DNA of 64,000 nucleotides from Pseudeuparius sepicola (lineage: Eukaryota > Arthropoda > Insecta > Coleoptera > Anthribidae). The translations under genes were made by a program, and so were the position numbers. Shown here piece after piece: positions 1 to 64,000 of the stretch. Where the stretch lies: NCBI GenBank assembly GCA_963920635.1, contig OY987302.1, forward strand, positions 31,037,278 to 31,101,277. The letters are read 5' to 3'. The notes beneath the pieces are model-generated. The model searched no databases. It was given only the letters and a program-made list of their open reading frames with translations, and was not told the origin of the DNA. The number at the start of each line of letters is the position of its first letter. The first letter of the stretch is position 1.

Positions 1-1337
1 ATCCACCATATGGAAGATGCTGCCCCATGGCCCAACCATATTGATTATTTATGTCAAAGTATGACAGATATTTTGAAGGCTTGCTGGAGTCATAGTTAGA
101 CATGTATTTATTGTTTGCTGAAGATCGGCGTTTTGAACACTGAGAGAGTCCCCTACGGATGCCCTTCTCCACAAACATTACCATGTCTATATTGGTAAGC
201 AATTCCAGCTCGATTCCAGTATATTTTAACATACAGTCCCACGTATATCCAGGCAACGTATAATAGTGGGCGGGGTCTAACTTGTGCGATTTCATACAAC
301 TTTTTCTGAATTGTTCAAAGACGTCTGCCAGCAGAAGTATGTCCGTCTTCATATACAATTCTGCATATTCTCCAATATTTTTACAGCTAAACTCCCTCCA
401 TACTTTCTGGGCGTGAACGTACTCTTTTTCATATATTGATCTTTCCTCCAGCTTGTTGTAAAAACTATCTTTAGGCGGTAGATGATTGTGGTTTAATTTT
501 TCCATGGAATCTACATAATCATATGGGAAAACCCCCTTTCGAGTGAGAAGATTAAACTTATCATTAGGCAGGTATGAAAAATGACTTCGAAGAATGGAAT
601 AATCGCTGAGATTTGCAGCCAAGGATTCTAAGCTTTCCGCCGTAAACCGAAAACTATCAATGAACCTGAATTTAATAGCTGTTTCCGATATGTTTTTCGT
701 GAAGGAAATATACTTTTCCTTATTAAGGGGAAGCAGCTCAACCCCCCGTCAACATCTTTGGAAATGCTCTTAATCACAAAATGAGCGTCGTATCCGCTTA
801 AATTGTGAAATACCACGGGAACCACGTGACTATCCTGATAATTTATGTTGCAGTCTTCGTGCGCTGCACCCCTAAATTTCCCAGTTAGATGGTTATGCAT
901 TCGAACTTACCATTGGCCTTTTGTAAACAGTATACGTTTATGGATACATTATTCTGCTTCTCGAATCTAGGGACTTGTCTCAGTGTCATTGGAAAATGAA
1001 TTCCTTTTAGATTCAAGACGGCTGAGAGGTGGGGATACTTTGTCGCCCTTTGAGGGTTTTTATGGGTTTGGTGCAGAGCCGACACCACCGCCCACGCAAA
1101 GCACATTTCGTCATCGTTCTTAACGTTGATGCATGCTTTCTTTCTTTTAATTGGTGTAGGCAGTTCAATATATGATGAGGGTGTAAACTTGTTAATATTT
1201 ACTTGCAAATTTATGATGGCTGTGAGGTGACCCCCACTCTCACCGTCTTCCATTTCATCCAAATCTCGAAGAATGGGTTCTTGCACGTTTTTCAAAAACC
1301 ACTGAGGTATTTTGCTCGTCGGCTGCAAACATAACAT
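1..1337 (-). pseudogene. Polinton-type DNA polymerase B, partial and broken
   Basis: Minus-strand remnant of a protein-primed family B DNA polymerase from a Polinton other than the complete one downstream. The N-terminal part (885-1337) contains the conserved stretch KKACINVKNDDEMCFAWA. The piece 628-900 has the [13 protein letters not shown] (HNH-like) and [12 protein letters not shown] (Exo II-like) segments. The stretch below about 520 reads on through DILLLAD and the YTLPGYTWDCML region to the window edge, where the gene is cut off before the polymerase motifs. Between the N-terminal piece and the HNH-like piece a block that includes the Exo I region of intact copies is missing, so there is an internal deletion near 890 plus frameshifts. 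Identification is strong from side-by-side similarity with the second polB at 46868-51329. Confidence 0.85.
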
Positions 1338-4300
1338 CGAAACGTTCTCTTATTCATCATCTTATTCATCTGTACATTGAAGATTTCACTCTCCCTCCCT
1401 GGATTTTTGGTCGAAAATAAAAATTTGAAAGTGAAAATATACTAAAGGCAAAATACAACAAGGTCATTTTTATTAGTATTGTCTGTTTTCATTTAACCCA
1501 CAGAATGTATTAAATTAATTAATACTGCATTCATACAGGTCAGGTAGCAAGTTGTCGATCTCCCAAAATTATCAACACTTATACCGTCTTTCGCGATTTG
1601 TGCGAAAACGGCTAATCCAAATGCCATACTGTTTGATATGGTTGTAAAGTATTTTTTAAGAGCTTTCCAATGACGTATCACACATAGGGGGTTGCTACTT
1701 GAGATTATAAAGTTGGGGAAGGTGGGGGTATGGGGGTTGGAGGGGATGAGTCGCCGAATATATTATTTTGGTTCCCCTTTGTATCCTCAAACGGTTTTTA
1801 ATTTTTTTAAATATCTCTTTTATTTTCTGAGGTAAGTTTTCAAATTGTCACACCGTACAACATTGATTTATTGATTGAATATAAATTGGAAAATTGTTAT
1901 GTAATAATGTGTAATATAGATACATTTCTTGAAAAATATACTTATTATTGTCAAGTAACTAACTACCGATATGGTTTGGGGGTTCAAGCCCCTACAAGAT
2001 TTTGTAATTTCTTATACCTCTTTAAATCTTTCTGTGCTTTATATTTCTAAAAATTTTTGGCCTACGACGCATTTTAGAAATACCAAACACCTCTGCTTTA
2101 TTTTGTATAGCCGGTTTAAAAAGCAACGATTTTTATGGGCTCACACTAAAACAAATTTTGAAATTTCTATTGGTCACAGTTGTTCTATAAAAGAAGACTG
2201 AGTAAGACTTTCTTGGATACAAATGTTATGAGTCATAGTGAACAAAAAAAAATCCCAACTAAAAAGTTCTGCGTAAAAGTAAAAAATTTACAGGAAAGAT
2301 AATGCGCTTTTTAAAGTTAGCACCCGGTGGTATTCAAGCTAAAACCGGCGCTGATGAGTCACATTGTAGCTTACATCTTTTGTTCACATCACGAATTAAA
2401 GTGTCGTTTATACCCAACTATTCATTTAATTAATTTGTCAATCGGCTGTTTATGTAATGTACTTGTAATTGTATTTTTAATTATTAAAGGTAAAAATACT
2501 ATTTGGAAAACTTCAGCAAAGCGCAGTACTCTAGAACATGTTGCTGTAAGAAAGACGTCAGAAAGTTGCAATAAACTTGTTTCCTTCTACCAAATTTTCC
2601 AAACAGCGGTGTTAGAAAGGACCACGACTAATAAATATGTATACATATAAGCGTTGTTGTTCTATTAATTGTTTCCAGAGCCAATAATTTGAAAATAAAA
2701 TTTGAATTTCCGAATGAGTGCCTAACATAAAAATATGTCATTATGTAGAGCCGAATATTACCGAAAGCAAAGTGAAAAGTGTTAAATAATCCTGATCTAC
2801 AATAATCCATTAGTTGATGGTTGATTATGTTTTGTAGTTTGGGGAGATTTTAACTTTTTAGGTTAAATTTTTCCAAAAATTGTAAACATTGCTCATTTTT
2901 TACTTTTCAAATTAAATTACAAATGGATATGATTGCGCCAACCGCGCCGAAATCTTAATTACCTGGTGAAGTTGAATTTGCATAAAAAATAACCTTTTAT
3001 TGCCTCTGAACAATAACTATTTAACAAATTCCTTAGAATCGTTTTTTCTTCATTTCCTTGGTGACGAACCTGGTAATTAAGGCTCCATAATAACTTTCTT
3101 TATTTTTGTAACTATGTATAAGTTCAATCTGCAAAACAAATATTTATGCAAAGGATGACAACATTTCTATAAAAAACTAATATGTATTACATCATCCTCT
3201 CGGATCCAGGTGGTGCTTAATCGAACAAAAATCTTGTTGCTGTTGTTACTATTATTATTGCATTAACTCACAAAACATGTTTTAAACATAATGCGGTTAT
3301 TTTTTCAGAAACTTTGCAAACAAATCACTCATAAACGTTGTAAATATAAAACCATTATAATAAACAATCGATTTACTAAAAAATAAACAGAAGAAAGCTA
3401 GGTTAGGATTTCCTCATTCCATAAAATGAAAAAGTATGAGGCACCGCGATGATTGATTTGTAGCTAACTTAACCTCTGACCAGGAAAGCTTGATTTACAT
3501 GCGATCAAAAATTCGATCGGATTGATTTACATAGCACAAACACATTACGACGTAATTTTCGGGAAAAACCGATATATTTTGTAAACGATGAAAAAATAAT
3601 TTTCTAGTAAATAAAACATTTTAATTTTGTTTTGATTGCTTTACACTAATCTGAACCGCAAAAGTAAACAAATAATGCCAACTTTGAAAAACCGTCAACT
3701 TCTCTATTAGCGTTATAATAATTATTAATAGAAATAATAGAACTTATTTAAATTGATCGGTTAAAAAATACAATGCAGTGATAAATACCACCTCACCTTG
3801 ATAGACCCTTTAGAGGGTATATGGCGTCAGGGGAACTATGCCATTAGAGCACCCACTTAGAGAAAAATTTAAGCATCAAAATGAGGTAAGTTTAATACTT
3901 CTGGTTGTCAGATTATTTATAGAAATACAAAAATTTGCAAATTATATAACATTTTATACAAAATAACATATTTTTTATAAGAACCTAACCTCAAAGAACA
4001 GCAAGGTTAAGTATCCAAGGACCAACAGGGCTTTACCTATTAATACTGTGCTTGGACACAAGATTTATAAAAAGCTCAGATATTACTGCGAGCTAGAGAG
4101 GACCCTCAATGCAACAAACGGGCGTCAACTAATCAGCGGATCTGGGGGAAGGACGTTGTGTGAACCCAACCCCCGTTGTAGAGAGGTATTATAAAGTTCA
4201 CCGGCTTTCCCGAAGGCGATTGGCTGAGACATTAGAAGACGTCGCTTGTTTTTTGTGACAACATCAGTAATGTCCTAGGAAACTACCCCAAAAAAAAAAC

Positions 4301-5600
4301 ATGCGTCTAAGGAGCGTATTAAATGTTCCCCAACCCATTCGACAGATTGCTGATATCTTGACATTGAGGAATCTAATCTTAGCTCTGAGGAAAATCATAT
4401 CTTTTTAATAAAAATACAGAGCGAATTTGAATAACATCTTTAAAAATTTCATAATAATAATACACAAATTTCATAATAATAATACACAAAACTAAGCCTA
4501 TATCAAAATCAATAATGTACAAGAAAAAGCGGTACATTAAATTACGTGTTTCCTAAACAATGCTACAGACTATGTTGACTGTAGTAAAAATATTAATATT
4601 GTGTGCCGATGAGTTCAGTTTTCTAAAGGTTTTAGTAATGCTAGCGAAAAAACGTATATATGATATGATGTGTGTTTTATGGAAACCAAATGTCGATAAG
4701 GCGGTCCTTTTATAACAATCATATGTAACAAATTCATCTACATGCCCCGAAAAATTGAAAACATTGTATATATATCCCATCCCTGATTGACAGTTACCCA
4801 CTTTATACATAGGTATTAATAAAGTCGACAGCCCAATATCAAACAAAGGTATTTAGGAAACCAGTACTAAAAAATAATACTCAAAATAAAATTGAACAAA
4901 TCAAAACAGATCATACTTGAAATAGAAAATACGTATGCCTTAAACACGAAAATATAGAATTATTAGTTGATATACCCTCTTAGAGACACCGATCCCCTTG
5001 TCCTGTTTTATCTGATTCATTAAAAATTATTCCTACTGATATAAAAGGGTTTTTCATGTTCAGTACAATACAACAAATTGTATTTGTGACATCTGTTTGA
5101 TGCTTGTTTGTTGTAAAGTACCATTATGAATGGTAAATATTAGCACCAAGGGTTCAATATTCAAACATTTCTATGTGAAATTGAATATATAACTTGCATG
5201 TGTGTTTTATTGGTTGGAAAAGTTGTGTCTGGTTCCATGAACCAAGCACAACTTTTCCACCCACCCAACATCAAATGTATTCCAAGGAATAAATTCGCGG
5301 ACGCATGGGAAAAAGGTCATAAGTACCAAAACTCACTTTTTTAGAAAAACGAGTTTAAAGTTTTGTGTACTCTGTAAAATCAGCAAGCACAATATTTTTT
5401 ACCAAACATATTGCGTTCTAGGGCACTTGTCATACTTTTTTAAGTAGTCTGTCCAAACAAATTTGAAAATTGCAGACATTTGAAAAAACCGAAAAATATG
5501 ACTTATGCGTTTCAAAATAAAACAAAAATATTCACTTAAATCTTGTTACACAGAGAAAAAACACAACTAAGGTGAACAGTTTTTATTAAACAAGTATTAA
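1338..5600. other. AT-rich DNA without a recognisable gene
   Basis: No open frame here shows a recognisable protein family; the longest are 60-110 codons of low-complexity translation. A 22-bp direct repeat of the type TTTCATAATAATAATACACA occurs twice around 4447-4490. Nothing else can be supported. Confidence 0.6.
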
Positions 5601-5770
5601 GTACAGGGTGTCAGTTAACGTGGTAAACCCGATTTTCTCCTAATTTTGAAGATAAATTTATGGTTCAAAACTAAACTTGTGTAGAATTTTCTGAGGAATT
5701 CGTACACAACGTTAAACTTAATATGCAGGGTGGTATTAAAAAGTTATTTAAAAAATACCCTTTCCAAAAA
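5601..5770 (+). repeat. Inverted repeat, left copy (pairs with 8905-9081)
   Basis: Begins GTACAGGGTGTCAGTTAACG and matches, in reverse complement and with roughly one difference in five bases, the segment ending at 9081. Both copies carry a second internal CAGGGTG-like motif about 130 bp in. This fits either terminal inverted repeats of a 3.5-kb element that has lost its coding capacity or two MITE copies in opposite orientation. No transposase is visible between them. Confidence 0.6.
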
Positions 5771-8700
5771 CTTATGAAGTTGGATTTAAATACGGAATAT
5801 TAGCAATGAGTATACAGTATACAGTATACAATGAGTATACAGGGAGACTTTCGGATTGGCCCGGGTCCGTAATGTCCCGGTGGCCGGCTGCGTTCCATCA
5901 GTCATTTTTCCAGCATGGATGGCCAGTGCAAATTTATTTATGGTCCACCATAGGAGTACCAATAGAGGTTGAATGTTATATTTATACTGGACCATTAAAG
6001 GTCTTTTATACTTCAAACATTGTTGGTCATTTAATTTGTACACATCAAATGGCCAACAAAGAAATATTTTGGGGTTTCCGACTTACCTATACAGTGATTT
6101 TTAAATCAAAGGCAAATAATAATAAACAATAAATATATTTAAAACAAACAAAATTGAAAAATTGTAAAAAAAACTTAAAATAAATCACTATACAAATTAA
6201 AAACAAGAATAAAACACCAGATGTTTACCTGAAAAGAGAAAGAACCCAAATTATTGAAATTATCAAATACCTACATGAATTTTTTATTTTAACTAGAATT
6301 TTTTCCGGAGGGTGCTCTTCGATGGGCAATAAATGGTTACATGGTGTTTTGCCTACCAATTTTAGCATTGCTAAGTACATGTAAAGATGTACGTGTGCTG
6401 ACTACTCTAAGCCGGGTTGTAAAGTTGGTGTGCTGGTACTTAGTCCGCCACTGTCTCGCTTACGTGCCTCGCTCACGTACCGGAGTGCATGTAACAGAAA
6501 ATACAACGAACAGTCTCCGAAAACACTGCAGTCGAAAAATCGATGCTTTTACAAGGTTCGTGTTACCTAATTTACTTAACAATAGCTATATAAAAGAAAT
6601 TATGAAGCAATCTGTATAGATTCGTGACTTAAAGTTTACTTATACTTGACGTTATAATCTCAAGATAAATTACGAGACGTAACTTTGATTTAATGACCCC
6701 TGACTATAAAATAAATTAAAAATTGATAACCAAAATGACCAATTATCTTGACTAAACCTGTCTTATAAATTTACTGTACAATATTTACAAAATAAAAGGT
6801 AACATTAATAAAATATAAATAGTTTGGCGACTCCCCCAGTCGATACCGAAACACAAGATGAAAAATATAACAGCCCGAAAGCTAGATAACAAAAGAAAAA
6901 GAAAACGTGGAAGAGTCCACGTCAGTCTCGGGCAACTTAAGGGTTCGTTTCGCTACGTTTGTGCTAATAAACAAAAATATGCAACCAATTTATGACCACA
7001 ACCTACTGCATGTAACCCACAGAGAAAAGAGGCAACAGGTCTAGGTGAGAGTAGCTCAAGAAGTCGTCAAAGTGACGTTATTAATAAAAAATTATTAAAA
7101 ATTGAGCGGCTACTCACCCAGACTGTGCTACCAGGGGTCCTCTCCGTGGTTCCACCTGCAGCAGATCGCCGTCGAAACCCGAAAAATGCGTGAAATCGTC
7201 ACTCCACACCTCAATACACGTGGTCTCAGCACATGTAATAAAAAACAGAAAAAACCCAAATTAGCACCGCGAAAATATATGCACACCACACACAAAACCA
7301 CTTAAGCCGTCCGTAAGGCTGAAAGTTAGGTTTTGAAAAGAGTTTTCACACGGAAATCTTCTAGACAGAAAATCAAAACCGAACTTTCACCTGACGTGAG
7401 ATCACCACGAGTCGTCGCTAGGGAAGTGGGGACGATTCTCCTCGCCGGTTCTTTTTATAAACTTTTTTGAAATATGGACGACGGATGACTTCCGTTTCCT
7501 TTCCAGAACGAATTGGAAGGTTTGGGGAGTCAAATCCATAAAAAAAAACAATAGGAAGTCGCCATTTAGGACGACGATGGCAGGCCAGGGTGTAAACTGT
7601 CAATTCTGTCAAACTTTTATCACTGATATTAGACTAGTAGAAAGGTCGGAAACAAAGAGTCACGTTAGTACACGGAACAACCGTGGCGCGCGAGTCAATC
7701 GTAAACTGAATAAAGTGAATATTATCTCTATAATTAAAGTCAGAGAGTGATTACAACAATGTAATTGTTTTAGTAATACATACCTTCAATCGACTAATAA
7801 AATTTAAACATTTTTGCAACCGCACATACCCTTTAATAAACAATTTGTTTGGTAACAACAAAGTAGGCAACTTGTTATGCATCCGCTTGTATAGGTGGTA
7901 GCAGATAGCAGGGCAACATTTTTTAAAATCGGTAGGTGTATACGGGGTGTGATGAATTAATAAGAATTAAATAATACATTTAAACGCTGTAACGAAAATT
8001 TGATAAAATTTTCGTGACAGCATAGCTCGCAGGTTCGTACATTAAATTTCCTTATCTTGCACCTATTTACCATAACACAATGCACTAATCCATAATCCAA
8101 ATCTAAAGTCGCTTCCTCACATCATGCAGATATAGGACGGCTTATATTTTGATGCACTATGGACCGAACGAACTCGGCGTGCACGCACAGACGGCAACAC
8201 ACCACCACAATATGGCGCCAGCGACGCCGGCCTCACGGCAGTAAAAATGATGCAACGGGCACAGTGACACAGCGCAAGCGCAGTAAACTTATCAGGTTTT
8301 GCCATTTATGGTAATTTAAATAAAAAGTACAGGTAATAAAATGGACTTTTGCCTATAGCGGACCACAAGTGGCACATCATTCATATCTTTGCACATCCCT
8401 TGTTGAAGGTTGCATGGCAAAGAACCATTATTGGCCCATTGGTGTTTTCTTCTCGTATTTACATCGGTAGTATTCCAACACTTTAGCTGAAATGGGCCAT
8501 TGAAGGCTAACCAATCCCATCACAAATCCATCAATTACAGCAATGGCCCATTAAAAATCCAGAAGTTGAGTGTTTGTTGGGCACTTAGCTAGATTTTTAA
8601 GACACACTGTATATTTTGGGTTTTTTTGTTCCTTTTATTCTCCCAATTCCAACCATATATTATAGTTTTCGGTAGTTATCTCTAAAAATAACCAAGCAGC

Positions 8701-8904
8701 TAATTTTTGTTTTTTGATAAATTTCGTCAAATATGATAAATTCACAACTTTGTATGGAATGCTAAAAATATATTGTTAGTGGTTACTATATAAAACTATA
8801 TATCGTTGCAATTGGGAGAAGAAAGGGAACCTAAAAAACTCAAAGTGTACAGATCACTTCCGCTCAAACCGGAAGTCATAAATGAAAACCGACACTTCAC
8901 TTCA
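5771..8904. other. Interval between the inverted repeats, no recognisable gene
   Basis: Contains short frames only (up to 108 codons at 5806-6132) with no recognisable domains. Base composition varies: 7380-7620 and 8110-8300 are more GC-rich than the surroundings. I see no transposase, RNA gene or tandem array. Confidence 0.5.
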
Positions 8905-9081
8905 CATTTTTTTTAAAAATGAATGTTTTTAGGAACTTTTTAACAACACCCTGTAGATTAAGTTTGACTTCATATTTTAATTTCTCGGAAAAGTCTACAC
9001 AAGTTTGGTTTTGAACCATCAATATATCTTTAAAATTAGCGAGAAAATCGCGTTTATCATGTTAACTGGGACACCCTGTAC
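8905..9081 (-). repeat. Inverted repeat, right copy (pairs with 5601-5770)
   Basis: Ends in GGGACACCCTGTAC, the reverse complement of the left copy start. It shares the internal motif, including the stretch GGTTCAAAAC near its middle. Confidence 0.6.
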
Positions 9082-9534
9082 GTTATTTAACACTATTATA
9101 GAGCATCTGCTTCGTCACTTGAGCGACCGCTATTGTGATAGGTATCAGCCATGTCAGAGCCAACTTTTAAATACGCGTTTATGTAAAATATTCCAAGTCA
9201 GACTTAGAACCGTGAGCACCAATAAAAATATAAACACTTTATAGACCGATTAGTTCTATGTATGACATAGAACATTTTACCCATACATAACAAATATTCA
9301 GCTGCTCTTTATGTGAATATGTCAGACATAATTCATTTTTCCCATGCTTATCAGCTAAAATTTAACTTAAATCTTTACACACAACAGAATAGTTTCGATA
9401 ATATGTAGTATACGTTGTAAACCGTTTTTCTCATGCTAGGAATTGACTTATGGGAAGCTACGGTTGACTTAACCTCATTTTGACTAAAAAATGACTTATG
9501 ACCTTTTACCCATGCGCCCGCGAATTGATAAACC

Positions 9535-9960
9535 GTTAACTTATCTTTTAAATCATATTTCTGAAATAATTATTATATCACTTGAATACTCACCAAATCA
9601 CGTTGTCATACCATTTTCAACATCCTATTAGGTCAGTCTTTTTACTAAATAATTTCTAGCACTTTTTACTGTTGCGACTTAACACTCTCCTTCTAACGCA
9701 AAGGAAGAAAACCATCTAGCATCCAGGAAAATAAAAACATCCTGGAATTTTAAAAAATGTTGTGAAATGTGAACAACACATGGTACCATGAAAATTCTTT
9801 ACCTCAGAAACGAACTATTGCATCAGATTTTCTTCTTCAAAATATCAGACATCTTTGTTCCACGAAAGTTGTTAAAAATCATTATTTTACGTTCCAGGGC
9901 GTTCTTGTCGTGACGTCTTGATATTTACTGCCACGACGCCCGCCGCGACTCCTCTGGCAG
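9535..9960. repeat. Direct duplication, copy 1
   Basis: A segment of about 420 bp that recurs at 10160-10590 in the same orientation. Shared landmarks include ATTATTATATCACTT, GAAGAAAACCAT, CATGAAAATTCTTTACCTCA and a tail rich in CGACGCCCG. Divergence is visible throughout, so the duplication is old. Confidence 0.75.
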
Positions 9961-10159
9961 GAAATAGTCTGCCGCTCCTTTAGATCTGGGGACCCAGTAG
10001 TGAAAAATAATAAAACACACATGCAAGTCATATCTTCAATTTAAAATATAAGTAATAGTTCAGCAACTTAACTGTCCAGTGATTTACAACCATTACAGCC
10101 TCAAGGATGCTCTACAGAACCGCGACGTAAGCAGTTTTTAATAACCATGACAGTCCCCT

Positions 10160-10590
10160 TCCATGAACCATATATAGATCTTTTAAATTATATTTCTGAA
10201 ACAATTATTATATCACTTAAATACTCACCAAATCTTGTTATCATACTACGTCAACAACCTAGTAGGTATGTATTTTTACCAAATAATTTCTAACTGTTTT
10301 TTACTATGGCGAATTAACGCTCTGCTTCCAACACAATGGAAGAAAACCATGTAGCTTTCTGGAAAATAAAAACGTCCTGGAATTTTAAAAAATGTTCTGA
10401 AATATGAACCATATGCCATGAAAATTCTTTACCTCAGAAATGAACTATTGCATCAGATTTTCTACTTCAAAAATATCAGGCATCTGTGTTCCACGAAATT
10501 TGCTACAAATTATTATTTTGCGTTCGAGAGCGTTCCTGTCTTGATATTTATCACCACGACGCCCGTTGCGACGCCCGCTGCGACGCCCGC
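10160..10590. repeat. Direct duplication, copy 2
   Basis: Second copy of the block at 9535-9960. It contains the start of a 114-codon frame (10418-10762), but the equivalent frame is not kept open in copy 1, so I do not treat that frame as a gene. Confidence 0.75.
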
Positions 10591-12029
10591 TGTGTCTTTA
10601 CATTTAGCACTTCTTACGTTAGCTGGTACGGTTACAACTGAAATAATGCAGTGTTGGCTTGTATATTATACATCAATGCGTATTTCACTAAGTGAAAGTG
10701 AAAGTCCACGAATTACTATACGTTGGGAAGCCGAGGTCCGGGAACTGCACATTGAAGTTTAAGTAGAGAACGGATATACGAGGTTAACAAGCAATCGATT
10801 TTTCTCGCGGTGATCTTAAAATGTGTAGGAAGGACCGTTTTATTTTCCTTCTTGTATTGGCTGTATTATTCTAATATTTTTGAATTAGTCCAAACAAATT
10901 TAAACATCACTGATGTTTCACTGATCTAATCGTATTTTCCCCGCTTTATCCAACTGTTTATCTACACATTTTCTCTGTTGTTTTTACAGTTTTGTGGGCT
11001 AAATTATTAGAACCCTTTTATTTGGATCATATACCAAACAAACCTAAATTTGTGTTAATATTATCACCCAAAAATTATATATTTTATTTTATTTAAGATA
11101 AATATATTTCAAGATTATCTTAAATTATTAACAGCATATCATAATTTTCCAATTACATATCAATTACCCGATTTCTTATTTTCACTATCCCTTTAAGGAT
11201 CCAGAGACGCAGCCTGACAGGCCCCCATTAACGCTACCTGACAGATCCCCTCTTAGGATGCTAGCGCCTGCGCAAATGTCTGGAGATTTTCCAAGATTTT
11301 TTCCAAATAGCATTTTTAGTCAACAAATTCGTTCTGAATATGTTCGATCTCGTCCTATTTGCCCATTAAGGTTTCCGAAAGGTGAAATAGATACCTATTT
11401 ATTCTGAACTAAAATTACAGAAATAGAAACACCACATCCTACAAACTGATAACTGTCGAAGCGTGTGTTCCTGCTGCATTGAAATAAAACATGCTAAGCC
11501 ATCTTATTCAAGGTGCAAGCGCCCGTGCGCCCGACGGATGACGTCACCGAGATGATACACTTTCCCCCAATAACCACACCCGACGCGGATGGCGGGAACC
11601 GCACCATGACTGGGTCTGATTCGAACATCTTCGGATGGGTCGGATATCTTCGAACACTCTCGGACCATCTCACGACCTGATTGGTTGTGACGTCACAAGG
11701 AAGCGGACATCTTCGAGTCTGATTGGGTAGGGGGGGAGGGGGAAGGGGTTGGGGCGCCATCGTCCCGCCAGCTGGTTCGAACTGCGAATGACCCTGAAGT
11801 GCAGAATGAAGCTTCATAAGAAATAACATGGGAATTTGTGCTAGAACCGACATAGCTTATCTACTATCGGGTAATATTGCGGGTCTAACGGTGATTGGGT
11901 CAGTTTCCAGTTGTCGGGCCTTGCAGTTCTGCACGATCTTTTCCCCCAACACTTCTGCTGAGATGAACGGTCGCTTGCTAGTGCTCTTTAATATCGGGGA
12001 CTCAGTCGGGGGTCCAGAAATAATAATAA
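10591..12029. other. Unassigned, GC-richer block upstream of the Dong-like element
   Basis: 11490-12000 is much more GC-rich than its flanks. On the minus strand part of it (about 11870-11990) reads in a way that could be the region between gag zinc knuckles and protease of a gypsy element (RPFISAEVLGE). That would make it the continuation of the gag at 15233-16456 beyond the Dong-like insertion. This is a weak reading; the rest of the interval shows nothing recognisable. Confidence 0.3.
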
Positions 12030-15000
12030 TAATAATAACACGAACATCTACAACATGGGAGCCAAACGAGAACTAGAGTTCCACCCACCGAAGGTGCTGC
12101 GCGGGAACTTCAGCCAGCGTTCACACAGGCGGGATTACAACGACGACGCATGAAATGGACTGTGTCCATGAATGAATCGATTATGCGTATTTTTTACAGG
12201 GTGACAAACTTAGGACAAGAGATGATCGGCTACCGACAACAAATGCATGCCGAGTTCTGCAGGGAGTTTCCACACATGCAAGTGTCTGAACAAAGAGTGT
12301 CAGATCAGTATCGAACTATTCTAAGAAATAACCGAATTCCAGAAACGCGACTTAACGCTATCAAACGGGAGGTTGAGCTAGAGATCCACGGCGTGCACAT
12401 AGACATAGATGACAACAACAACAATGGGGAATTTCAAGAGCCTGGACAACAACTAGAAGCCGAAACGGTAGAACCAACAACCGAGAGTCTGGAATCGGTT
12501 AACGAAGAACACTTTGAAGGCTTAAACACACATATGAGAAAGGCAGTATTGCGATACGAAGGCACAGACCCACTGAGCAGGCCACCGCTACCAAGATTAA
12601 ATTCTTCCAGGAAACTTGCGATCGTGCTCGATCTTATGAACACAAGAATTTTACCAAACTATGTTTCAGTGACACCAACATTAGAACGTATGCACATGTT
12701 AATCTACTGTGCCGCAACGGCAATCACCACTGTAATGGGTGCCAAGATCCGGACGGCCCAACAGTTGAATCGTGTAAGAAAAGAACCACGAATGGCTCAA
12801 TGGGAAATGCGACTGAATCGGAAGATCGAAAGTCTCCGTAAAGACATAGGACAAGTGACGGAATATATCAGAGGAGTTAGAACTAGAAGGATTCAGAGGG
12901 CGGTGCAGGCAATAATGAGCCGCACCCAAATGAATTCTCAGCAATGAAGTCTTGCTCGATCCTCTGAAAATGCCATTGTTTCTTACACAGGGTGCAACCT
13001 ACCTGTTACCAAAAGACCAGCGGAATACGGATAACCCTGCCAAGTACCGCCCAATAACCTGCTTGCCTACGCTGTACAAGATAATCACATCTTGCCTTAC
13101 GCAGCGAATATATGCTCACTGCGAGCGGAACAACATCATTGCAATGCAGCAGAAGGGCTGCTCGAAGGGCGCAATGGGATGCAAAGATCAACTCGTCATA
13201 GACTCTGTCATCTGCAACCAGGCTCATTCCAAGCAACGAAACCTCCACATGGCTTATGTGGACTACAAAAAAGCATTTGATTCCGTACCTCACGACTGGC
13301 TCACAGGTATAAAATAGATCATCATACAGTTTCCTTTTTCGAACACGTTATGACAACCTGGCGCACTAAGATACAACTCAGAACCGCAAACAGTAACATC
13401 GAGACCGACACAATCAACATCCGAAGAGGGATTTTCCAAGGAGATTCACTCAGTCCACTGTGGTTCTGCATGGCGATGAAGCCTCTATCACATCGGTTGA
13501 ACTCTACAAAATATGGCTTCGCTATCAAAAGCAACAACGCAGAAGCGATCAAGTTGAATCACCTATTATATATGGATGATTTAAAACTGATCGCCGCAAC
13601 CAAAAACCAACTAACGCAAATGCTTAAAATTGTAGAGGAGTTCTCCAGGGACATCGGAATGCTGTTTGGACTGGACAAGTGCCGCATCCTTAATATCATC
13701 CGGGGAAAGCTCGAACAAAGCGCACACGAGATGCAGGACGGCCAGGAGATCGAAGCAATGAGCATGGGAGATACATACAAGTACCTCGGGATGAAACAAG
13801 CTCAAAGGATAGACCATCGAACAATGAAGATCGATTTAAGGAACAATGAAGACTGATTTAACGAATGAATTCATCAAGATAGTAAGACAAGTAGTGCGAA
13901 CTGATCTTAACAGCAGGAATTTGTTTAAGGCCCTGAACACGTATGCGTGCTCTGTACTCAGCTATTCGTTCGGAATAGTGAATTGGACCAACACGGACAT
14001 CAACAACGAAAAGTTAGGACACTACTGACAAAAGCTCATAAACATCATCCCCGTAGCGCCGTAGAAAGAACAACTCTGCCACGTCAACTGGGAGGAAGAG
14101 GATTGGCAGATCTCAGCAAGCAATTATTTCTACAGGCAGGCCAACAGCTCCACACTACATAGGGCTATATGCGGAGCAGACGTCTCAACACCGCTACGTC
14201 TGACGGAACACGAGCGTCAAAATCATCACCGAACCGACAACGATAAACTACAGAGGTGGTTAGGGAAGCCGCTGCACGGGAGGCATCCTAATGAGGTTAA
14301 CCAGGAACATGTCGACAAGTTAGCGTCGAACTATTGGCTGACCTCGGGACGAATGTTCCCGAGACGGAAGGCTTCCTACTGGCCATACAAGATCAGGTTA
14401 TACCAACTCGCAACTACCTAAAATTCATTGTAGGAGATGCATCGGTAGTGGATGGCAGATGCAGATACGGGTGCCCAACTTCAGAAACAATCCAGCACAT
14501 AACAGGAGGATGTAAGATGTTCGCATCAATGGAATATAAGGAACGACACGATTCGGTTGCCAAGATCTTGCACCAGGCACTGGCGGAAAAACTTCTGCTT
14601 GTGCAGGCAGAGAGGATCCCATATTACAGCTACACAACGGAGCCTGTTCTTGAGAACAGCAACTACAAGATGTACTGGGATCGTATAGTTCTGACTGATC
14701 AACGAGTTGCCCATAACAGACCGGACCTTATAATAGTTGATAAAATTTCTAGGAAGACAACTCTGATTGATGTGGCCATCCCGAACAACAACAACCTGCG
14801 TGTGAAGCAAGTCGAGAAGATCGCGAAGTACAGAGACTTAGAAGAACGAATTAGAAGGCAATGGGAAATGGAGAACGTTCAGACGATTCCAATCATCATG
14901 TCAACAACTGGTGTTATACCAAAAAGTTTGCTGAGGAACATCAAGGAGCTGGGTCTAACTGATAGTCTTTACAGGTCCATGCAGAAAGCGGTACTACTTG

Positions 15001-15210
15001 CGACAGCCCGAACCGTCAGGAAATTCATGGGGAGTGCAGGAACGTCCAACAACATCAATGTCACCTAAGGCCCGATAACATGGCAAGGGTCTCGTCCGAG
15101 CCAGATCCTTTTGGTATCCGGGATACCCGGGATCTGAGTGAATGTTCCCCGTAGAGGGAGTGCGAATGCCTTTTGGCTAAGTCGAGATAATAAGAATAAT
15201 AATAATAATT
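12030..15210 (+). mobile_element. Dong/R4-like non-LTR retrotransposon, damaged
   Basis: The element lies between an (AAT)n run at about 12018-12036 and another at about 15188-15208. Dong-type elements are known to insert into TAA repeats, which fits. The coding content is N-terminal domain, reverse transcriptase, CCHC motif and restriction-like endonuclease, the order seen in R2/R4-type elements. It sits beside the gag of an older gypsy element (15233-16456, minus), probably inside it. 3' UTR-like sequence occupies 15069-15187. Confidence 0.75.
12150..15068 (+). pseudogene. R2/R4-type reverse transcriptase-endonuclease, frameshifted
   Basis: Pieces of one long ORF in several frames. 12150-12947: N-terminal region. 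12952-13317: RT blocks with LLPKDQRNTDNPAKYRPITC and AYVDYKKAFDSVPH. 13350-13856: GIFQGDSLSPLWF and the catalytic YMDD. 13846-14160: thumb region in two frames. 14334-15068: a CCHC motif CRYGCPTSETIQHITGGC followed by the restriction-like endonuclease signature PDLIIVD...LIDVAIP. The first RT blocks seem to be missing around 12950, where the N-terminal part jumps directly to YLLPK. The break at 12950, the stop near 13317 and the frame changes near 13856 and 14030-14330 make the copy inactive. Such enzymes nick a target site and copy RNA into it. Confidence 0.85.
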
Positions 15211-15232
15211 CTCACCCTCACAATACTCCAAA

Positions 15233-16456
15233 CTAGGAGTATTGGTGGGTGAGTTCGGCCTGGTCGTAGTTAATTCTGCGGTTTTTGTCAGCGTCGCCAC
15301 AGGTTTGAAAACTGGGCGACGCGGGATCCGTTTCCCGGGCAAGAGCAGTCTCTGGACAGGATGTCGGGTTGTCCGCACCGCGAGCAGAATAGCTTCCTTG
15401 GTCGGTTGCACTCGGAGCGGAAGTGTCCCGGTTCTCCGCGTCGGAAACATATATTTCTGGGAGTTTCGGCGGCCGGTGGAGAGTTTCGGGCAGTTGTCTT
15501 GACGGGCGGGCTGCGTTGAGCTCGATCGGGCCCGTGTGATGGAGGGGTATGAGCGGGTCGGCCATAATACTCTCGTTCGTTAGCTTTAATTACCTCAAAG
15601 CGCTTAGCGGCGGATAGCAGAGAATTCAGGTCGGTGGCTTCTAATGGTTGGATGTAGTAGTGGTATTCGGGCAGTAGGTTACGGTAAATCCAGTTCAATT
15701 GTTCTTCTGGTGTTAGCCTCCCATGTCGCCTCATTAAGGTCTGTAGGCTGACGGCATATTCTGCAGCGGTTTCCTCGGGACCTTGTCGGCGCCGACTAAT
15801 CTGGCCTTGTAGGTCTTCCTCGTATACGTTCCTGGGAAATAATATAGTCGGAACTGTTCAATAAAGTCCTTCCAGGTAGTACAGTTATGTCGTATATTTC
15901 GGTACCACAAGGAGGCTGACCCTTTTAACAGTAAAGGTAGGTGAGGCAGTAGGCGATCGCATTGTATGCATTCCGATTCGCAGATCTCTTCGAGGCTCTC
16001 CAAAAACTCCACGGGATCATTCCGACCATTGAAGTTAATACTCCATCGTAGTACATCGATTTTAGTGTACACAGGGGCCGGGATACTCGGGGTATCCAGG
16101 GTGGCCGGTTGGGGTATCGCTGCGGAGAATTGAAAACCAGCTGTCAGTTCTTGGGGCTGGGGCGAGATATTGCTATCTCGGATGAGTTTTATTAGTCGGC
16201 GTCGTCTTTCGTCTACTGTGCCAGCAGTAATCTGTCCATATTTCGTCAGTTCGGTATCCAGTTCCTCCTTCCTGAGGTTATATACCCATCCTACCCGACT
16301 GTCGGTTCTGGTTGGCGTAGTGACGGTAATAGCAGGTGTGGCGGTGGTGGTAGTAATGATAGGCGTGATAATGGTGGCTGTGATGACGGCAGTGACAGTA
16401 GTAGTAGGTGCGGTAGTGGTGATTATCGGAACGAGTGCCTGTTCTAAGTTGGGCAT
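15233..16456 (-). pseudogene. Gypsy-type Gag with two zinc knuckles, frameshifted
   Basis: 15734-16456 encodes a Thr/Ile-rich N-terminus, then a SAP-like stretch (LRKEELDTELTKYG) and a capsid-like domain (WSINFNGRNDPVEFLESLEE, LLLKGSASLWYRN). 15288-15734, in another frame, continues with LTPEEQLNWIYRNLLPEY and two CCHC knuckles, CFRRGEPGHFRSEC and CSRCGQPDILSRDC; a third piece reaches 15233. The gene is broken by frame changes near 15735 and 15300. No protease or polymerase follows because the Dong-like element begins just downstream. Gag proteins assemble the retrotransposon particle and bind its RNA. Confidence 0.85.
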
Positions 16457-17075
16457 AGTGGTATCTCGAAGGTAGTGGTCGGTTAGATGTTGGTAATGTG
16501 CGTAAGCGGTTGCTTACCCTCGGAATCCTATGGTTCGATATGTCACACGGACAAATCCGGAAAATTCGGAAAATTTTCGGAAAATTCCTCAGTTGTTGGG
16601 TCCAGCGACGTCAGGAAGGTCAAGCGCACAGGAAATTTTTGTTCTGCCAATGATGATTCGTCTGTGGCAGACCTATTTTCACAACCGGGGGTGGAAATGT
16701 AAATTTGACAGTGGAATCATCTTTAGTGGCCCCGAGAACCTATGAAATGAGGTGTCACTTGCCTGGCCTTTTTGGCCCAACGAAGATCTGTCAATTTGAC
16801 AGAAATGTCAAATTTTACCGCTCCCCCAGGTGATACTTGAAAATTGCTCCCTAAAGCCGGTAGACGCGGTTTTTCCACTCCGACGGTTCAGATTTCGGTG
16901 AAAACCCAGTCGGGCAGTGACGTCATCAATTCGGTACTCCTTGTAACGGCTTCCTTGCCTTTTGTTTTGCGGAAACGAGGTGTTACTCGGTAGGTATCGG
17001 TTCAGAATCTTACGGTCTGACAGATTTCTCCCCTGCTTCCCTTGGCTCTATGTCCCTGCTCGGTGTCGCCAATTT
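16457..17075 (-). other. Gypsy leader region, includes possible primer-binding site
   Basis: Lies between the gag start and the probable LTR. On the minus strand the LTR end is followed within a few bases by TGGCGACACCGAGCAGGGAC (about 17053-17072), which begins TGG as a primer-binding site should. I could not match it fully to a specific tRNA. No coding potential is seen. Confidence 0.4.
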
Positions 17076-18058
17076 TGTAGCGATGTTTCGGGCCTTAGGT
17101 GTTATCTTAGCCTCTTTTCTTATCGTCTTCTTGCTCAGGCGCCAGGAGTGGTACTCGTGCGGTCCAGAATTGTTCGAGCCAGGGAAGTTTGCAGGGGGGG
17201 GGGTGAAATCAAACCAGCAGTTCACCAAATTAATTATCCTATTTATTATTATTACCCCAAACTATGTACACGAAAATAAATAAAATAAATGAAGTAAATA
17301 AATTAAACAATTCTTAAAACTAAGACTAAGACGGCACCCGGGCTTCGACGGACGGCCACAAACTCTGAAATGAAATCGAAATCAGTACGTATTAGATAAT
17401 CATGCCGGATTCGCAGGGCCTAGAATAAAATAATTAGCATATAGCAGACTGGGGAGAGTAGCAGTATATGTCCTACGGGAACGGCACCGGTGTCAGCTAC
17501 AGAGGCAAGCCTAGAGTTCTATTGGCAAAATGTTATTTAGCGGAGCAAATACGGATCTGTATGGCTGGATAGGGCAGTCTCGCTACTCTATAGCGGTGCT
17601 CTCCCAGCAGCGGTCGGCTATTTGGCACTACCCGAGCAAGGGTCGGATTTATCGGCTCGGTGTTGCTTGATAGTTCCTTCAAATATCTAACGGCTTTTTC
17701 CAGCAGCGGTCCGGCGGATAGAAATTCGGCCTATAATATGACAACCCGTCAAATATCGAACGGTGTCGGTCTTTTCTACCTGGTATGTGGAAGACACTCG
17801 ATGGGATTTTCGAACGCGCATTTATTACCAGCAGACTGGGACCCGGCGGTGAGATACCGGCTCCCAGCGCCATCTATCGGCGGTTTGGGCGGACCAGGCG
17901 GGCCAAGCGGGCCCGCGAATAATAATGACGATGGGGCCTACTGTTAGACTAGTCCTCGGCGGTAAGATGTAGTCGGAAAATCGGGGAGAAAAGCGTGGTA
18001 ACTTTGTTAAAGACTGTGATTGATGGAAAAAGAAGAAAAGCGCAGTAACTTCGTTACA
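17076..18058 (-). repeat. Probable 5' LTR of the gypsy element
   Basis: On the plus strand it runs from TGTAGCGATG to CGTTACA, i.e. TG...CA ends, next to a TGG-type primer site and in the right orientation for the gag at 15233-16456. The right-hand limit is a guess from the terminal dinucleotide. No second LTR is present to confirm it. Confidence 0.4.
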
Positions 18059-18404
18059 ATATCAACGCTAATAGTGAGCCAGGCAACCACATATATACCA
18101 CGATGTCAAAGGTGCCTACATACTATTTTAAGAATGATCCCCCATTTTTTTTAAGCCACGCCCCACCCAGCTCTCAAACAAGGTCCTTTTCCATAACCTA
18201 AAAATTTTATTGGTCCTCACTCCATAAGCTCTTCCTTAACCTATAAATTTGATTGTTTCCCATTCCACTTGCTTTGCACTAAATTAAAATCCCCACTTTT
18301 CAATTATTTTCCCAATTTCTAAAGACCCTGCTATTCTCCAGGTAAATAAAATTAATGCCACAGAATACTTCCTCATGTTCCTCTCCCTATATCAAATATC
18401 TATA

Positions 18405-18891
18405 TAGTGACCGGCAGAAAGTTGGACACAAATGAAAAACTTTTTTATTATTAATTTCTCAGAAAATTTTAATCTTGATAAAAGTTGGTGCATCATTTCA
18501 AACTCAAAACGCACACATCAAAATTTAAATATTTTTTTTAGATACGAGGTAGATTCAAAAATGTCAAAATAATTCAAGAGTAAAGTACCCTCATTTTTTA
18601 AAATACGGTAAAAAGTTACTTACAAAAGTTGTTTGAAATCAAAGGTGGATGTCAGATTTAAAGTCACAGCCACCTAGTCAAAAAAATAAATTTAACTTTT
18701 TTTCTATTTTTTCGACCACACTGTGTATTACAAAAAAAAACAAAATACCGCAAGCGCAACTTATCGTCGGATAACACATGAATTTGCTACTAAACTTTAA
18801 TGTTGTTCGATTAACAGCTAGAAATTTAAATTAATCGAAATCAGAATTTAAAAATATTTAATTTTTGTGTCCAACTTTCTGCCGGTCCCTG
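18405..18891. mobile_element. Tc1/mariner-like MITE
   Basis: A 487-bp segment flanked by TA. Its ends are inverted repeats containing ACCGGCAGAAAGTTGGACAC. The right end reads CAGGGACCGG and the left TAGTGACCGG when oriented the same way. No coding capacity. Confidence 0.75.
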
Positions 18892-20260
18892 TAGATATCT
18901 CTATCTCCAAGTTAATTAGTATTAATTATTTTTAAAATAGAAATAAGTATAGTTTAATAATATTTAACCACATCGGTAAGAAAGAAATAGATATGCAGTA
19001 TCAAACAAAAACCGAAATAAACTAAATTTGAAAAAATATATTCAAATCATCTCCTAGTTTAGACAGTTAAACAATCGTTTTAAATATTAATCACACTCTA
19101 TTAAACAACTGTATAATGTAATTGAGTTTCTAATTTCTAAAGTATTTTAAAAACAAGTATCGTTTGATTAAGAAAAACATCTTTTCCGCATTTTTTCCTA
19201 TACCTATGCATTGACAAATCTACACATAGACTGTCAGAACCATTGTTGAAATTTCCACGAGGAAATTTTTTCAACTTTTTTCAAATAAGGAAATTTAAAA
19301 TCAAAGCTTTACTTTTTAATATACCCGGTATCCAAATAGGTGAGAAGTTATTTGACTTGTGATGATTGTTTTAAAAACCCAAGTATAAAGTAGGTATAGT
19401 TAAATAATATTTAAACAGTACATACATCCTGGAACCTATACACCTATCTAGGCATGCAATCTAAGCTAAAACCACACAGAAAAATACATTCTCTTTGTTG
19501 TTTGTTATTTTTTCGTATCTGTTATGGCTTCCTAAAAATTTGTTTTTTTATTTGTTTTAGAATATGATTATGCTTTATACATAATAAATATCAAAAGAGA
19601 AAAGTCTTAGCTGCAACAACTTTTTTCAATAAGAAAATCCAATAATCTATCTAGGTGGGTATGTACGTAGTCTAAGGTAAGACCTAACATACACAAAAAA
19701 ATATCCTCTCAGCATTGTCCGTGTCTGCTATGATTTCACGACAAATTTTATTTTTTATTTGAGGATAATTATTATTACGCTATGAAAGTTAAAATATTTG
19801 CTTCCAACTTAGAAAATTCAAAATAAAAAATCATCTTTTCAAAAACTTTTTTTCAACAAGTAAATAGGATAATAAAAATTATTTTGTCATTTTACTTTGG
19901 ATAATTGTTTTAAAAACCAAAATATAGTTTAATAATATTTAAACATTACAAACATTCTGGAACCTATACAGATTTCTCTCTTAGGTACGCAAACTAAGCT
20001 AAAACCATACAGAAAAATACATTTTCTACATTGTTTTTTCGTAACTGTTATGGTTTCGTAAAAATTTGATTTTTTTAAATTTGTTTTAGAATAATAATAA
20101 TCTATCTAGGTGGGTATGTACGTAGTCTAAGATAAGACCTAACAAACAAAAATATACTCATCATTTTTCGTATATGTTATGGTTTCATAACAAATTTGAT
20201 TATTTTTGGATAGTTATTAAAATCAAAACACTTGCTTGATACGTAACGAAATTGAAAATA
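18892..20260. repeat. Degenerate repeated segments
   Basis: Blocks recur in the same orientation. CTGGAACCTATACA followed by AAGCTAAAACCA and CAGAAAAATACATT appears near 19430-19490 and 19970-20030. TCTATCTAGGTGGGTATGTA with GTAGTCTAAG appears near 19645 and 20100. This looks like an old duplication of about 450-550 bp units. Confidence 0.6.
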
Positions 20261-21680
20261 GAAAAATCCAAATAGATTGGGATGAATAACGGTCGAGATG
20301 CATTGAAATCCAAAGAGATCTGTAGCAGTTCATAAGCATGAACAAAAATTCTTGGAGTGCAACGAGACTGTAGACGTCTTACATTTTGCTAATAACAACC
20401 TGATTATGGAGCTATGGCAATTGAAAAGGACTCATGAAAACTTTCTGAGAAAATTAAGCATTAGATATAAAAATGTTAAAAATAAATTAAATACACAACA
20501 AAAGATCATCAAATTGTAATATTAGTATTAGATACATAAATATATATTTCTAGGTAATAAATATGTAGACACCAAATATTCTTGGCTATTATTAATTTTT
20601 ATATTTACGTCCGTGTTTGATATGTATTTTGTATTATGAATTTGATTAATTATTGAAGTTTCGATATTTTATTAACATGCCATTATTATAAGTGTATTTT
20701 AAATGTAAGTTGTAACGGAAATTTATGCTAATCTCCGTTACCACGATTTTTAATTTTGGCTCGTCCAATACACGGCGAGATATTTATTGAAGGCTAAATA
20801 AAAATCTCCGCACCACTATGCAACCATGTATACGCGAAAAGTTTCGTGCTGTAATTTTGCGAATTTGGTTTAATTAGTTGATATACAGGTACGTTATTGT
20901 CTATTATCTTAAAATAACATTAAATTAATCTTAACAGTTTCAAGCAATACTTATTTAGTGACAAAAAGGTATGTAACAAACCAACAGATTTTAAACCATA
21001 CAGAATTCTTGAAGAAGCGCGCCTAAGTTGACAGATGTATAACCTAACCATTGTGTTTTGTACCGGAACCCGTCAGTTCGCGGTTTATTTTATAAAGTTT
21101 TTCACCATAACTCGTCACTGACAGGGAATTTCGGGGCTTTTTCCTCTCTGTTCTTCAAGCGACTAGTTTCGGTTTCGGTAATCGGTGAGATTGTGCACTC
21201 TGATATTGTTTTATTTTTCGAATCATCTTTGATCATCGTGCCCAGTCTTCACCATTTTTGAGCGCTTTAGTGTGAAAATCTTCTTTGGCGATATAATTGA
21301 CCGTGCTGTGCTAATATTTTGGTATTATTTTCATGTAACCACCGTCGAGGGTCGTTGGGTTGGTTCTCGGCTAGTCTTGCCTGGTAGAGCGACAGGTGAC
21401 TGAGAAACGAGGTTTAAGGAGAGTTTTGGGTCCCCGCTACGGCTACACAGGAATCTGGGGTGAGTATTTTTTAAATATTTCGTAGAAATTTTGGCTTGGC
21501 CACCTTTATGAAAAATATCTCACCACCCAGATTCGCTGTTTCTTTGTGGACCCACAGCTGTCTTATAACCCTATTCCGTTAGATAATTTTGTTGTGATAT
21601 ATAGCACAACGTATTAAATCATAGCACACGGTGTTTGTTTTCTCGTTACTTACGAGTTATTTAGTTTTGCACTTTAGGAG
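20261..21680. other. No recognisable gene; possible noncoding exon near 21060-21460
   Basis: Mostly AT-rich. 21060-21460 is more GC-rich and ends in GGGGTGAGTATT, a good splice-donor context, so it could hold a first exon or a retroelement leader. No protein family is visible in it. Confidence 0.25.
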
Positions 21681-21936
21681 TGTCCTTTCACACTAAATCA
21701 GCTGAGTAGGTAAGGCGTGGGTTGGGAGACCCCCCTCCACTTTCCTCCTAGGCCCCGCCCCCTTTCCTGACGGCCAATCGTAGCTAAGCTCTGACGTCAT
21801 GGCGCCAAATTCAAACCGTGGGAGATAATGGTCCATCATCTCGAGATCTAACATCTCATCTCGTGGTCCAGCATCTCCAGCATCTCGCCTCATCTCGTGC
21901 TCTGACGTCATGGCGCGAAATTCTGAATATAAAAAA

Positions 21937-22008
21937 ATCCGCCAGGGTTCGAACCTGCGACCATCGGTTTATAAAATCGACGCTCCAACCAACTGAGCCA
22001 TCCACTCA
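21937..22008 (-). pseudogene. tRNA-like relic (Ile-TAT-like)
   Basis: On the minus strand there is an A-box-like TGGCTCAGTTGGTTGGAGC, an anticodon arm with loop TTTATAA (anticodon TAT) and one stem mismatch, and a B-box GGTTCGAACCC. The would-be acceptor ends do not pair, so this is a tRNA-derived relic or SINE head rather than a tRNA gene. A second B-box-like minus-strand motif, GGTTCGAATCCC, lies at about 24014-24030. Confidence 0.5.
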
Positions 22009-22059
22009 TTTGAAAATAATACTTTAAAATGGTGTAAACTAGATTCTCGGTGACGTCAC

Positions 22060-25000
22060 AGAATTAAGAATAAGCAAAATACAAGGTGTCTCAAAAGCAA
22101 CTGATACGTCAAAAATTATATACAGGGTGCGTTAAATCAAGGGAAAGTCAAAACAGCCTTAATAATTTCATCGCATCACAGATTTTTCTCGCAGAGGGCT
22201 GGACAACAAAAATATACAAGGTAGGTAAAAATAGTTGATATGCAAAAAAAAAATCATATACAGGGTGAGACAAAAATAAAAAAGGGCCTAATTTCAACAC
22301 GTAACGTCTCAGACTTAAGAATAAGTAAAATACGGGGTGAATGAGAAACTAAAGCAAAAAGTTCCTTAATAATTTTTCATTACAGATTTTTTCAATTAGT
22401 GTAAGTACAGGATGGACAACAAAAATATACAATGTGTGACAAATAAAAACAAAAGGCCTTTAATCTTCACGTGGCGTCTCAGAATCAAGAATAAGTAAAA
22501 TACAGCGTGTCTCAAAATTCAGTATTGTACAGTATAGAACAAAAACTAAAGCTAAAAGGGCGTTAATCTAAAGTCAAAAGGACCTTAACCGTTTTGTGAC
22601 GTCACAGATTTGTCTAAAATAGTACAGGGATGGACAACTAAAATATACAAGCTGGCATAAGAAAGCCAAAGAGGTCTTAATAATATCTAGGTACGATGAA
22701 AAACAAAGCCAAAGAGGCCTAATTTCACCACGCGGCGACGCAGATTTAATATGTATCTCAAAATTCAGACTGGGGCAATGGCTAAAAGGGTCTTAATCGA
22801 TGCCTGATTTTTCTCAAATAGGTGGACAACAAAAATATACAGGGTGGTCAAAACAGCTGATAAAGAAAAATCGTGTACACGGTGTGACAAAAGCCAAAAA
22901 GACCTAAATTCATCACATGGCGTATCATAATTATTAAGAACAAGTAAAATACAGGGTATCTCAAAGGAAACTGGTATGTCAAAAATTATAGACAGGATGC
23001 GTTAAATCACGGGTAAGTCAAAAATACCTTAATAATCTCATCACGTGGCGTCTCAGAATTAAGAACAAGTAACATACAGGGTATGGGAAAATTCATCTTT
23101 ATACAGGATAGGGCAAAAAACCAAAAGCTAAAAGGGCCTTACTCATATCAATACTTGCAAAAATTGTGTACTATGGTATTTGTCCGAATGATAAGATTAT
23201 TTTTTATATAGATTTGCCCGTGTTAGAATTTTTGAAGATATAAAACATAAATAATATTGTGGGTATAAAAAACATTTTTGTAATTTTAACCACACGTTTT
23301 TGGCGTTTTCACTGCGTTTTGACGTTTACGTGGCGGCATTTGGTGTTTACACGAAGTTTTGACGTATACACGGAGCTTGGCATTCAAACAGACGACAAAA
23401 ACCAATACCAAAACGGTCTTACGCGTCTCAAACAAAAAATATTCTATTGGTATAAGATTCGAACAACAGATTTAAGTTAAAACTACCAGCGCGAGACAAT
23501 CTACGTAATAAATTCCCAATCTCAAAACGGCCTTCTAACCACAGACGATTTCCCGCTTAATAACCTGAAAGTTAATAAAAAATTCGATGTAGGTACAGCG
23601 TGTATAAAAACCAAAAACCAAAAAGACGTTACTCCACGCGGAACTCCACAGATACCAAAAATTTCATTTTTCCTAAACGACGTGCAGACTTAGTCAAAAA
23701 GTATATTTAAAGAGAGGCAAAACTTTTCGCGAAATTATTTGTTATAAAAATTGGAATTATACCTATTATATGCATAAATCCATCGTGAAATAAGGTCAGC
23801 TACGAAAACGCTGGTCCGCCAACACCGGCCGCTGGTAATGGCATCTGTCATCATTTTTCCAACATACAGGGCAAATATTGCATCTTCAGCGAAATTCAAA
23901 AATAAAAAAATAGGTTGCGGGCATCGACACGGGCGGTTATCTACGTTTAGCAAAATAGGTGTCTAAATTCCCCACTTCTAAAATTAATAATTTCAGAAAT
24001 AAATAAAATGCGACACAGGGATTCGAACCTACGACCACTAGAGTTCACCGTTCCGACGTCAGAGTGTGACAAAAATTAAAAGGGCCTTAATAATTTCATC
24101 ACGTGACAGAACTAGGAATATAGGGTGTATTTTGATAAATTTTGATAAATTTTGATTTATGTACTTACAGGGTGTGACAAAAAGAAATCAAAGCGAAAAT
24201 GTCCTTAATAATTTAACCATGTGACATCGCTGAATTAATGGATCGTCTATATAAAAATTCATATACCGAGACAAAAACATATATACGAAAACCAAATGGT
24301 CTTTAATCGTGGCGTGACATTACAAAATTTTTCTCAGATGACGTAGACACACAGAAACTACTGATATATACAGATGAACTCAAAATATACTTACAAAAAA
24401 TTAAAAACGGAGCTACTAACGCAAGAACAAACTGTATACCAAACCCTCAGTCTCAAAACGACCTACAACCTGAACGAAAAAATCGCGGGTAAAAAAACCT
24501 TTTTATTAGGTATAAATGAATTTTGGAGAAATGGATCTAAATAAAATAATTAATTCTTCTACTACAAAACGACCGGCAAAAATCGTAAAATTGGTCAAGA
24601 TATTATGTAGGGTCATAAATCTTAATTCCTAGTAACAGAGTGTACAAAGTACCAAACAACAGTTATAATATTATAAAAATTAATTTACAGGGTACGTCAA
24701 AGACGGCGCAAACGGGAAAGCCAAAAGGGCCCCTAATAATTTCATCACGTCATCGAATCTTTCTCAGACTGTATAAGTACAAGGTGGACAACAAAATTCC
24801 TGGGTATGACAAAAGCCAAAAAGACCTAACTTCATCACGTGGTGTATCATAATTAATAAGGGAAATACAGGGTGTCTCAAAGGAAACTGTCAAAAATGTA
24901 TACAGAGTACTCAAAAAACTGTAAATACAGAGTGGATAAAACGTAAGAAAACCACATCTCATCACGTGACGTCACTGAATTTTTCAGACTGCGTACAGAC

Positions 25001-25060
25001 CGACCAAAACCAATACAAGGTATATCAAAAATTTATATACAGTGGGAATAAAAACACATA
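22060..25060. repeat. Complex degenerate satellite
   Basis: The region is built from loosely repeated modules: TACAGGGTGTCTCAAA, GGACAACAAAAATATAC, GACAAAAGCCAAAAGG, CCTTAATAATTTCATCACG and CAGAATTAAGAATAAGTAAA. They recur in a similar order every 150-300 bp with heavy divergence. CACGTG- and GACGTCA-type motifs recur inside them. Similar modules continue to the right of the Polinton (57180-57430). Small frames in it are not genes. Confidence 0.7.
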
Positions 25061-25276
25061 CAAAAATTCCGAACAATGGTATCTGCCCCAATAACTGAAC
25101 TACCAACGCAAACGCGAGTAAAAATTACTCATTTAGAAAAATAGATCCAAACAAAATTAATTGACGTTCTCTGTTGCATGCTACAAACCGGCCGGCACAA
25201 ACCGTAAAAATTGGACAAAATACTTACTTACTTAAAACTCGTAGTAAGAAAAGACTTTGAATATTTTTTCATAATA

Positions 25277-25282
25277 ATTACC
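25277..25282. repeat. Polinton target site duplication, left (ATTACC)
   Basis: ATTACC directly precedes the AG that starts the element, and the same six bases follow the terminal CT at 57036. Six-base duplications are the rule for Polintons. Confidence 0.93.
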
Positions 25283-25392
25283 AGTAGAGATACTAAGAGA
25301 GCACCAGACCAAACTTGTCGAAACCTGTCTGGTCTGGTACTCTCCTAGGTTTTGCCCGTCTCCCCACTCTCTCCCCACTCCTATTGAAACAG

Positions 25393-25401
25393 CTATATAG
25401 G
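25393..25401 (+). promoter_or_regulatory. TATA-like box of the TIR gene
   Basis: CTATATAGG, 46 bp before the ATG at 25447. The same box exists in the right TIR copy. Confidence 0.55.
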
Positions 25402-25446
25402 AGAGGTTCAACTAAGATCTCATCAGACACGCAGATCATTTACAAC

Positions 25447-25737
25447 ATGTCCTTCTTAAATAGTTTAAACAATTTGCTGGTGAAAAATCTGGTGAATGTT
25501 CGAGATTTGGAAGTAAATAAAAAATTTGAGATCCAGTGTTTTAAGAGAATAGATACCAAGTTTGGGGAAGAGGTAGTGGTGGAATTTGCCGACTTCAAGA
25601 CCATCCTGCCTCAGCGTTTTACGGAGCAATTAACTCAAGAGCGAATTGACGAATTGAATGGTGACGACAAAAGGTATTTTTTAACAAGCTTGGGGCCCGT
25701 CAGCAAGACTACAAATATTATATTTTCTGAAGCATGA
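25447..25737 (+). CDS. TIR-encoded small protein (left copy), KFG-type
   Basis: 96 aa, starting at the ATG after TACAAC. The frame is open further upstream, but that extension overlaps the TATA-like box and has no upstream ATG of its own, so the inner ATG is preferred. Central signature: FEIQCFKRIDTKFGEEVVVEF, then ILPQRF and RYFLTSLGP near the end. The alternation of hydrophobic strands suggests a small beta-rich fold; an OB-fold single-stranded DNA-binding role is possible but only inferred. Because it lies inside the TIR it is present twice, here and at 56582-56872, with three residue differences (D/N, E/K, S/G). A related protein is encoded by the palindromic element at 58851-59262. Confidence 0.75.
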   Translation: MSFLNSLNNLLVKNLVNVRDLEVNKKFEIQCFKRIDTKFGEEVVVEFADFKTILPQRFTEQLTQERIDELNGDDKRYFLTSLGPVSKTTNIIFSEA

Positions 25738-25875
25738 GCGAGAGACTGCGGCGATATATGGAGGCACTCGAAGAGCTGAGACGCTTGATTATTATGTATG
25801 AACTAACTAAAAAGTTTAGAAATGTAAAGTTGTGAAAATAAAAACTATTATTTGTTTGTGTGTTTTTTATTTCCC

Positions 25876-25883
25876 TATATAAG
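25876..25883 (+). promoter_or_regulatory. TATA box before the PLA2 gene
   Basis: TATATAAG, 33 bp before the ATG at 25916, just inside the TIR end. Confidence 0.65.
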
Positions 25884-25915
25884 AGGGTGTGATTGAATAA
25901 ACTTGTGTCAATCCA

Positions 25916-26683
25916 ATGCTGGTTGTTAAAGGGGGTGGAGTGTTGAACACATTAATTGATAAATTACCGATCGAGTTACATTTTCCGGGATACCAGTATT
26001 GTGGCCCTGGTACTAAATTAGAAAAACGTCTTTCTAGGGGTGATACTGGTATAAACAAGTTGGATGAATCTTGCTTAATTCATGATGTTGCATACAGTAA
26101 AAACAAATCATTAAAAGAACGACGCAAGGCAGATTGGGAACTGGAAAATCGGGCTTGGGATAGAGTCAAATCAAGAGACGCCAAATTTGGGGAGAAAACA
26201 GCTGCCTGGTTCGTTACGAGTGCAATGAAAGTTAAAAGGAAATTGGGTATGGGTATGAAACGCCCATTTTCGTTTAGAAGAGATATTGTAAAGAAGGTTG
26301 AAAAAGCCCTAAAGAAATCTTTTACTAACAATGAGTTGAATGATCTAAAAAAATTGAAAAAATCATCGTTAGCAGCCGTGAGAGCAGCACGCGTGCACAT
26401 AAAAAAAGCGGGTGGAAAAAGTAAACTAAGAATACCTAGAATTATTCCCTTTGAAGAAAAGAAAGGAGGTTTTCTCCCGCTTCTGCCTATACTGGCTGCT
26501 TTAGGGGCCCTTGGTTCTATAGCCGGAGGGGCTAGCAGTATAGCCAAAACAATATTTGACGTAAATAATAAAAAAAAGCTGATGGAGAATGGAAAGCAAT
26601 CTATGAAGATCGTCGGTTCTGGACTCTATTTGCGGAAAAATAAACGTGGGTTCGGTCTTTTTTTAAAGAAAAAAAACTATTGA
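25916..26683 (+). CDS. Phospholipase A2-domain / core-like virion protein
   Basis: 255 aa. Residues 24-60 hold the parvovirus-type PLA2 signature: calcium loop YCGPGTKL (28-35) and catalytic pair in CLIHDVAY (His56-Asp57), the same arrangement found in parvovirus VP1 and in several adintoviruses. Residues 60-180 are very basic. Around 180-215 there is a Gly/Ala-rich hydrophobic segment (GGFLPLLPILAALGALGS) like that of adenovirus core peptide pX and its Polinton counterparts. The C-terminus is again Lys/Arg-rich. Known role of such PLA2 domains: breaching the endosomal membrane during virion entry; here that is inference. The gene follows the left TIR, has its own TATA box and is followed directly by the protease. 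The frame is intact. Confidence 0.85.
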   Translation: MLVVKGGGVLNTLIDKLPIELHFPGYQYCGPGTKLEKRLSRGDTGINKLDESCLIHDVAYSKNKSLKERRKADWELENRAWDRVKSRDAKFGEKTAAWFVTSAMKVKRKLGMGMKRPFSFRRDIVKKVEKALKKSFTNNELNDLKKLKKSSLAAVRAARVHIKKAGGKSKLRIPRIIPFEEKKGGFLPLLPILAALGALGSIAGGASSIAKTIFDVNNKKKLMENGKQSMKIVGSGLYLRKNKRGFGLFLKKKNY

Positions 26684-27362
26684 AGCCGCCCAACAGACCT
26701 TTATCCAACCTAGATTTACTTAAATATGCCTATGGAATTCCTTACTTTAGAGGTGTGTATACAGGGTTAACTATGACTTAGTACAAAAATTTTTACCACG
26801 TGCGCAGGGTGGCTTAAGAAAACATAGAAAAATATTTTTAGATTTTTTTTACGATCTTTAAAAAAACGGGTAAAGACCCCTATTTTCCCTGTAAATCGCC
26901 GCCTTTAATGACGTCATCCAATTTGGCTTCTGAAGGTACTGACAGCTGAAGTGATTTTCCGCGGTGTTGCCGTTGATTTAGGAACGGTGAAAATACCTTT
27001 TTACTCAAACAAATTTAAAAAATACATAAATAACAATCGATTTGAATCTGTACAGATGCAGCGCTATTAGATTCCCCTTACCTTAGCTCGTATCCGGACC
27101 GGTTCCTAGTCTCGCGGAAAGCTCATTACCGCGACACCACAAGCCGTCTCCCTTAATACCCCCGGAGCTCCTCTGATGAATTCTTGTCCACCATCTAACC
27201 TCTTCTGAAGCATAGATAAAGGATTTATTGTTCTGAAGCCTCGGCGGTATGAATTAAGCGACGTATCGGCCCGGTCGAGTCTATGAAACGTTTTTTCGAC
27301 TGCTCCGCGTTGCCCCGTTCGTCATTTCATAACTTCCTAGCTAGGCAACTAACTGTACATAC

Positions 27363-28353
27363 AAGGTTTGTTCCAACAGGGCCAATAACCGTGCTCAAGC
27401 ACGTTCAGCGCATGCGCACTACCCCACTGGCTGTTCCAACTGAAGTATGTACCTACCGACACGGGACGATACACGCACTGTTCCAGCCGATTTATGGATC
27501 ATTTGTGTATCGTCCTTGTACGATAAAAACGGTGCCTGGTCTAAAGCAATAACCGCGTGTACTGACATGCGCAGTGTATGGTCGTGTGACAGAGATAAAC
27601 ATTAACATCATATTTTTGTTTTTACGTAGATAGGTTTAAATCGATGGCTGGGATCGTGTTTTTTATTTCTTGTTGGTTTTTGGCTTGTTGGGTAGGGCGG
27701 GGAATCGTTGAACAATTTTTCCGTTCCATCTGAAATTTTCTTTGGGATCATTTGTTCCAACTCGAATTTACGTACCGTCACAGAACTGTACATGAACTAG
27801 ATGATAACCCTTAAAGAACGCATGCGCTAGTTTTGCACCGTTCATGTGCGATCCCAAAGAAAATTTCAGATGGAACGGATTGTGAATCAAATCGACCAAA
27901 TCACGTTTTGTGACCGCACCTAACCTGCGTGTTTAATATGTGGCTAACCGAATGTTCGGTGGGCTAACCTCACTCTTCACTCTAAAAAATTATTGTTCAA
28001 CGATTCCCCGCCCTACCCAACAAGCCAAAAACCAACAAGAAATAAAAAACACGATCCCAGCCATCGATTTAAAACCATCTACGTAAAAACAAAAATATGA
28101 GGTTATTGTTTATCTCTGTCACATGACTATACATTGCGCATGTCAGTACACGCGGTTATTGCTTTAGACCAGGCACCGTTTTTATCGTACAAGGACGATA
28201 CACAAATGATCCATAAATCGGCTGGAACAGTGCGTGTATCCGTGTATCGTCCCGTGTCGGTAGGTACATAATTCAGTTGGAACAGCCAGCGGGGTAGTGC
28301 GCATGCGCTGAACGTGCTTGAGCACGGTTATTGGCCCTGTTGGAACAAACCTT
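27363..28353. repeat. Foldback palindrome inside the mariner
   Basis: Arms of about 350 bp (27363 to about 27715, and about 27990 to 28353) match in reverse complement with few differences, from AAGGTTTGTTCCAACAGGGC inward to GGAATCGTTGAACAAT. A smaller inverted pair built on CCATCTGAAATTTTCTTTGG lies in the centre (about 27722-27752 and 27848-27880). It could be a foldback or MITE-type element inserted in the mariner 5' region. No TSD could be established. Confidence 0.8.
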
Positions 28354-28460
28354 TTCAAGTTTGGCTAGTAGCCGACGGAGGGCATTTGCGAATGTAACAT
28401 GGCGTTATTTCCCAGTTTGGTCTTGATTTTCGCGGCAAATCGTTCAGCGTCTTTGTGAAA

Positions 28461-29777
28461 ATGCCGGAGTATTCGAACGCCGAGTTAACGGACATGGTTA
28501 TAATGTACGGGAGATGCGATGAAAGTGCACATCGAGCTGCAGCAGAATACCGTATTCGTTTTCCTAACAGGGCAAATATGCCTAACCCACGTACTTTCGT
28601 GAACATTGTACAACGTATGCGAAACACTGGTGTTTTGCAAGCTCGAAGGGGTGGGCCTGGAGGGCAAATGAACATGGACGATGTTGAGTCAGTGCTTGAT
28701 TTGGTGGAAGAGCAACCTTCCATAAGCACTACAGCTATTGCAAGGAGATTGGGAATATCTCAGAACAAGGCAAGTAAAATAAAACCAATAAAACTGACTT
28801 CTACCAAAGACTATCCCATGTGATGGGATTGTCTTTGCTTGCACCTAATACCTACATAAAATTTAAAATGTAACAATACAATTATTTACAGGCATGGAGG
28901 ATTCTAAGGGAAAACGGCCTTCACCCTTATCACATACAAAAGGTCCAAGCATTAGAAGCAAATGATTTTCCGGTGAGAATGACCTACTGCACTTGGCTAC
29001 GTGATCGAATCGCCCAAGACCCAAACTTTGTTTTCAACATTCTTTGGACAGACGAATGCTGCTTCACACGTGCTGGGGTTTTAAACACGTATGTAAATTT
29101 TTACTTACTTATAGCTTTCTCTCCTCCATATTATCTTTTTTATTTATTATAAAATTGGCTATGTCAATCCTAACGCCTTCGCCAAAATTGTGAATATTTC
29201 TAATTTTTGTTTTTTTTTTAGACACAACAGCCATATTTGGTCCGATGAGAACCCACATGCTGTTCGACGGTTTAATTTCCAACGTCGGTTTTCCATCAAT
29301 GTTTGGGCTGGAGTTTATGGAGATCGATTAATTGGACCATACATTCTACCGGAAAATTTAAACGCTGAACGATACTTGTATTTTCTGACAAATGTTTTGT
29401 TTGATAATTTGCCACTACAAGTACTGCATGACATGTGGTTTATGCACGATGGTGCACCAGCCCATTTTGCGAGACCTGTTCGTGCACTTTTAGACGACCA
29501 ATGCCCCAACCGTTGGATCGGAAGAGGAGGGCCAATTGCATGGCCGCCGCGATCACCAGACTTGAATCCAATGGATTTTTGTATTTGGGGATTCATGAAG
29601 GCGATTGTGTACGAGCAGGAAATCGACAACGAGCAGCAGTTACGTGAACGAATTGAAGGTGCAGCTGTTCAAATCCGAAATAATCATGGACTTTTTGCAC
29701 GTATCCGGACTTCTTTAGTTAACCGAGTGAATTTGTGCATCGAAGTTAACGGCGGCCTCTTTGAACAGCTACTGTAG
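28461..29777 (+). CDS. Mariner-family transposase, three exons
   Basis: Exons 28461-28769, 28892-29088 and 29222-29777. Intron 1 (28770-28891) has a GC-AG boundary, AAG|GCAAGT ... ACAG|GC, phase 0. Intron 2 (29089-29221) is GT-AG, phase 2. Both restore a continuous reading frame. The N-terminus is a helix-turn-helix DNA-binding region (AAAEYRIRFPNRANMP; STTAIARRLGISQNKAS). The catalytic triad is Asp in ILWTDECCF, Asp in MHDGAPAH and Asp in DLNPMDFCIWG, with 41 residues between the last two, matching the DD41D subgroup. The frame is intact, about 353 aa, the normal length for the family. It cuts and pastes the element by binding the TIRs. Confidence 0.88.
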
Positions 29778-30764
29778 TGCTTTGCATGTGCATTTGTGCA
29801 ATGTGTGCTAGTGCAGTTGTGATTTTTCGGTTACCCTTCGGGGTTTTCCTGGCGGAGGGGATCTACCTCGTCGTGGTCGTCAGGCTGAGTACCTCGCTTC
29901 AAACAAAAGGAATAGCAGAGGGAAACCAAGAGATCCCCAACAGATTTAAAAAATGTGAATGTTGTGTTGTGTGACTTTTAATGTAAAAAAGCAAGAAAAC
30001 AGAAAATGGTGCAAACAATCCTGGAAATGTCAGTAAGGTAGGTGTTTCATAGGCATTCTACATGTTCCTTAGAAAGTAATCGTTTTTAAAAGGAAATCGA
30101 AATTTTGTGGTGAATCCTCGGATAAATTGATAGACGTGGCAACGCCGCGCTATTGACATATGCGAAATTTTTAGACATGTCGCGCGGGCGTCCATAGGCG
30201 GCGTTTTTTGAGGGGTTTAATACAATTTGAAAAAAAATTTTTTTAGGCTTAAGACAAATGTTAGAAAATTTTTGAAAATTTATTTTAGCAAGTCTAATTT
30301 TTCTTTATCTGCCATAAAAATTTTTGTACTAAGTGATAGTTAACCCTGTATGAGAGATACACTACCTAAAAAACTGAGAAAAAATGAGTCGGCCATTTTA
30401 AATTTGGATGTGCAGAGGAACTCCGGGTCTCATTGGGTGGCATATCGCAAGAGAGGAAGAAAATGCGAGTATTTCGACAGCTTTGGCAACCTGAAACCGC
30501 CAAAAGAACTCATCAGATATTTGGGAAATGAGGTTGAAGTTGAATATAACAACAATTCTTATCAAAACTATAGCGAGATGAACTGTGGTCATTTGTGTCT
30601 AAGCTTCCTAAGAAACTAAATAAAATTTCAAAATATGAAGTGTGTTTAATTTGTCCCCAAAAGTCGCCGAAAATATTCTGAATACCAATTGGATAATAAT
30701 AATAATGGTGGGTTTACTACAAAAACCCTATATTTTCATACTTAAAACAGTTTTCAAGTTTTTC

Positions 30765-30772
30765 TATAAAAG
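30765..30772 (+). promoter_or_regulatory. TATA box before the minor capsid gene
   Basis: TATAAAAG, 36 bp before the ATG at 30801. Confidence 0.65.
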
Positions 30773-30936
30773 GGGTAGTTGAGGAGAGAATTCATCAATT
30801 ATGTCGCTGTTGTTCACACTACACGGATTTACTTCCACACTGTCTATTGACTTTAATATTCCTATACATTTAGAATCAGATTTTGAGTATGGTTTGGCCC
30901 TGCTAGGATTTCACACATATAACAGCATACCCAATA

Positions 30937-30940
30937 TAGA
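30937..30940. repeat. Gypsy target duplication, left (TAGA)
   Basis: TAGA directly before the left LTR; the same four bases follow the right LTR at 39619-39622. Four-base duplications are typical for gypsy-group elements. Confidence 0.88.
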
Positions 30941-31353
30941 TGTTACGGGCGACGTGAAGACGAAGACTTTTTTAAAAAACTTTTATTCGAGTAACGCGAG
31001 TTACAGAGTTTCGGCTTAGACTACAGACAAGACTAGAATTCTTACTCTTACTTTACTAGGTCCTATTTATACAGATCTGTTATGCTGAGGTGTTGTGGTT
31101 CTCATGGGAAAAGAATATAAAGACAAAGGGAAGATCAAATTCTGCAATTCTTGCAGTAAGCAAGTTTTAACAATACTCAAAAGGAATATGATATGTTCTA
31201 GTAATCATTCTAGAACAATATACAATGGAAAATGATATCTGTGTAGTAAGCATCTTGAACAATAGAGAATGAGAACATAATATCCAACAGTAAACAGAAT
31301 CAAGGGTAAAAACAAGGTTATGATCAAGGTGATGCTTGAGGTCGGATATAACA
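30941..31353 (-). repeat. Gypsy 3' LTR
   Basis: 413 bp, plus strand TGTTACGGGC...GATATAACA. Same length as, and by eye identical to, 39206-39618. Confidence 0.95.
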
Positions 31354-31364
31354 CCTTCCCCCTT
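31354..31364 (-). other. Polypurine tract
   Basis: On the minus strand AAGGGGGAAGG sits directly against the 3' LTR, the expected place for plus-strand priming. Confidence 0.85.
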
Positions 31365-31401
31365 ATATTAAAAATTTGTGTTAACAAATTTTGACATTAA
31401 A

Positions 31402-33318
31402 TTAGGCATATGTTTTAGTATTAGAATTTAGTTCAATTTCTTCTTCTTCGCGAGGTTCGTCCAATCTATACGAAGGTCTTCTTTTGACAGTAACAAATTT
31501 TCTTAAATTTTGAAAAACGCGATTTCGTGTTCTAGGAGGTTGTGGAGGATCGTCTCCGTTATTAGTAGTAATAATGCCTATTTTAATGTTCCTAGACTTT
31601 TTACATTTAAAATAAAAGTACACAATAATTAAAAGTATGATTAAAGCAATGGATAGATATGTCAATATTGGCGTATACTTATTTACAGTTGGTTCGTTAA
31701 TAATATTATCAAGATCCTTTGCATATTCGTCTAATTTATGCTTTGCGACATTTAAATCGTCATAATTAAATTTATTTAGTTGTAAAGGTTTTAAGTCAGG
31801 ATATTTTAGTTTATTTGGAGTTTCTTTGCAACATTCAAATGGTATATTAATTGGGTGAAATTTATAGGTTTGATTAGATTTATTTAAATTTTTCGTTTGA
31901 ATTTTAGTACTTCCAATATAAGCAATGCATTCAGATTTTAACGTTAAAATTGAAGTTTTGTCTAGCATTATAGTCAAAGGATTTTGATTTTTGCACTTAA
32001 TAGTTATAGGAAATATTTCACTTAAAATTATTAACCATTGATTCTCTTGAATCAATTGTACATTGTAACTTTCAATTGAAATTGTGACTATGTCACAAGT
32101 ATTAGGTAAATGGGTTTTTACCTCTAATAATTGAGCTTCACATCTTGAATGTGAGTCAATAGGAGTAGGATATAAATCTTTGCACATTATTAAATCAAAT
32201 GCTAGTTCTTTACAATTTTTTATATCATAGAGAATTACATAGAGAGTTGGGTCATCGCTTTTTGCTACAAATTTAGTATCAGTGGATACCATGTGATAAA
32301 ATCCAGTTTTATTGTCGAAAATTGGAATAGGATAAATTCTATAAAGAGTATACCATTGAGGTTCTACTAAAGGAATGTCTAATATAAAAACAAGTCTATT
32401 TTCTGTTTGAAAAACCTTTAGTTCTATAAAATCAAGATAAGTTGCAATATTTAGAAGTTGAGGAGTTAAGGGCAAATTATTTTTGTTTAAAGTTTGAGCG
32501 ATTATTTGCAAATGATGAACTAGGTCTTCAGGAGTTATAACTGACGTGTGAATGATATGTAGTTTTGCAAAAGTAATAGAGTTTAGAATGTCATTTAAAT
32601 TGCTTTCGATAAAGGTATAGGATTCTAGGAGTCTTTCGGCCATCTCTAAAACTTGTAATTTTGCAGTGTAATAATTAAAATTATCAGAAATGTTATAAAT
32701 GTAATTTTCGATTTGTTTTATGTCATTATTAAAAGTAATTTCATCAATTTGTAATTTGTTGATAGAGTCGTTAAAGTTTTTGATAACTGAAGTAGTTACT
32801 AAAATTTGTTTTTTCATTAATTTTTCTAATTCGTGTTCGTCTCTGTTAATTTTGTCGATACAATCGTTATAATACTGTCCGTCTGAAGCGTCTAAATTTC
32901 CGGTAATAAATTTCCAAACTGACCCTAAACCATTAATTAAACCTCTTTTATATCTTCTTACATCAATAGCTAATTCTTCAAATTTGAGCGCAATGTTTTC
33001 GGAAAGTTGATTTAGTAAAGTGAGATGTGACTTAACTTCGCTTAGAAAGGCGGCCATTCGTACGTCTTTTGGTTGAATTATAAATTGCATATTTTCTAAA
33101 ATTTTATTATTATTTTCGAATGTTGTTTTTAGAGATGAAATGTCTTTATATACCAATAAACTCCACTTGTCATTAGAAATTTTGAGTCCGGATTGCTCTT
33201 GATAGAACACGCCTATGGTGTTATTAATTGGTCGCAGTGTATATTGTGCCATAGCGGTAGCGAACAAAGAAAATCTGTAACGAAGTTTCAGAATTAGGAA
33301 CTTGGTTCGATATAACAA
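31402..33318 (-). CDS. env: Errantivirus-type envelope protein
   Basis: 638 aa. Residues 1-25 look like a signal peptide. At 122-125 there is a furin-type site RYKR followed by GLINGLGSVWKFITGNLD, the arrangement of insect errantivirus Env and the related baculovirus F proteins. A membrane anchor lies near 550-570 and a cytoplasmic tail of about 65 residues follows, basic then acidic. The start overlaps the last 25 bases of pol; whether it is made from a spliced mRNA, as in other errantiviruses, cannot be read here. The frame is intact. The known role of the family is membrane fusion and cell-to-cell spread; whether this copy is used is unknown. Confidence 0.9.
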   Translation of the reverse strand: MLYRTKFLILKLRYRFSLFATAMAQYTLRPINNTIGVFYQEQSGLKISNDKWSLLVYKDISSLKTTFENNNKILENMQFIIQPKDVRMAAFLSEVKSHLTLLNQLSENIALKFEELAIDVRRYKRGLINGLGSVWKFITGNLDASDGQYYNDCIDKINRDEHELEKLMKKQILVTTSVIKNFNDSINKLQIDEITFNNDIKQIENYIYNISDNFNYYTAKLQVLEMAERLLESYTFIESNLNDILNSITFAKLHIIHTSVITPEDLVHHLQIIAQTLNKNNLPLTPQLLNIATYLDFIELKVFQTENRLVFILDIPLVEPQWYTLYRIYPIPIFDNKTGFYHMVSTDTKFVAKSDDPTLYVILYDIKNCKELAFDLIMCKDLYPTPIDSHSRCEAQLLEVKTHLPNTCDIVTISIESYNVQLIQENQWLIILSEIFPITIKCKNQNPLTIMLDKTSILTLKSECIAYIGSTKIQTKNLNKSNQTYKFHPINIPFECCKETPNKLKYPDLKPLQLNKFNYDDLNVAKHKLDEYAKDLDNIINEPTVNKYTPILTYLSIALIILLIIVYFYFKCKKSRNIKIGIITTNNGDDPPQPPRTRNRVFQNLRKFVTVKRRPSYRLDEPREEEEIELNSNTKTYA

Positions 33319-36300
33319 ATTATTTTAATATCAGTATTTTTGAAAATATATTTGATCATAGGGAGAACTGTGTCCCAATCTAATTTGTCTAATCCACAAG
33401 CTAACTTGGGTATAGCTATAATTTTATCTTTTTCATCAGTGCTCTCGAGACAATTTGTTCGTAATTCCTTCAAGCAATTAAATAAATTAGCATAAGTTGG
33501 TTTATAATAGAAAAATTCTTTAGTTATTAAATAATAAATATTTCTTGTCGGAAGTTGAAGTACTGCTATTTCACCAATTGACTTATTTTGATTTTTTAGT
33601 TCATCTACGTGTCCAAATTTATTCTTAAATTCTTTTGCAATTCCTGCATTCATTTCTAAATCTTTAGATACACAGTGAGCTAATGAAATATTTTCAGGGG
33701 CATCAAATAAATTGCCCAGTTCAATGGAAACGTTATTATTTTCAATAGGGATTTTTCGATCTAGAGTATAAAAGAATTCTTTAACCGTTAGTTCTTCTTC
33801 TTGTAATTCGTGACATTTCTTTAGCATATCAAAATTCATTTTTGTAGTTTGGTTAGTAATTGGGTTATGTAGCAAGGCTGAATTCGTATAAATTTCTTTA
33901 ATTTTATAGGGTCCATTAAATTTGTTAGCTAGTTTATTTTTTATTTGGGACTCCTTGACATAAACCTTTTCTCCTACGCGAAATTGTCGCTGCTCCGAAA
34001 CGTGTGTATCAAATCGCTGTTTCGCCTTTTGTTTGCGCATATCCGTACGCTTTCTTGCAACTTCATAATAATGCTTTATTTTATTGTTTAAATCGCGAAC
34101 GTACTTAGAGATTAATTCTTGCTGATTATACAAAACTTCTGGAGGTCGAGACGAGGTGTGACCGAATAGCAATTCGTAAGGAGTAAAGCCGTGTGTTTTA
34201 TTTATAGAATTGTTATATGCTATACAAGCGTAAGGAAGCATTTGAAATGGGTGTTCGTTAGGATTTTCTGTACTACATGCGCGTATCATTTCAGTTAAGG
34301 TGGCATGAAATCTTTCTAAGGAGCCATTTGATTGCGGATGACTAACACTAGAGAAAGTTAATTTTATATTGTATAATTTACAAAGATCTTTCATTAATTG
34401 ATTATTAAATTCTTTACCTACATCGCAATGGATTCTTAAAGGAGTTCCAAAATGTTGAAAATAGAGTAAAAGAGCGTCTACTACAGGTCTCGCTGTTTTA
34501 TTAGGAAGTGCATAAGCTTGGGTAAATTTTGTTAGTTCGTCTCTTATGGTAAGGATATTATTTTTTACTGGGATTTCTAGGATGTCGATATTTATTCTTT
34601 CGAAAGGAGTTTTAGGAGTTTCGGTAATAACTAAGGGACTGTCCAAGTTTTGTCTACAAATTTTTGTCTTTTGGCAGATTTCGCACTGCCGAATAAATGT
34701 TTCGACGTCTTTAGTTAGTCCTGTCCAATTATATTTTTGTTTGATGCGTCTAATTGTTTCGTTTATTCCTCGATGTAAGTTTGTCTTGCCTGAATGAAAT
34801 TGATCTATTATTATAGGTATTTGGTCTTCGTCTGGTATAGTCACAATGTTCTGACAAATTGTTAGTTGGAAATTTTTATCTGAGAACAAAAAATTAAACA
34901 TTTCTAAAATTGGAAAATCTGGATTGTTTTCAATGTAATAAGTTTTATTTTCTTCGAATATATCTTTACTGTAATAAAGAGATATGAAGAGTACTTGTAT
35001 TGCGGTTTCAAAATTAAAAGGAACAGGAATTATATAATATTTTCTTTTAGCTACGGTTTGACTGGAAAGAACATTTGCTTTATTATAGTTAAAATCAGGA
35101 TTTAGCTCAAGTAAATCATCAATAACTTTTTCGTGAAGGTCTGTTAATTTGTCTTGTTGAAAAATTAGTACAATGTCCTTGTGTGTTTTGTCTAAAAGTT
35201 GATTATTTGTATATTGGATTTTAGAATAGTCGATCATTGAAGTCGTCTTGTATAGATCAAAAAATCTGTCAAATTCATTACAGATTATAGCAATTTCGTC
35301 AGTCTCATTATTGTCAATAGGCGGGTCAATGTCTTGAGGATTATCATGGGAAGTAGATGGTTCGTCTAGGGAAGTATGAAAGGAAACAGCTTCTTTTATA
35401 TGATTGATTTTGATTCGAGATAAAGCGTCGGCATTTCGATTAATTTTTCCAGGTTTATAAATTATTTGATAATTATATTCTTCTAATTTAAGTCGCCAAC
35501 GTGCTAAACGACTACCGGGATCTTTTATTGAGAAAAGCCAGGTTAAAGGTCTATGATCTGTAACCAATAAGAATTTTCGTCCGAAAAGATAAGGTCTATA
35601 GTTTTTTACGGCAGCAATTATTGCCAATAGTTCTTTCTCTATAACGCTATATTTCATTTCTGCTGGACTTAAGGTTCTTGAAAAGTATGCTATGGGAAGA
35701 TCATTTCCAACAGGTCCTTGCGAAAGTACCGCGCCTACAGCAAAAGCGCTTGCATCTGTAGTTAAAACAAATTCTTTTTCAAAATTAGGATATATTAGAA
35801 TTGGTGAAGTTATTAATGCATTTTTAAGTTGTTCGAAAGATTCACGACAATCTTTATCAAAAATAAATGGTACGTCTTTTCTTAAAAGTCGAGTTAAAGG
35901 CTTTGTCATTTTTGCGAAATTTGGAATAAACTTCCTGTAGTAACCAGTAAGACCCAAAAATTGTTTAATTTGTTTAGTATTGGCAGGTTGAGGAAAATCG
36001 ATAACAGCTTGTACTTTTTGTGGATTTGGTTTGACCCCTTCAGGTGTAATAACATGTCCTAAATAAATTACTTCTTTTCGTAAGAATTCACACTTATCTG
36101 GCTGTATTTTTAGATTTGAATTTCTTAATCTTTGAAAAACTTCAGTAATACGAGAGATATGTTCATTAATTGTGGAAGAATAAATAATAATGTCGTCCAT
36201 GTAAACTAAGCACTTTTCGTTTTGTATCCCCATTAGTATATTATCCATAACCCTCTGAAAGGTTGAGGGGGCATTACGAAGGCCAAAGGGCATACGTAAA

Positions 36301-37680
36301 TATTCGAAATGTCCATTTTCAACGGAAAAAGCAGTTTTCGAAATGTCTTCTGGATTCATTTCAATTTGTTGAAAACCAGAAGCCAAATCTAAAGTAGTAA
36401 AATAATGGCAATTACCCAACTGATCTAATATATCTGAAATATTAGGCAGTGGATACCTGTCATTAACTGTTAATTCATTTAATTTCCGATAATCAATTAC
36501 GATTCTCCATTTTTGTTTGCCTGAAGCATCTAATTTTTTTGGAACGACCCATACTGGGGACGACCATGGTGAAACAGAAGGTCTAATTATTCCTTGAGAA
36601 AGCATTTTATTAATTTGTGTTTTTACTTCTTCCTTGTGAACTTGTGGATATCGATAAGATTTAGTAAAAATTGGCTTAGCGTCGCCTGTATCGATAGTAT
36701 GTTTTATTTCATTAGTAAAACTTAAAAAATCTCCGTCAAAGTAAAATATATCTTCAAAATTCAAACATAAATTAGTAATTAATTCCTTTTCTTCTTCGTT
36801 TAAATGTTCTAGCCTTAATGATTCTTTTATTTCTTCTACTCTGCTTTTCGTTTTATTAAAATTACAAATAATATTAGCACTAGCGTTCGTTTCTTTAATG
36901 TAAGGCTCAAATTCAAATTCTTCGAAACAAATATCCTTTGTTATGGCATTAGCGTTTAATATTGTCGTATAAAAATTACCGTCTTCGTTTATTTTTACTA
37001 TAGCATTTGGCACGTATACCTTTTCTACTCGTTGTGCGCATAAAATCATTTCTTTATTCGTATATTTATTCGTATGAAACTTGCATATTTTTTCGCAACG
37101 CGGTTCTATCGTAACCTGATTTATATTATAATTCGTATTTTCGCTTTCAAAATTATTTATATTTTCCGTGTAATCGTTATTATTATTATTATTTCGTTCA
37201 TAAGCGTTTATATGAAGGCTATCGTATCTTTCGTCAACATTAACTTGTCTTTTATAAACAACTCGATTATTATTATCATTATTATTCGTTAACTCGTTTA
37301 ATTCATCTCCGTCTTTGAGTAATTCGTGTACCTTATAGTACGTAATTAATTGTTTATTCCTAAAATCTACTACTGCACCGTACCTTTCTAAAAAGTCAGC
37401 GCCTAAAATTCCGTCGAATCCTATATCTAGATCGCAAATATAAACTTTATGGGGAGAAAGAGGACCCGTAAAAGAAACAAATACCGCTTCAGTAATAGGA
37501 ATTGATTGGCCAGAAATACCTTTAATTTGAAAATTTTCTGGACATCGATTTAAAAATTGCTGAACCGTCTCTGGTTTGAAAATTGAAATACCAGCTCCTG
37601 TGTCAATTAAAATTTTGTACTTATCGGTATTATCTTTAATATAATATAAGTTACTATTGTCAACGGTATTTATGCAAACG
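33294..37680 (-). CDS. pol: Gypsy Pol polyprotein with C-terminal macrodomain
   Basis: The frame continues upstream of its first ATG (37049) and overlaps the end of gag in the -1 frame, so it is made by frameshifting. Domains in order: aspartic protease (LIDTGAGISIF, near 37590-37610); reverse transcriptase (WRIVIDYRKLNE, FTTLDLASGF, YMDD at about residues 283-286 counted from the ATG); RNase H (TDASAFAVG, about 430-545); integrase zinc domain (HRGINETIRRIKQKY...CEIC, about 765-800); integrase core with Asp in INIDILEIP, Asp in HCDVGKEF and Glu in GSLERFH. The last 145 residues (33297-33731) form a macrodomain: ELGNLFDAPENISLAHCVS, MNAGIAKEFKNKFG, NQNKSIGEIAVL, YYLIT, ACGLDKLDW. This matches the TARG1/OARD1 type that removes ADP-ribose from proteins. 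The frame is intact. Confidence 0.92.
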
Positions 37681-38866
37681 TTTGGTCCGTATTGGTCATA
37701 CCAAGATTTTTGAAGTTGGGAATAGGATTCTGGTCCGAGGCTGTTAATTGAAAATTTTCGCTTTGGCCCAGATAATGTTGTTGGGGAGTTCTATTTTGGT
37801 TATTTGGATTTGAATTTGGGAATCTAGGAGTAAAATTTTGATTAGATGGCTGGAAACCTGAATTATTATTAAAAGTTCTTGGGAAATTGTTTCTAGGAAT
37901 ATTATTAGAAAAATTTCTAGGAGGTTGATTTCTTGGTTGGAAGTTTTGAGGGTGATTCCTAGGTTGGAAAGAAGGAGTTTGAAAATTATTTTGCTGAGGA
38001 AAAGATGGTCTTTGATGGAACCTATTTTGGGAGAAATTATTTCTTTGGGAGTTATTTTGGAAATTGTTAGAGTAGTTAGAAGGATTTGGACCATTTCTGT
38101 AATAATTATTTTGATTTTTAGTTCGACATTCATTGATAGTATGTCCATTTCTTTTGCAATAATTACAAAATTTTGGAAAACTATTATTAGTTCTCTTAAC
38201 ATTATTATTGAAGACTGGTACACGATTTTGCCTCTGAAATTTTTGATTTTCAAAATAAGAAAGTTGCAATTCTCTCTTAATTAAAGCTATAGCATCCATA
38301 ATGTTGGGTGGATTGCTAGCACGAATTAGTTGCCCTATTCTTGGTTCTAAACCTGTCAAAACTGTATTTAGGCACATGCTATCGATTAATGTAGCTTGCG
38401 ATTCTTTTTGTTCCCTAGTGAGAAGGCTTTGTTTTCCTATTGCGGCATACATTTTCGAGCAGTGAGTTTGAACTCTGCCTACAAAAGTCAAAGCATTTTC
38501 ATTTTGGGATTGACACATTCTTTGTAAATCTTGAATTAATGAAGTTAGATCGCGAGGATCTCCGAAATGAACGTTAAGTAATTGTTTGATTTCCCTCCAG
38601 GTACTCAAGTCTCTTGAATTAATGAGTTGGGCTGCACGTCCCTTTAATTGATTTTTAATTTTTATAACAAGTAAAATGGCTTGGTCGCCAACAGTCATTT
38701 GCATGGCCCTATCACATGCAATGATAAAAGTATTTAAATTGATTTGATCCCCATCGTATTCAGGGATGATAGAAAATATTTCGCTTAATTTAAATGGTAC
38801 TTCGTCGTTATTTGAAGCGTTTGCTTCATTGTTTACATTAGAGTTTATAGCTTCGTTATTAGGCAT
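37670..38866 (-). CDS. gag: Gypsy Gag
   Basis: 398 aa. The N-terminal half is helical capsid-like sequence (LNTFIIACDRAMQM, LKGRAAQLINSRDLSTWREI, FVGRVQTHCSKMYAAIG). Then comes one CCHC zinc knuckle, CNYCKRNGHTINEC, and a long Asn/Pro/Gln/Phe-rich tail. It ends in the region where pol opens in the -1 frame. The protein packages the element RNA and builds the particle. The ATG at 38866 follows a leader of about 340 bases. Confidence 0.9.
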   Translation of the reverse strand: MPNNEAINSNVNNEANASNNDEVPFKLSEIFSIIPEYDGDQINLNTFIIACDRAMQMTVGDQAILLVIKIKNQLKGRAAQLINSRDLSTWREIKQLLNVHFGDPRDLTSLIQDLQRMCQSQNENALTFVGRVQTHCSKMYAAIGKQSLLTREQKESQATLIDSMCLNTVLTGLEPRIGQLIRASNPPNIMDAIALIKRELQLSYFENQKFQRQNRVPVFNNNVKRTNNSFPKFCNYCKRNGHTINECRTKNQNNYYRNGPNPSNYSNNFQNNSQRNNFSQNRFHQRPSFPQQNNFQTPSFQPRNHPQNFQPRNQPPRNFSNNIPRNNFPRTFNNNSGFQPSNQNFTPRFPNSNPNNQNRTPQQHYLGQSENFQLTASDQNPIPNFKNLGMTNTDQTFA

Positions 38867-39185
38867 GTTGAAATGAAAAGTTAATATCGTTATAACGTAG
38901 AAAGTTCAATAATAGCAACGTAGAAAGTTCAAAAAAAAATCACAAATAAAATTCACTTCAAGTTTTCACTTACAATAGAAGTAACTTCATGCTCGCTGGA
39001 TGTCGTTGATGCTGCTGTTGTTGCTGGATGCTGGCCTCAGGAGACTGTCCTTCTTAGTGCCTCCGGATCTTCCTGTCGAAGACCCTTTTCAGCTGGCTCC
39101 AATCGTAGTGGTGTGGTGACCCCCGAGGAGACTGTCCTTCTAAGTGCCTCCGGATCTCCCTCGTTGAAGACCCTTTTATCGAGGA
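38867..39185 (-). other. Gypsy leader with internal duplication
   Basis: Untranslated region between primer site and gag. A block of about 55 bp built on GAGACTGTCCTTCT and GTGCCTCCGGATCT occurs twice (about 39037-39092 and 39124-39182). Confidence 0.6.
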
Positions 39186-39202
39186 TCCCACTTCTGACAC
39201 CA
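39186..39202 (-). other. Primer-binding site complementary to tRNA-Leu
   Basis: On the minus strand TGGTGTCAGAAGTGGGA lies three bases from the 5' LTR. It is complementary to the 3' end of a tRNA-Leu (CCCACTTCTGACACCA). Confidence 0.8.
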
Positions 39203-39205
39203 AAT

Positions 39206-39618
39206 TGTTACGGGCGACGTGAAGACGAAGACTTTTTTAAAAAACTTTTATTCGAGTAACGCGAGTTACAGAGTTTCGGCTTAGACTACAGACAAGACTA
39301 GAATTCTTACTCTTACTTTACTAGGTCCTATTTATACAGATCTGTTATGCTGAGGTGTTGTGGTTCTCATGGGAAAAGAATATAAAGACAAAGGGAAGAT
39401 CAAATTCTGCAATTCTTGCAGTAAGCAAGTTTTAACAATACTCAAAAGGAATATGATATGTTCTAGTAATCATTCTAGAACAATATACAATGGAAAATGA
39501 TATCTGTGTAGTAAGCATCTTGAACAATAGAGAATGAGAACATAATATCCAACAGTAAACAGAATCAAGGGTAAAAACAAGGTTATGATCAAGGTGATGC
39601 TTGAGGTCGGATATAACA
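39206..39618 (-). repeat. Gypsy 5' LTR
   Basis: 413 bp, by eye identical to 30941-31353. TG...CA ends, followed by TAGA (39619-39622). Confidence 0.95.
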
Positions 39619-40239
39619 TAGATGTTGGTGTCAACAAATTTTATTATATAAATGCTGATGGGTATCGCAAGTGTTTAGCCCACAGGCTCGTACGAAATTG
39701 AGGCCCTAGAAAAGTACATAGTTGGTGATTTAAGAAAGGAGGAGTCTGATCAGAAAAATCCAATTTTAATAAAAGCCAATAACAGTACTTTAAAGTGTGA
39801 AATTTACAGCGATAAATATACAGTAGATTTTCTACCAGCAGACTCTATTGCTCATGTGTTAGGATTTTCTCCTAGTCTATTAGAGTCTGGACAATTGCAT
39901 ACTTCTGATATATCTGTAAACATCGTGAAGGTCAGAACTATACATATAGATTGTAACGTAACGTAACATCTGGAGCATACTATAAAAATCAACCAACTCA
40001 TACGATTTACGAGTTTGCAGTTAGCAGCGATCCTGGTTACGCTATAGACGAGTCTCCGAAAAATCTTGTGTACATGCCAGTTGCAAAGTGTGAGATTAAT
40101 AATTTGACTGTAAATATTCTCGATCAGAACTCTCAACCTGTAAATTTTAGAGGTGAGGAAATAATTGTACGGTTGGAGTTGAAGCGTGTATGAAATTTTT
40201 GTGAAAATGGTTTTGGTTTTTGATGACAAATATCAACCG

Positions 40240-40247
40240 TATAAAAG
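40240..40247 (+). promoter_or_regulatory. TATA box before the major capsid gene
   Basis: TATAAAAG about 100 bp before the ATG at 40346, leaving a leader of roughly 70 bases. Confidence 0.6.
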
Positions 40248-40345
40248 GCAATCACAATGCTCCAAAAATTCACTAACAAATATTTCACCGAAGAGTGCAA
40301 ATCGTCTCTCGTTGGAAAATCAACAATTTTTGAAAGCACTTGGCT

Positions 40346-41574
40346 ATGTCCCTAACACCTCAAGTGTTTAATGTGCATCGCACTCCAACCTATGATGAAT
40401 CTATTCAACGTTTAGAGAAGCGCACCTATTACCCATTTGTAAAGTCATTTAGGAATAATGATACTGTGGAAATAACCATTAATCAGGGTGATGCATGGTT
40501 GTTGATGTACGATGCGTCGATTTTTATCAAAGGTACAGTGACTAAGAAAACCGGTGCTGGACAATGCAAACTAGCCAACAACGGTGCCGCATTTCTATTC
40601 GATTCAATTTCATATGAACTAAATGGCAAGGAAGTAGAAGTAGTGAGAAACCCCGGAATTGTGAGTACGATCAGATCGTATCTTTGCTATACTGCTAATG
40701 ACGAAAAATGCATGTCAACAGCAAGCTGGGGTTAATAAATCTTTTGCTGTTAACAATGATGGAACATTCAATGTAAGAATACCGCTAAAACATCTGTTTG
40801 GAATATTCAACGATTATCAGATGGCAATTTGTGGTAAACAAACAGTGAGACTAATACGAGCTCGAAATGATAACAATGCCTTATTACTAACCCAAGACGC
40901 TGCAAGACCAGATCCTGCCATAACTGCAGAAATAACAATTTCCAACATTGAATTAAAGGTTAAACATATCCAGCCGAATGATATCATTAGATTGGATTTG
41001 CTTAAATCTATAAAAATTGATCGTCCAATTATAATGGCGTTCCGCAAATGGGAGCTACACGAATTGCCAAATCTTACTGTAAACTCCCAAAGAGAAATAT
41101 GGGCCGTAAAATCGTCAGCAGCCGCATCAACTCCTCGGTACGTCATAGTTGGATTTCAGACTGATCGCAATGATAATTCTAAAAAAAATCCCACGTCATT
41201 TGATCACAGATGCGACTGATGTAAGATTAATTGTAAACGGTGAATATTTTCCATTCGAACGTCAGAGATTGAATTTTGCTGCTAACGACTTTTTGGAGGC
41301 CTATCACAACTATGTGGAATTTTATCCAAGTTACATGAATGCAATGGAGAGTCGCCCGCTACTTAGCTATGCAGATTACAAAAATAATGCAACCCTGTTT
41401 GTAATTGATTGTTCTCGCCGGAATGAATCTATAAAAATAAACACAGTTGATGTTAAGTTGGACATAGAAAATAGTGATGGATTTCCTGATAGAACTCGAG
41501 CCTACTGCATAATTGTTCATGACTGTACCATGGAGTATTTACCTTTAAGTGAAACTGTACGAGATTTAATGTAG
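40346..41574 (+). pseudogene. Polinton major capsid protein, two frameshifts
   Basis: Three consecutive frames cover one gene of about 410 codons. 40346 to about 40700: SLTPQVFNVHRTPTYDESI, FLFDSISYELNG. About 40700-41215: DGTFNVRIPLKHLFGIFNDY, MAFRKWELHELPNLT. About 41150-41574: DVRLIVNGEYFPFERQRLNF, YADYKNNATLFVIDCSR. The order and motifs are those of the double jelly-roll major capsid protein of Polintons/adintoviruses. Frame changes lie near 40700-40735 and between 41165 and 41215, one of them close to an eight-A run. Homology is clear despite the breaks; whether they are real or assembly errors cannot be told from this sequence. Confidence 0.85.
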
Positions 41575-41585
41575 ATCCGTATATA

Positions 41586-41593
41586 TATAAAAG
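41586..41593 (+). promoter_or_regulatory. TATA box before the membrane-protein gene
   Basis: TATAAAAG inside a TATATATA run, about 34 bp before the ATG at 41627. Confidence 0.6.
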
Positions 41594-41626
41594 AACATTT
41601 ACTGATACATTTCAGTTATAATCCAG

Positions 41627-42052
41627 ATGTTGCTGAGTTTGGGTGACATTATTTTGTTCTCATTAATAAATAATGTGTTCTATATTTACAACCCTGAAGA
41701 TGCTAAGGTATCTATTTGCGAACAGGATAAAAGATGTTTCCCATTTAAAACGGTAGTTGAAAAAATTTCGGTAGCAAGACTGCCTAAAAATGCTACTCAG
41801 TTTAAACTTCGAGCAGTATTCCAAAATCATACGATTGCTGAAAGTGTGTGGAGGGAGGTCCTACCTTCCACCACGCCCACAATGGCCACACCCAGAGACC
41901 TCAGTCAAGAACAACATATAAAAGACCTCGCTTTCGTGCCACTAATTTACTACATTACTATATGTTCTTCATTGCTAGTAGCAAAATTATTTATTGAAAT
42001 AGTAAGAGTATTACTGAATGAGCGATGGAGCATAATTACGAGAGTCTTATAA
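41627..42052 (+). CDS. Putative type I membrane protein, unknown family
   Basis: 141 aa. The N-terminal 20 residues are hydrophobic, like a signal peptide (LLSLGDIILFSLINNVFYIY). The middle part has two Cys and two possible N-glycosylation sites (NAT, NHT), a Ser/Thr/Pro-rich stretch, then a membrane segment around 108-130 (LAFVPLIYYITICSSLLVAK) and a short basic tail. I do not recognise the family. It has its own TATA box, follows the major capsid gene, and its end overlaps the start of the IAP gene by 28 bases in another frame. The layout suggests a virion or host-membrane glycoprotein; that is inference. Confidence 0.6.
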   Translation: MLLSLGDIILFSLINNVFYIYNPEDAKVSICEQDKRCFPFKTVVEKISVARLPKNATQFKLRAVFQNHTIAESVWREVLPSTTPTMATPRDLSQEQHIKDLAFVPLIYYITICSSLLVAKLFIEIVRVLLNERWSIITRVL

Positions 42053-42447
42053 GAACGTTTGAAAACTGGTCAAGCCCCCTATCATCAGAGAAGCTTGCCC
42101 GAGCAGGATTTTTTTATACGAATTACGAAGATGTTGTCCGGTGTCCATTTTGCAATATTGAAGGATATAAATGGGAAAAGGATGATGATCCATGGCAAGA
42201 CCATGCTATCTGGAGTCCCAGTTGTCCATTTATTAAAGGTGAAATCAAGCCTGTGGACATCCCACCTGAAAAAGTAAATAACACCAATCCAGACTTTTTA
42301 TGTATAGTATGCTACTGCAAAAACATAGAAGTCTTGCTGGTTCCATGTGGACATTTGGCATGCTATATGAGTTGTGCAAACTCCATGGAGAAGTGCCCGC
42401 TGTGTAGGAGTATTGTGCAGCAGAAGATTCGAGCTTACATGCCTTAA
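42025..42447 (+). CDS. iap: Inhibitor of apoptosis (BIR-RING)
   Basis: 140 aa. One BIR domain (about residues 8-70) has the zinc ligands CPFC...HAIWSPSC in CX2CX16HX6C spacing, preceded by FENWSSPLSSEKLARAGFFY. A C-terminal RING finger follows (about 92-130, CIVCYCKN...VPCGHLACYMSC...CPLC, C3HC4). This is the compact layout of baculovirus-type IAPs and of the smallest insect ones; these bind caspases or IAP antagonists and act as ubiquitin ligases. The frame is intact. Its place inside a virus-like element suggests a role in keeping the host cell alive during replication, which is inference. It starts within the end of the upstream membrane-protein gene. Confidence 0.92.
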   Translation: MEHNYESLIRTFENWSSPLSSEKLARAGFFYTNYEDVVRCPFCNIEGYKWEKDDDPWQDHAIWSPSCPFIKGEIKPVDIPPEKVNNTNPDFLCIVCYCKNIEVLLVPCGHLACYMSCANSMEKCPLCRSIVQQKIRAYMP

Positions 42448-42562
42448 ATGTATTGTAATAGTTGTAGAAAATAAATATTCTTAATCGAAAAACTGTTTAT
42501 TATTTACATCCCGATAGGTATATATGCATCAAGTATACGCTATCTTATTTGATGTATACAAG

Positions 42563-43243
42563 ATGCGTATCGAATCACATCAACTATCTCTACCAATCGA
42601 AAATCTAGATTTTGCTCGAAGTGAGAATTCTAAACATGGCGTACTCTTACCAAATTCAATTAGAGCAATATTTTGCGGTCCTAGCGGTTGTGGTGAAACA
42701 AACAGTCTACTTAGTTTAATATTTAACGAGAATGGCTTAAAATTTAAAAACATCTACCTTTACAGTAAATCTCTATACCAACCTAAATATCAGTTACTAC
42801 AAGACGTGCTTAAAGAAGCAAAATGTGTTGGATATTTTCCATTTAGCTCCAACGATGACGTCATTGCACCATCAGAGGCTAGAGAAAATTCAATTTTTAT
42901 TTTCGATGATGTGGCTTGTGGGACACAGGAAAAAATTAAAGAATATTACTCCATGGGTCGTCATAAAAATATAGATGCTGCATATCTCTGCCAGACATAT
43001 TCAAAAATACCTAAGCAATTAATACGAGACAATTGTAATGTAATCGTTTTGTTTAAACAAGATGAGGTAAACCTTAGACATATTTATGAAGAGCACGTAT
43101 CACCAGACATCTCATACGGTGATTTCAAGAATCTCTGCTCGCTCTGTTGGAATGATAATTTTGGAACTCTAGTTATTGTTAAAGATTTCAATATGAATGA
43201 GGGACGCTATAGAATAGGTTTTGATAGGTATATAAAGTTATGA
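42563..43243 (+). CDS. Genome-packaging ATPase (FtsK/HerA, A32-like)
   Basis: 226 aa from the ATG at 42563; an in-frame ATG at 42524 would add 13 residues. Walker A reads GPSGCGETN where the family has GPSGCGKTN: the catalytic Lys is replaced by Glu (codon GAA at 42695). Walker B is FIFDDVA. Later come SMGRHKNIDAAYLCQTYSKIPK and LIRDNCNVIVLFKQD, typical of Polinton ATPases, which pump DNA into the capsid. The frame is intact, but loss of the Walker A Lys should abolish ATP hydrolysis. Its TGA overlaps the ATG of the next gene (ATGA). Confidence 0.9.
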   Translation: MRIESHQLSLPIENLDFARSENSKHGVLLPNSIRAIFCGPSGCGETNSLLSLIFNENGLKFKNIYLYSKSLYQPKYQLLQDVLKEAKCVGYFPFSSNDDVIAPSEARENSIFIFDDVACGTQEKIKEYYSMGRHKNIDAAYLCQTYSKIPKQLIRDNCNVIVLFKQDEVNLRHIYEEHVSPDISYGDFKNLCSLCWNDNFGTLVIVKDFNMNEGRYRIGFDRYIKL

Positions 43244-44102
43244 GAAGCACAATACGCTTATTGTGTGAATCAGTGAACTAGCTCGAACGATTAGAAAAAA
43301 ATACACCGCCTTAAAAATAGGGAAATTTGATGAGAATGAAACTTTACAAAAAAATTTCAAACCTGTGACAAGCTCTCTAGCAAATCTACAAGTTAAGCAA
43401 GAATTAAAACCGGAAGTAAAACCGAAAGTTGAACCAAAAGTTGAATCATTTATGGAAAAGTGGCGCGAGTCGTTGAAAAGTCCAATTGCACTTTTAGGAG
43501 AAATGAATGAAACGTTAAATGATGTTGAGAAAGGAATTGACAAAGTGTACAGGCATTTTGATACTGTGTATCCTAAAGTATCTATACCATGTATAACAGA
43601 CTTTATGGCTAATTCACTTAAAATCGATAGGACATATGGTCCTAAGTATGACGAAACTAAATCAGTATGCTAGGAAATAAATATATCGATTTTGAAAAAA
43701 CGTAGCCGATTCGCGGGAACTGATGGTCTCTACCAGCTAATTTTCTATAATAATCCAGAAGGTACTGATGATGATTTGAAAAGTTACAGAGATATTTTAA
43801 ATCTCACTGGTGCTCATCTTACTTCAAACGGACGATTAAAACATAGCTACAAAAATAAGTATTCTAATATTATTAAACCTCTTATGAAGGGCCCGGTGGC
43901 TACCTCCACACCTGTAAAGGGTTCTGGCATGCATCTCAAGTATAACACAAAACCTGTGGAATATGTTTACTGGGATGATCCTAATGAACTTGTGGACAGG
44001 TTAAGGTTATTAATAGCATCAAAAGATGCCGGAAATACTTCCCACGAAAACGAAATAACCGCAATAATCAATGAATTGAAAGAAGCAAAAATTATTCTCT
44101 AA
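43240..44102 (+). pseudogene. DUF8207-like Polinton protein, frameshifted
   Basis: Begins at an ATG overlapping the ATPase stop. After 13 codons a stop and frame change (near 43275) lead into the frame carrying KKYTALKIGKFDENE. The central part (43365-43673) has a KPEVKPKVEPKVE repeat. Another shift near 43665-43695 leads to the C-terminal part (to 44102) with GLYQLIFYNNPEGTDDDLKS and YKNKYSNIIKPLM. The last segment matches, from memory, a domain called DUF8207 that is widespread in arthropod Polinton-like genes. Function unknown; position between ATPase and fibre-like genes suggests a structural role. Confidence 0.65.
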
Positions 44103-44115
44103 CGTTATTTATAAG

Positions 44116-44478
44116 ATGCCTTTAAACAAGTTCGGACGTGTTTCAAGGACTATTCCTTACTCGTTGAATGACGGGGATTATGATTTGAAAACCCGCAGAC
44201 TGTGCAACGTTAATTATCCGATTAGCAGCAATGATGTTGTGACAAAGCAATATGTTGACAAACAAATGAATGAGGCATTCAAAACTTTTAACGTCACGCT
44301 CGAACAACATGATGTTAATATTGAGACTAGCGTGAAAGACGCTTTGGGGAAAGAGATCGATGAAATAAGAAAATTTGTTAAAATTGTTGAAGAATGTTAT
44401 TTAAAAATGGTTGGTGAACAGTCCGGGCCAAATCCCAAATTATTAGACAGATTTGTCCCTACAGATCATTCAAGTTAG
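44116..44478 (+). CDS. Fibre-like protein 1
   Basis: 120 aa, ATG after TTATAAG. The N-terminal part has LNKFGRVSRTI, then DYDLKTRRLCNVNYPISSND and VVTKQYVDKQM, a pattern like the repeated N-NL--P----DA-TK-YVD motif of phage tail-fibre shafts. Residues 50-105 look like a helix or coiled coil. It has a tandem paralogue immediately downstream. A role as a trimeric spike or attachment protein is inferred from the motif and position only. Confidence 0.6.
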   Translation: MPLNKFGRVSRTIPYSLNDGDYDLKTRRLCNVNYPISSNDVVTKQYVDKQMNEAFKTFNVTLEQHDVNIETSVKDALGKEIDEIRKFVKIVEECYLKMVGEQSGPNPKLLDRFVPTDHSS

Positions 44479-44485
44479 TTAAAAG

Positions 44486-44883
44486 ATGTCCTTAAACAAG
44501 TTCGGACGTGCCTCGAAATCAAGGAGCAGGTCTTGCCCACCTGTTTACACCTTAAATTTGACTCTAGAAGGAAACTATGATTGTAGCAACCGCAGACTGA
44601 GCAACGTTAATCACCCGATCGATGAAAGCGATGCCAGCACAAAACAATATGTCGATGAGGGGGTCATTCATACATTACAATATTTAACACAAATCTTAAA
44701 CAGCATTCTGATTAATGCGATCTTCATATTCGCAACACAATGATAGACAATTTCCAAGATAAGATCGATGAATTGAGAGAGTTGGTTAAAACTATGGAAG
44801 ATTATTATTTAAAAATAACTGGTAAGAGCATGCAATCCTTACTATCTCTCAGACTTGCAGAGATCCTTGAGGGTGGAGCATAG
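44486..44883 (+). pseudogene. Fibre-like protein 2, frameshifted
   Basis: Tandem copy of the preceding gene, starting seven bases after its stop with the same opening (SLNKFGRAS). It carries RRLSNVNHPIDESDASTKQY. The frame breaks between about 44690 and 44745; the other frame then continues with DKIDELRELVKTMEDYYLKI, matching the C-terminal coiled region of copy 1, to a TAG at 44881-44883. The integrase gene starts three bases later. Confidence 0.6.
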
Positions 44884-44885
44884 TC

Positions 44886-45812
44886 ATGCATAGTAAAGAA
44901 AAAATTAAAATAGTTAAGGAATTACATAAACCAGCTCGAAAAAATTATCCACGTCGTCGAACTATCATTAAAGGTTTAGACGATTTGTGGCAAGCTGATC
45001 TCGCGCAGTTAGATCAGTATGCTAGTCACAATAATGGCTTCAAATTCATACTGGTTGTAATCGATTGCTTCTCTAAATTTGTTTGGTGCAGACCGCTCAA
45101 ATCCAAGTCTGCCGAAGATGTTACCAACGCCTTCGCTGATATCCTATCGGGAACTCGAAAGCCTCGCAACCTTCAAACTGATCAGGGCAAAGAGTTTTAT
45201 AACTCTATATTTCAAAATTTGATGCGAAAATTCAAAATTAATCATTACAGCACTTTTAGCATCACGAAAGCCGCCATGGCCGAGAGAGTAATACGAACTC
45301 TAAAAGAGCGATTATTTAAGTATTTTAGTCTAAATGGTAAATTTAAATGGGATGATTATTTGCCTACGCTAGTTGCCGAGTATAATAACAGAAAGCATAG
45401 AGTGATTCGGATGAAACCCAACCAAGTTAATAAAAGTAACGAACAATATCTGCTTAAAAAAGTGTATAGTCACGTGAAGATTTTCGGAGGTAGTAAATTG
45501 AAGGTTGGAGATATTGTGAGAATAAGTAAAGTGAAACACGTATTTGCCAAAGGATATATGCCTAGTTGGAGTACAGAATTGTTTAAAATAAGCAAAATAC
45601 AAATTACCAACCCGCCTACATATCTTCTAGAGGATTTAAATGGAAGTCCTATAAAGGGCGGGTTTTACCGCGAAGAATTGCAAAAAACTGAACATCCCGA
45701 TGTCTACCTGGTTGAAAAGATTCTTCGTAGAAAGAGGGGGAAGGTGCTAGTACGATGGTTGGGCTTTGATAAAGACCATGACTCGTGGATCTCTGAGTCA
45801 AACGTCGTGTAG
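44886..45812 (+). CDS. int: Polinton retrovirus-like integrase with chromodomain
   Basis: 308 aa. DDE core: Asp38 in LWQADLAQLD, Asp99 in LQTDQGKEFYN, Glu133 in AMAERVIRTLKER. The C-terminal 55 residues (VEKILRRKRGKVLVRWLGF, DSWI) are a chromodomain, which may steer insertion to marked chromatin. The N-terminal zinc domain of retroviral integrases is not evident. The frame is intact and the normal length for the family. It recognises the TIRs and makes the 6-bp target duplication seen at the element ends. Confidence 0.93.
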   Translation: MHSKEKIKIVKELHKPARKNYPRRRTIIKGLDDLWQADLAQLDQYASHNNGFKFILVVIDCFSKFVWCRPLKSKSAEDVTNAFADILSGTRKPRNLQTDQGKEFYNSIFQNLMRKFKINHYSTFSITKAAMAERVIRTLKERLFKYFSLNGKFKWDDYLPTLVAEYNNRKHRVIRMKPNQVNKSNEQYLLKKVYSHVKIFGGSKLKVGDIVRISKVKHVFAKGYMPSWSTELFKISKIQITNPPTYLLEDLNGSPIKGGFYREELQKTEHPDVYLVEKILRRKRGKVLVRWLGFDKDHDSWISESNVV

Positions 45813-45828
45813 AGCTTCAAGTGTTAAG

Positions 45829-46461
45829 ATGGTTGACAGCGGCTATGAAACCGATGGTAGCGACCATGAAGAAGTAAACAATGTAAGCGAAGATTCTCTG
45901 CTTCTATCATCATGCTTCACATTACCTACATATATTATTAATAATGGTTTGAGCATTATGAGATATTTCAAACCCCAAGTTAATATCCGATCAACAGTGC
46001 GACGAAATGTGATTTCGCTGGACTATTTGGAGTGGAAAGAATTAGTGAATAATTTAAACAACTTTACCAACAACCTGGGTACCCCGATGTTCATCAGATT
46101 TGACGATATATTGTTAAGAACCATGTTGACTGCAGATGGAAATCAACGAGTGTTGCTTGCAAAAAATGGTGTTAGCCAATGGTTTTCCATAGCAGAGGTT
46201 TTCGAGCTACTAAATATCGCACCATATGTGACTTTAAGGATGAGCTTTTTGATTAATTTTGAATTGTATGATTTTTACCTTAATTTTTTAGATACGGTCA
46301 ATGAATTATTAGTACGTAGTAACTATGCCATAAATGTAATGGAAATTGTATTTTTAATGTGCAATGCAGTATGTAGCATGGAAACATATTGCATTTTTGA
46401 ACTGCACTCTTATTATAATCAATTTTTGTTAGCAGACTTGTATAGAAGAAGGTTGGAATAA
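45829..46461 (+). CDS. Unknown Polinton protein, 210 aa
   Basis: Starts at the ATG 16 bases after the integrase stop; a longer upstream frame overlapping the integrase is less likely. The N-terminus is acidic (DSGYETDGSDHEEVNNVSED); the rest mixes charged and long hydrophobic stretches (LRMSFLINFELYDFYLNFLD) without a clear membrane segment. It includes VRRNVISLDYLEWKELVNNL and LLRTMLTADGNQRVLLAKNG. I do not recognise a family. The frame is intact, which in this damaged element suggests it is real. It converges on the minus-strand CHHC gene. Confidence 0.6.
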   Translation: MVDSGYETDGSDHEEVNNVSEDSLLLSSCFTLPTYIINNGLSIMRYFKPQVNIRSTVRRNVISLDYLEWKELVNNLNNFTNNLGTPMFIRFDDILLRTMLTADGNQRVLLAKNGVSQWFSIAEVFELLNIAPYVTLRMSFLINFELYDFYLNFLDTVNELLVRSNYAINVMEIVFLMCNAVCSMETYCIFELHSYYNQFLLADLYRRRLE

Positions 46462-46517
46462 AGCACTAATTAAAAAATATGACTTTTATTTTACAACATT
46501 TTTATTTTACAACATTT

Positions 46518-46730
46518 TTATTCCGGGCCAATCCTGGGATTTCTTATGATCACCGGCGGCTGATTGTTGATATGTCGGTAATACTCTTCCCAATTGATTT
46601 CAGGCACATGTCCCAACTGTCGCCGACACTTCACCAGATGATTCTCCAGTCGACTTCTCCGTACCATGTGGCTGGCAATGTAGGGGCAGGGCACCATGTC
46701 TGATTCGACCTGAATGGGCTGGTTGTACAT
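46518..46730 (-). CDS. Small CHHC zinc-finger protein
   Basis: 70 aa on the minus strand. Residues 15-35 read CPYIASHMVRRSRLENHLVKC, i.e. C-X5-H-X9-H-X3-C, the U11-48K/GTSF1-type CHHC zinc finger, which in characterised proteins binds RNA. The tail contains EINWEEYYRHINNQPPVI. A TATA-like box lies about 60 bp upstream (46788-46796). The frame is intact. In GTSF1 paired CHHC fingers support Piwi silencing; a link here is speculation. Confidence 0.7.
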   Translation of the reverse strand: MYNQPIQVESDMVPCPYIASHMVRRSRLENHLVKCRRQLGHVPEINWEEYYRHINNQPPVIIRNPRIGPE

Positions 46731-46787
46731 GTTGCTGCGAACTCTTGTTACAAGTTTTCAGACTGCAGAATGAGCTCGATGTCTCGG

Positions 46788-46796
46788 TTATATATA
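46788..46796 (-). promoter_or_regulatory. TATA box of the CHHC gene
   Basis: TATATATAA on the minus strand, about 58 bases upstream of the ATG at 46730. Confidence 0.5.
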
Positions 46797-49106
46797 CAAA
46801 CTGGGCGGTGGGACGTCAGGGGTGGGGGGCTACAAGAGAATGAAACACTATTTGTAAAATATATTTTTTATTCATCCACACGTACATCTCTATGACCCCA
46901 AGGAAGGGTTGAAACACTATCAACTAAATATCGCTTATCGTCAAATGGATTAAACCAATCTTAGTTTGACTTATGCTAAAGACGTTATGAGAAAACGATC
47001 GTATAGATCGTTGATTTACAATTTTCTCTGTCTTATTGAATAAACAATCGAAATAATCTTGATACGTTATCTGCTTCGCTACAACACTTCCTCTAACACC
47101 TTTGGATTTTTTAACACAAAAATTTTTTCCTTGAACCTTATAAGTATACATTTTAGATCTAAGTCCAACAAAATGTGGTAAAATACGACCATTTAATTCG
47201 TCCTTCATCAGTCCTGGCACCTTCTTATTTACAAGCGGAATTCCATATTGATTATCTGCAGGATAGTCACTAGTGTCAAACCGATGAATATGATTCTTAA
47301 TTACATCCTCGAACATGTCCTCACAACGGATTTCGTAAACTAAACTATCAGTATCAGTATATAATAATAAGCAGTTAGTTGGTGAAAATGTTTTCAATAT
47401 AAGGTCATAGTGAAATTCGTAAACACAGGTTTTTGATATGTCCAGAATAGACATCCCAACGTACAGAGGTTTATCAAACATAATATTTGTCTTATTTAAT
47501 TCGACACTTATTAAATTCTCTTCAAAAATTATCCTATGTCTAAAACGAGGGCTAGAAGTTAAATTTTTGGCGCCGTGTCTACCCTCCCACGTCCTTAATA
47601 ATCTCACAATCCTATGTTTTCTAACATTTTGCATTGTTTTGCCGTAGATTGCATTATTCATTAGTTTCATTATATTTTTTTCAAAATCTAATGTTGTCAC
47701 AGTTCTTAAGTGGGTATTGAGTTGTATATAGGGAGCTAACCAGGTAGACTGCTTAAATTTCAAAACTTTGTGAATTTTTTTAAGAATTAAACCATGTTGT
47801 AAAGCTTGCTTAAGCGCTCTATAATGAATCACATAATTCTTCTTATCATCGAGAGTGGTCATGAGCTTTTTTATTTTGGAACCTGGAGGTTTACGATGTT
47901 CAGGTGCGAAAGGAAGATCTTTATGATGGTCATGAAGATGATCGGGATACGACAAATCCACTTCTAATATATATCCTTCATCGGCATTGTCAGCAACCTT
48001 GGTGACGTCAGTATCGTTGGAGGCCCACTCAAATCCTCCGTAAGGAAGGGGTTCACACATTGCCCAGCCATAAAGGTTGTTAACGTCCCCATAAAGAATA
48101 TATTTTGATGGCATACTAGCATCATAGTTTGCCAAATATATGTTGTTGTTGGCCTGAGAAAAGCGGTGGCTTACCTGGCTTACCCCACCTCGAATTGCCC
48201 TCTCGAAAAACATTAAGATGTCACTATCTTCGAAGGTTTCTAATTTACATTTCGTATATCGAAGCATGCAATCCCAACTGAATCCAGGCAAAGTATAGTA
48301 CCAGGCAGGATCTAAACCGTAATTTTGAAGACAAGTCGTTCTAAAGTGTTCAAATATATCTGTGAGCAAGAGCACGTCAGTCTTTAAGTACAGATCTAAA
48401 TACTCACCCAAGGTTTTTACACCAAACCTCTCCCAAATTAATTGCGCATGTCTGTAATCCTCTTTAATATTAGTGTCATTTAATTTGTTATAAAAATGTT
48501 GAATCGATGGTAATGCGGTTTCTCAATTTTTCCAGAGAATCGATATAATCATAACAAAAAACCCCTTTCCTAGTTAACAAGTCAAAATTTTCGGAAGACA
48601 ATCGAAATTCATTTATAGTATTTTCGAAACTATTTAGAGATGATGCGAGTTTGTCGAGAGGAAAGGCCAAGAACTTGAATGAATCGATGAACCGAAATTT
48701 AATATTTGTTTCATTATCGAATACTGTAAAGCTTATATATTTTTCATTATTAACAGAAAGTAGGTTGACATGATTCCGTTTGGCAAGTTCTCGTATTATA
48801 AAGTGGCTGTCATACCCAGATTGTGGAAAATGATGGGAACTACAAACGAGTTTTTATAATTTAAGTTGCACGCTTGATGTGCATAACCTCGAAACATCGA
48901 TGACAGGTGACAGTGGTCACGTACAATTATGTCGTTAACATTGAATTTTTTCTCGCAAATGTGACAATTAGGGGTGGCATCTTTAAGACTTATGGCTTCA
49001 TCCATAGGTTCAACATGATTCAATTTGGATGATATAAACTTAGCAATTTCCTCTATTTGATTGGCAAACCATATCATACAGTCTCCCCCGCGATAAGCTT
49101 TGTTGA

Positions 49107-49117
49107 AAGAGAGCGAG
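49107..49117. repeat. LINE target duplication, left
   Basis: AAGAGAGCGAG, repeated at 49848-49858 on the other side of the LINE fragment. Confidence 0.8.
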
Positions 49118-49847
49118 AACATACATCTTATCAGACAGTCAGGCAGCATTGAAAGCTCTAAAGTCTTATACTTATGAGTCTAAGGTTGCCTGGGAATGTA
49201 AAACACATCTAAAGCAACTGGCTATAGGCAACAGATTGACCTTAATGTGGGTGCCAGGGCATGAAGGTGTTCATGGGAATGAAATTGCTGATAGCCTCGC
49301 TAGAGAAGGGGCTAAGGCTCCATTTTACGGTGGCATAAACAAAAGCCACCTATTGACAGAGATCAAAACATGGGAAAAGGAACAAAAGGAAGCCTACTGG
49401 AGTAACACTCCGGGACAAAGACAAGCGAAAAGATTTTTGACCTATTCGCCTCAGAACGCCAAAAAGCTTCTCACTCTAAACAAGAATGAATTAAGACTCA
49501 TCACAGGTCTCCTGACTGGACACTGCCCTTTAAGATATCATCTTAAAAAAATGGGCAAAACAGACAATGGACTATGCAGATTCTGCAACGAACGGGATGA
49601 GACTAGCGAGCACATACTGTGTGAGTGTCCCCTCTTAATTCGAAACAGACTTAAATATTTCGAAAGGATCAATATAAATCCAAATGAAATTGGCAACTTA
49701 GCCCCAAGGAAAATACTAAGCTTCGTCAAAAGCCTAGGTGACCTTGGAATTTATTAGAGCAGGGTCATTCACAAAAGATCTAATTAGGTCGCAGTGAAGA
49801 AAGGCCGTAAGGGCAAAAAAACGACCCCTAAGAAATCTACAATCTAC
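49118..49847 (+). mobile_element. 5'-truncated LINE with RNase H and CCHC motif
   Basis: A 730-bp plus-strand insertion between 11-bp duplications. Its frame (to 49757) holds the end of an RNase H domain (LMWVPGHEGVHGNEIADSLA) and then CRFCNERDETSEHILCEC, the order at the C-terminus of I/LOA-type non-LTR retrotransposons. The 3' end has an AATCTAC repeat instead of poly(A). It lacks reverse transcriptase and is dead. It interrupts polB just upstream (in the gene's sense) of the HNH-like segment. Confidence 0.85.
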
Positions 49848-51378
49848 AAGAGAGCGAGTTGTCAAAAGAGCACTTGAAATAATAACCGGCACTGATATTG
49901 ATATCTTTGATATTTAAAAGTTTTTAGGCTAGCATCAGAATCTCCGCAAGGTTTTAGCATTGCTTCAAAGTCAGCATACAGGGTGAATGCGGTGCGTTCT
50001 TTATTAACAAAATTTTTAAATTCGATAAACTTCTCTTTGGGAAAAAAAATTATTTATTTGCTCGCAATAAACTGTATGCTCTTCTAACTTATCTTGCGAT
50101 GAAAAGTAATTTAAACATCTCTCGCATATAAATTTTCTACCGTTATGTTTGCTAGACTGTTTCGAAATCAGTCTAGATAAATCTTTAATCCAACAATAAT
50201 GATATTTTATATTAACATGCGAATCGTCGACAGACGGTGCTTCAAAGTCGCTAGTTTTCAAAAAATAATGACTTTGAATTAGAAGTAAATTCACATGTCT
50301 ATCCATTTTATTTTTAGTTAGTCGAGCTGGAGAGGTGATAAATTGACGTGGAGTCTCACTTGCCAACTCCAAAATATACACATTTATAGAAATTTCATTT
50401 AATTTTTCGAATTTCGATATTTGGGATAATTGCATTGGTAGGTCTATATCATCTAATTTAAATTTCAGCCTGTAGTGAGGATATGAATTAACCCGATCAA
50501 TATGCTTTTGAGAGGGGTAAAGAGCGGCAATAACACTCCAAAAGAAGCATGCTTCATCACTATTTTTTACATTGACACATGCTTGTTTTTTGGAAATTTC
50601 AACGGGGAGTGGCAGATATGAAGCACCGTTTCCTATCTCAACTTTATTTATACTGATGACTATACTCAAAATTTTGCGTAACGCCCACCCCGATCCATTG
50701 TCATGAAAATCTTCAAGCTTCTTTATAATGCTATCCTTTATATTATCTGTAAACCACAACTTTAAATCACTCCCCTGGTCAATTATAGCATTTTTTGTGT
50801 TGAAGCATTTGTTGTCACTTATGTCTGTATCTTGAGACATTTTAACAAATTCACCATTAAAAACCGCGTTTACCTTAACAATGTGAAAAGCATTTAAAGT
50901 TCTAGTTATGCGACTCTTAAAAAGAATAAATGCATCGTCAAAAAACTGGAATAAATCGATGTGTCTCATATTTACTATAACACCTGTGCGAAGACGACTC
51001 TGGAACGCTGCTTGAACCTCCACCCATTTGACTCGGTGACTTCTATTGAGGTGTTGCTTACCAGATCCAGTTTTGCATAATGTTTTGAAGTATAATTGAA
51101 GTCTTTTGAGATGTTGGAGATTGGCATGCAACTTTGACAAAGTGCCTTGGTGAAAATGACATCGGAGTGCTGAGGAATGGTGTCTCACCGACAATTGCAA
51201 CTTTTGCTGACAACGTTGTAATACTTGTGGAAGTGTAGGTCTGTCACTTTCATTAAGTATGTTAAACACCTTCTCATATGCCTTTACAGTTTTGTTGCTC
51301 ACTGTAGCTATTTCATTACCATCGATCATCTTCGAAGCAATGAGTAGAGCAGTGTGCTAGAAATATGCAGAGTTTCTA

Positions 51379-51388
51379 CCTATATAGG
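51379..51388 (-). promoter_or_regulatory. TATA-like box upstream of polB
   Basis: CCTATATAGG, about 50 bases upstream of the polB ATG at 51329. Confidence 0.5.
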
Positions 51389-51638
51389 GTAAGAGCGTCG
51401 AAGGATGGTCCCCTCTCCAAAATTTTAGTATGAAAACAGGTTCTGAGAAAAGATTTTTTTTGTTCCTTTTTTTATTTTAACATTTTACCATTTTCTACAA
51501 ACATTAATTTCACGAAGCACGTCTTTCCTGCAGCGGGAAAGTTTTTAAATTGACTTTTTTTCATAATCATTCTTTTCTGCTGGAAATGAAACAGCATAAT
51601 AACTTTACATTTTTATTTACATTTTCACAAAAACTAAA

Positions 51639-52166
51639 TTATTTACATCGTCTTATAAATTCAGAAAAAAACATTAGTTCTACCCTCGGGCAGTGAAATG
51701 CTTTTCCAGGCCTCGTGATGTGTCGCTCACATTGGTTTGCACGCACTCGCTCGTAGAACCTCTGCTGCTTCCGAACAAGGACGTCGAACTTGGGGCAGCC
51801 TATATCCTCGATATTGTAGGATAAGTGGGCATACCCCGCGGCCTGCAGCAGATTCTTTTCAACTTGTCCTCCCTTGTAAGCTATAAGTTCATCGCCAGCG
51901 GACTCCCCCAGACGCCGAATCTCTTCTAACGCACTTTCCTGGGCTTCATCCGTTGCACAATCTTCAAACTTCAAGCCGTGCAAGTTCATCGTTAACCAAC
52001 GAGCAGTGCATGCATCCTTAGAAGATAGGCTGCGGTAGTTTCCCACACGATAATACCTGGATGTCACTTCCCTCGATTTCATATCGTATATCGCCATTTC
52101 TTTTATAACGAACTTTCCACTAACTTGAAAGCCATCAGCGTCGATGATATACCTGATGTTAGACAT
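51639..52166 (-). CDS. Conserved Polinton protein, possibly exonuclease-like
   Basis: 175 aa. It opens with YIIDADGFQVSGKFVIKEMA, followed by KDACTARWLTMNLHGL, ELIAYKGGQVEKNLL, GCPKFDVL and HCPRVELMFFSEF. I recall similar proteins encoded beside polB in arthropod Polintons. The start (acidic residues in a strand, FxVKE next) and the IAYKGG segment faintly recall RNase H-fold 3'-5' exonucleases, but the acidic pattern is not the classical DxE, so I leave the function open. The frame is intact and it reads in the same direction as polB, about 310 bases upstream of it. Confidence 0.6.
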   Translation of the reverse strand: MSNIRYIIDADGFQVSGKFVIKEMAIYDMKSREVTSRYYRVGNYRSLSSKDACTARWLTMNLHGLKFEDCATDEAQESALEEIRRLGESAGDELIAYKGGQVEKNLLQAAGYAHLSYNIEDIGCPKFDVLVRKQQRFYERVRANQCERHITRPGKAFHCPRVELMFFSEFIRRCK

Positions 52167-52539
52167 TACGATTTGCAGAAAACTAAAGATTTGTAGAAAC
52201 TATCACTGAAAGCAAAGATATGACTCTTATATTCCAATACTTCTTACTATGCGGAAAGAAGGGATGTGGGCGGTACCATGTAGGAGGGCACTGATGGGGC
52301 GGGGTTGGTGGGGACTTTCGCTAATCTGACAACGTTGCCTCCGGTGGGCGGGTCTCCCTAACGTTCAGGAAAAATCTACCAAACTGGCAACACTGTTCCG
52401 ATATACACACGATGCGTGGCGCGTTTCCTCTTCAGTTCACCCGTGTTTCACAGTCGCGTTCCGAGCCGCTTTTACTCAGTTCACCCGTGTTCCGAACCGC
52501 TTTTACTCAGTTCACCTGTGCTTCGTCGCTTTGAACAGT

Positions 52540-53371
52540 ATGGAATCATCAAAAATTAAAATTCTAAGTGATTGCCGTTTGGTAGCTGTAAGTTTTTTAG
52601 TTTAATTTCTCATTTGATTCTCATTGAACCCATTTACTTGTAGCCAACTTGGAGTGCCGACGAGACGGTCGACGCTGTGGCGTCAATTTGCCCCGAACCT
52701 GTAAGTTTGCATTAATCAGTATTTTCCCATATAATGTTTTCCTTTCATAGCTGCCCAATCTCAACTCAAGCGTGTTGAGTCTGCTGGAGGAGCCATTCAT
52801 CGCAGGGCTCACCAACCAGCAACTCTGCGACATGGCTCTTGATGATTATGGTTCCGATTTTGAAGTTGGACGTCTTCCATCACCGGCAGCATCGCCAAAG
52901 GTAAGCTAACATTTATAAAATTCGCTATTTTCAAATAAGGTTTCTTCCTCACAGATAGATAATCAAAGCCGGTGTGGGGGCTCCAGGGCTTCATCGCGGT
53001 CGTCATGCAAGAGGTTAAGCGACGAGGCAGACGATTTGGTAGCGAAGCGACCCTCCCAGAAGTCACAGACAACGCGTGGGGGAAAGAATTTGACAATGCT
53101 AAATGAAAAGGGGAGATTTGTGAACGAGCAGCCCCAAAGTGTGAGTGAAGTTTTTATGAATATGAGAGAGTTGGCAGATGGGGGCATTTCAAACGCAAAC
53201 GAAAAAAAGAGAAGGTTTGAATGTGTCATGAACCGAATGCAAAGAGAGTGGGATGAATGTGAGAGTAGGATGTTAAAAATAAAAGCCATTTATAATCGTG
53301 CGAAAGAAGGGCGTGCCTCATGTATGAATGAAGTTAAAAAACATGAACGCATGAAAAAAAATCTCCCCTAA
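52540..53371 (+). CDS. Four-exon spliced gene of unknown function
   Basis: Exons 52540-52587, 52644-52700, 52751-52900 and 52955-53371. The introns are 56, 50 and 54 bases, each GTAAG...AG and each in phase 0; together they give an uninterrupted frame of 223 codons. Starts MESSKIKILSD. Exon 3 ends with DYGSDFEVGRLPSPAASPK. Exon 4 begins with a Ser/Arg-rich, nuclear-signal-like stretch (SSRSSCKRLSDE, VAKRPSQK) and ends in a long charged helix (FECVMNRMQREWDECESRM) and KKHERMKKNLP. I know of no family match. Perfect splice sites and preserved frame argue for a real gene; position next to the right end suggests an accessory or regulatory role. Confidence 0.75.
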
Positions 53372-53530
53372 ATATATTTAGTTATACGTATATGTATAGA
53401 TAAGTTTCATTATTTTATTCAATTAGATGTAAGTGTGTATATATTTAGAAATTAGTGTTTAAGTATATTTCTCTTGTTTCATTCCACACATTAAATATCT
53501 AACAAAAACATTCTGAGCCTTTAATTTTCC
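53372..53530. other. 3' region of the spliced gene
   Basis: AT-rich; includes several AATAAA-like variants but no strong single signal. No coding potential. Confidence 0.4.
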
Positions 53531-54130
53531 AGTTTCTTAAACAAAGAAACCAATATAATTAGTCTGGAGAGCGCTCAGTTAAACACTCTGTATACCATAG
53601 AACTCTCTGAAAATATAAAGAAAAAACTATTTTTATAATAAATAGAGAATAATTTGTATAACACAGCCGTAAAGTTTTCAAAATATAGACTATAGTCGCC
53701 CCCAGTTAATTTTCAAGAATGTTTCTTAAGCATAGAAACCAATATAATTAGTCTGGAGAGCGCTGAGTTAAACACTCTGTATACCATAGAACTCTCTGAA
53801 AATATAAAGAAAAACGATTTTTATAATAAATAGTGAATAATTTTGTATAACTCAACCATAAAGTGTCCAAAAAATAAGTTAGAATCAACCCAAGACCGCA
53901 GCTTCTAGCCCGAAGCGTCGCCTGTACCGCACGTCGACTGGAACCGCGCCTCGACCTTCGATGGAGCGCGTGGCGCGTGTCCGACACCTTCTGGAATGAG
54001 AGCGCCGAGTTAAACACTCTGTATACCATAGAACTCTCTGAAAATACCATAAAGAAAAAACTATTTTTATTATAAATTTGTAAATATCGAATAATTTTGT
54101 ATAACACAACCATAAAGGGGCCAAAAAATA
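53531..54130. repeat. Three repeat units, promoter-like region of an unidentified element
   Basis: The block AAACACTCTGTATACCATAG followed by AACTCTCTGAAAATA, an A-rich run and TATAAC.CA.CC occurs three times, starting near 53580, 53770 and 54012. The first spacing is 189 bp; the second is about 242 bp because of a GC-rich insert. It probably belongs with the TATA-containing segment that follows. Confidence 0.7.
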
Positions 54131-55680
54131 AGACATAGTCAACCCAAGACCGTAAGGCCGAGTCCAGTTCGAAGCGCGGTTATTCTACCTATCTGTCTGG
54201 ACTGTACCGGAGGAGCCCCGACTGAGCGGTATTCTAGCGTCCGACTAGACTGTACCCTCGGCACGTGTCTGCACGCCCGCGCCAGCACCCCCCGAGACGC
54301 GGTACCGCTGACTGTACTGTGGTGCCCGGGATTTTTTTAACAGAAATATATAATATTCGGTTCCCAAACTGGAAACTTAACGTTAGTTTTTCGCCGGAGT
54401 CCCCTCGGGGTCCCAACCAAAATCTCAAAACCCATCGCAGTAAATCAAAGTCTTAATTAGAGTACCGCATTAGCCGGCGGTGCCGCCAAAGGAAGAAGAA
54501 CCATAAAGTAGCCCAAAACATGGACCGCGGGACGGATTTATGATAATTGATATAATAAACGTCTCAAAGTGATCGATTTATGCTAATTGTAGTAATTAAT
54601 TTTGACTGATTTACGATAATTGCCTTAATTAATTTCGCGAGAACCGGTCTCCCCAAAAGTTCGCACGGTTTGGCAAGCCGCGGGGAAGAGTAGCGGGGCA
54701 CCCGGAGGCCTATAAATACCCGGGAGGGCCCCTTCGCAGGGATCAGTAGAAGACGAGTAGCAGATCAGTAGAGAAACAGAAGCAGACGACCAACCGATCC
54801 ACCAGGTCGCGGGACGGGACCCGCGGCCCACGGCCCACGGCCCACGGCCCCAGTCCAGATGTCTTAGCAACTCTTGAACGAAACCACCAAAATTCTAAGC
54901 ACTGAGTAAGTTAGACTGACCAAGTAGTACGATATTTTTGTTTTGATTCCTTTGTGTTTGAATTGCCTTTTATTTTGAGGTTTTGAAATCATTTTGGAAA
55001 CTTTGGAGATATATTGACTTTATTGTGCAATTTTTATTTGAATTTTAGAGTTAATATCAGAAATTTAGTCTTTTTATTTTCATTTTTATACTGAGGATTT
55101 GGTAAACTTATTTGCAGTTATGTCAGTTGAGGTAATGAGTGTTTTGTCTAGTCATTATGCCTATTTAGAAGTTCTATTCATGCCGTACGATTATTCTGAA
55201 TTTTGAGCCATATAATTATGGTATTGCTTGCAAGAGTATTGTCTTTTAATTGAATTATTTTATGCCACAAACTTGAGTAACATTGATTTACATTTTATGC
55301 CAATTTCTTGTACAGAGTAATCAATTAATTTTGTGCTATTTGGGAAATATTTTGCAATTTTTGTACTTTTGATCTGAATATTGTCATAGTTTGTAGTTTG
55401 TGTATTCGTGCCATTTTTAACATATTGTTTTGTGCCCTAATGTAAGTTCAATTGTTTAACAGTGTACCTTTGAACGTTTGGATTGTGTTACATGAAGAGA
55501 ATTCATATTTCGGATATCTTGAGTGGCGTTGTGCGAATTCATAGATTTTTACAATTATTCATTATTCAATTATTGCACATGTTTTTAAACTTCCTCTGTA
55601 TTTTATTAACGTAATGTACTGTTCCGTAATTAATCTTAATATACATATTTCAAACTACCCTGTGTCTCCGTCATACACCC
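54131..55680 (+). promoter_or_regulatory. LTR- or leader-like segment with strong TATA box
   Basis: TATAAATA at 54711-54718 is followed 25-30 bases later by GGGATCAGTAGAAG, an initiator-like context, in GC-rich DNA. A long AT-rich noncoding stretch then runs to about 55640. Together with the upstream repeats this resembles a U3-R-U5 arrangement of a long LTR or the 5' region of a retroelement. No gag, pol or second LTR is present, so the identity is open. It is probably foreign to the Polinton. Confidence 0.35.
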
Positions 55681-55879
55681 TTAGGCCCACACTAAAAGAC
55701 GATCTTGTAGACCACCCTGTATAATACCGCTCGCCAATTAACATCTCACAGGGTAGGACAGTACCACCGCAGCGCGGCGTTTGATACTTTCTCCTACTGG
55801 ACCACCCACGTTGCATACCCCAAGCAGGCGACTTCAACGCGCTACCTGAATAAGAAAGGGTAGAAATTTTCAAGAAACC

Positions 55880-55975
55880 CCTTTGGAAATACAGCCGTGG
55901 TTAAGAGACAAGCGTCTTTTGCTATCAGCTAGGTGTCTCGGCTTCAATCCCCGGGTATTTCAGAGCACTGAAAAC
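55880..55975 (+). repeat. tRNA-like / SINE-like segment
   Basis: CAGCCGTGGTTAAGAGAC and, about 45 bases on, CGGCTTCAATCCCCGGG resemble RNA polymerase III A and B boxes. No proper cloverleaf. The weak match and the A-rich tail suggest a SINE relic. Confidence 0.3.
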
Positions 55976-56002
55976 AAAAGTAATGGGGGGGAGGGGGGCC
56001 AG

Positions 56003-56231
56003 GGGCCAAGTGGCAAAGTGGCGAAGTGGCGAAGTGGCGAAGTGGCTAAGTGGCTAAGTGGCTAAGTGGCTGAGTGGCTGAGTGGCTGAGTGGCTGAGTG
56101 GCTGAGTGGCTGAGTGGCTGAGTGGCTGAGTGGCTGAGTGGCTGAGTGGCTGAGTGGCTGAGTGGCTGAGTGGCTAAGTGGCTAAGTGGCTAAGTGGCTA
56201 AGTGGCTAAGTGGCTAAGTGGCTAAGTGGCA
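56003..56231. repeat. 9-bp tandem repeat
   Basis: About 25 copies of a nine-base unit, AGTGGCTGA, with variants AGTGGCTAA and AGTGGCGA. Variants are grouped: GCGA at the left, CTGA in the middle, CTAA on both sides of it. Confidence 0.93.
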
Positions 56232-56449
56232 ATTAAAGCAATTGGCAATATTTTTTTAAATAAAAAAATAAAAATTACTTTTTCAAAAAATGTTTTGCTT
56301 TTTTTGCATATTCTTAGAGCAATTGTCTAATTGGATATTATGTAGAATATTTTCTCACTGTCCTTGGGAAATTCTCTAGGCATTTTTTTATGATTTGATT
56401 AAAATGTCAGAATATCTGTGCCCAGACATGCGAATATTGGGATTTGTAG

Positions 56450-57036
56450 TAAAAAACACACAAACAAATAACAGTTTTTATTTTCACAACTTTACATTTC
56501 TAAACTTTTTAGTTAGTTCATACATAATAATCAAGCGTCTCAGCTCTTCGAGTGGCTCCATATATCGCCGCAGTCTCTCGCTCATGCTTCAGAAAATATA
56601 ATATTTGTAGTCTTGCCGACGGGCCCCAAGCTTGTTAAAAAATACCTTTTGTCGTCACCATTCAATTCGTCAATTCGCTCTTGAGTTAATTGCTCCGTAA
56701 AACGCTGAGGCAGGATGGTCTTGAAGTCGGCAAATTCCACCACTACCTTTTCCCCAAACTTTGTATTTATTCTCTTAAAACACTGGATCTCAAATTTTTT
56801 ATTTACTTCCAAATCTCGAACATTCACCAGATTTTTCACCAGCAAATTGTTTAAACTATTTAAGAAGGACATGTTGTAAATGATCTGCGTGTCTGATGAG
56901 ATCTTAGTTGAACCTCTCCTATATAGCTGTTTCAGTAGGAGTGGGGAGAGAGTGGGGAGACGGGCAAAACCTAGGAGAGTACCAGACCAGACAGGTTTCG
57001 ACAAGTTTGGTCTGGTGCTCTCTTAGTATCTCTACT
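56450..57036 (-). repeat. Polinton TIR, right
   Basis: Reverse complement of 25283-25869 over 587 bp, ending in CT, followed by ATTACC. Confidence 0.93.
56582..56872 (-). CDS. TIR-encoded small protein (right copy), KFG-type
   Basis: 96 aa, second copy of the gene at 25447-25737, facing the opposite way. It differs by Asn for Asp and Lys for Glu in the KFG segment (KRINTKFGEKVVVEF) and Gly for Ser near the end (GPVGKTTN). The frame is intact. Both copies read inward from the element ends. Confidence 0.75.
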   Translation of the reverse strand: MSFLNSLNNLLVKNLVNVRDLEVNKKFEIQCFKRINTKFGEKVVVEFADFKTILPQRFTEQLTQERIDELNGDDKRYFLTSLGPVGKTTNIIFSEA

Positions 57037-57042
57037 ATTACC
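57037..57042. repeat. Polinton target site duplication, right (ATTACC)
   Basis: Matches 25277-25282. Confidence 0.93.
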
Positions 57043-57480
57043 TATACACGAACCTGAAAGATAATCTATAATCTTCAAATAAAGGCACAAAATATGACAA
57101 AAATAAAACATCACGTGAAGTCGTACAATTAATATATTGGTCGTATAAGAATTCAAAATTTCGCAATTTGTTCTAATAATACAAGAATTTTTAAGCTAAA
57201 ACACAGGGACGGATGGCGTACTAAACCCCCTAATCTCAAAACGGTCTGTGAGATGGACAAAAATAAAACGAAAAATTGATTTTTAAAAATGGCTCTTTTA
57301 CCAGTGTTGTATCAAGTATAAATTAATTTCAGAAAAATTGATCTAAATAAAGTTAATTGACGCTATCTGCTACAAACACACAACGGGCCGGCAAAAGACG
57401 TAGAAATTGGTCAAAATATGATGGAGAGGTAAAAATACATGGCATGTAATAGGTTAATACAAAAATCACACCTCTTAATT
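57043..57480. repeat. Continuation of the complex satellite
   Basis: Shares modules with the DNA left of the Polinton. GATCTAAATAAAGTTAATTGACG with CTACAAAC and GGGCCGGCA corresponds to the segment at about 25140-25200. This confirms that the Polinton landed inside the satellite. Confidence 0.6.
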
Positions 57481-57498
57481 CGCAATACCGGAGTGTAC

Positions 57499-57971
57499 GG
57501 GTGTTCCCGTATATTTTGACCCACCCCTAGAACCTTTATTTTTCGAGTTAGAAAAAATTACCTTAATGAAAGTTGTAGGGTACCAAGGTGTATTGTCCCA
57601 AAAATAATGGATTGACAGGAATGCTCTTGTCTAAGATGGAATGTTTTTCCATGGCAACCTTGATTAAATATAAAGATCGTATTTATCTACAATTTGAAAT
57701 ATCATGCGAATGCTTAGAGCAAACATATAACATATTTATATTGTTTGAATCGGAAAAATGCGTGCAATTCAAAAATCCACAAATATGCAGGGTGTTCCAT
57801 TAAAAAAAATAATTTTATATTTTTCATAAATTTGCGACGCTCATTTGTTTGATCTAGTAACAGATCCTAGCGGTTCAGAAAAAACCCTACAACTTTTATT
57901 TAAGTGATTTCTTTCTAACTAGAAAAATAAAGACTCTAGGGGTGGGTCAAAATATACGGGAACACCCTGTA
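57499..57971. mobile_element. MITE with GGGTGTTCCCGTATA ends
   Basis: 473 bp with inverted ends of about 90 bp, GGGTGTTCCCGTATATTTTG ACCCACCCCTAG, and a noncoding centre. The part from 57703 onward is mirrored at the right end of the window (63703-64000), so the MITE was present before the palindrome formed or is part of it. Confidence 0.75.
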
Positions 57972-58850
57972 CAAAAAGTACTCAACAATAGGAGCGAATA
58001 TTTTTCGTTATACCTCTATACGACAAAAATTGCATTCTTTCGTGTTTTTCGGGGTGTTTTAATAATTTACCCACATAGTCTGCTAATTGGTTCCTGAAAT
58101 AATAATCTTCTAAGTCGTTTGGTCAACGGACCGATTTTCGGGTTAATAGCATTAATATTTTGCAAACATTATTATTCAGGGTGTGTATAGAATCACTAAA
58201 TAAAACGTAAGATGCATTATAAACATACGTAAAAGACATATCGAAAGCAATAATTTTTGGAATATTCCGCGAAATCAAAAAAAAACTGGAACCCTATTGG
58301 AGAGAGACAGAACTTCCTGATGTTGACGGTCATTAACCTCGGACGTGCGACATCACGAATATTCCTTGATCAACATTACGCACCGATACAAAATAATGCC
58401 GGGATAGCGCAAACAGAAATTGCCTACACGTAATTGACCTCAAATCAAGTTGAAATTTTCCACCCAATGTTGCCAGATAACACAATGCGTATGTAGTTCT
58501 CATTTTTAAATAATTTCAAAGAATAGAACAGGATTTTGCTGGGTAAATATGACAACGCTGACGACATAAAATTTTAATAAAAAGTTATGTTCTTCGGGCG
58601 CGGCCCACAGATTGTTTGTCGTTCAAAAACAAGCCTCAACGTAGATACCCAACGCCAAGCGCCCAAGAACGTACCTGAATAAGGAAGAAAACTCTAAGTA
58701 AGTACAACATGTTGTTACTAAAATCTGTGTGCATTATGAAATTTCGAAGCGATATATGAAAATTGAATTCTACAAAAAATATGAACACAAATTTATTTGT
58801 TACAGATTACACCTCCGATCATCGCTACTGACGGACTCCTGTTGTTGTTG

Positions 58851-59262
58851 ATGCTGCGGTTGTTTTTCGATTCGTCTTGCGATTTAAACGAAAAAATCAA
58901 AATCGTAAGTAAAAAAAAATACATCTTTCACCGGTGCTTTACTAATTATATCTCTGCTACAGTCACAGCAGGCTGTTAAACTGAACCAGCTGGCTGAAGA
59001 CACACCGTTTCAAATCTTGGGTGGTAAAATCGTCAAAGGAAAATTTGGAGAAAATGTACTGCATCAGCTCGAGCAGGGTGCCGTGTTCCTACCAAATCCA
59101 GTGACGGAAGATTTCAGACCGCACCTGAGTGAGTTTGACTCAAAGAAATTTTCGATAATCTACAGAGGTGAACAAGATCTGGGGAAGAGTCATCCAGCAA
59201 CTAAATTTGAAATTATAAAAAATTATTTTTCGATTAAAATATGTTCTTTCCCGAGTAAATAG
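58851..59262 (+). CDS. Spliced KFG-type small protein in the palindrome arm
   Basis: An acceptor at 58805 opens an exon to 58904 with its ATG at 58851. Intron 58905-58962 (58 bases, GTAAGT...ACAG, phase 0) is followed by exon 58963-59262. The product is about 117 aa: a hydrophobic/acidic start, then SQQAVKLNQLAEDTPFQILG, GKIVKGKFGENVLHQLEQG, AVFLPNPVT and FSIIYRGEQDLGKS. The pattern F.I....V..KFGE.V......FLP....T and the following strand resemble the Polinton TIR protein (25447-25737) in order and spacing. An upstream donor at about 58695 suggests a further 5' exon. Function unknown; a nucleic-acid-binding beta fold is inferred only. Confidence 0.65.
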
Positions 59263-59518
59263 CTATTTTCAAATAGCAAAAATTGTAAAATATTTTTTGC
59301 ATAAGAAATAAACCCTTTAAAGCATAGTGGTGTCTTTATTTGAGTAATAATAATTCAAAATAATCACAATTTTGAGTTTCTAGTTCTGACTACCTGAATC
59401 ATATGTCATATGAACTTAATTACAAACTAAAAAATCAAAGTCAATAAAAATCCCAATACAAACACTTGTTAATACATTTTAACAGATCTAAGTTCAAGAA
59501 AATAAACTTAGTCTGTTA

Positions 59519-60967
59519 TAGTACAAGAGCCAGCCCCCGAAGACCTCTCTGAATTTCTCAAAGCCAGTTTTTTAACAGGCGATTATACGAGTTGGAAACA
59601 TCATAATACCGCGGTCAGTCAAGCAAACATTAGAACAGGCGTAACGGGTACGCATTCAAAGACGCCATATTTGAAAGTTCATGCAATGAATTTCTCAAGG
59701 CTGAAACTTGTTATAGGTATTACAAATTACAAATAAATAACAATTATGTCAGTCAGTCAGTACAATTTTAAAACAGAGCCGGTCAGTCAGCCTCGAAATA
59801 TGTAAAAAAAATATCACGCAACGAATTTCTCAAACTCCAAATTTGTTCAGAGGGTATAAAATACTATAAAAAATGTCGATGGATCGAGTATGCCGCCGTG
59901 CGAAGCAGAATTGGAACAACAATTCTTAAGAGCCAGCTACATTGCAAACATCTGGTGCAATGCACATAAAAAAAATTACAACCGAACTGTCTCCGTGGGA
60001 TATCATAGATAATAAATACACCTTCGAATGGTTTAAGGGTGATCAATTACCACAACTGATAGAGGACGTTGTAATTCAACCTCCACGGGGAATTTCAGGT
60101 ATTAAATTGACTTCAATTTTACGTACAAAAATATTATTTTTATTGATTATAATTACAGTATAAATATTTGTTTTCAGATACCCAATCTGATACTCAATCC
60201 GAATCATCAGAACTTCCCCTTACCGACGATGAGAGCGAATTTTATGAATCAGATGATTATGAAGAATTTGATTATGATGATTAAATTATTAAATTTACTC
60301 TGTAGCTACTATTATATAAATATAATGTTTAATACAATATGTTAAGTACATACACTTTTTTATATTTATTTCATGAGCCATATATCATACATACTTACAT
60401 TGGACTACAGCTTCACACTTGTCCTATACACTTTTATTCTCATGAATCGTATTTTTGGGATTTCAAAGATGCATTTAGTTTTTTGTAATTAAGACACATT
60501 TACTTCTTAAAGTTATATATATTATTAAAAAATCATTCAATATAGCACAATTACACAAAATTAGAATAAACAAATATAAAAAAAGAGTGAGACTGCACGT
60601 TTTTCGAATCGCACTCGCCGAAATTTTTTATTGCATTTTTACAAATTTGGAGTTTGAGAAATTCGTTGCGCGATATTTTTTTACATATTTCGAGGCTGAC
60701 TGACCGGCTCTGTTCTAAAATTGTACTGACTGATTGACATGATTGTTATTTATTTGTAATATGTAATACCTATAACAAGTTTCAGCCTTGAGAAATTCAT
60801 TGCATGAACTTTCAAACATGGCGTCTTTGAATGCGTACCCGTTACGCCTGTTTTAATGTTCGCTTGACTGACCGCGGTATTATGATGTTTCCAACTCGTA
60901 TAATTGCCTGTTAAAAAACTGGCTTTGAGAAATTCAGAGAGGTCTTCGGGGGCTGGCTCTTGTACTA
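59519..60967. mobile_element. Insertion in the palindrome arm with TTA duplication
   Basis: 1,449 bp starting TAGTACAAGAGCCAGCCCCC and ending in its reverse complement. Inverted repeats of about 330 bp (59519-59850 and 60630-60967). TTA flanks both sides (59516-59518, 60968-60970), and the opposite palindrome arm preserves the empty site. A TWA duplication is typical of PIF/Harbinger elements. The interior holds one small gene remnant. Confidence 0.85.
59890..60284 (+). pseudogene. Acidic-tailed protein fragment of the TTA element
   Basis: Two exons: up to 60098, intron 60099-60177 (GT...TTTTCAG), then 60178-60284. The first exon encodes LEQQFLRASYIANIWCNAHK and, after a frame change at an eight-A run (about 59967-59975), ELSPWDIIDNKYTFEWFKGD. 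The second exon is Ser/Asp/Glu-rich and ends EEFDYDD. I have the impression of a C-terminal segment common in insect transposon proteins but cannot name the family. The break in the A-run makes it a pseudogene, unless that is a sequencing error. Confidence 0.5.
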
Positions 60968-61141
60968 TTAGAATCGGTTTTCCTATGGTTTAAACTAGCC
61001 GACAAGATGCTTTTATGGCAGTTCTAGGTGTTACTAAAAACACGAAAAACAAAAATTCTTAATTCAAATTATAATTCGCAGTAACAGAGTACACAAAAAT
61101 ACCTCGGACTTTGAATAATTTGCTTACAATCTACTAATTGG

Positions 61142-62012
61142 TGTCTTTTTGGCTTTGGAATGTCTCACCCTGTATACGTAAATTCTTCGGGCTGATTGAA
61201 TATAGATGTCAACACCGCTATACCATTAATGAAAACACGATATTACGCCCGAGTTGAGATTACGCCCGAGTTTACGCCCGAGATTACGCCCGAGTTGTGT
61301 GAAACGTTGATGCGTGGGTCGCGGGCGTGTCGCGCGTGATTTGCGTGGCGCGCGTAGCGTGCGTGCGTGGCGCGCGTGGCGTGCGTGCGTGGCGCGCGTG
61401 GCGTTCCATGGTAGTCCATGGCGTTCCATGGTAGTCCATGACGTTCCATGGTAGTCCATGGCGTTCCATGGAAGTCCATGGCGTTCCATGGTAGTCCATG
61501 GCGTTCCATGGTAGTTCATACCGTTCCACGGCGGTATTCCTTCATTCTAGGAAATTGCATAAAAACCGAGAACTACACACACATTGTGTTATCCGGCAAC
61601 GTTGGGGAGAAATTTCAATTTGAGATCAGTTAAAGATAGTTTTTTTTGTTTGGGTTGTATTTATTTTGTATCGAAAACGCTGACAAAGGGTTAGCTACTA
61701 CAAGTCCATGCCTATCGACAAGCTCCCAGAGGTTAATGACCGACAACACGAAAGTTCTATCTCTCTCCAATACATGAGGTTCCCTTTGTTAGATTTCTTG
61801 TTATGTGTCGAAAATTATTACGTTACATCTTCTACGTACTTACCTATATCTTTTAAATCACCTTATTTTTGTATTAAGTTCGTAAATAAATTTCCACAAA
61901 AATCCCTAAATCTGAGAAAAATTCTGTGACGTCACGTAACTATGAACGCAATTATATTGAAAATCGGTGGCGACTAGACGCTTTAGACGATTTTTGTTTC
62001 AGAAACCGACCT
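61142..62012. other. Palindrome spacer
   Basis: Contains short-period repeats at 61244-61400 (TTACGCCCGAG units, then GCGTGGCGCGC units), the CCATGG array, and from about 61540 to 62012 a diverged third copy of arm sequence. In that copy ACATTGTGTTATCCGGCAAC and GAGGTTAATGACCGACAAC match 63215-63235 and 63362-63380. No gene. Confidence 0.7.
61401..61520. repeat. 20-bp tandem repeat rich in CCATGG
   Basis: Six copies of GCGTTCCATGGTAGTCCATG with one or two changes each. Each unit contains two CCATGG-like palindromes. It is open in several frames on the minus strand, but the translation is only the repeat. Confidence 0.93.
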
Positions 62013-64000
62013 ACCAATTAGTAGATTGTAAGCAAATTATTCAAAGTCCGAGGTATTTTTGTGTACTCTGTTACTGCGAATTATAATTTGAATTAAGAAT
62101 TTTTGTTTTTCGTGTTTTTAGTAACACCTAGAACTGCCATAAAAGCATCTTGTCGGCTAGTTTAAACCATAGGAAAACCGATTCTAACAGACTAAGTTTA
62201 TTTTCTTTAACTTAGATCTATTAAAATGTATTAACAAGTGTTTGTATTGGGATTTTTATTGACTTTGATTTTTTAGTTTGTAATTAAGTTCATATGACAT
62301 ATGATTCAGGTAGTCAGGACTAGAAACTCAAAATTGTGATTATTTTGAATTATTATTACTCAAATAAAGACACCACTATGCTTTAAAGGGTTTATTTCTT
62401 ATGCAAAAAATATTTTACAATTTTTGCTATTTGAAAATAGCTATTTACTCGGGAAAGAACATATTTTAATCGAAAACTAATTTTTTATAATTTCAAATTT
62501 AGTTGCTGGATGACTCTTCCCCAGATCTTGTTCACCTCTGTAGATTATCGAAAATTTCTTTGAGTCAAACTCACTCAGGTGCGGTCTGAAATCTTCCGTC
62601 ACTGGATTTGGTAGGAACACGGCACCCTGCTCGAGCTGATGCAGTACATTTTCTCCAAATTTTCCTTTGACGATTTTACCACCCAAGATTTGAAACGGTG
62701 TGTCTTCAGCCAGCTGGTTCAGTTTAACAGCCTGCTGTGACTGTAGCAGAGATATAATTAGTAAAGCACCGGTGAAAGATGTATTTTTTTTTACTTACGA
62801 TTTTGATTTTTTCGTTTAAATCGCAAGACGAATCGAAAAACAACCGCAGCATCAACAACAACAGGAGTCCGTCAGTAGCGATGATCGGAGGTGTAATCTG
62901 TAACAAATAAATTTGTGTTCATATTTTTTGTAGAATTCAATTTTCATATATCGCTTCGAAATTTCATAATGCACACAGATTTTAGTAACAACATGTTGTA
63001 CTTACTTAGAGTTTTCTTCCTTATTCAGGTACGTTCTTGGGCGCTTGGCGTTGGGTATCTACGTTGAGGCTTGTTTTTGAACGACAAACAATCTGTGGGC
63101 CGCGCCCGAAGAACATAACTTTTTATTAAAATTTTATGTCGTCAGCGTTGTCATATTTACCCAACAAAATCCTGTTCTATTCTTTGAAATTATTTAAAAA
63201 TGAGAACTACATACGCATTGTGTTATCTGGCAACATAGGGTGGAAAATTTCAACTTGATTTGAGGTCAATTACGTGTAGGCCATTTCTGTTTGCGCTATC
63301 CCGGCATTATTTTGTATCGGTGCGTAATGTTGATCAAGGAATATTCGTGATGTCGCACGTCCGAGGTTAATGACCGTCAACATCAGGAAGTTCTGTCTCT
63401 CTCCAATAGGGTTCCAGTTTTTTTTTGATTTCGCGGAATATTCCAAAAATTATTGCTTTCGATATGTCTTTTACGTATGTTTATAATGCATCTTACGTTT
63501 TATTTAGTGATTCTATACACACCCTGAATAATAATGTTTGCAAAATATTAATGCTATTAACCCGAAAATCGGTCCGTTGACCAAACGACTTAGAAGATTA
63601 TTATTTCAGGAACCAATTAGCAGACTATGTGGGTAATTTATTAAAACACCCCGAAAAACACGAAAGAATGCAATTTTTGTCGTATAGAGGTATAACGAAA
63701 AATATTCGCTCCTATTGTTGAGTACTTTTTGTACAGGGTGTTCCCGTATATTTTGACCCACCCCTAGAGTCTTTATTTTTCTAGTTAGAAAGAAATCACT
63801 TAAATAAAAGTTGTAGGGTTTTTTCTGAACCGCTAGGATCTGTTACTAGATCAAACAAATGAGCGTCGCAAATTTATGAAAAATATAAAATTATTTTTTT
63901 TAATGGAACACCCTGCATATTTGTGGATTTTTGAATTGCACGCATTTTTCCGATTCAAACAATATAAATATGTTATATGTTTGCTCTAAGCATTCGCATG
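62013..64000 (-). repeat. Large palindrome, right arm (runs off the window)
   Basis: Reverse complement of the left arm without the 59519-60970 insertion. It continues past the end of the window inside the MITE-like sequence. Confidence 0.92.
62477..62852 (-). CDS. Spliced KFG-type small protein, mirror copy with early stop
   Basis: Mirror image of 58851-59262: exon 62799-62852 (coding part), intron 62741-62798, exon from 62740 down. A single base difference creates a TAG at 62477-62479, so the product ends at FEIIKN, about 12 residues shorter than the left copy. The rest appears identical. Confidence 0.6.

What the first reader, a model, noticed from the sequence alone, without database searches (positions are those of the whole stretch)
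33297..33731. Gypsy Pol ends in a TARG1/OARD1-like macrodomain
Seen: the last ~145 residues of an intact errantivirus-type Pol read LGNLFDAPENISLAHCVS, MNAGIAKEFKNKFG, NQNKSIGEIAVL, YYLIT, ACGLDKLDW. Known: this order matches the TARG1/OARD1 branch of macrodomains, which hydrolyse ADP-ribose from Glu/Asp; macrodomains in RNA viruses counter host PARP defences. Inferred: an LTR retrotransposon has captured an ADP-ribose eraser and makes it as part of Pol, possibly against PARP-based silencing or for DNA-repair steps at integration. The domain is in frame, next to integrase, and env overlaps its last codons, so it is a stable part of the element. The key Asp of the GLD segment and a Lys in the NQxK segment are present.
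Basis: partly seen in the sequence, partly recalled or inferred. Interest (0 to 1): 0.92.

Follow-up and report, generated by a model that had tools for sequence, protein, structure and literature searches.

The report
Insect retrovirus Pol with ADP-ribose eraser
Retrovirus-like jumping genes in an insect-like genome carry, fused to their replication enzymes, a domain that in humans strips the ADP-ribose tag from other molecules, and related elements carry it in different places, which suggests that jumping genes and their hosts may fight over this tag.

Summary

Not a one-off: six other retroelement Pols have it, and this 769-Mb genome holds several families carrying it before RT, between RNase H and integrase, or after integrase. 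dN/dS is 0.08-0.50 in 27 of 27 pairs with dS under 1. The three closest Pols found lack it at the C-terminus; its domain groups with distant elements, not with its RT neighbours D, F, G (AU p 0.0013), so I infer exchange between retroelements. A region between RNase H and integrase models as a decayed macrodomain (likely, not shown). Likely role: an ADP-ribosyl hydrolase carried in Gag-Pol against host PARP. Activity and target are untested. Fish retroviruses with macro-domain ORFs are a precedent.

The parts
33297..33731 (-). TARG1/OARD1-type macrodomain, Pol residues 1107-1251
33519..33521 (-). codon of Pol K1177, aligned with TARG1 catalytic K84
   Evidence: alignment, (K in 58 of 58 aligned rows), coordinates; K84 as catalytic residue from PMC8501950 passages
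33387..33389 (-). codon of Pol D1221, aligned with TARG1 D125 (role recalled)
   Evidence: alignment, (D in 57 of 58 aligned rows)
33732..33788 (-). linker before the macrodomain, alignable with linkers of other retroelement macrodomains (a hydrophobic residue, two residues, then F/Y; here V-K-E-F)
   Evidence: pattern seen by eye, no significance test
34848..35231 (-). probable degenerate TARG1-like macrodomain between RNase H and integrase, Pol residues 607-734; the stretches at both catalytic positions are not kept (by eye)
35232..35288 (-). helical linker before the degenerate macrodomain, similar in pattern to the linker at 33732-33788
   Evidence: by eye
33294..37049 (-). pol from its first ATG (1251 aa plus stop); the open frame runs on to 37790 and holds a protease-like stretch at about 37332-37652
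36048..36542 (-). reverse transcriptase (PF00078 stretch)
35475..35786 (-). RNase H (PF17917 stretch)
34662..34829 (-). integrase zinc-binding domain (PF17921 stretch)
34335..34610 (-). integrase core (PF00665 stretch)
37670..38866 (-). gag
   Evidence: weak PF03732 match, E 0.005, below its cut-off
31402..33318 (-). env, baculovirus F-like (PF12259, E 3e-39)
39206..39618 (-). 5' LTR (element orientation)
30941..31353 (-). 3' LTR, identical to the 5' LTR over 413 bp
39185..39202 (-). putative tRNA primer-binding site (by eye; label recalled)
31354..31364 (-). purine-rich tract before the 3' LTR
30937..30940 (.). target-site duplication TAGA, left
39619..39622 (.). target-site duplication TAGA, right

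Best explanation
SHOWN by sequence and models: the Pol of this insect-type errantivirus ends in a TARG1-type macrodomain with both catalytic positions kept; the same domain with a similar linker sits at other places in other LTR-element families of this genome and in beetle elements; between families it evolves under purifying selection. INFERRED: the domain is an enzyme that removes ADP-ribose from Asp/Glu of proteins and possibly from DNA or RNA; as part of Gag-Pol it is packaged with RT and integrase and removes marks that host PARPs (in insects most likely PARP-1, which senses DNA ends) put on element cDNA, integrase, or chromatin at the insertion. It behaves as a cassette: an older copy between RNase H and integrase has probably decayed into a non-catalytic macrodomain, and the active domain was gained again at a new site from another retroelement, here after integrase, in related families before RT.
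For: Family and fold. Catalytic positions: (K 58 of 58, D 57 of 58 rows). Recurrence: 6 other Pols among 89 candidates (P0003 is from Harmonia axyridis) plus fragments named in the beetles Rhamnusium bicolor, Molorchus minor and Brassicogethes aeneus. Several families in this genome with the domain in three positions. Purifying selection: 27 of 27 pairs with dS under 1 have dN/dS 0.08-0.50. Retroelement domains group together (9 rows, 87/75; 16 rows, 81/95). Gain at this site: the three closest Pols found (67-69% identical) end just before it; the AU test rejects the window's domain grouping with those of D, F and G (p 0.0013), and it groups with P0004 and P0005 (91/86) or with P0005 alone (84/79), which are distant by RT and integrase. 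Decayed copy. PARP link: in Drosophila parp-1 mutants springer, a gypsy-clade element, rose 2505-fold; [quoted passage not shown]
Confidence: 0.6

Rival explanations
1. Reader, not eraser: the domain binds ADP-ribose or PAR and tethers the integration complex to PARP-marked chromatin or DNA breaks, choosing target sites as chromodomains do in other Gypsy elements (recalled).
For: It is next to integrase in the window and near it in the families with the RNase H-integrase position; the older RNase H-integrase copy persists without its catalytic residues. For chikungunya virus in mosquitoes the title of PMC12632316 (search listing) states that binding and not hydrolysis is critical.
Against: Both catalytic positions are kept in 58 of 58 and 57 of 58 rows, whereas a pure reader need not keep them. 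In families D, F and G the domain lies before RT, and in B no integrase was found.
Confidence: 0.2
2. Metabolite enzyme: it clears free ADP-ribose derivatives such as ADP-ribose-1''-phosphate or O-acetyl-ADP-ribose, with no defence role.
Against: A metabolite activity would work in trans and gives no clear reason for carriage in Pol or for exchange between elements (inference).
Confidence: 0.08
3. Neutral passenger: a host TARG1 fragment caught by chance and carried along.
For: Retroelements do pick up host sequence (recalled); the three closest Pols found do without the domain.
Against: dN/dS well below 1 between families, kept catalytic positions, several families, three positions.
Confidence: 0.04
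4. Repair helper: it removes ADP-ribose from cDNA ends or from integrase at strand-transfer gaps so that integration is completed, without any arms race.
For: TARG1 acts in the DNA damage response (start of the abstract of PMC10933786 in the listing) and removes ADP-ribose from DNA (PMC8501950 passages).
Against: Loss and regain and exchange between elements fit a changing opponent better (inference); family B keeps the domain while no RT or integrase was found in it.
Confidence: 0.2

Closest known systems
Human TARG1/OARD1/C6orf130 and its animal orthologues
   Different: The host protein is a small stand-alone enzyme; here it is fused to Pol of an LTR element with a retroelement-type linker, and retroelement domains form their own group in trees.
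Errantiviruses (Metaviridae; gypsy-like insect endogenous retroviruses)
   Same: gag, pol (PR, RT, RNase H, integrase), F-type env PF12259, LTRs, 4-bp target duplication.
   Different: In the two insect ERV papers that I searched by term the word stem 'macro' does not occur in the main text (PMC13172572, PMC12992720). No named errantivirus sequence was compared.
Fish epsilon-like endogenous retroviruses with macro-domain ORFs (Basta et al. 2009)
   Same: A retroelement with LTRs that carries a macro domain (one passage in PMC4977317).
   Different: There they are additional open reading frames in vertebrate retroviruses; here the domain is inside Pol of an insect Metaviridae-type element. The original paper is not held, so branch and catalytic residues were not compared.
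Macrodomains of RNA viruses (coronavirus Mac1, alphavirus nsP3)
   Same: Same fold, domain of a replicase polyprotein (recalled), and loss of catalysis in some copies or lineages (PMC10221186 passages).
DarG antitoxin macrodomain
   Different: Bacterial toxin-antitoxin partner; no relation to retroelements.

Membership tests
TARG1/OARD1 macrodomain family | sequence closest to TARG1 among solved macrodomains | tested here: met
   5 TARG1 sequences at E about 1e-36, the only other listed chain E 0.1
TARG1/OARD1 macrodomain family | macro fold | tested here: met
   (predicted model)
TARG1/OARD1 macrodomain family | catalytic lysine (K84) and aspartate (D125) | tested here: met
   K1177 and D1221 align; K84 from PMC8501950, D125 recalled
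TARG1/OARD1 macrodomain family | ADP-ribosyl hydrolase activity | not testable with these tools
   needs an enzyme assay
Errantivirus-type LTR element | LTRs, gag, pol with RT-RNase H-integrase, F-type env | tested here: met
   (gag match weak)
Errantivirus-type LTR element | phylogenetic place within the genus by RT with named members | not tested
   no named errantivirus sequences were at hand; trees hold only relatives and the own genome
Degenerate macrodomain (Pol 607-734) | macro fold | tested here: inconclusive
Degenerate macrodomain (Pol 607-734) | detectable sequence homology to active macrodomains | tested here: inconclusive
   hhalign probability 19%, score 27.0, above 60 of 60 column shuffles (max 22.1), over 19 columns only; no Pfam Macro match there
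Viral anti-PARP macrodomain | reverses host antiviral ADP-ribosylation | not testable with these tools
   no assay

The most novel reading that the evidence does not exclude
Insect errantiviruses are in a long ADP-ribose arms race: a TARG1 domain was taken into Pol once, long ago; it decayed in place into a non-catalytic structural domain before integrase in some lineages, and active domains with their linker were then passed again and again between elements by recombination into new Pol sites, even into non-autonomous elements that have lost RT and integrase. The macrodomain would then be a shared, exchangeable counter-defence module of insect retroviruses, and PARP-1 a main restriction factor against them.
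Probability: 0.3. Interest if true: 0.92.

Novelty: new variant of a known kind. Interest (0 to 1): 0.8.

Why it matters
Macrodomains are known as PARP counter-measures of RNA viruses, and fish retroviruses with macro-domain ORFs have been mentioned, but among the papers listed by my searches (open-licence papers only, and for the first five only the best 20 of 94 to 3,893 papers) I recognised none that reports a TARG1-type domain inside Pol of insect LTR elements. If the domain is active, it makes a testable case that PARP-1 or DNA/RNA ADP-ribosylation restricts retroelements in insects, gives a natural experiment (families with an active domain in three positions, and Pols with only the probable decayed one), and provides new TARG1-branch enzymes fused to a reverse transcriptase.

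Tried and rejected
Looking for relatives in viral contigs with P0001, P0007 and the Pol alignment gave none that tblastn confirmed. Pairwise BLAST between the window's decayed region and P0003 showed nothing of note (E 0.079 at best); P0003's second copy itself is clearly a decayed macrodomain (hhalign 95-96%, E 3e-8 and 1.6e-9). Comparing 30 copies of the window family for selection is uninformative: those 30 loci were chosen by the search as best protein matches, so their lack of amino-acid change is by construction. A host TARG1 gene was not identified: the capped list is filled largely by known retroelement families, so this is inconclusive. The host species is not identified; TTAGG arrays (insect telomere motif recalled) and the beetle origin of the named retroelement relatives suggest an insect, possibly a beetle.

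Caveats on counts: the genome search scores only the best 150 candidates, so copy numbers are lower bounds and biased to intact copies. The 40 domain places fetched were picked by me from the 150 rows for diversity; the dN/dS used 17 representatives chosen by me from the 68 rows, and L038 (one stop) was not among them. Family H was seen in one piece in which RT was not found, so its position relative to RT is open; L108 of family C also showed no RT match. Family F was seen in one copy, whose catalytic Asp is lost. In the RT tree the branch of A with P0061 has 90/92 and the wider fork of 11 rows is unresolved, so D, F and G are RT neighbours, not proven sisters, without D, F and G, gives 97/99 for A with P0060-P0062. 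The linker pattern is F/Y-x-x-F/Y in 7 of 8 families; the window's own has V in the first place.
Full report
WHAT IS THERE. The element lies on the minus strand between two identical 413-bp LTRs (30941-31353, 39206-39618) with TAGA on both outer sides. It has gag (37670-38866), an open pol frame (33294-37790, 1498 codons; 1251 aa from the first ATG) and env (31402-33318). Pfam finds RT, RNase H, integrase zinc and core domains and, at the end of Pol, Macro; env is a baculovirus F-like protein, PF12259, E 3e-39; the gag match is weak. This is the plan of an insect errantivirus (recalled). It is nested in a Polinton-like element.

NOT A ONE-OFF. A search of about 5.8 billion proteins with this part of Pol gave 6 proteins at E 1e-3 or better among 89 candidates, each with RT and integrase domains. 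One is from Harmonia axyridis; five are unnamed. In five of six the domain lies between RNase H and integrase; in P0007 it is C-terminal, followed by a weak CCCH zinc-finger match. P0003 has a second, decayed copy right after the first (hhalign 96%, E 1.6e-9 over 145 columns). The search with the domain alone gave 51 proteins: animal OARD1 proteins, many unnamed ones, and pieces from the beetles Rhamnusium bicolor (with what looks like an RNase H tail in front, by eye), Molorchus minor and Brassicogethes aeneus.

IN THE OWN GENOME (769 Mb, 16 contigs). With the window's domain 150 of 907 first-look candidates were scored, all listed at 99% identity or more, 149 without a stop in the domain. 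With the domain of a second family 150 of 886 were scored and showed further families. From pieces of representative copies: family A (window): PR-RT-RNase H-[decayed]-IN-MACRO; D, F and G: gag-PR-MACRO-RT-RNase H-[decayed]-IN; C (L099) and E: RT-RNase H-MACRO-IN; H: MACRO before IN, RT not found in the piece. Family B carries gag, PR and MACRO, and no RT, RNase H or integrase was found in L038 (between LTRs 96.6% identical, without an env match) and L102-L104 (with an env match downstream); L037, of the same family, joins an RNase H-decayed-integrase piece. A linker with the pattern F/Y-x-x-F/Y precedes the domain in 7 of the 8 families looked at, and V-x-x-F in the window's (by eye).

SELECTION. 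Nei-Gojobori estimates on 17 representatives: 27 pairs have dS below 1, and all 27 have dN/dS between 0.08 and 0.50 (for example A-A2 0.17, B-B3 0.16, C-C61 0.20, C-H 0.16; highest A-G 0.50). The pairs are not independent and open copies were preferred, but the level is that of a constrained protein.

HISTORY. In a tree of 52 domains the 9 retroelement rows fall on one side of a branch (87/75); in a second tree 16 retroelement rows do (81/95). A single entry into retroelements is therefore possible, not proven. The three closest Pols found (P0060-P0062, 67-69% identical; 3 hits among 223 candidates of a search with the inter-domain region) stop where the macrodomain begins. By RT the window groups with them (97/99) and is close to D, F and G (RT identity 74-78% against 63% for C and E), though a fork of 11 rows is unresolved. 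By the domain it groups with P0004 and P0005 (91/86) or with P0005 alone (84/79, where P0004 goes with P0006-P0008 at 84/66); both are distant by RT and integrase. The AU test rejects a grouping of its domain with those of D, F and G (p 0.0013). The simplest reading is that the window's lineage received domain and linker from another errantivirus by recombination, at a new place. An older presence with loss in the relatives remains possible.

HOW IT PROBABLY WORKS. Steps shown: family, predicted fold, catalytic positions, carriage in Pol, selection. Steps inferred: enzymatic activity (about 0.8), packaging with RT and integrase, and a target placed by a host PARP (about 0.55). [quoted passage not shown] three of eight significant ones fell, ten more rose without passing the FDR limit, and the effect may be indirect (PMC7712786 passages). 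Insects lack most vertebrate PARPs (PMC10221186 passages), so the vertebrate model cannot simply be carried over, and for chikungunya virus in mosquitoes a title reports that binding rather than hydrolysis is critical (PMC12632316, listing). TARG1 acts on protein Asp/Glu and on thymidine-linked ADP-ribose in DNA (PMC8501950 passages), both of which could occur on cDNA and integration intermediates. Family B suggests that the benefit does not need fusion to RT or integrase.

KNOWN OR NEW. A review states that some ray-finned fish epsilon-like retroviruses have extra ORFs for macro domain proteins (PMC4977317, one passage; original not held). In literature searches I recognised, from titles and abstract starts, no paper reporting a macrodomain in Pol of insect LTR elements; two recent insect ERV papers do not contain the stem 'macro' in the main text. 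The library holds only open-licence papers and the longer lists were capped. I file it as a new variant of a known kind.

Noticed in passing
window 25283-57036: A Polinton/Maverick-like element with 587-bp inverted ends 98.8% identical (25283-25869 and 56450-57036): type B DNA polymerase, integrase with a chromodomain match below its cut-off, A32-like ATPase, double-jelly-roll capsid domain, phospholipase A2-like ORF, and a BIR plus RING (IAP-like) gene at 42022-42447. The LTR element and a mariner-like transposase (28398-29777; DDE match below its cut-off) are inserted in it.
   Followed up: partly
G000 C9:4192890-4271556: Fourteen matches to the decayed-domain region at exact steps of 6013 bp, each 99% identical: a tandem array of part of the retroelement.
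   Followed up: no
L037 about 1415-1428: Junction where a family B copy (gag-PR-macro) passes within some 13 bases into an RNase H-decayed macrodomain-integrase piece of a window-like element; possibly a template-switch chimaera or an internal deletion of RT.
   Followed up: partly
P0007 residues 1182-1354 and P0038 (Brassicogethes aeneus): A retroelement-type macrodomain followed by a CCCH zinc finger (Pfam match of P0007 below the cut-off; P0038 by eye), an arrangement that could bind RNA.
   Followed up: no
P0003 residues 569-745 (Harmonia axyridis LOC123684075): A tandem second macrodomain with the CGLD segment lost, right after an intact one and before integrase.
   Followed up: partly
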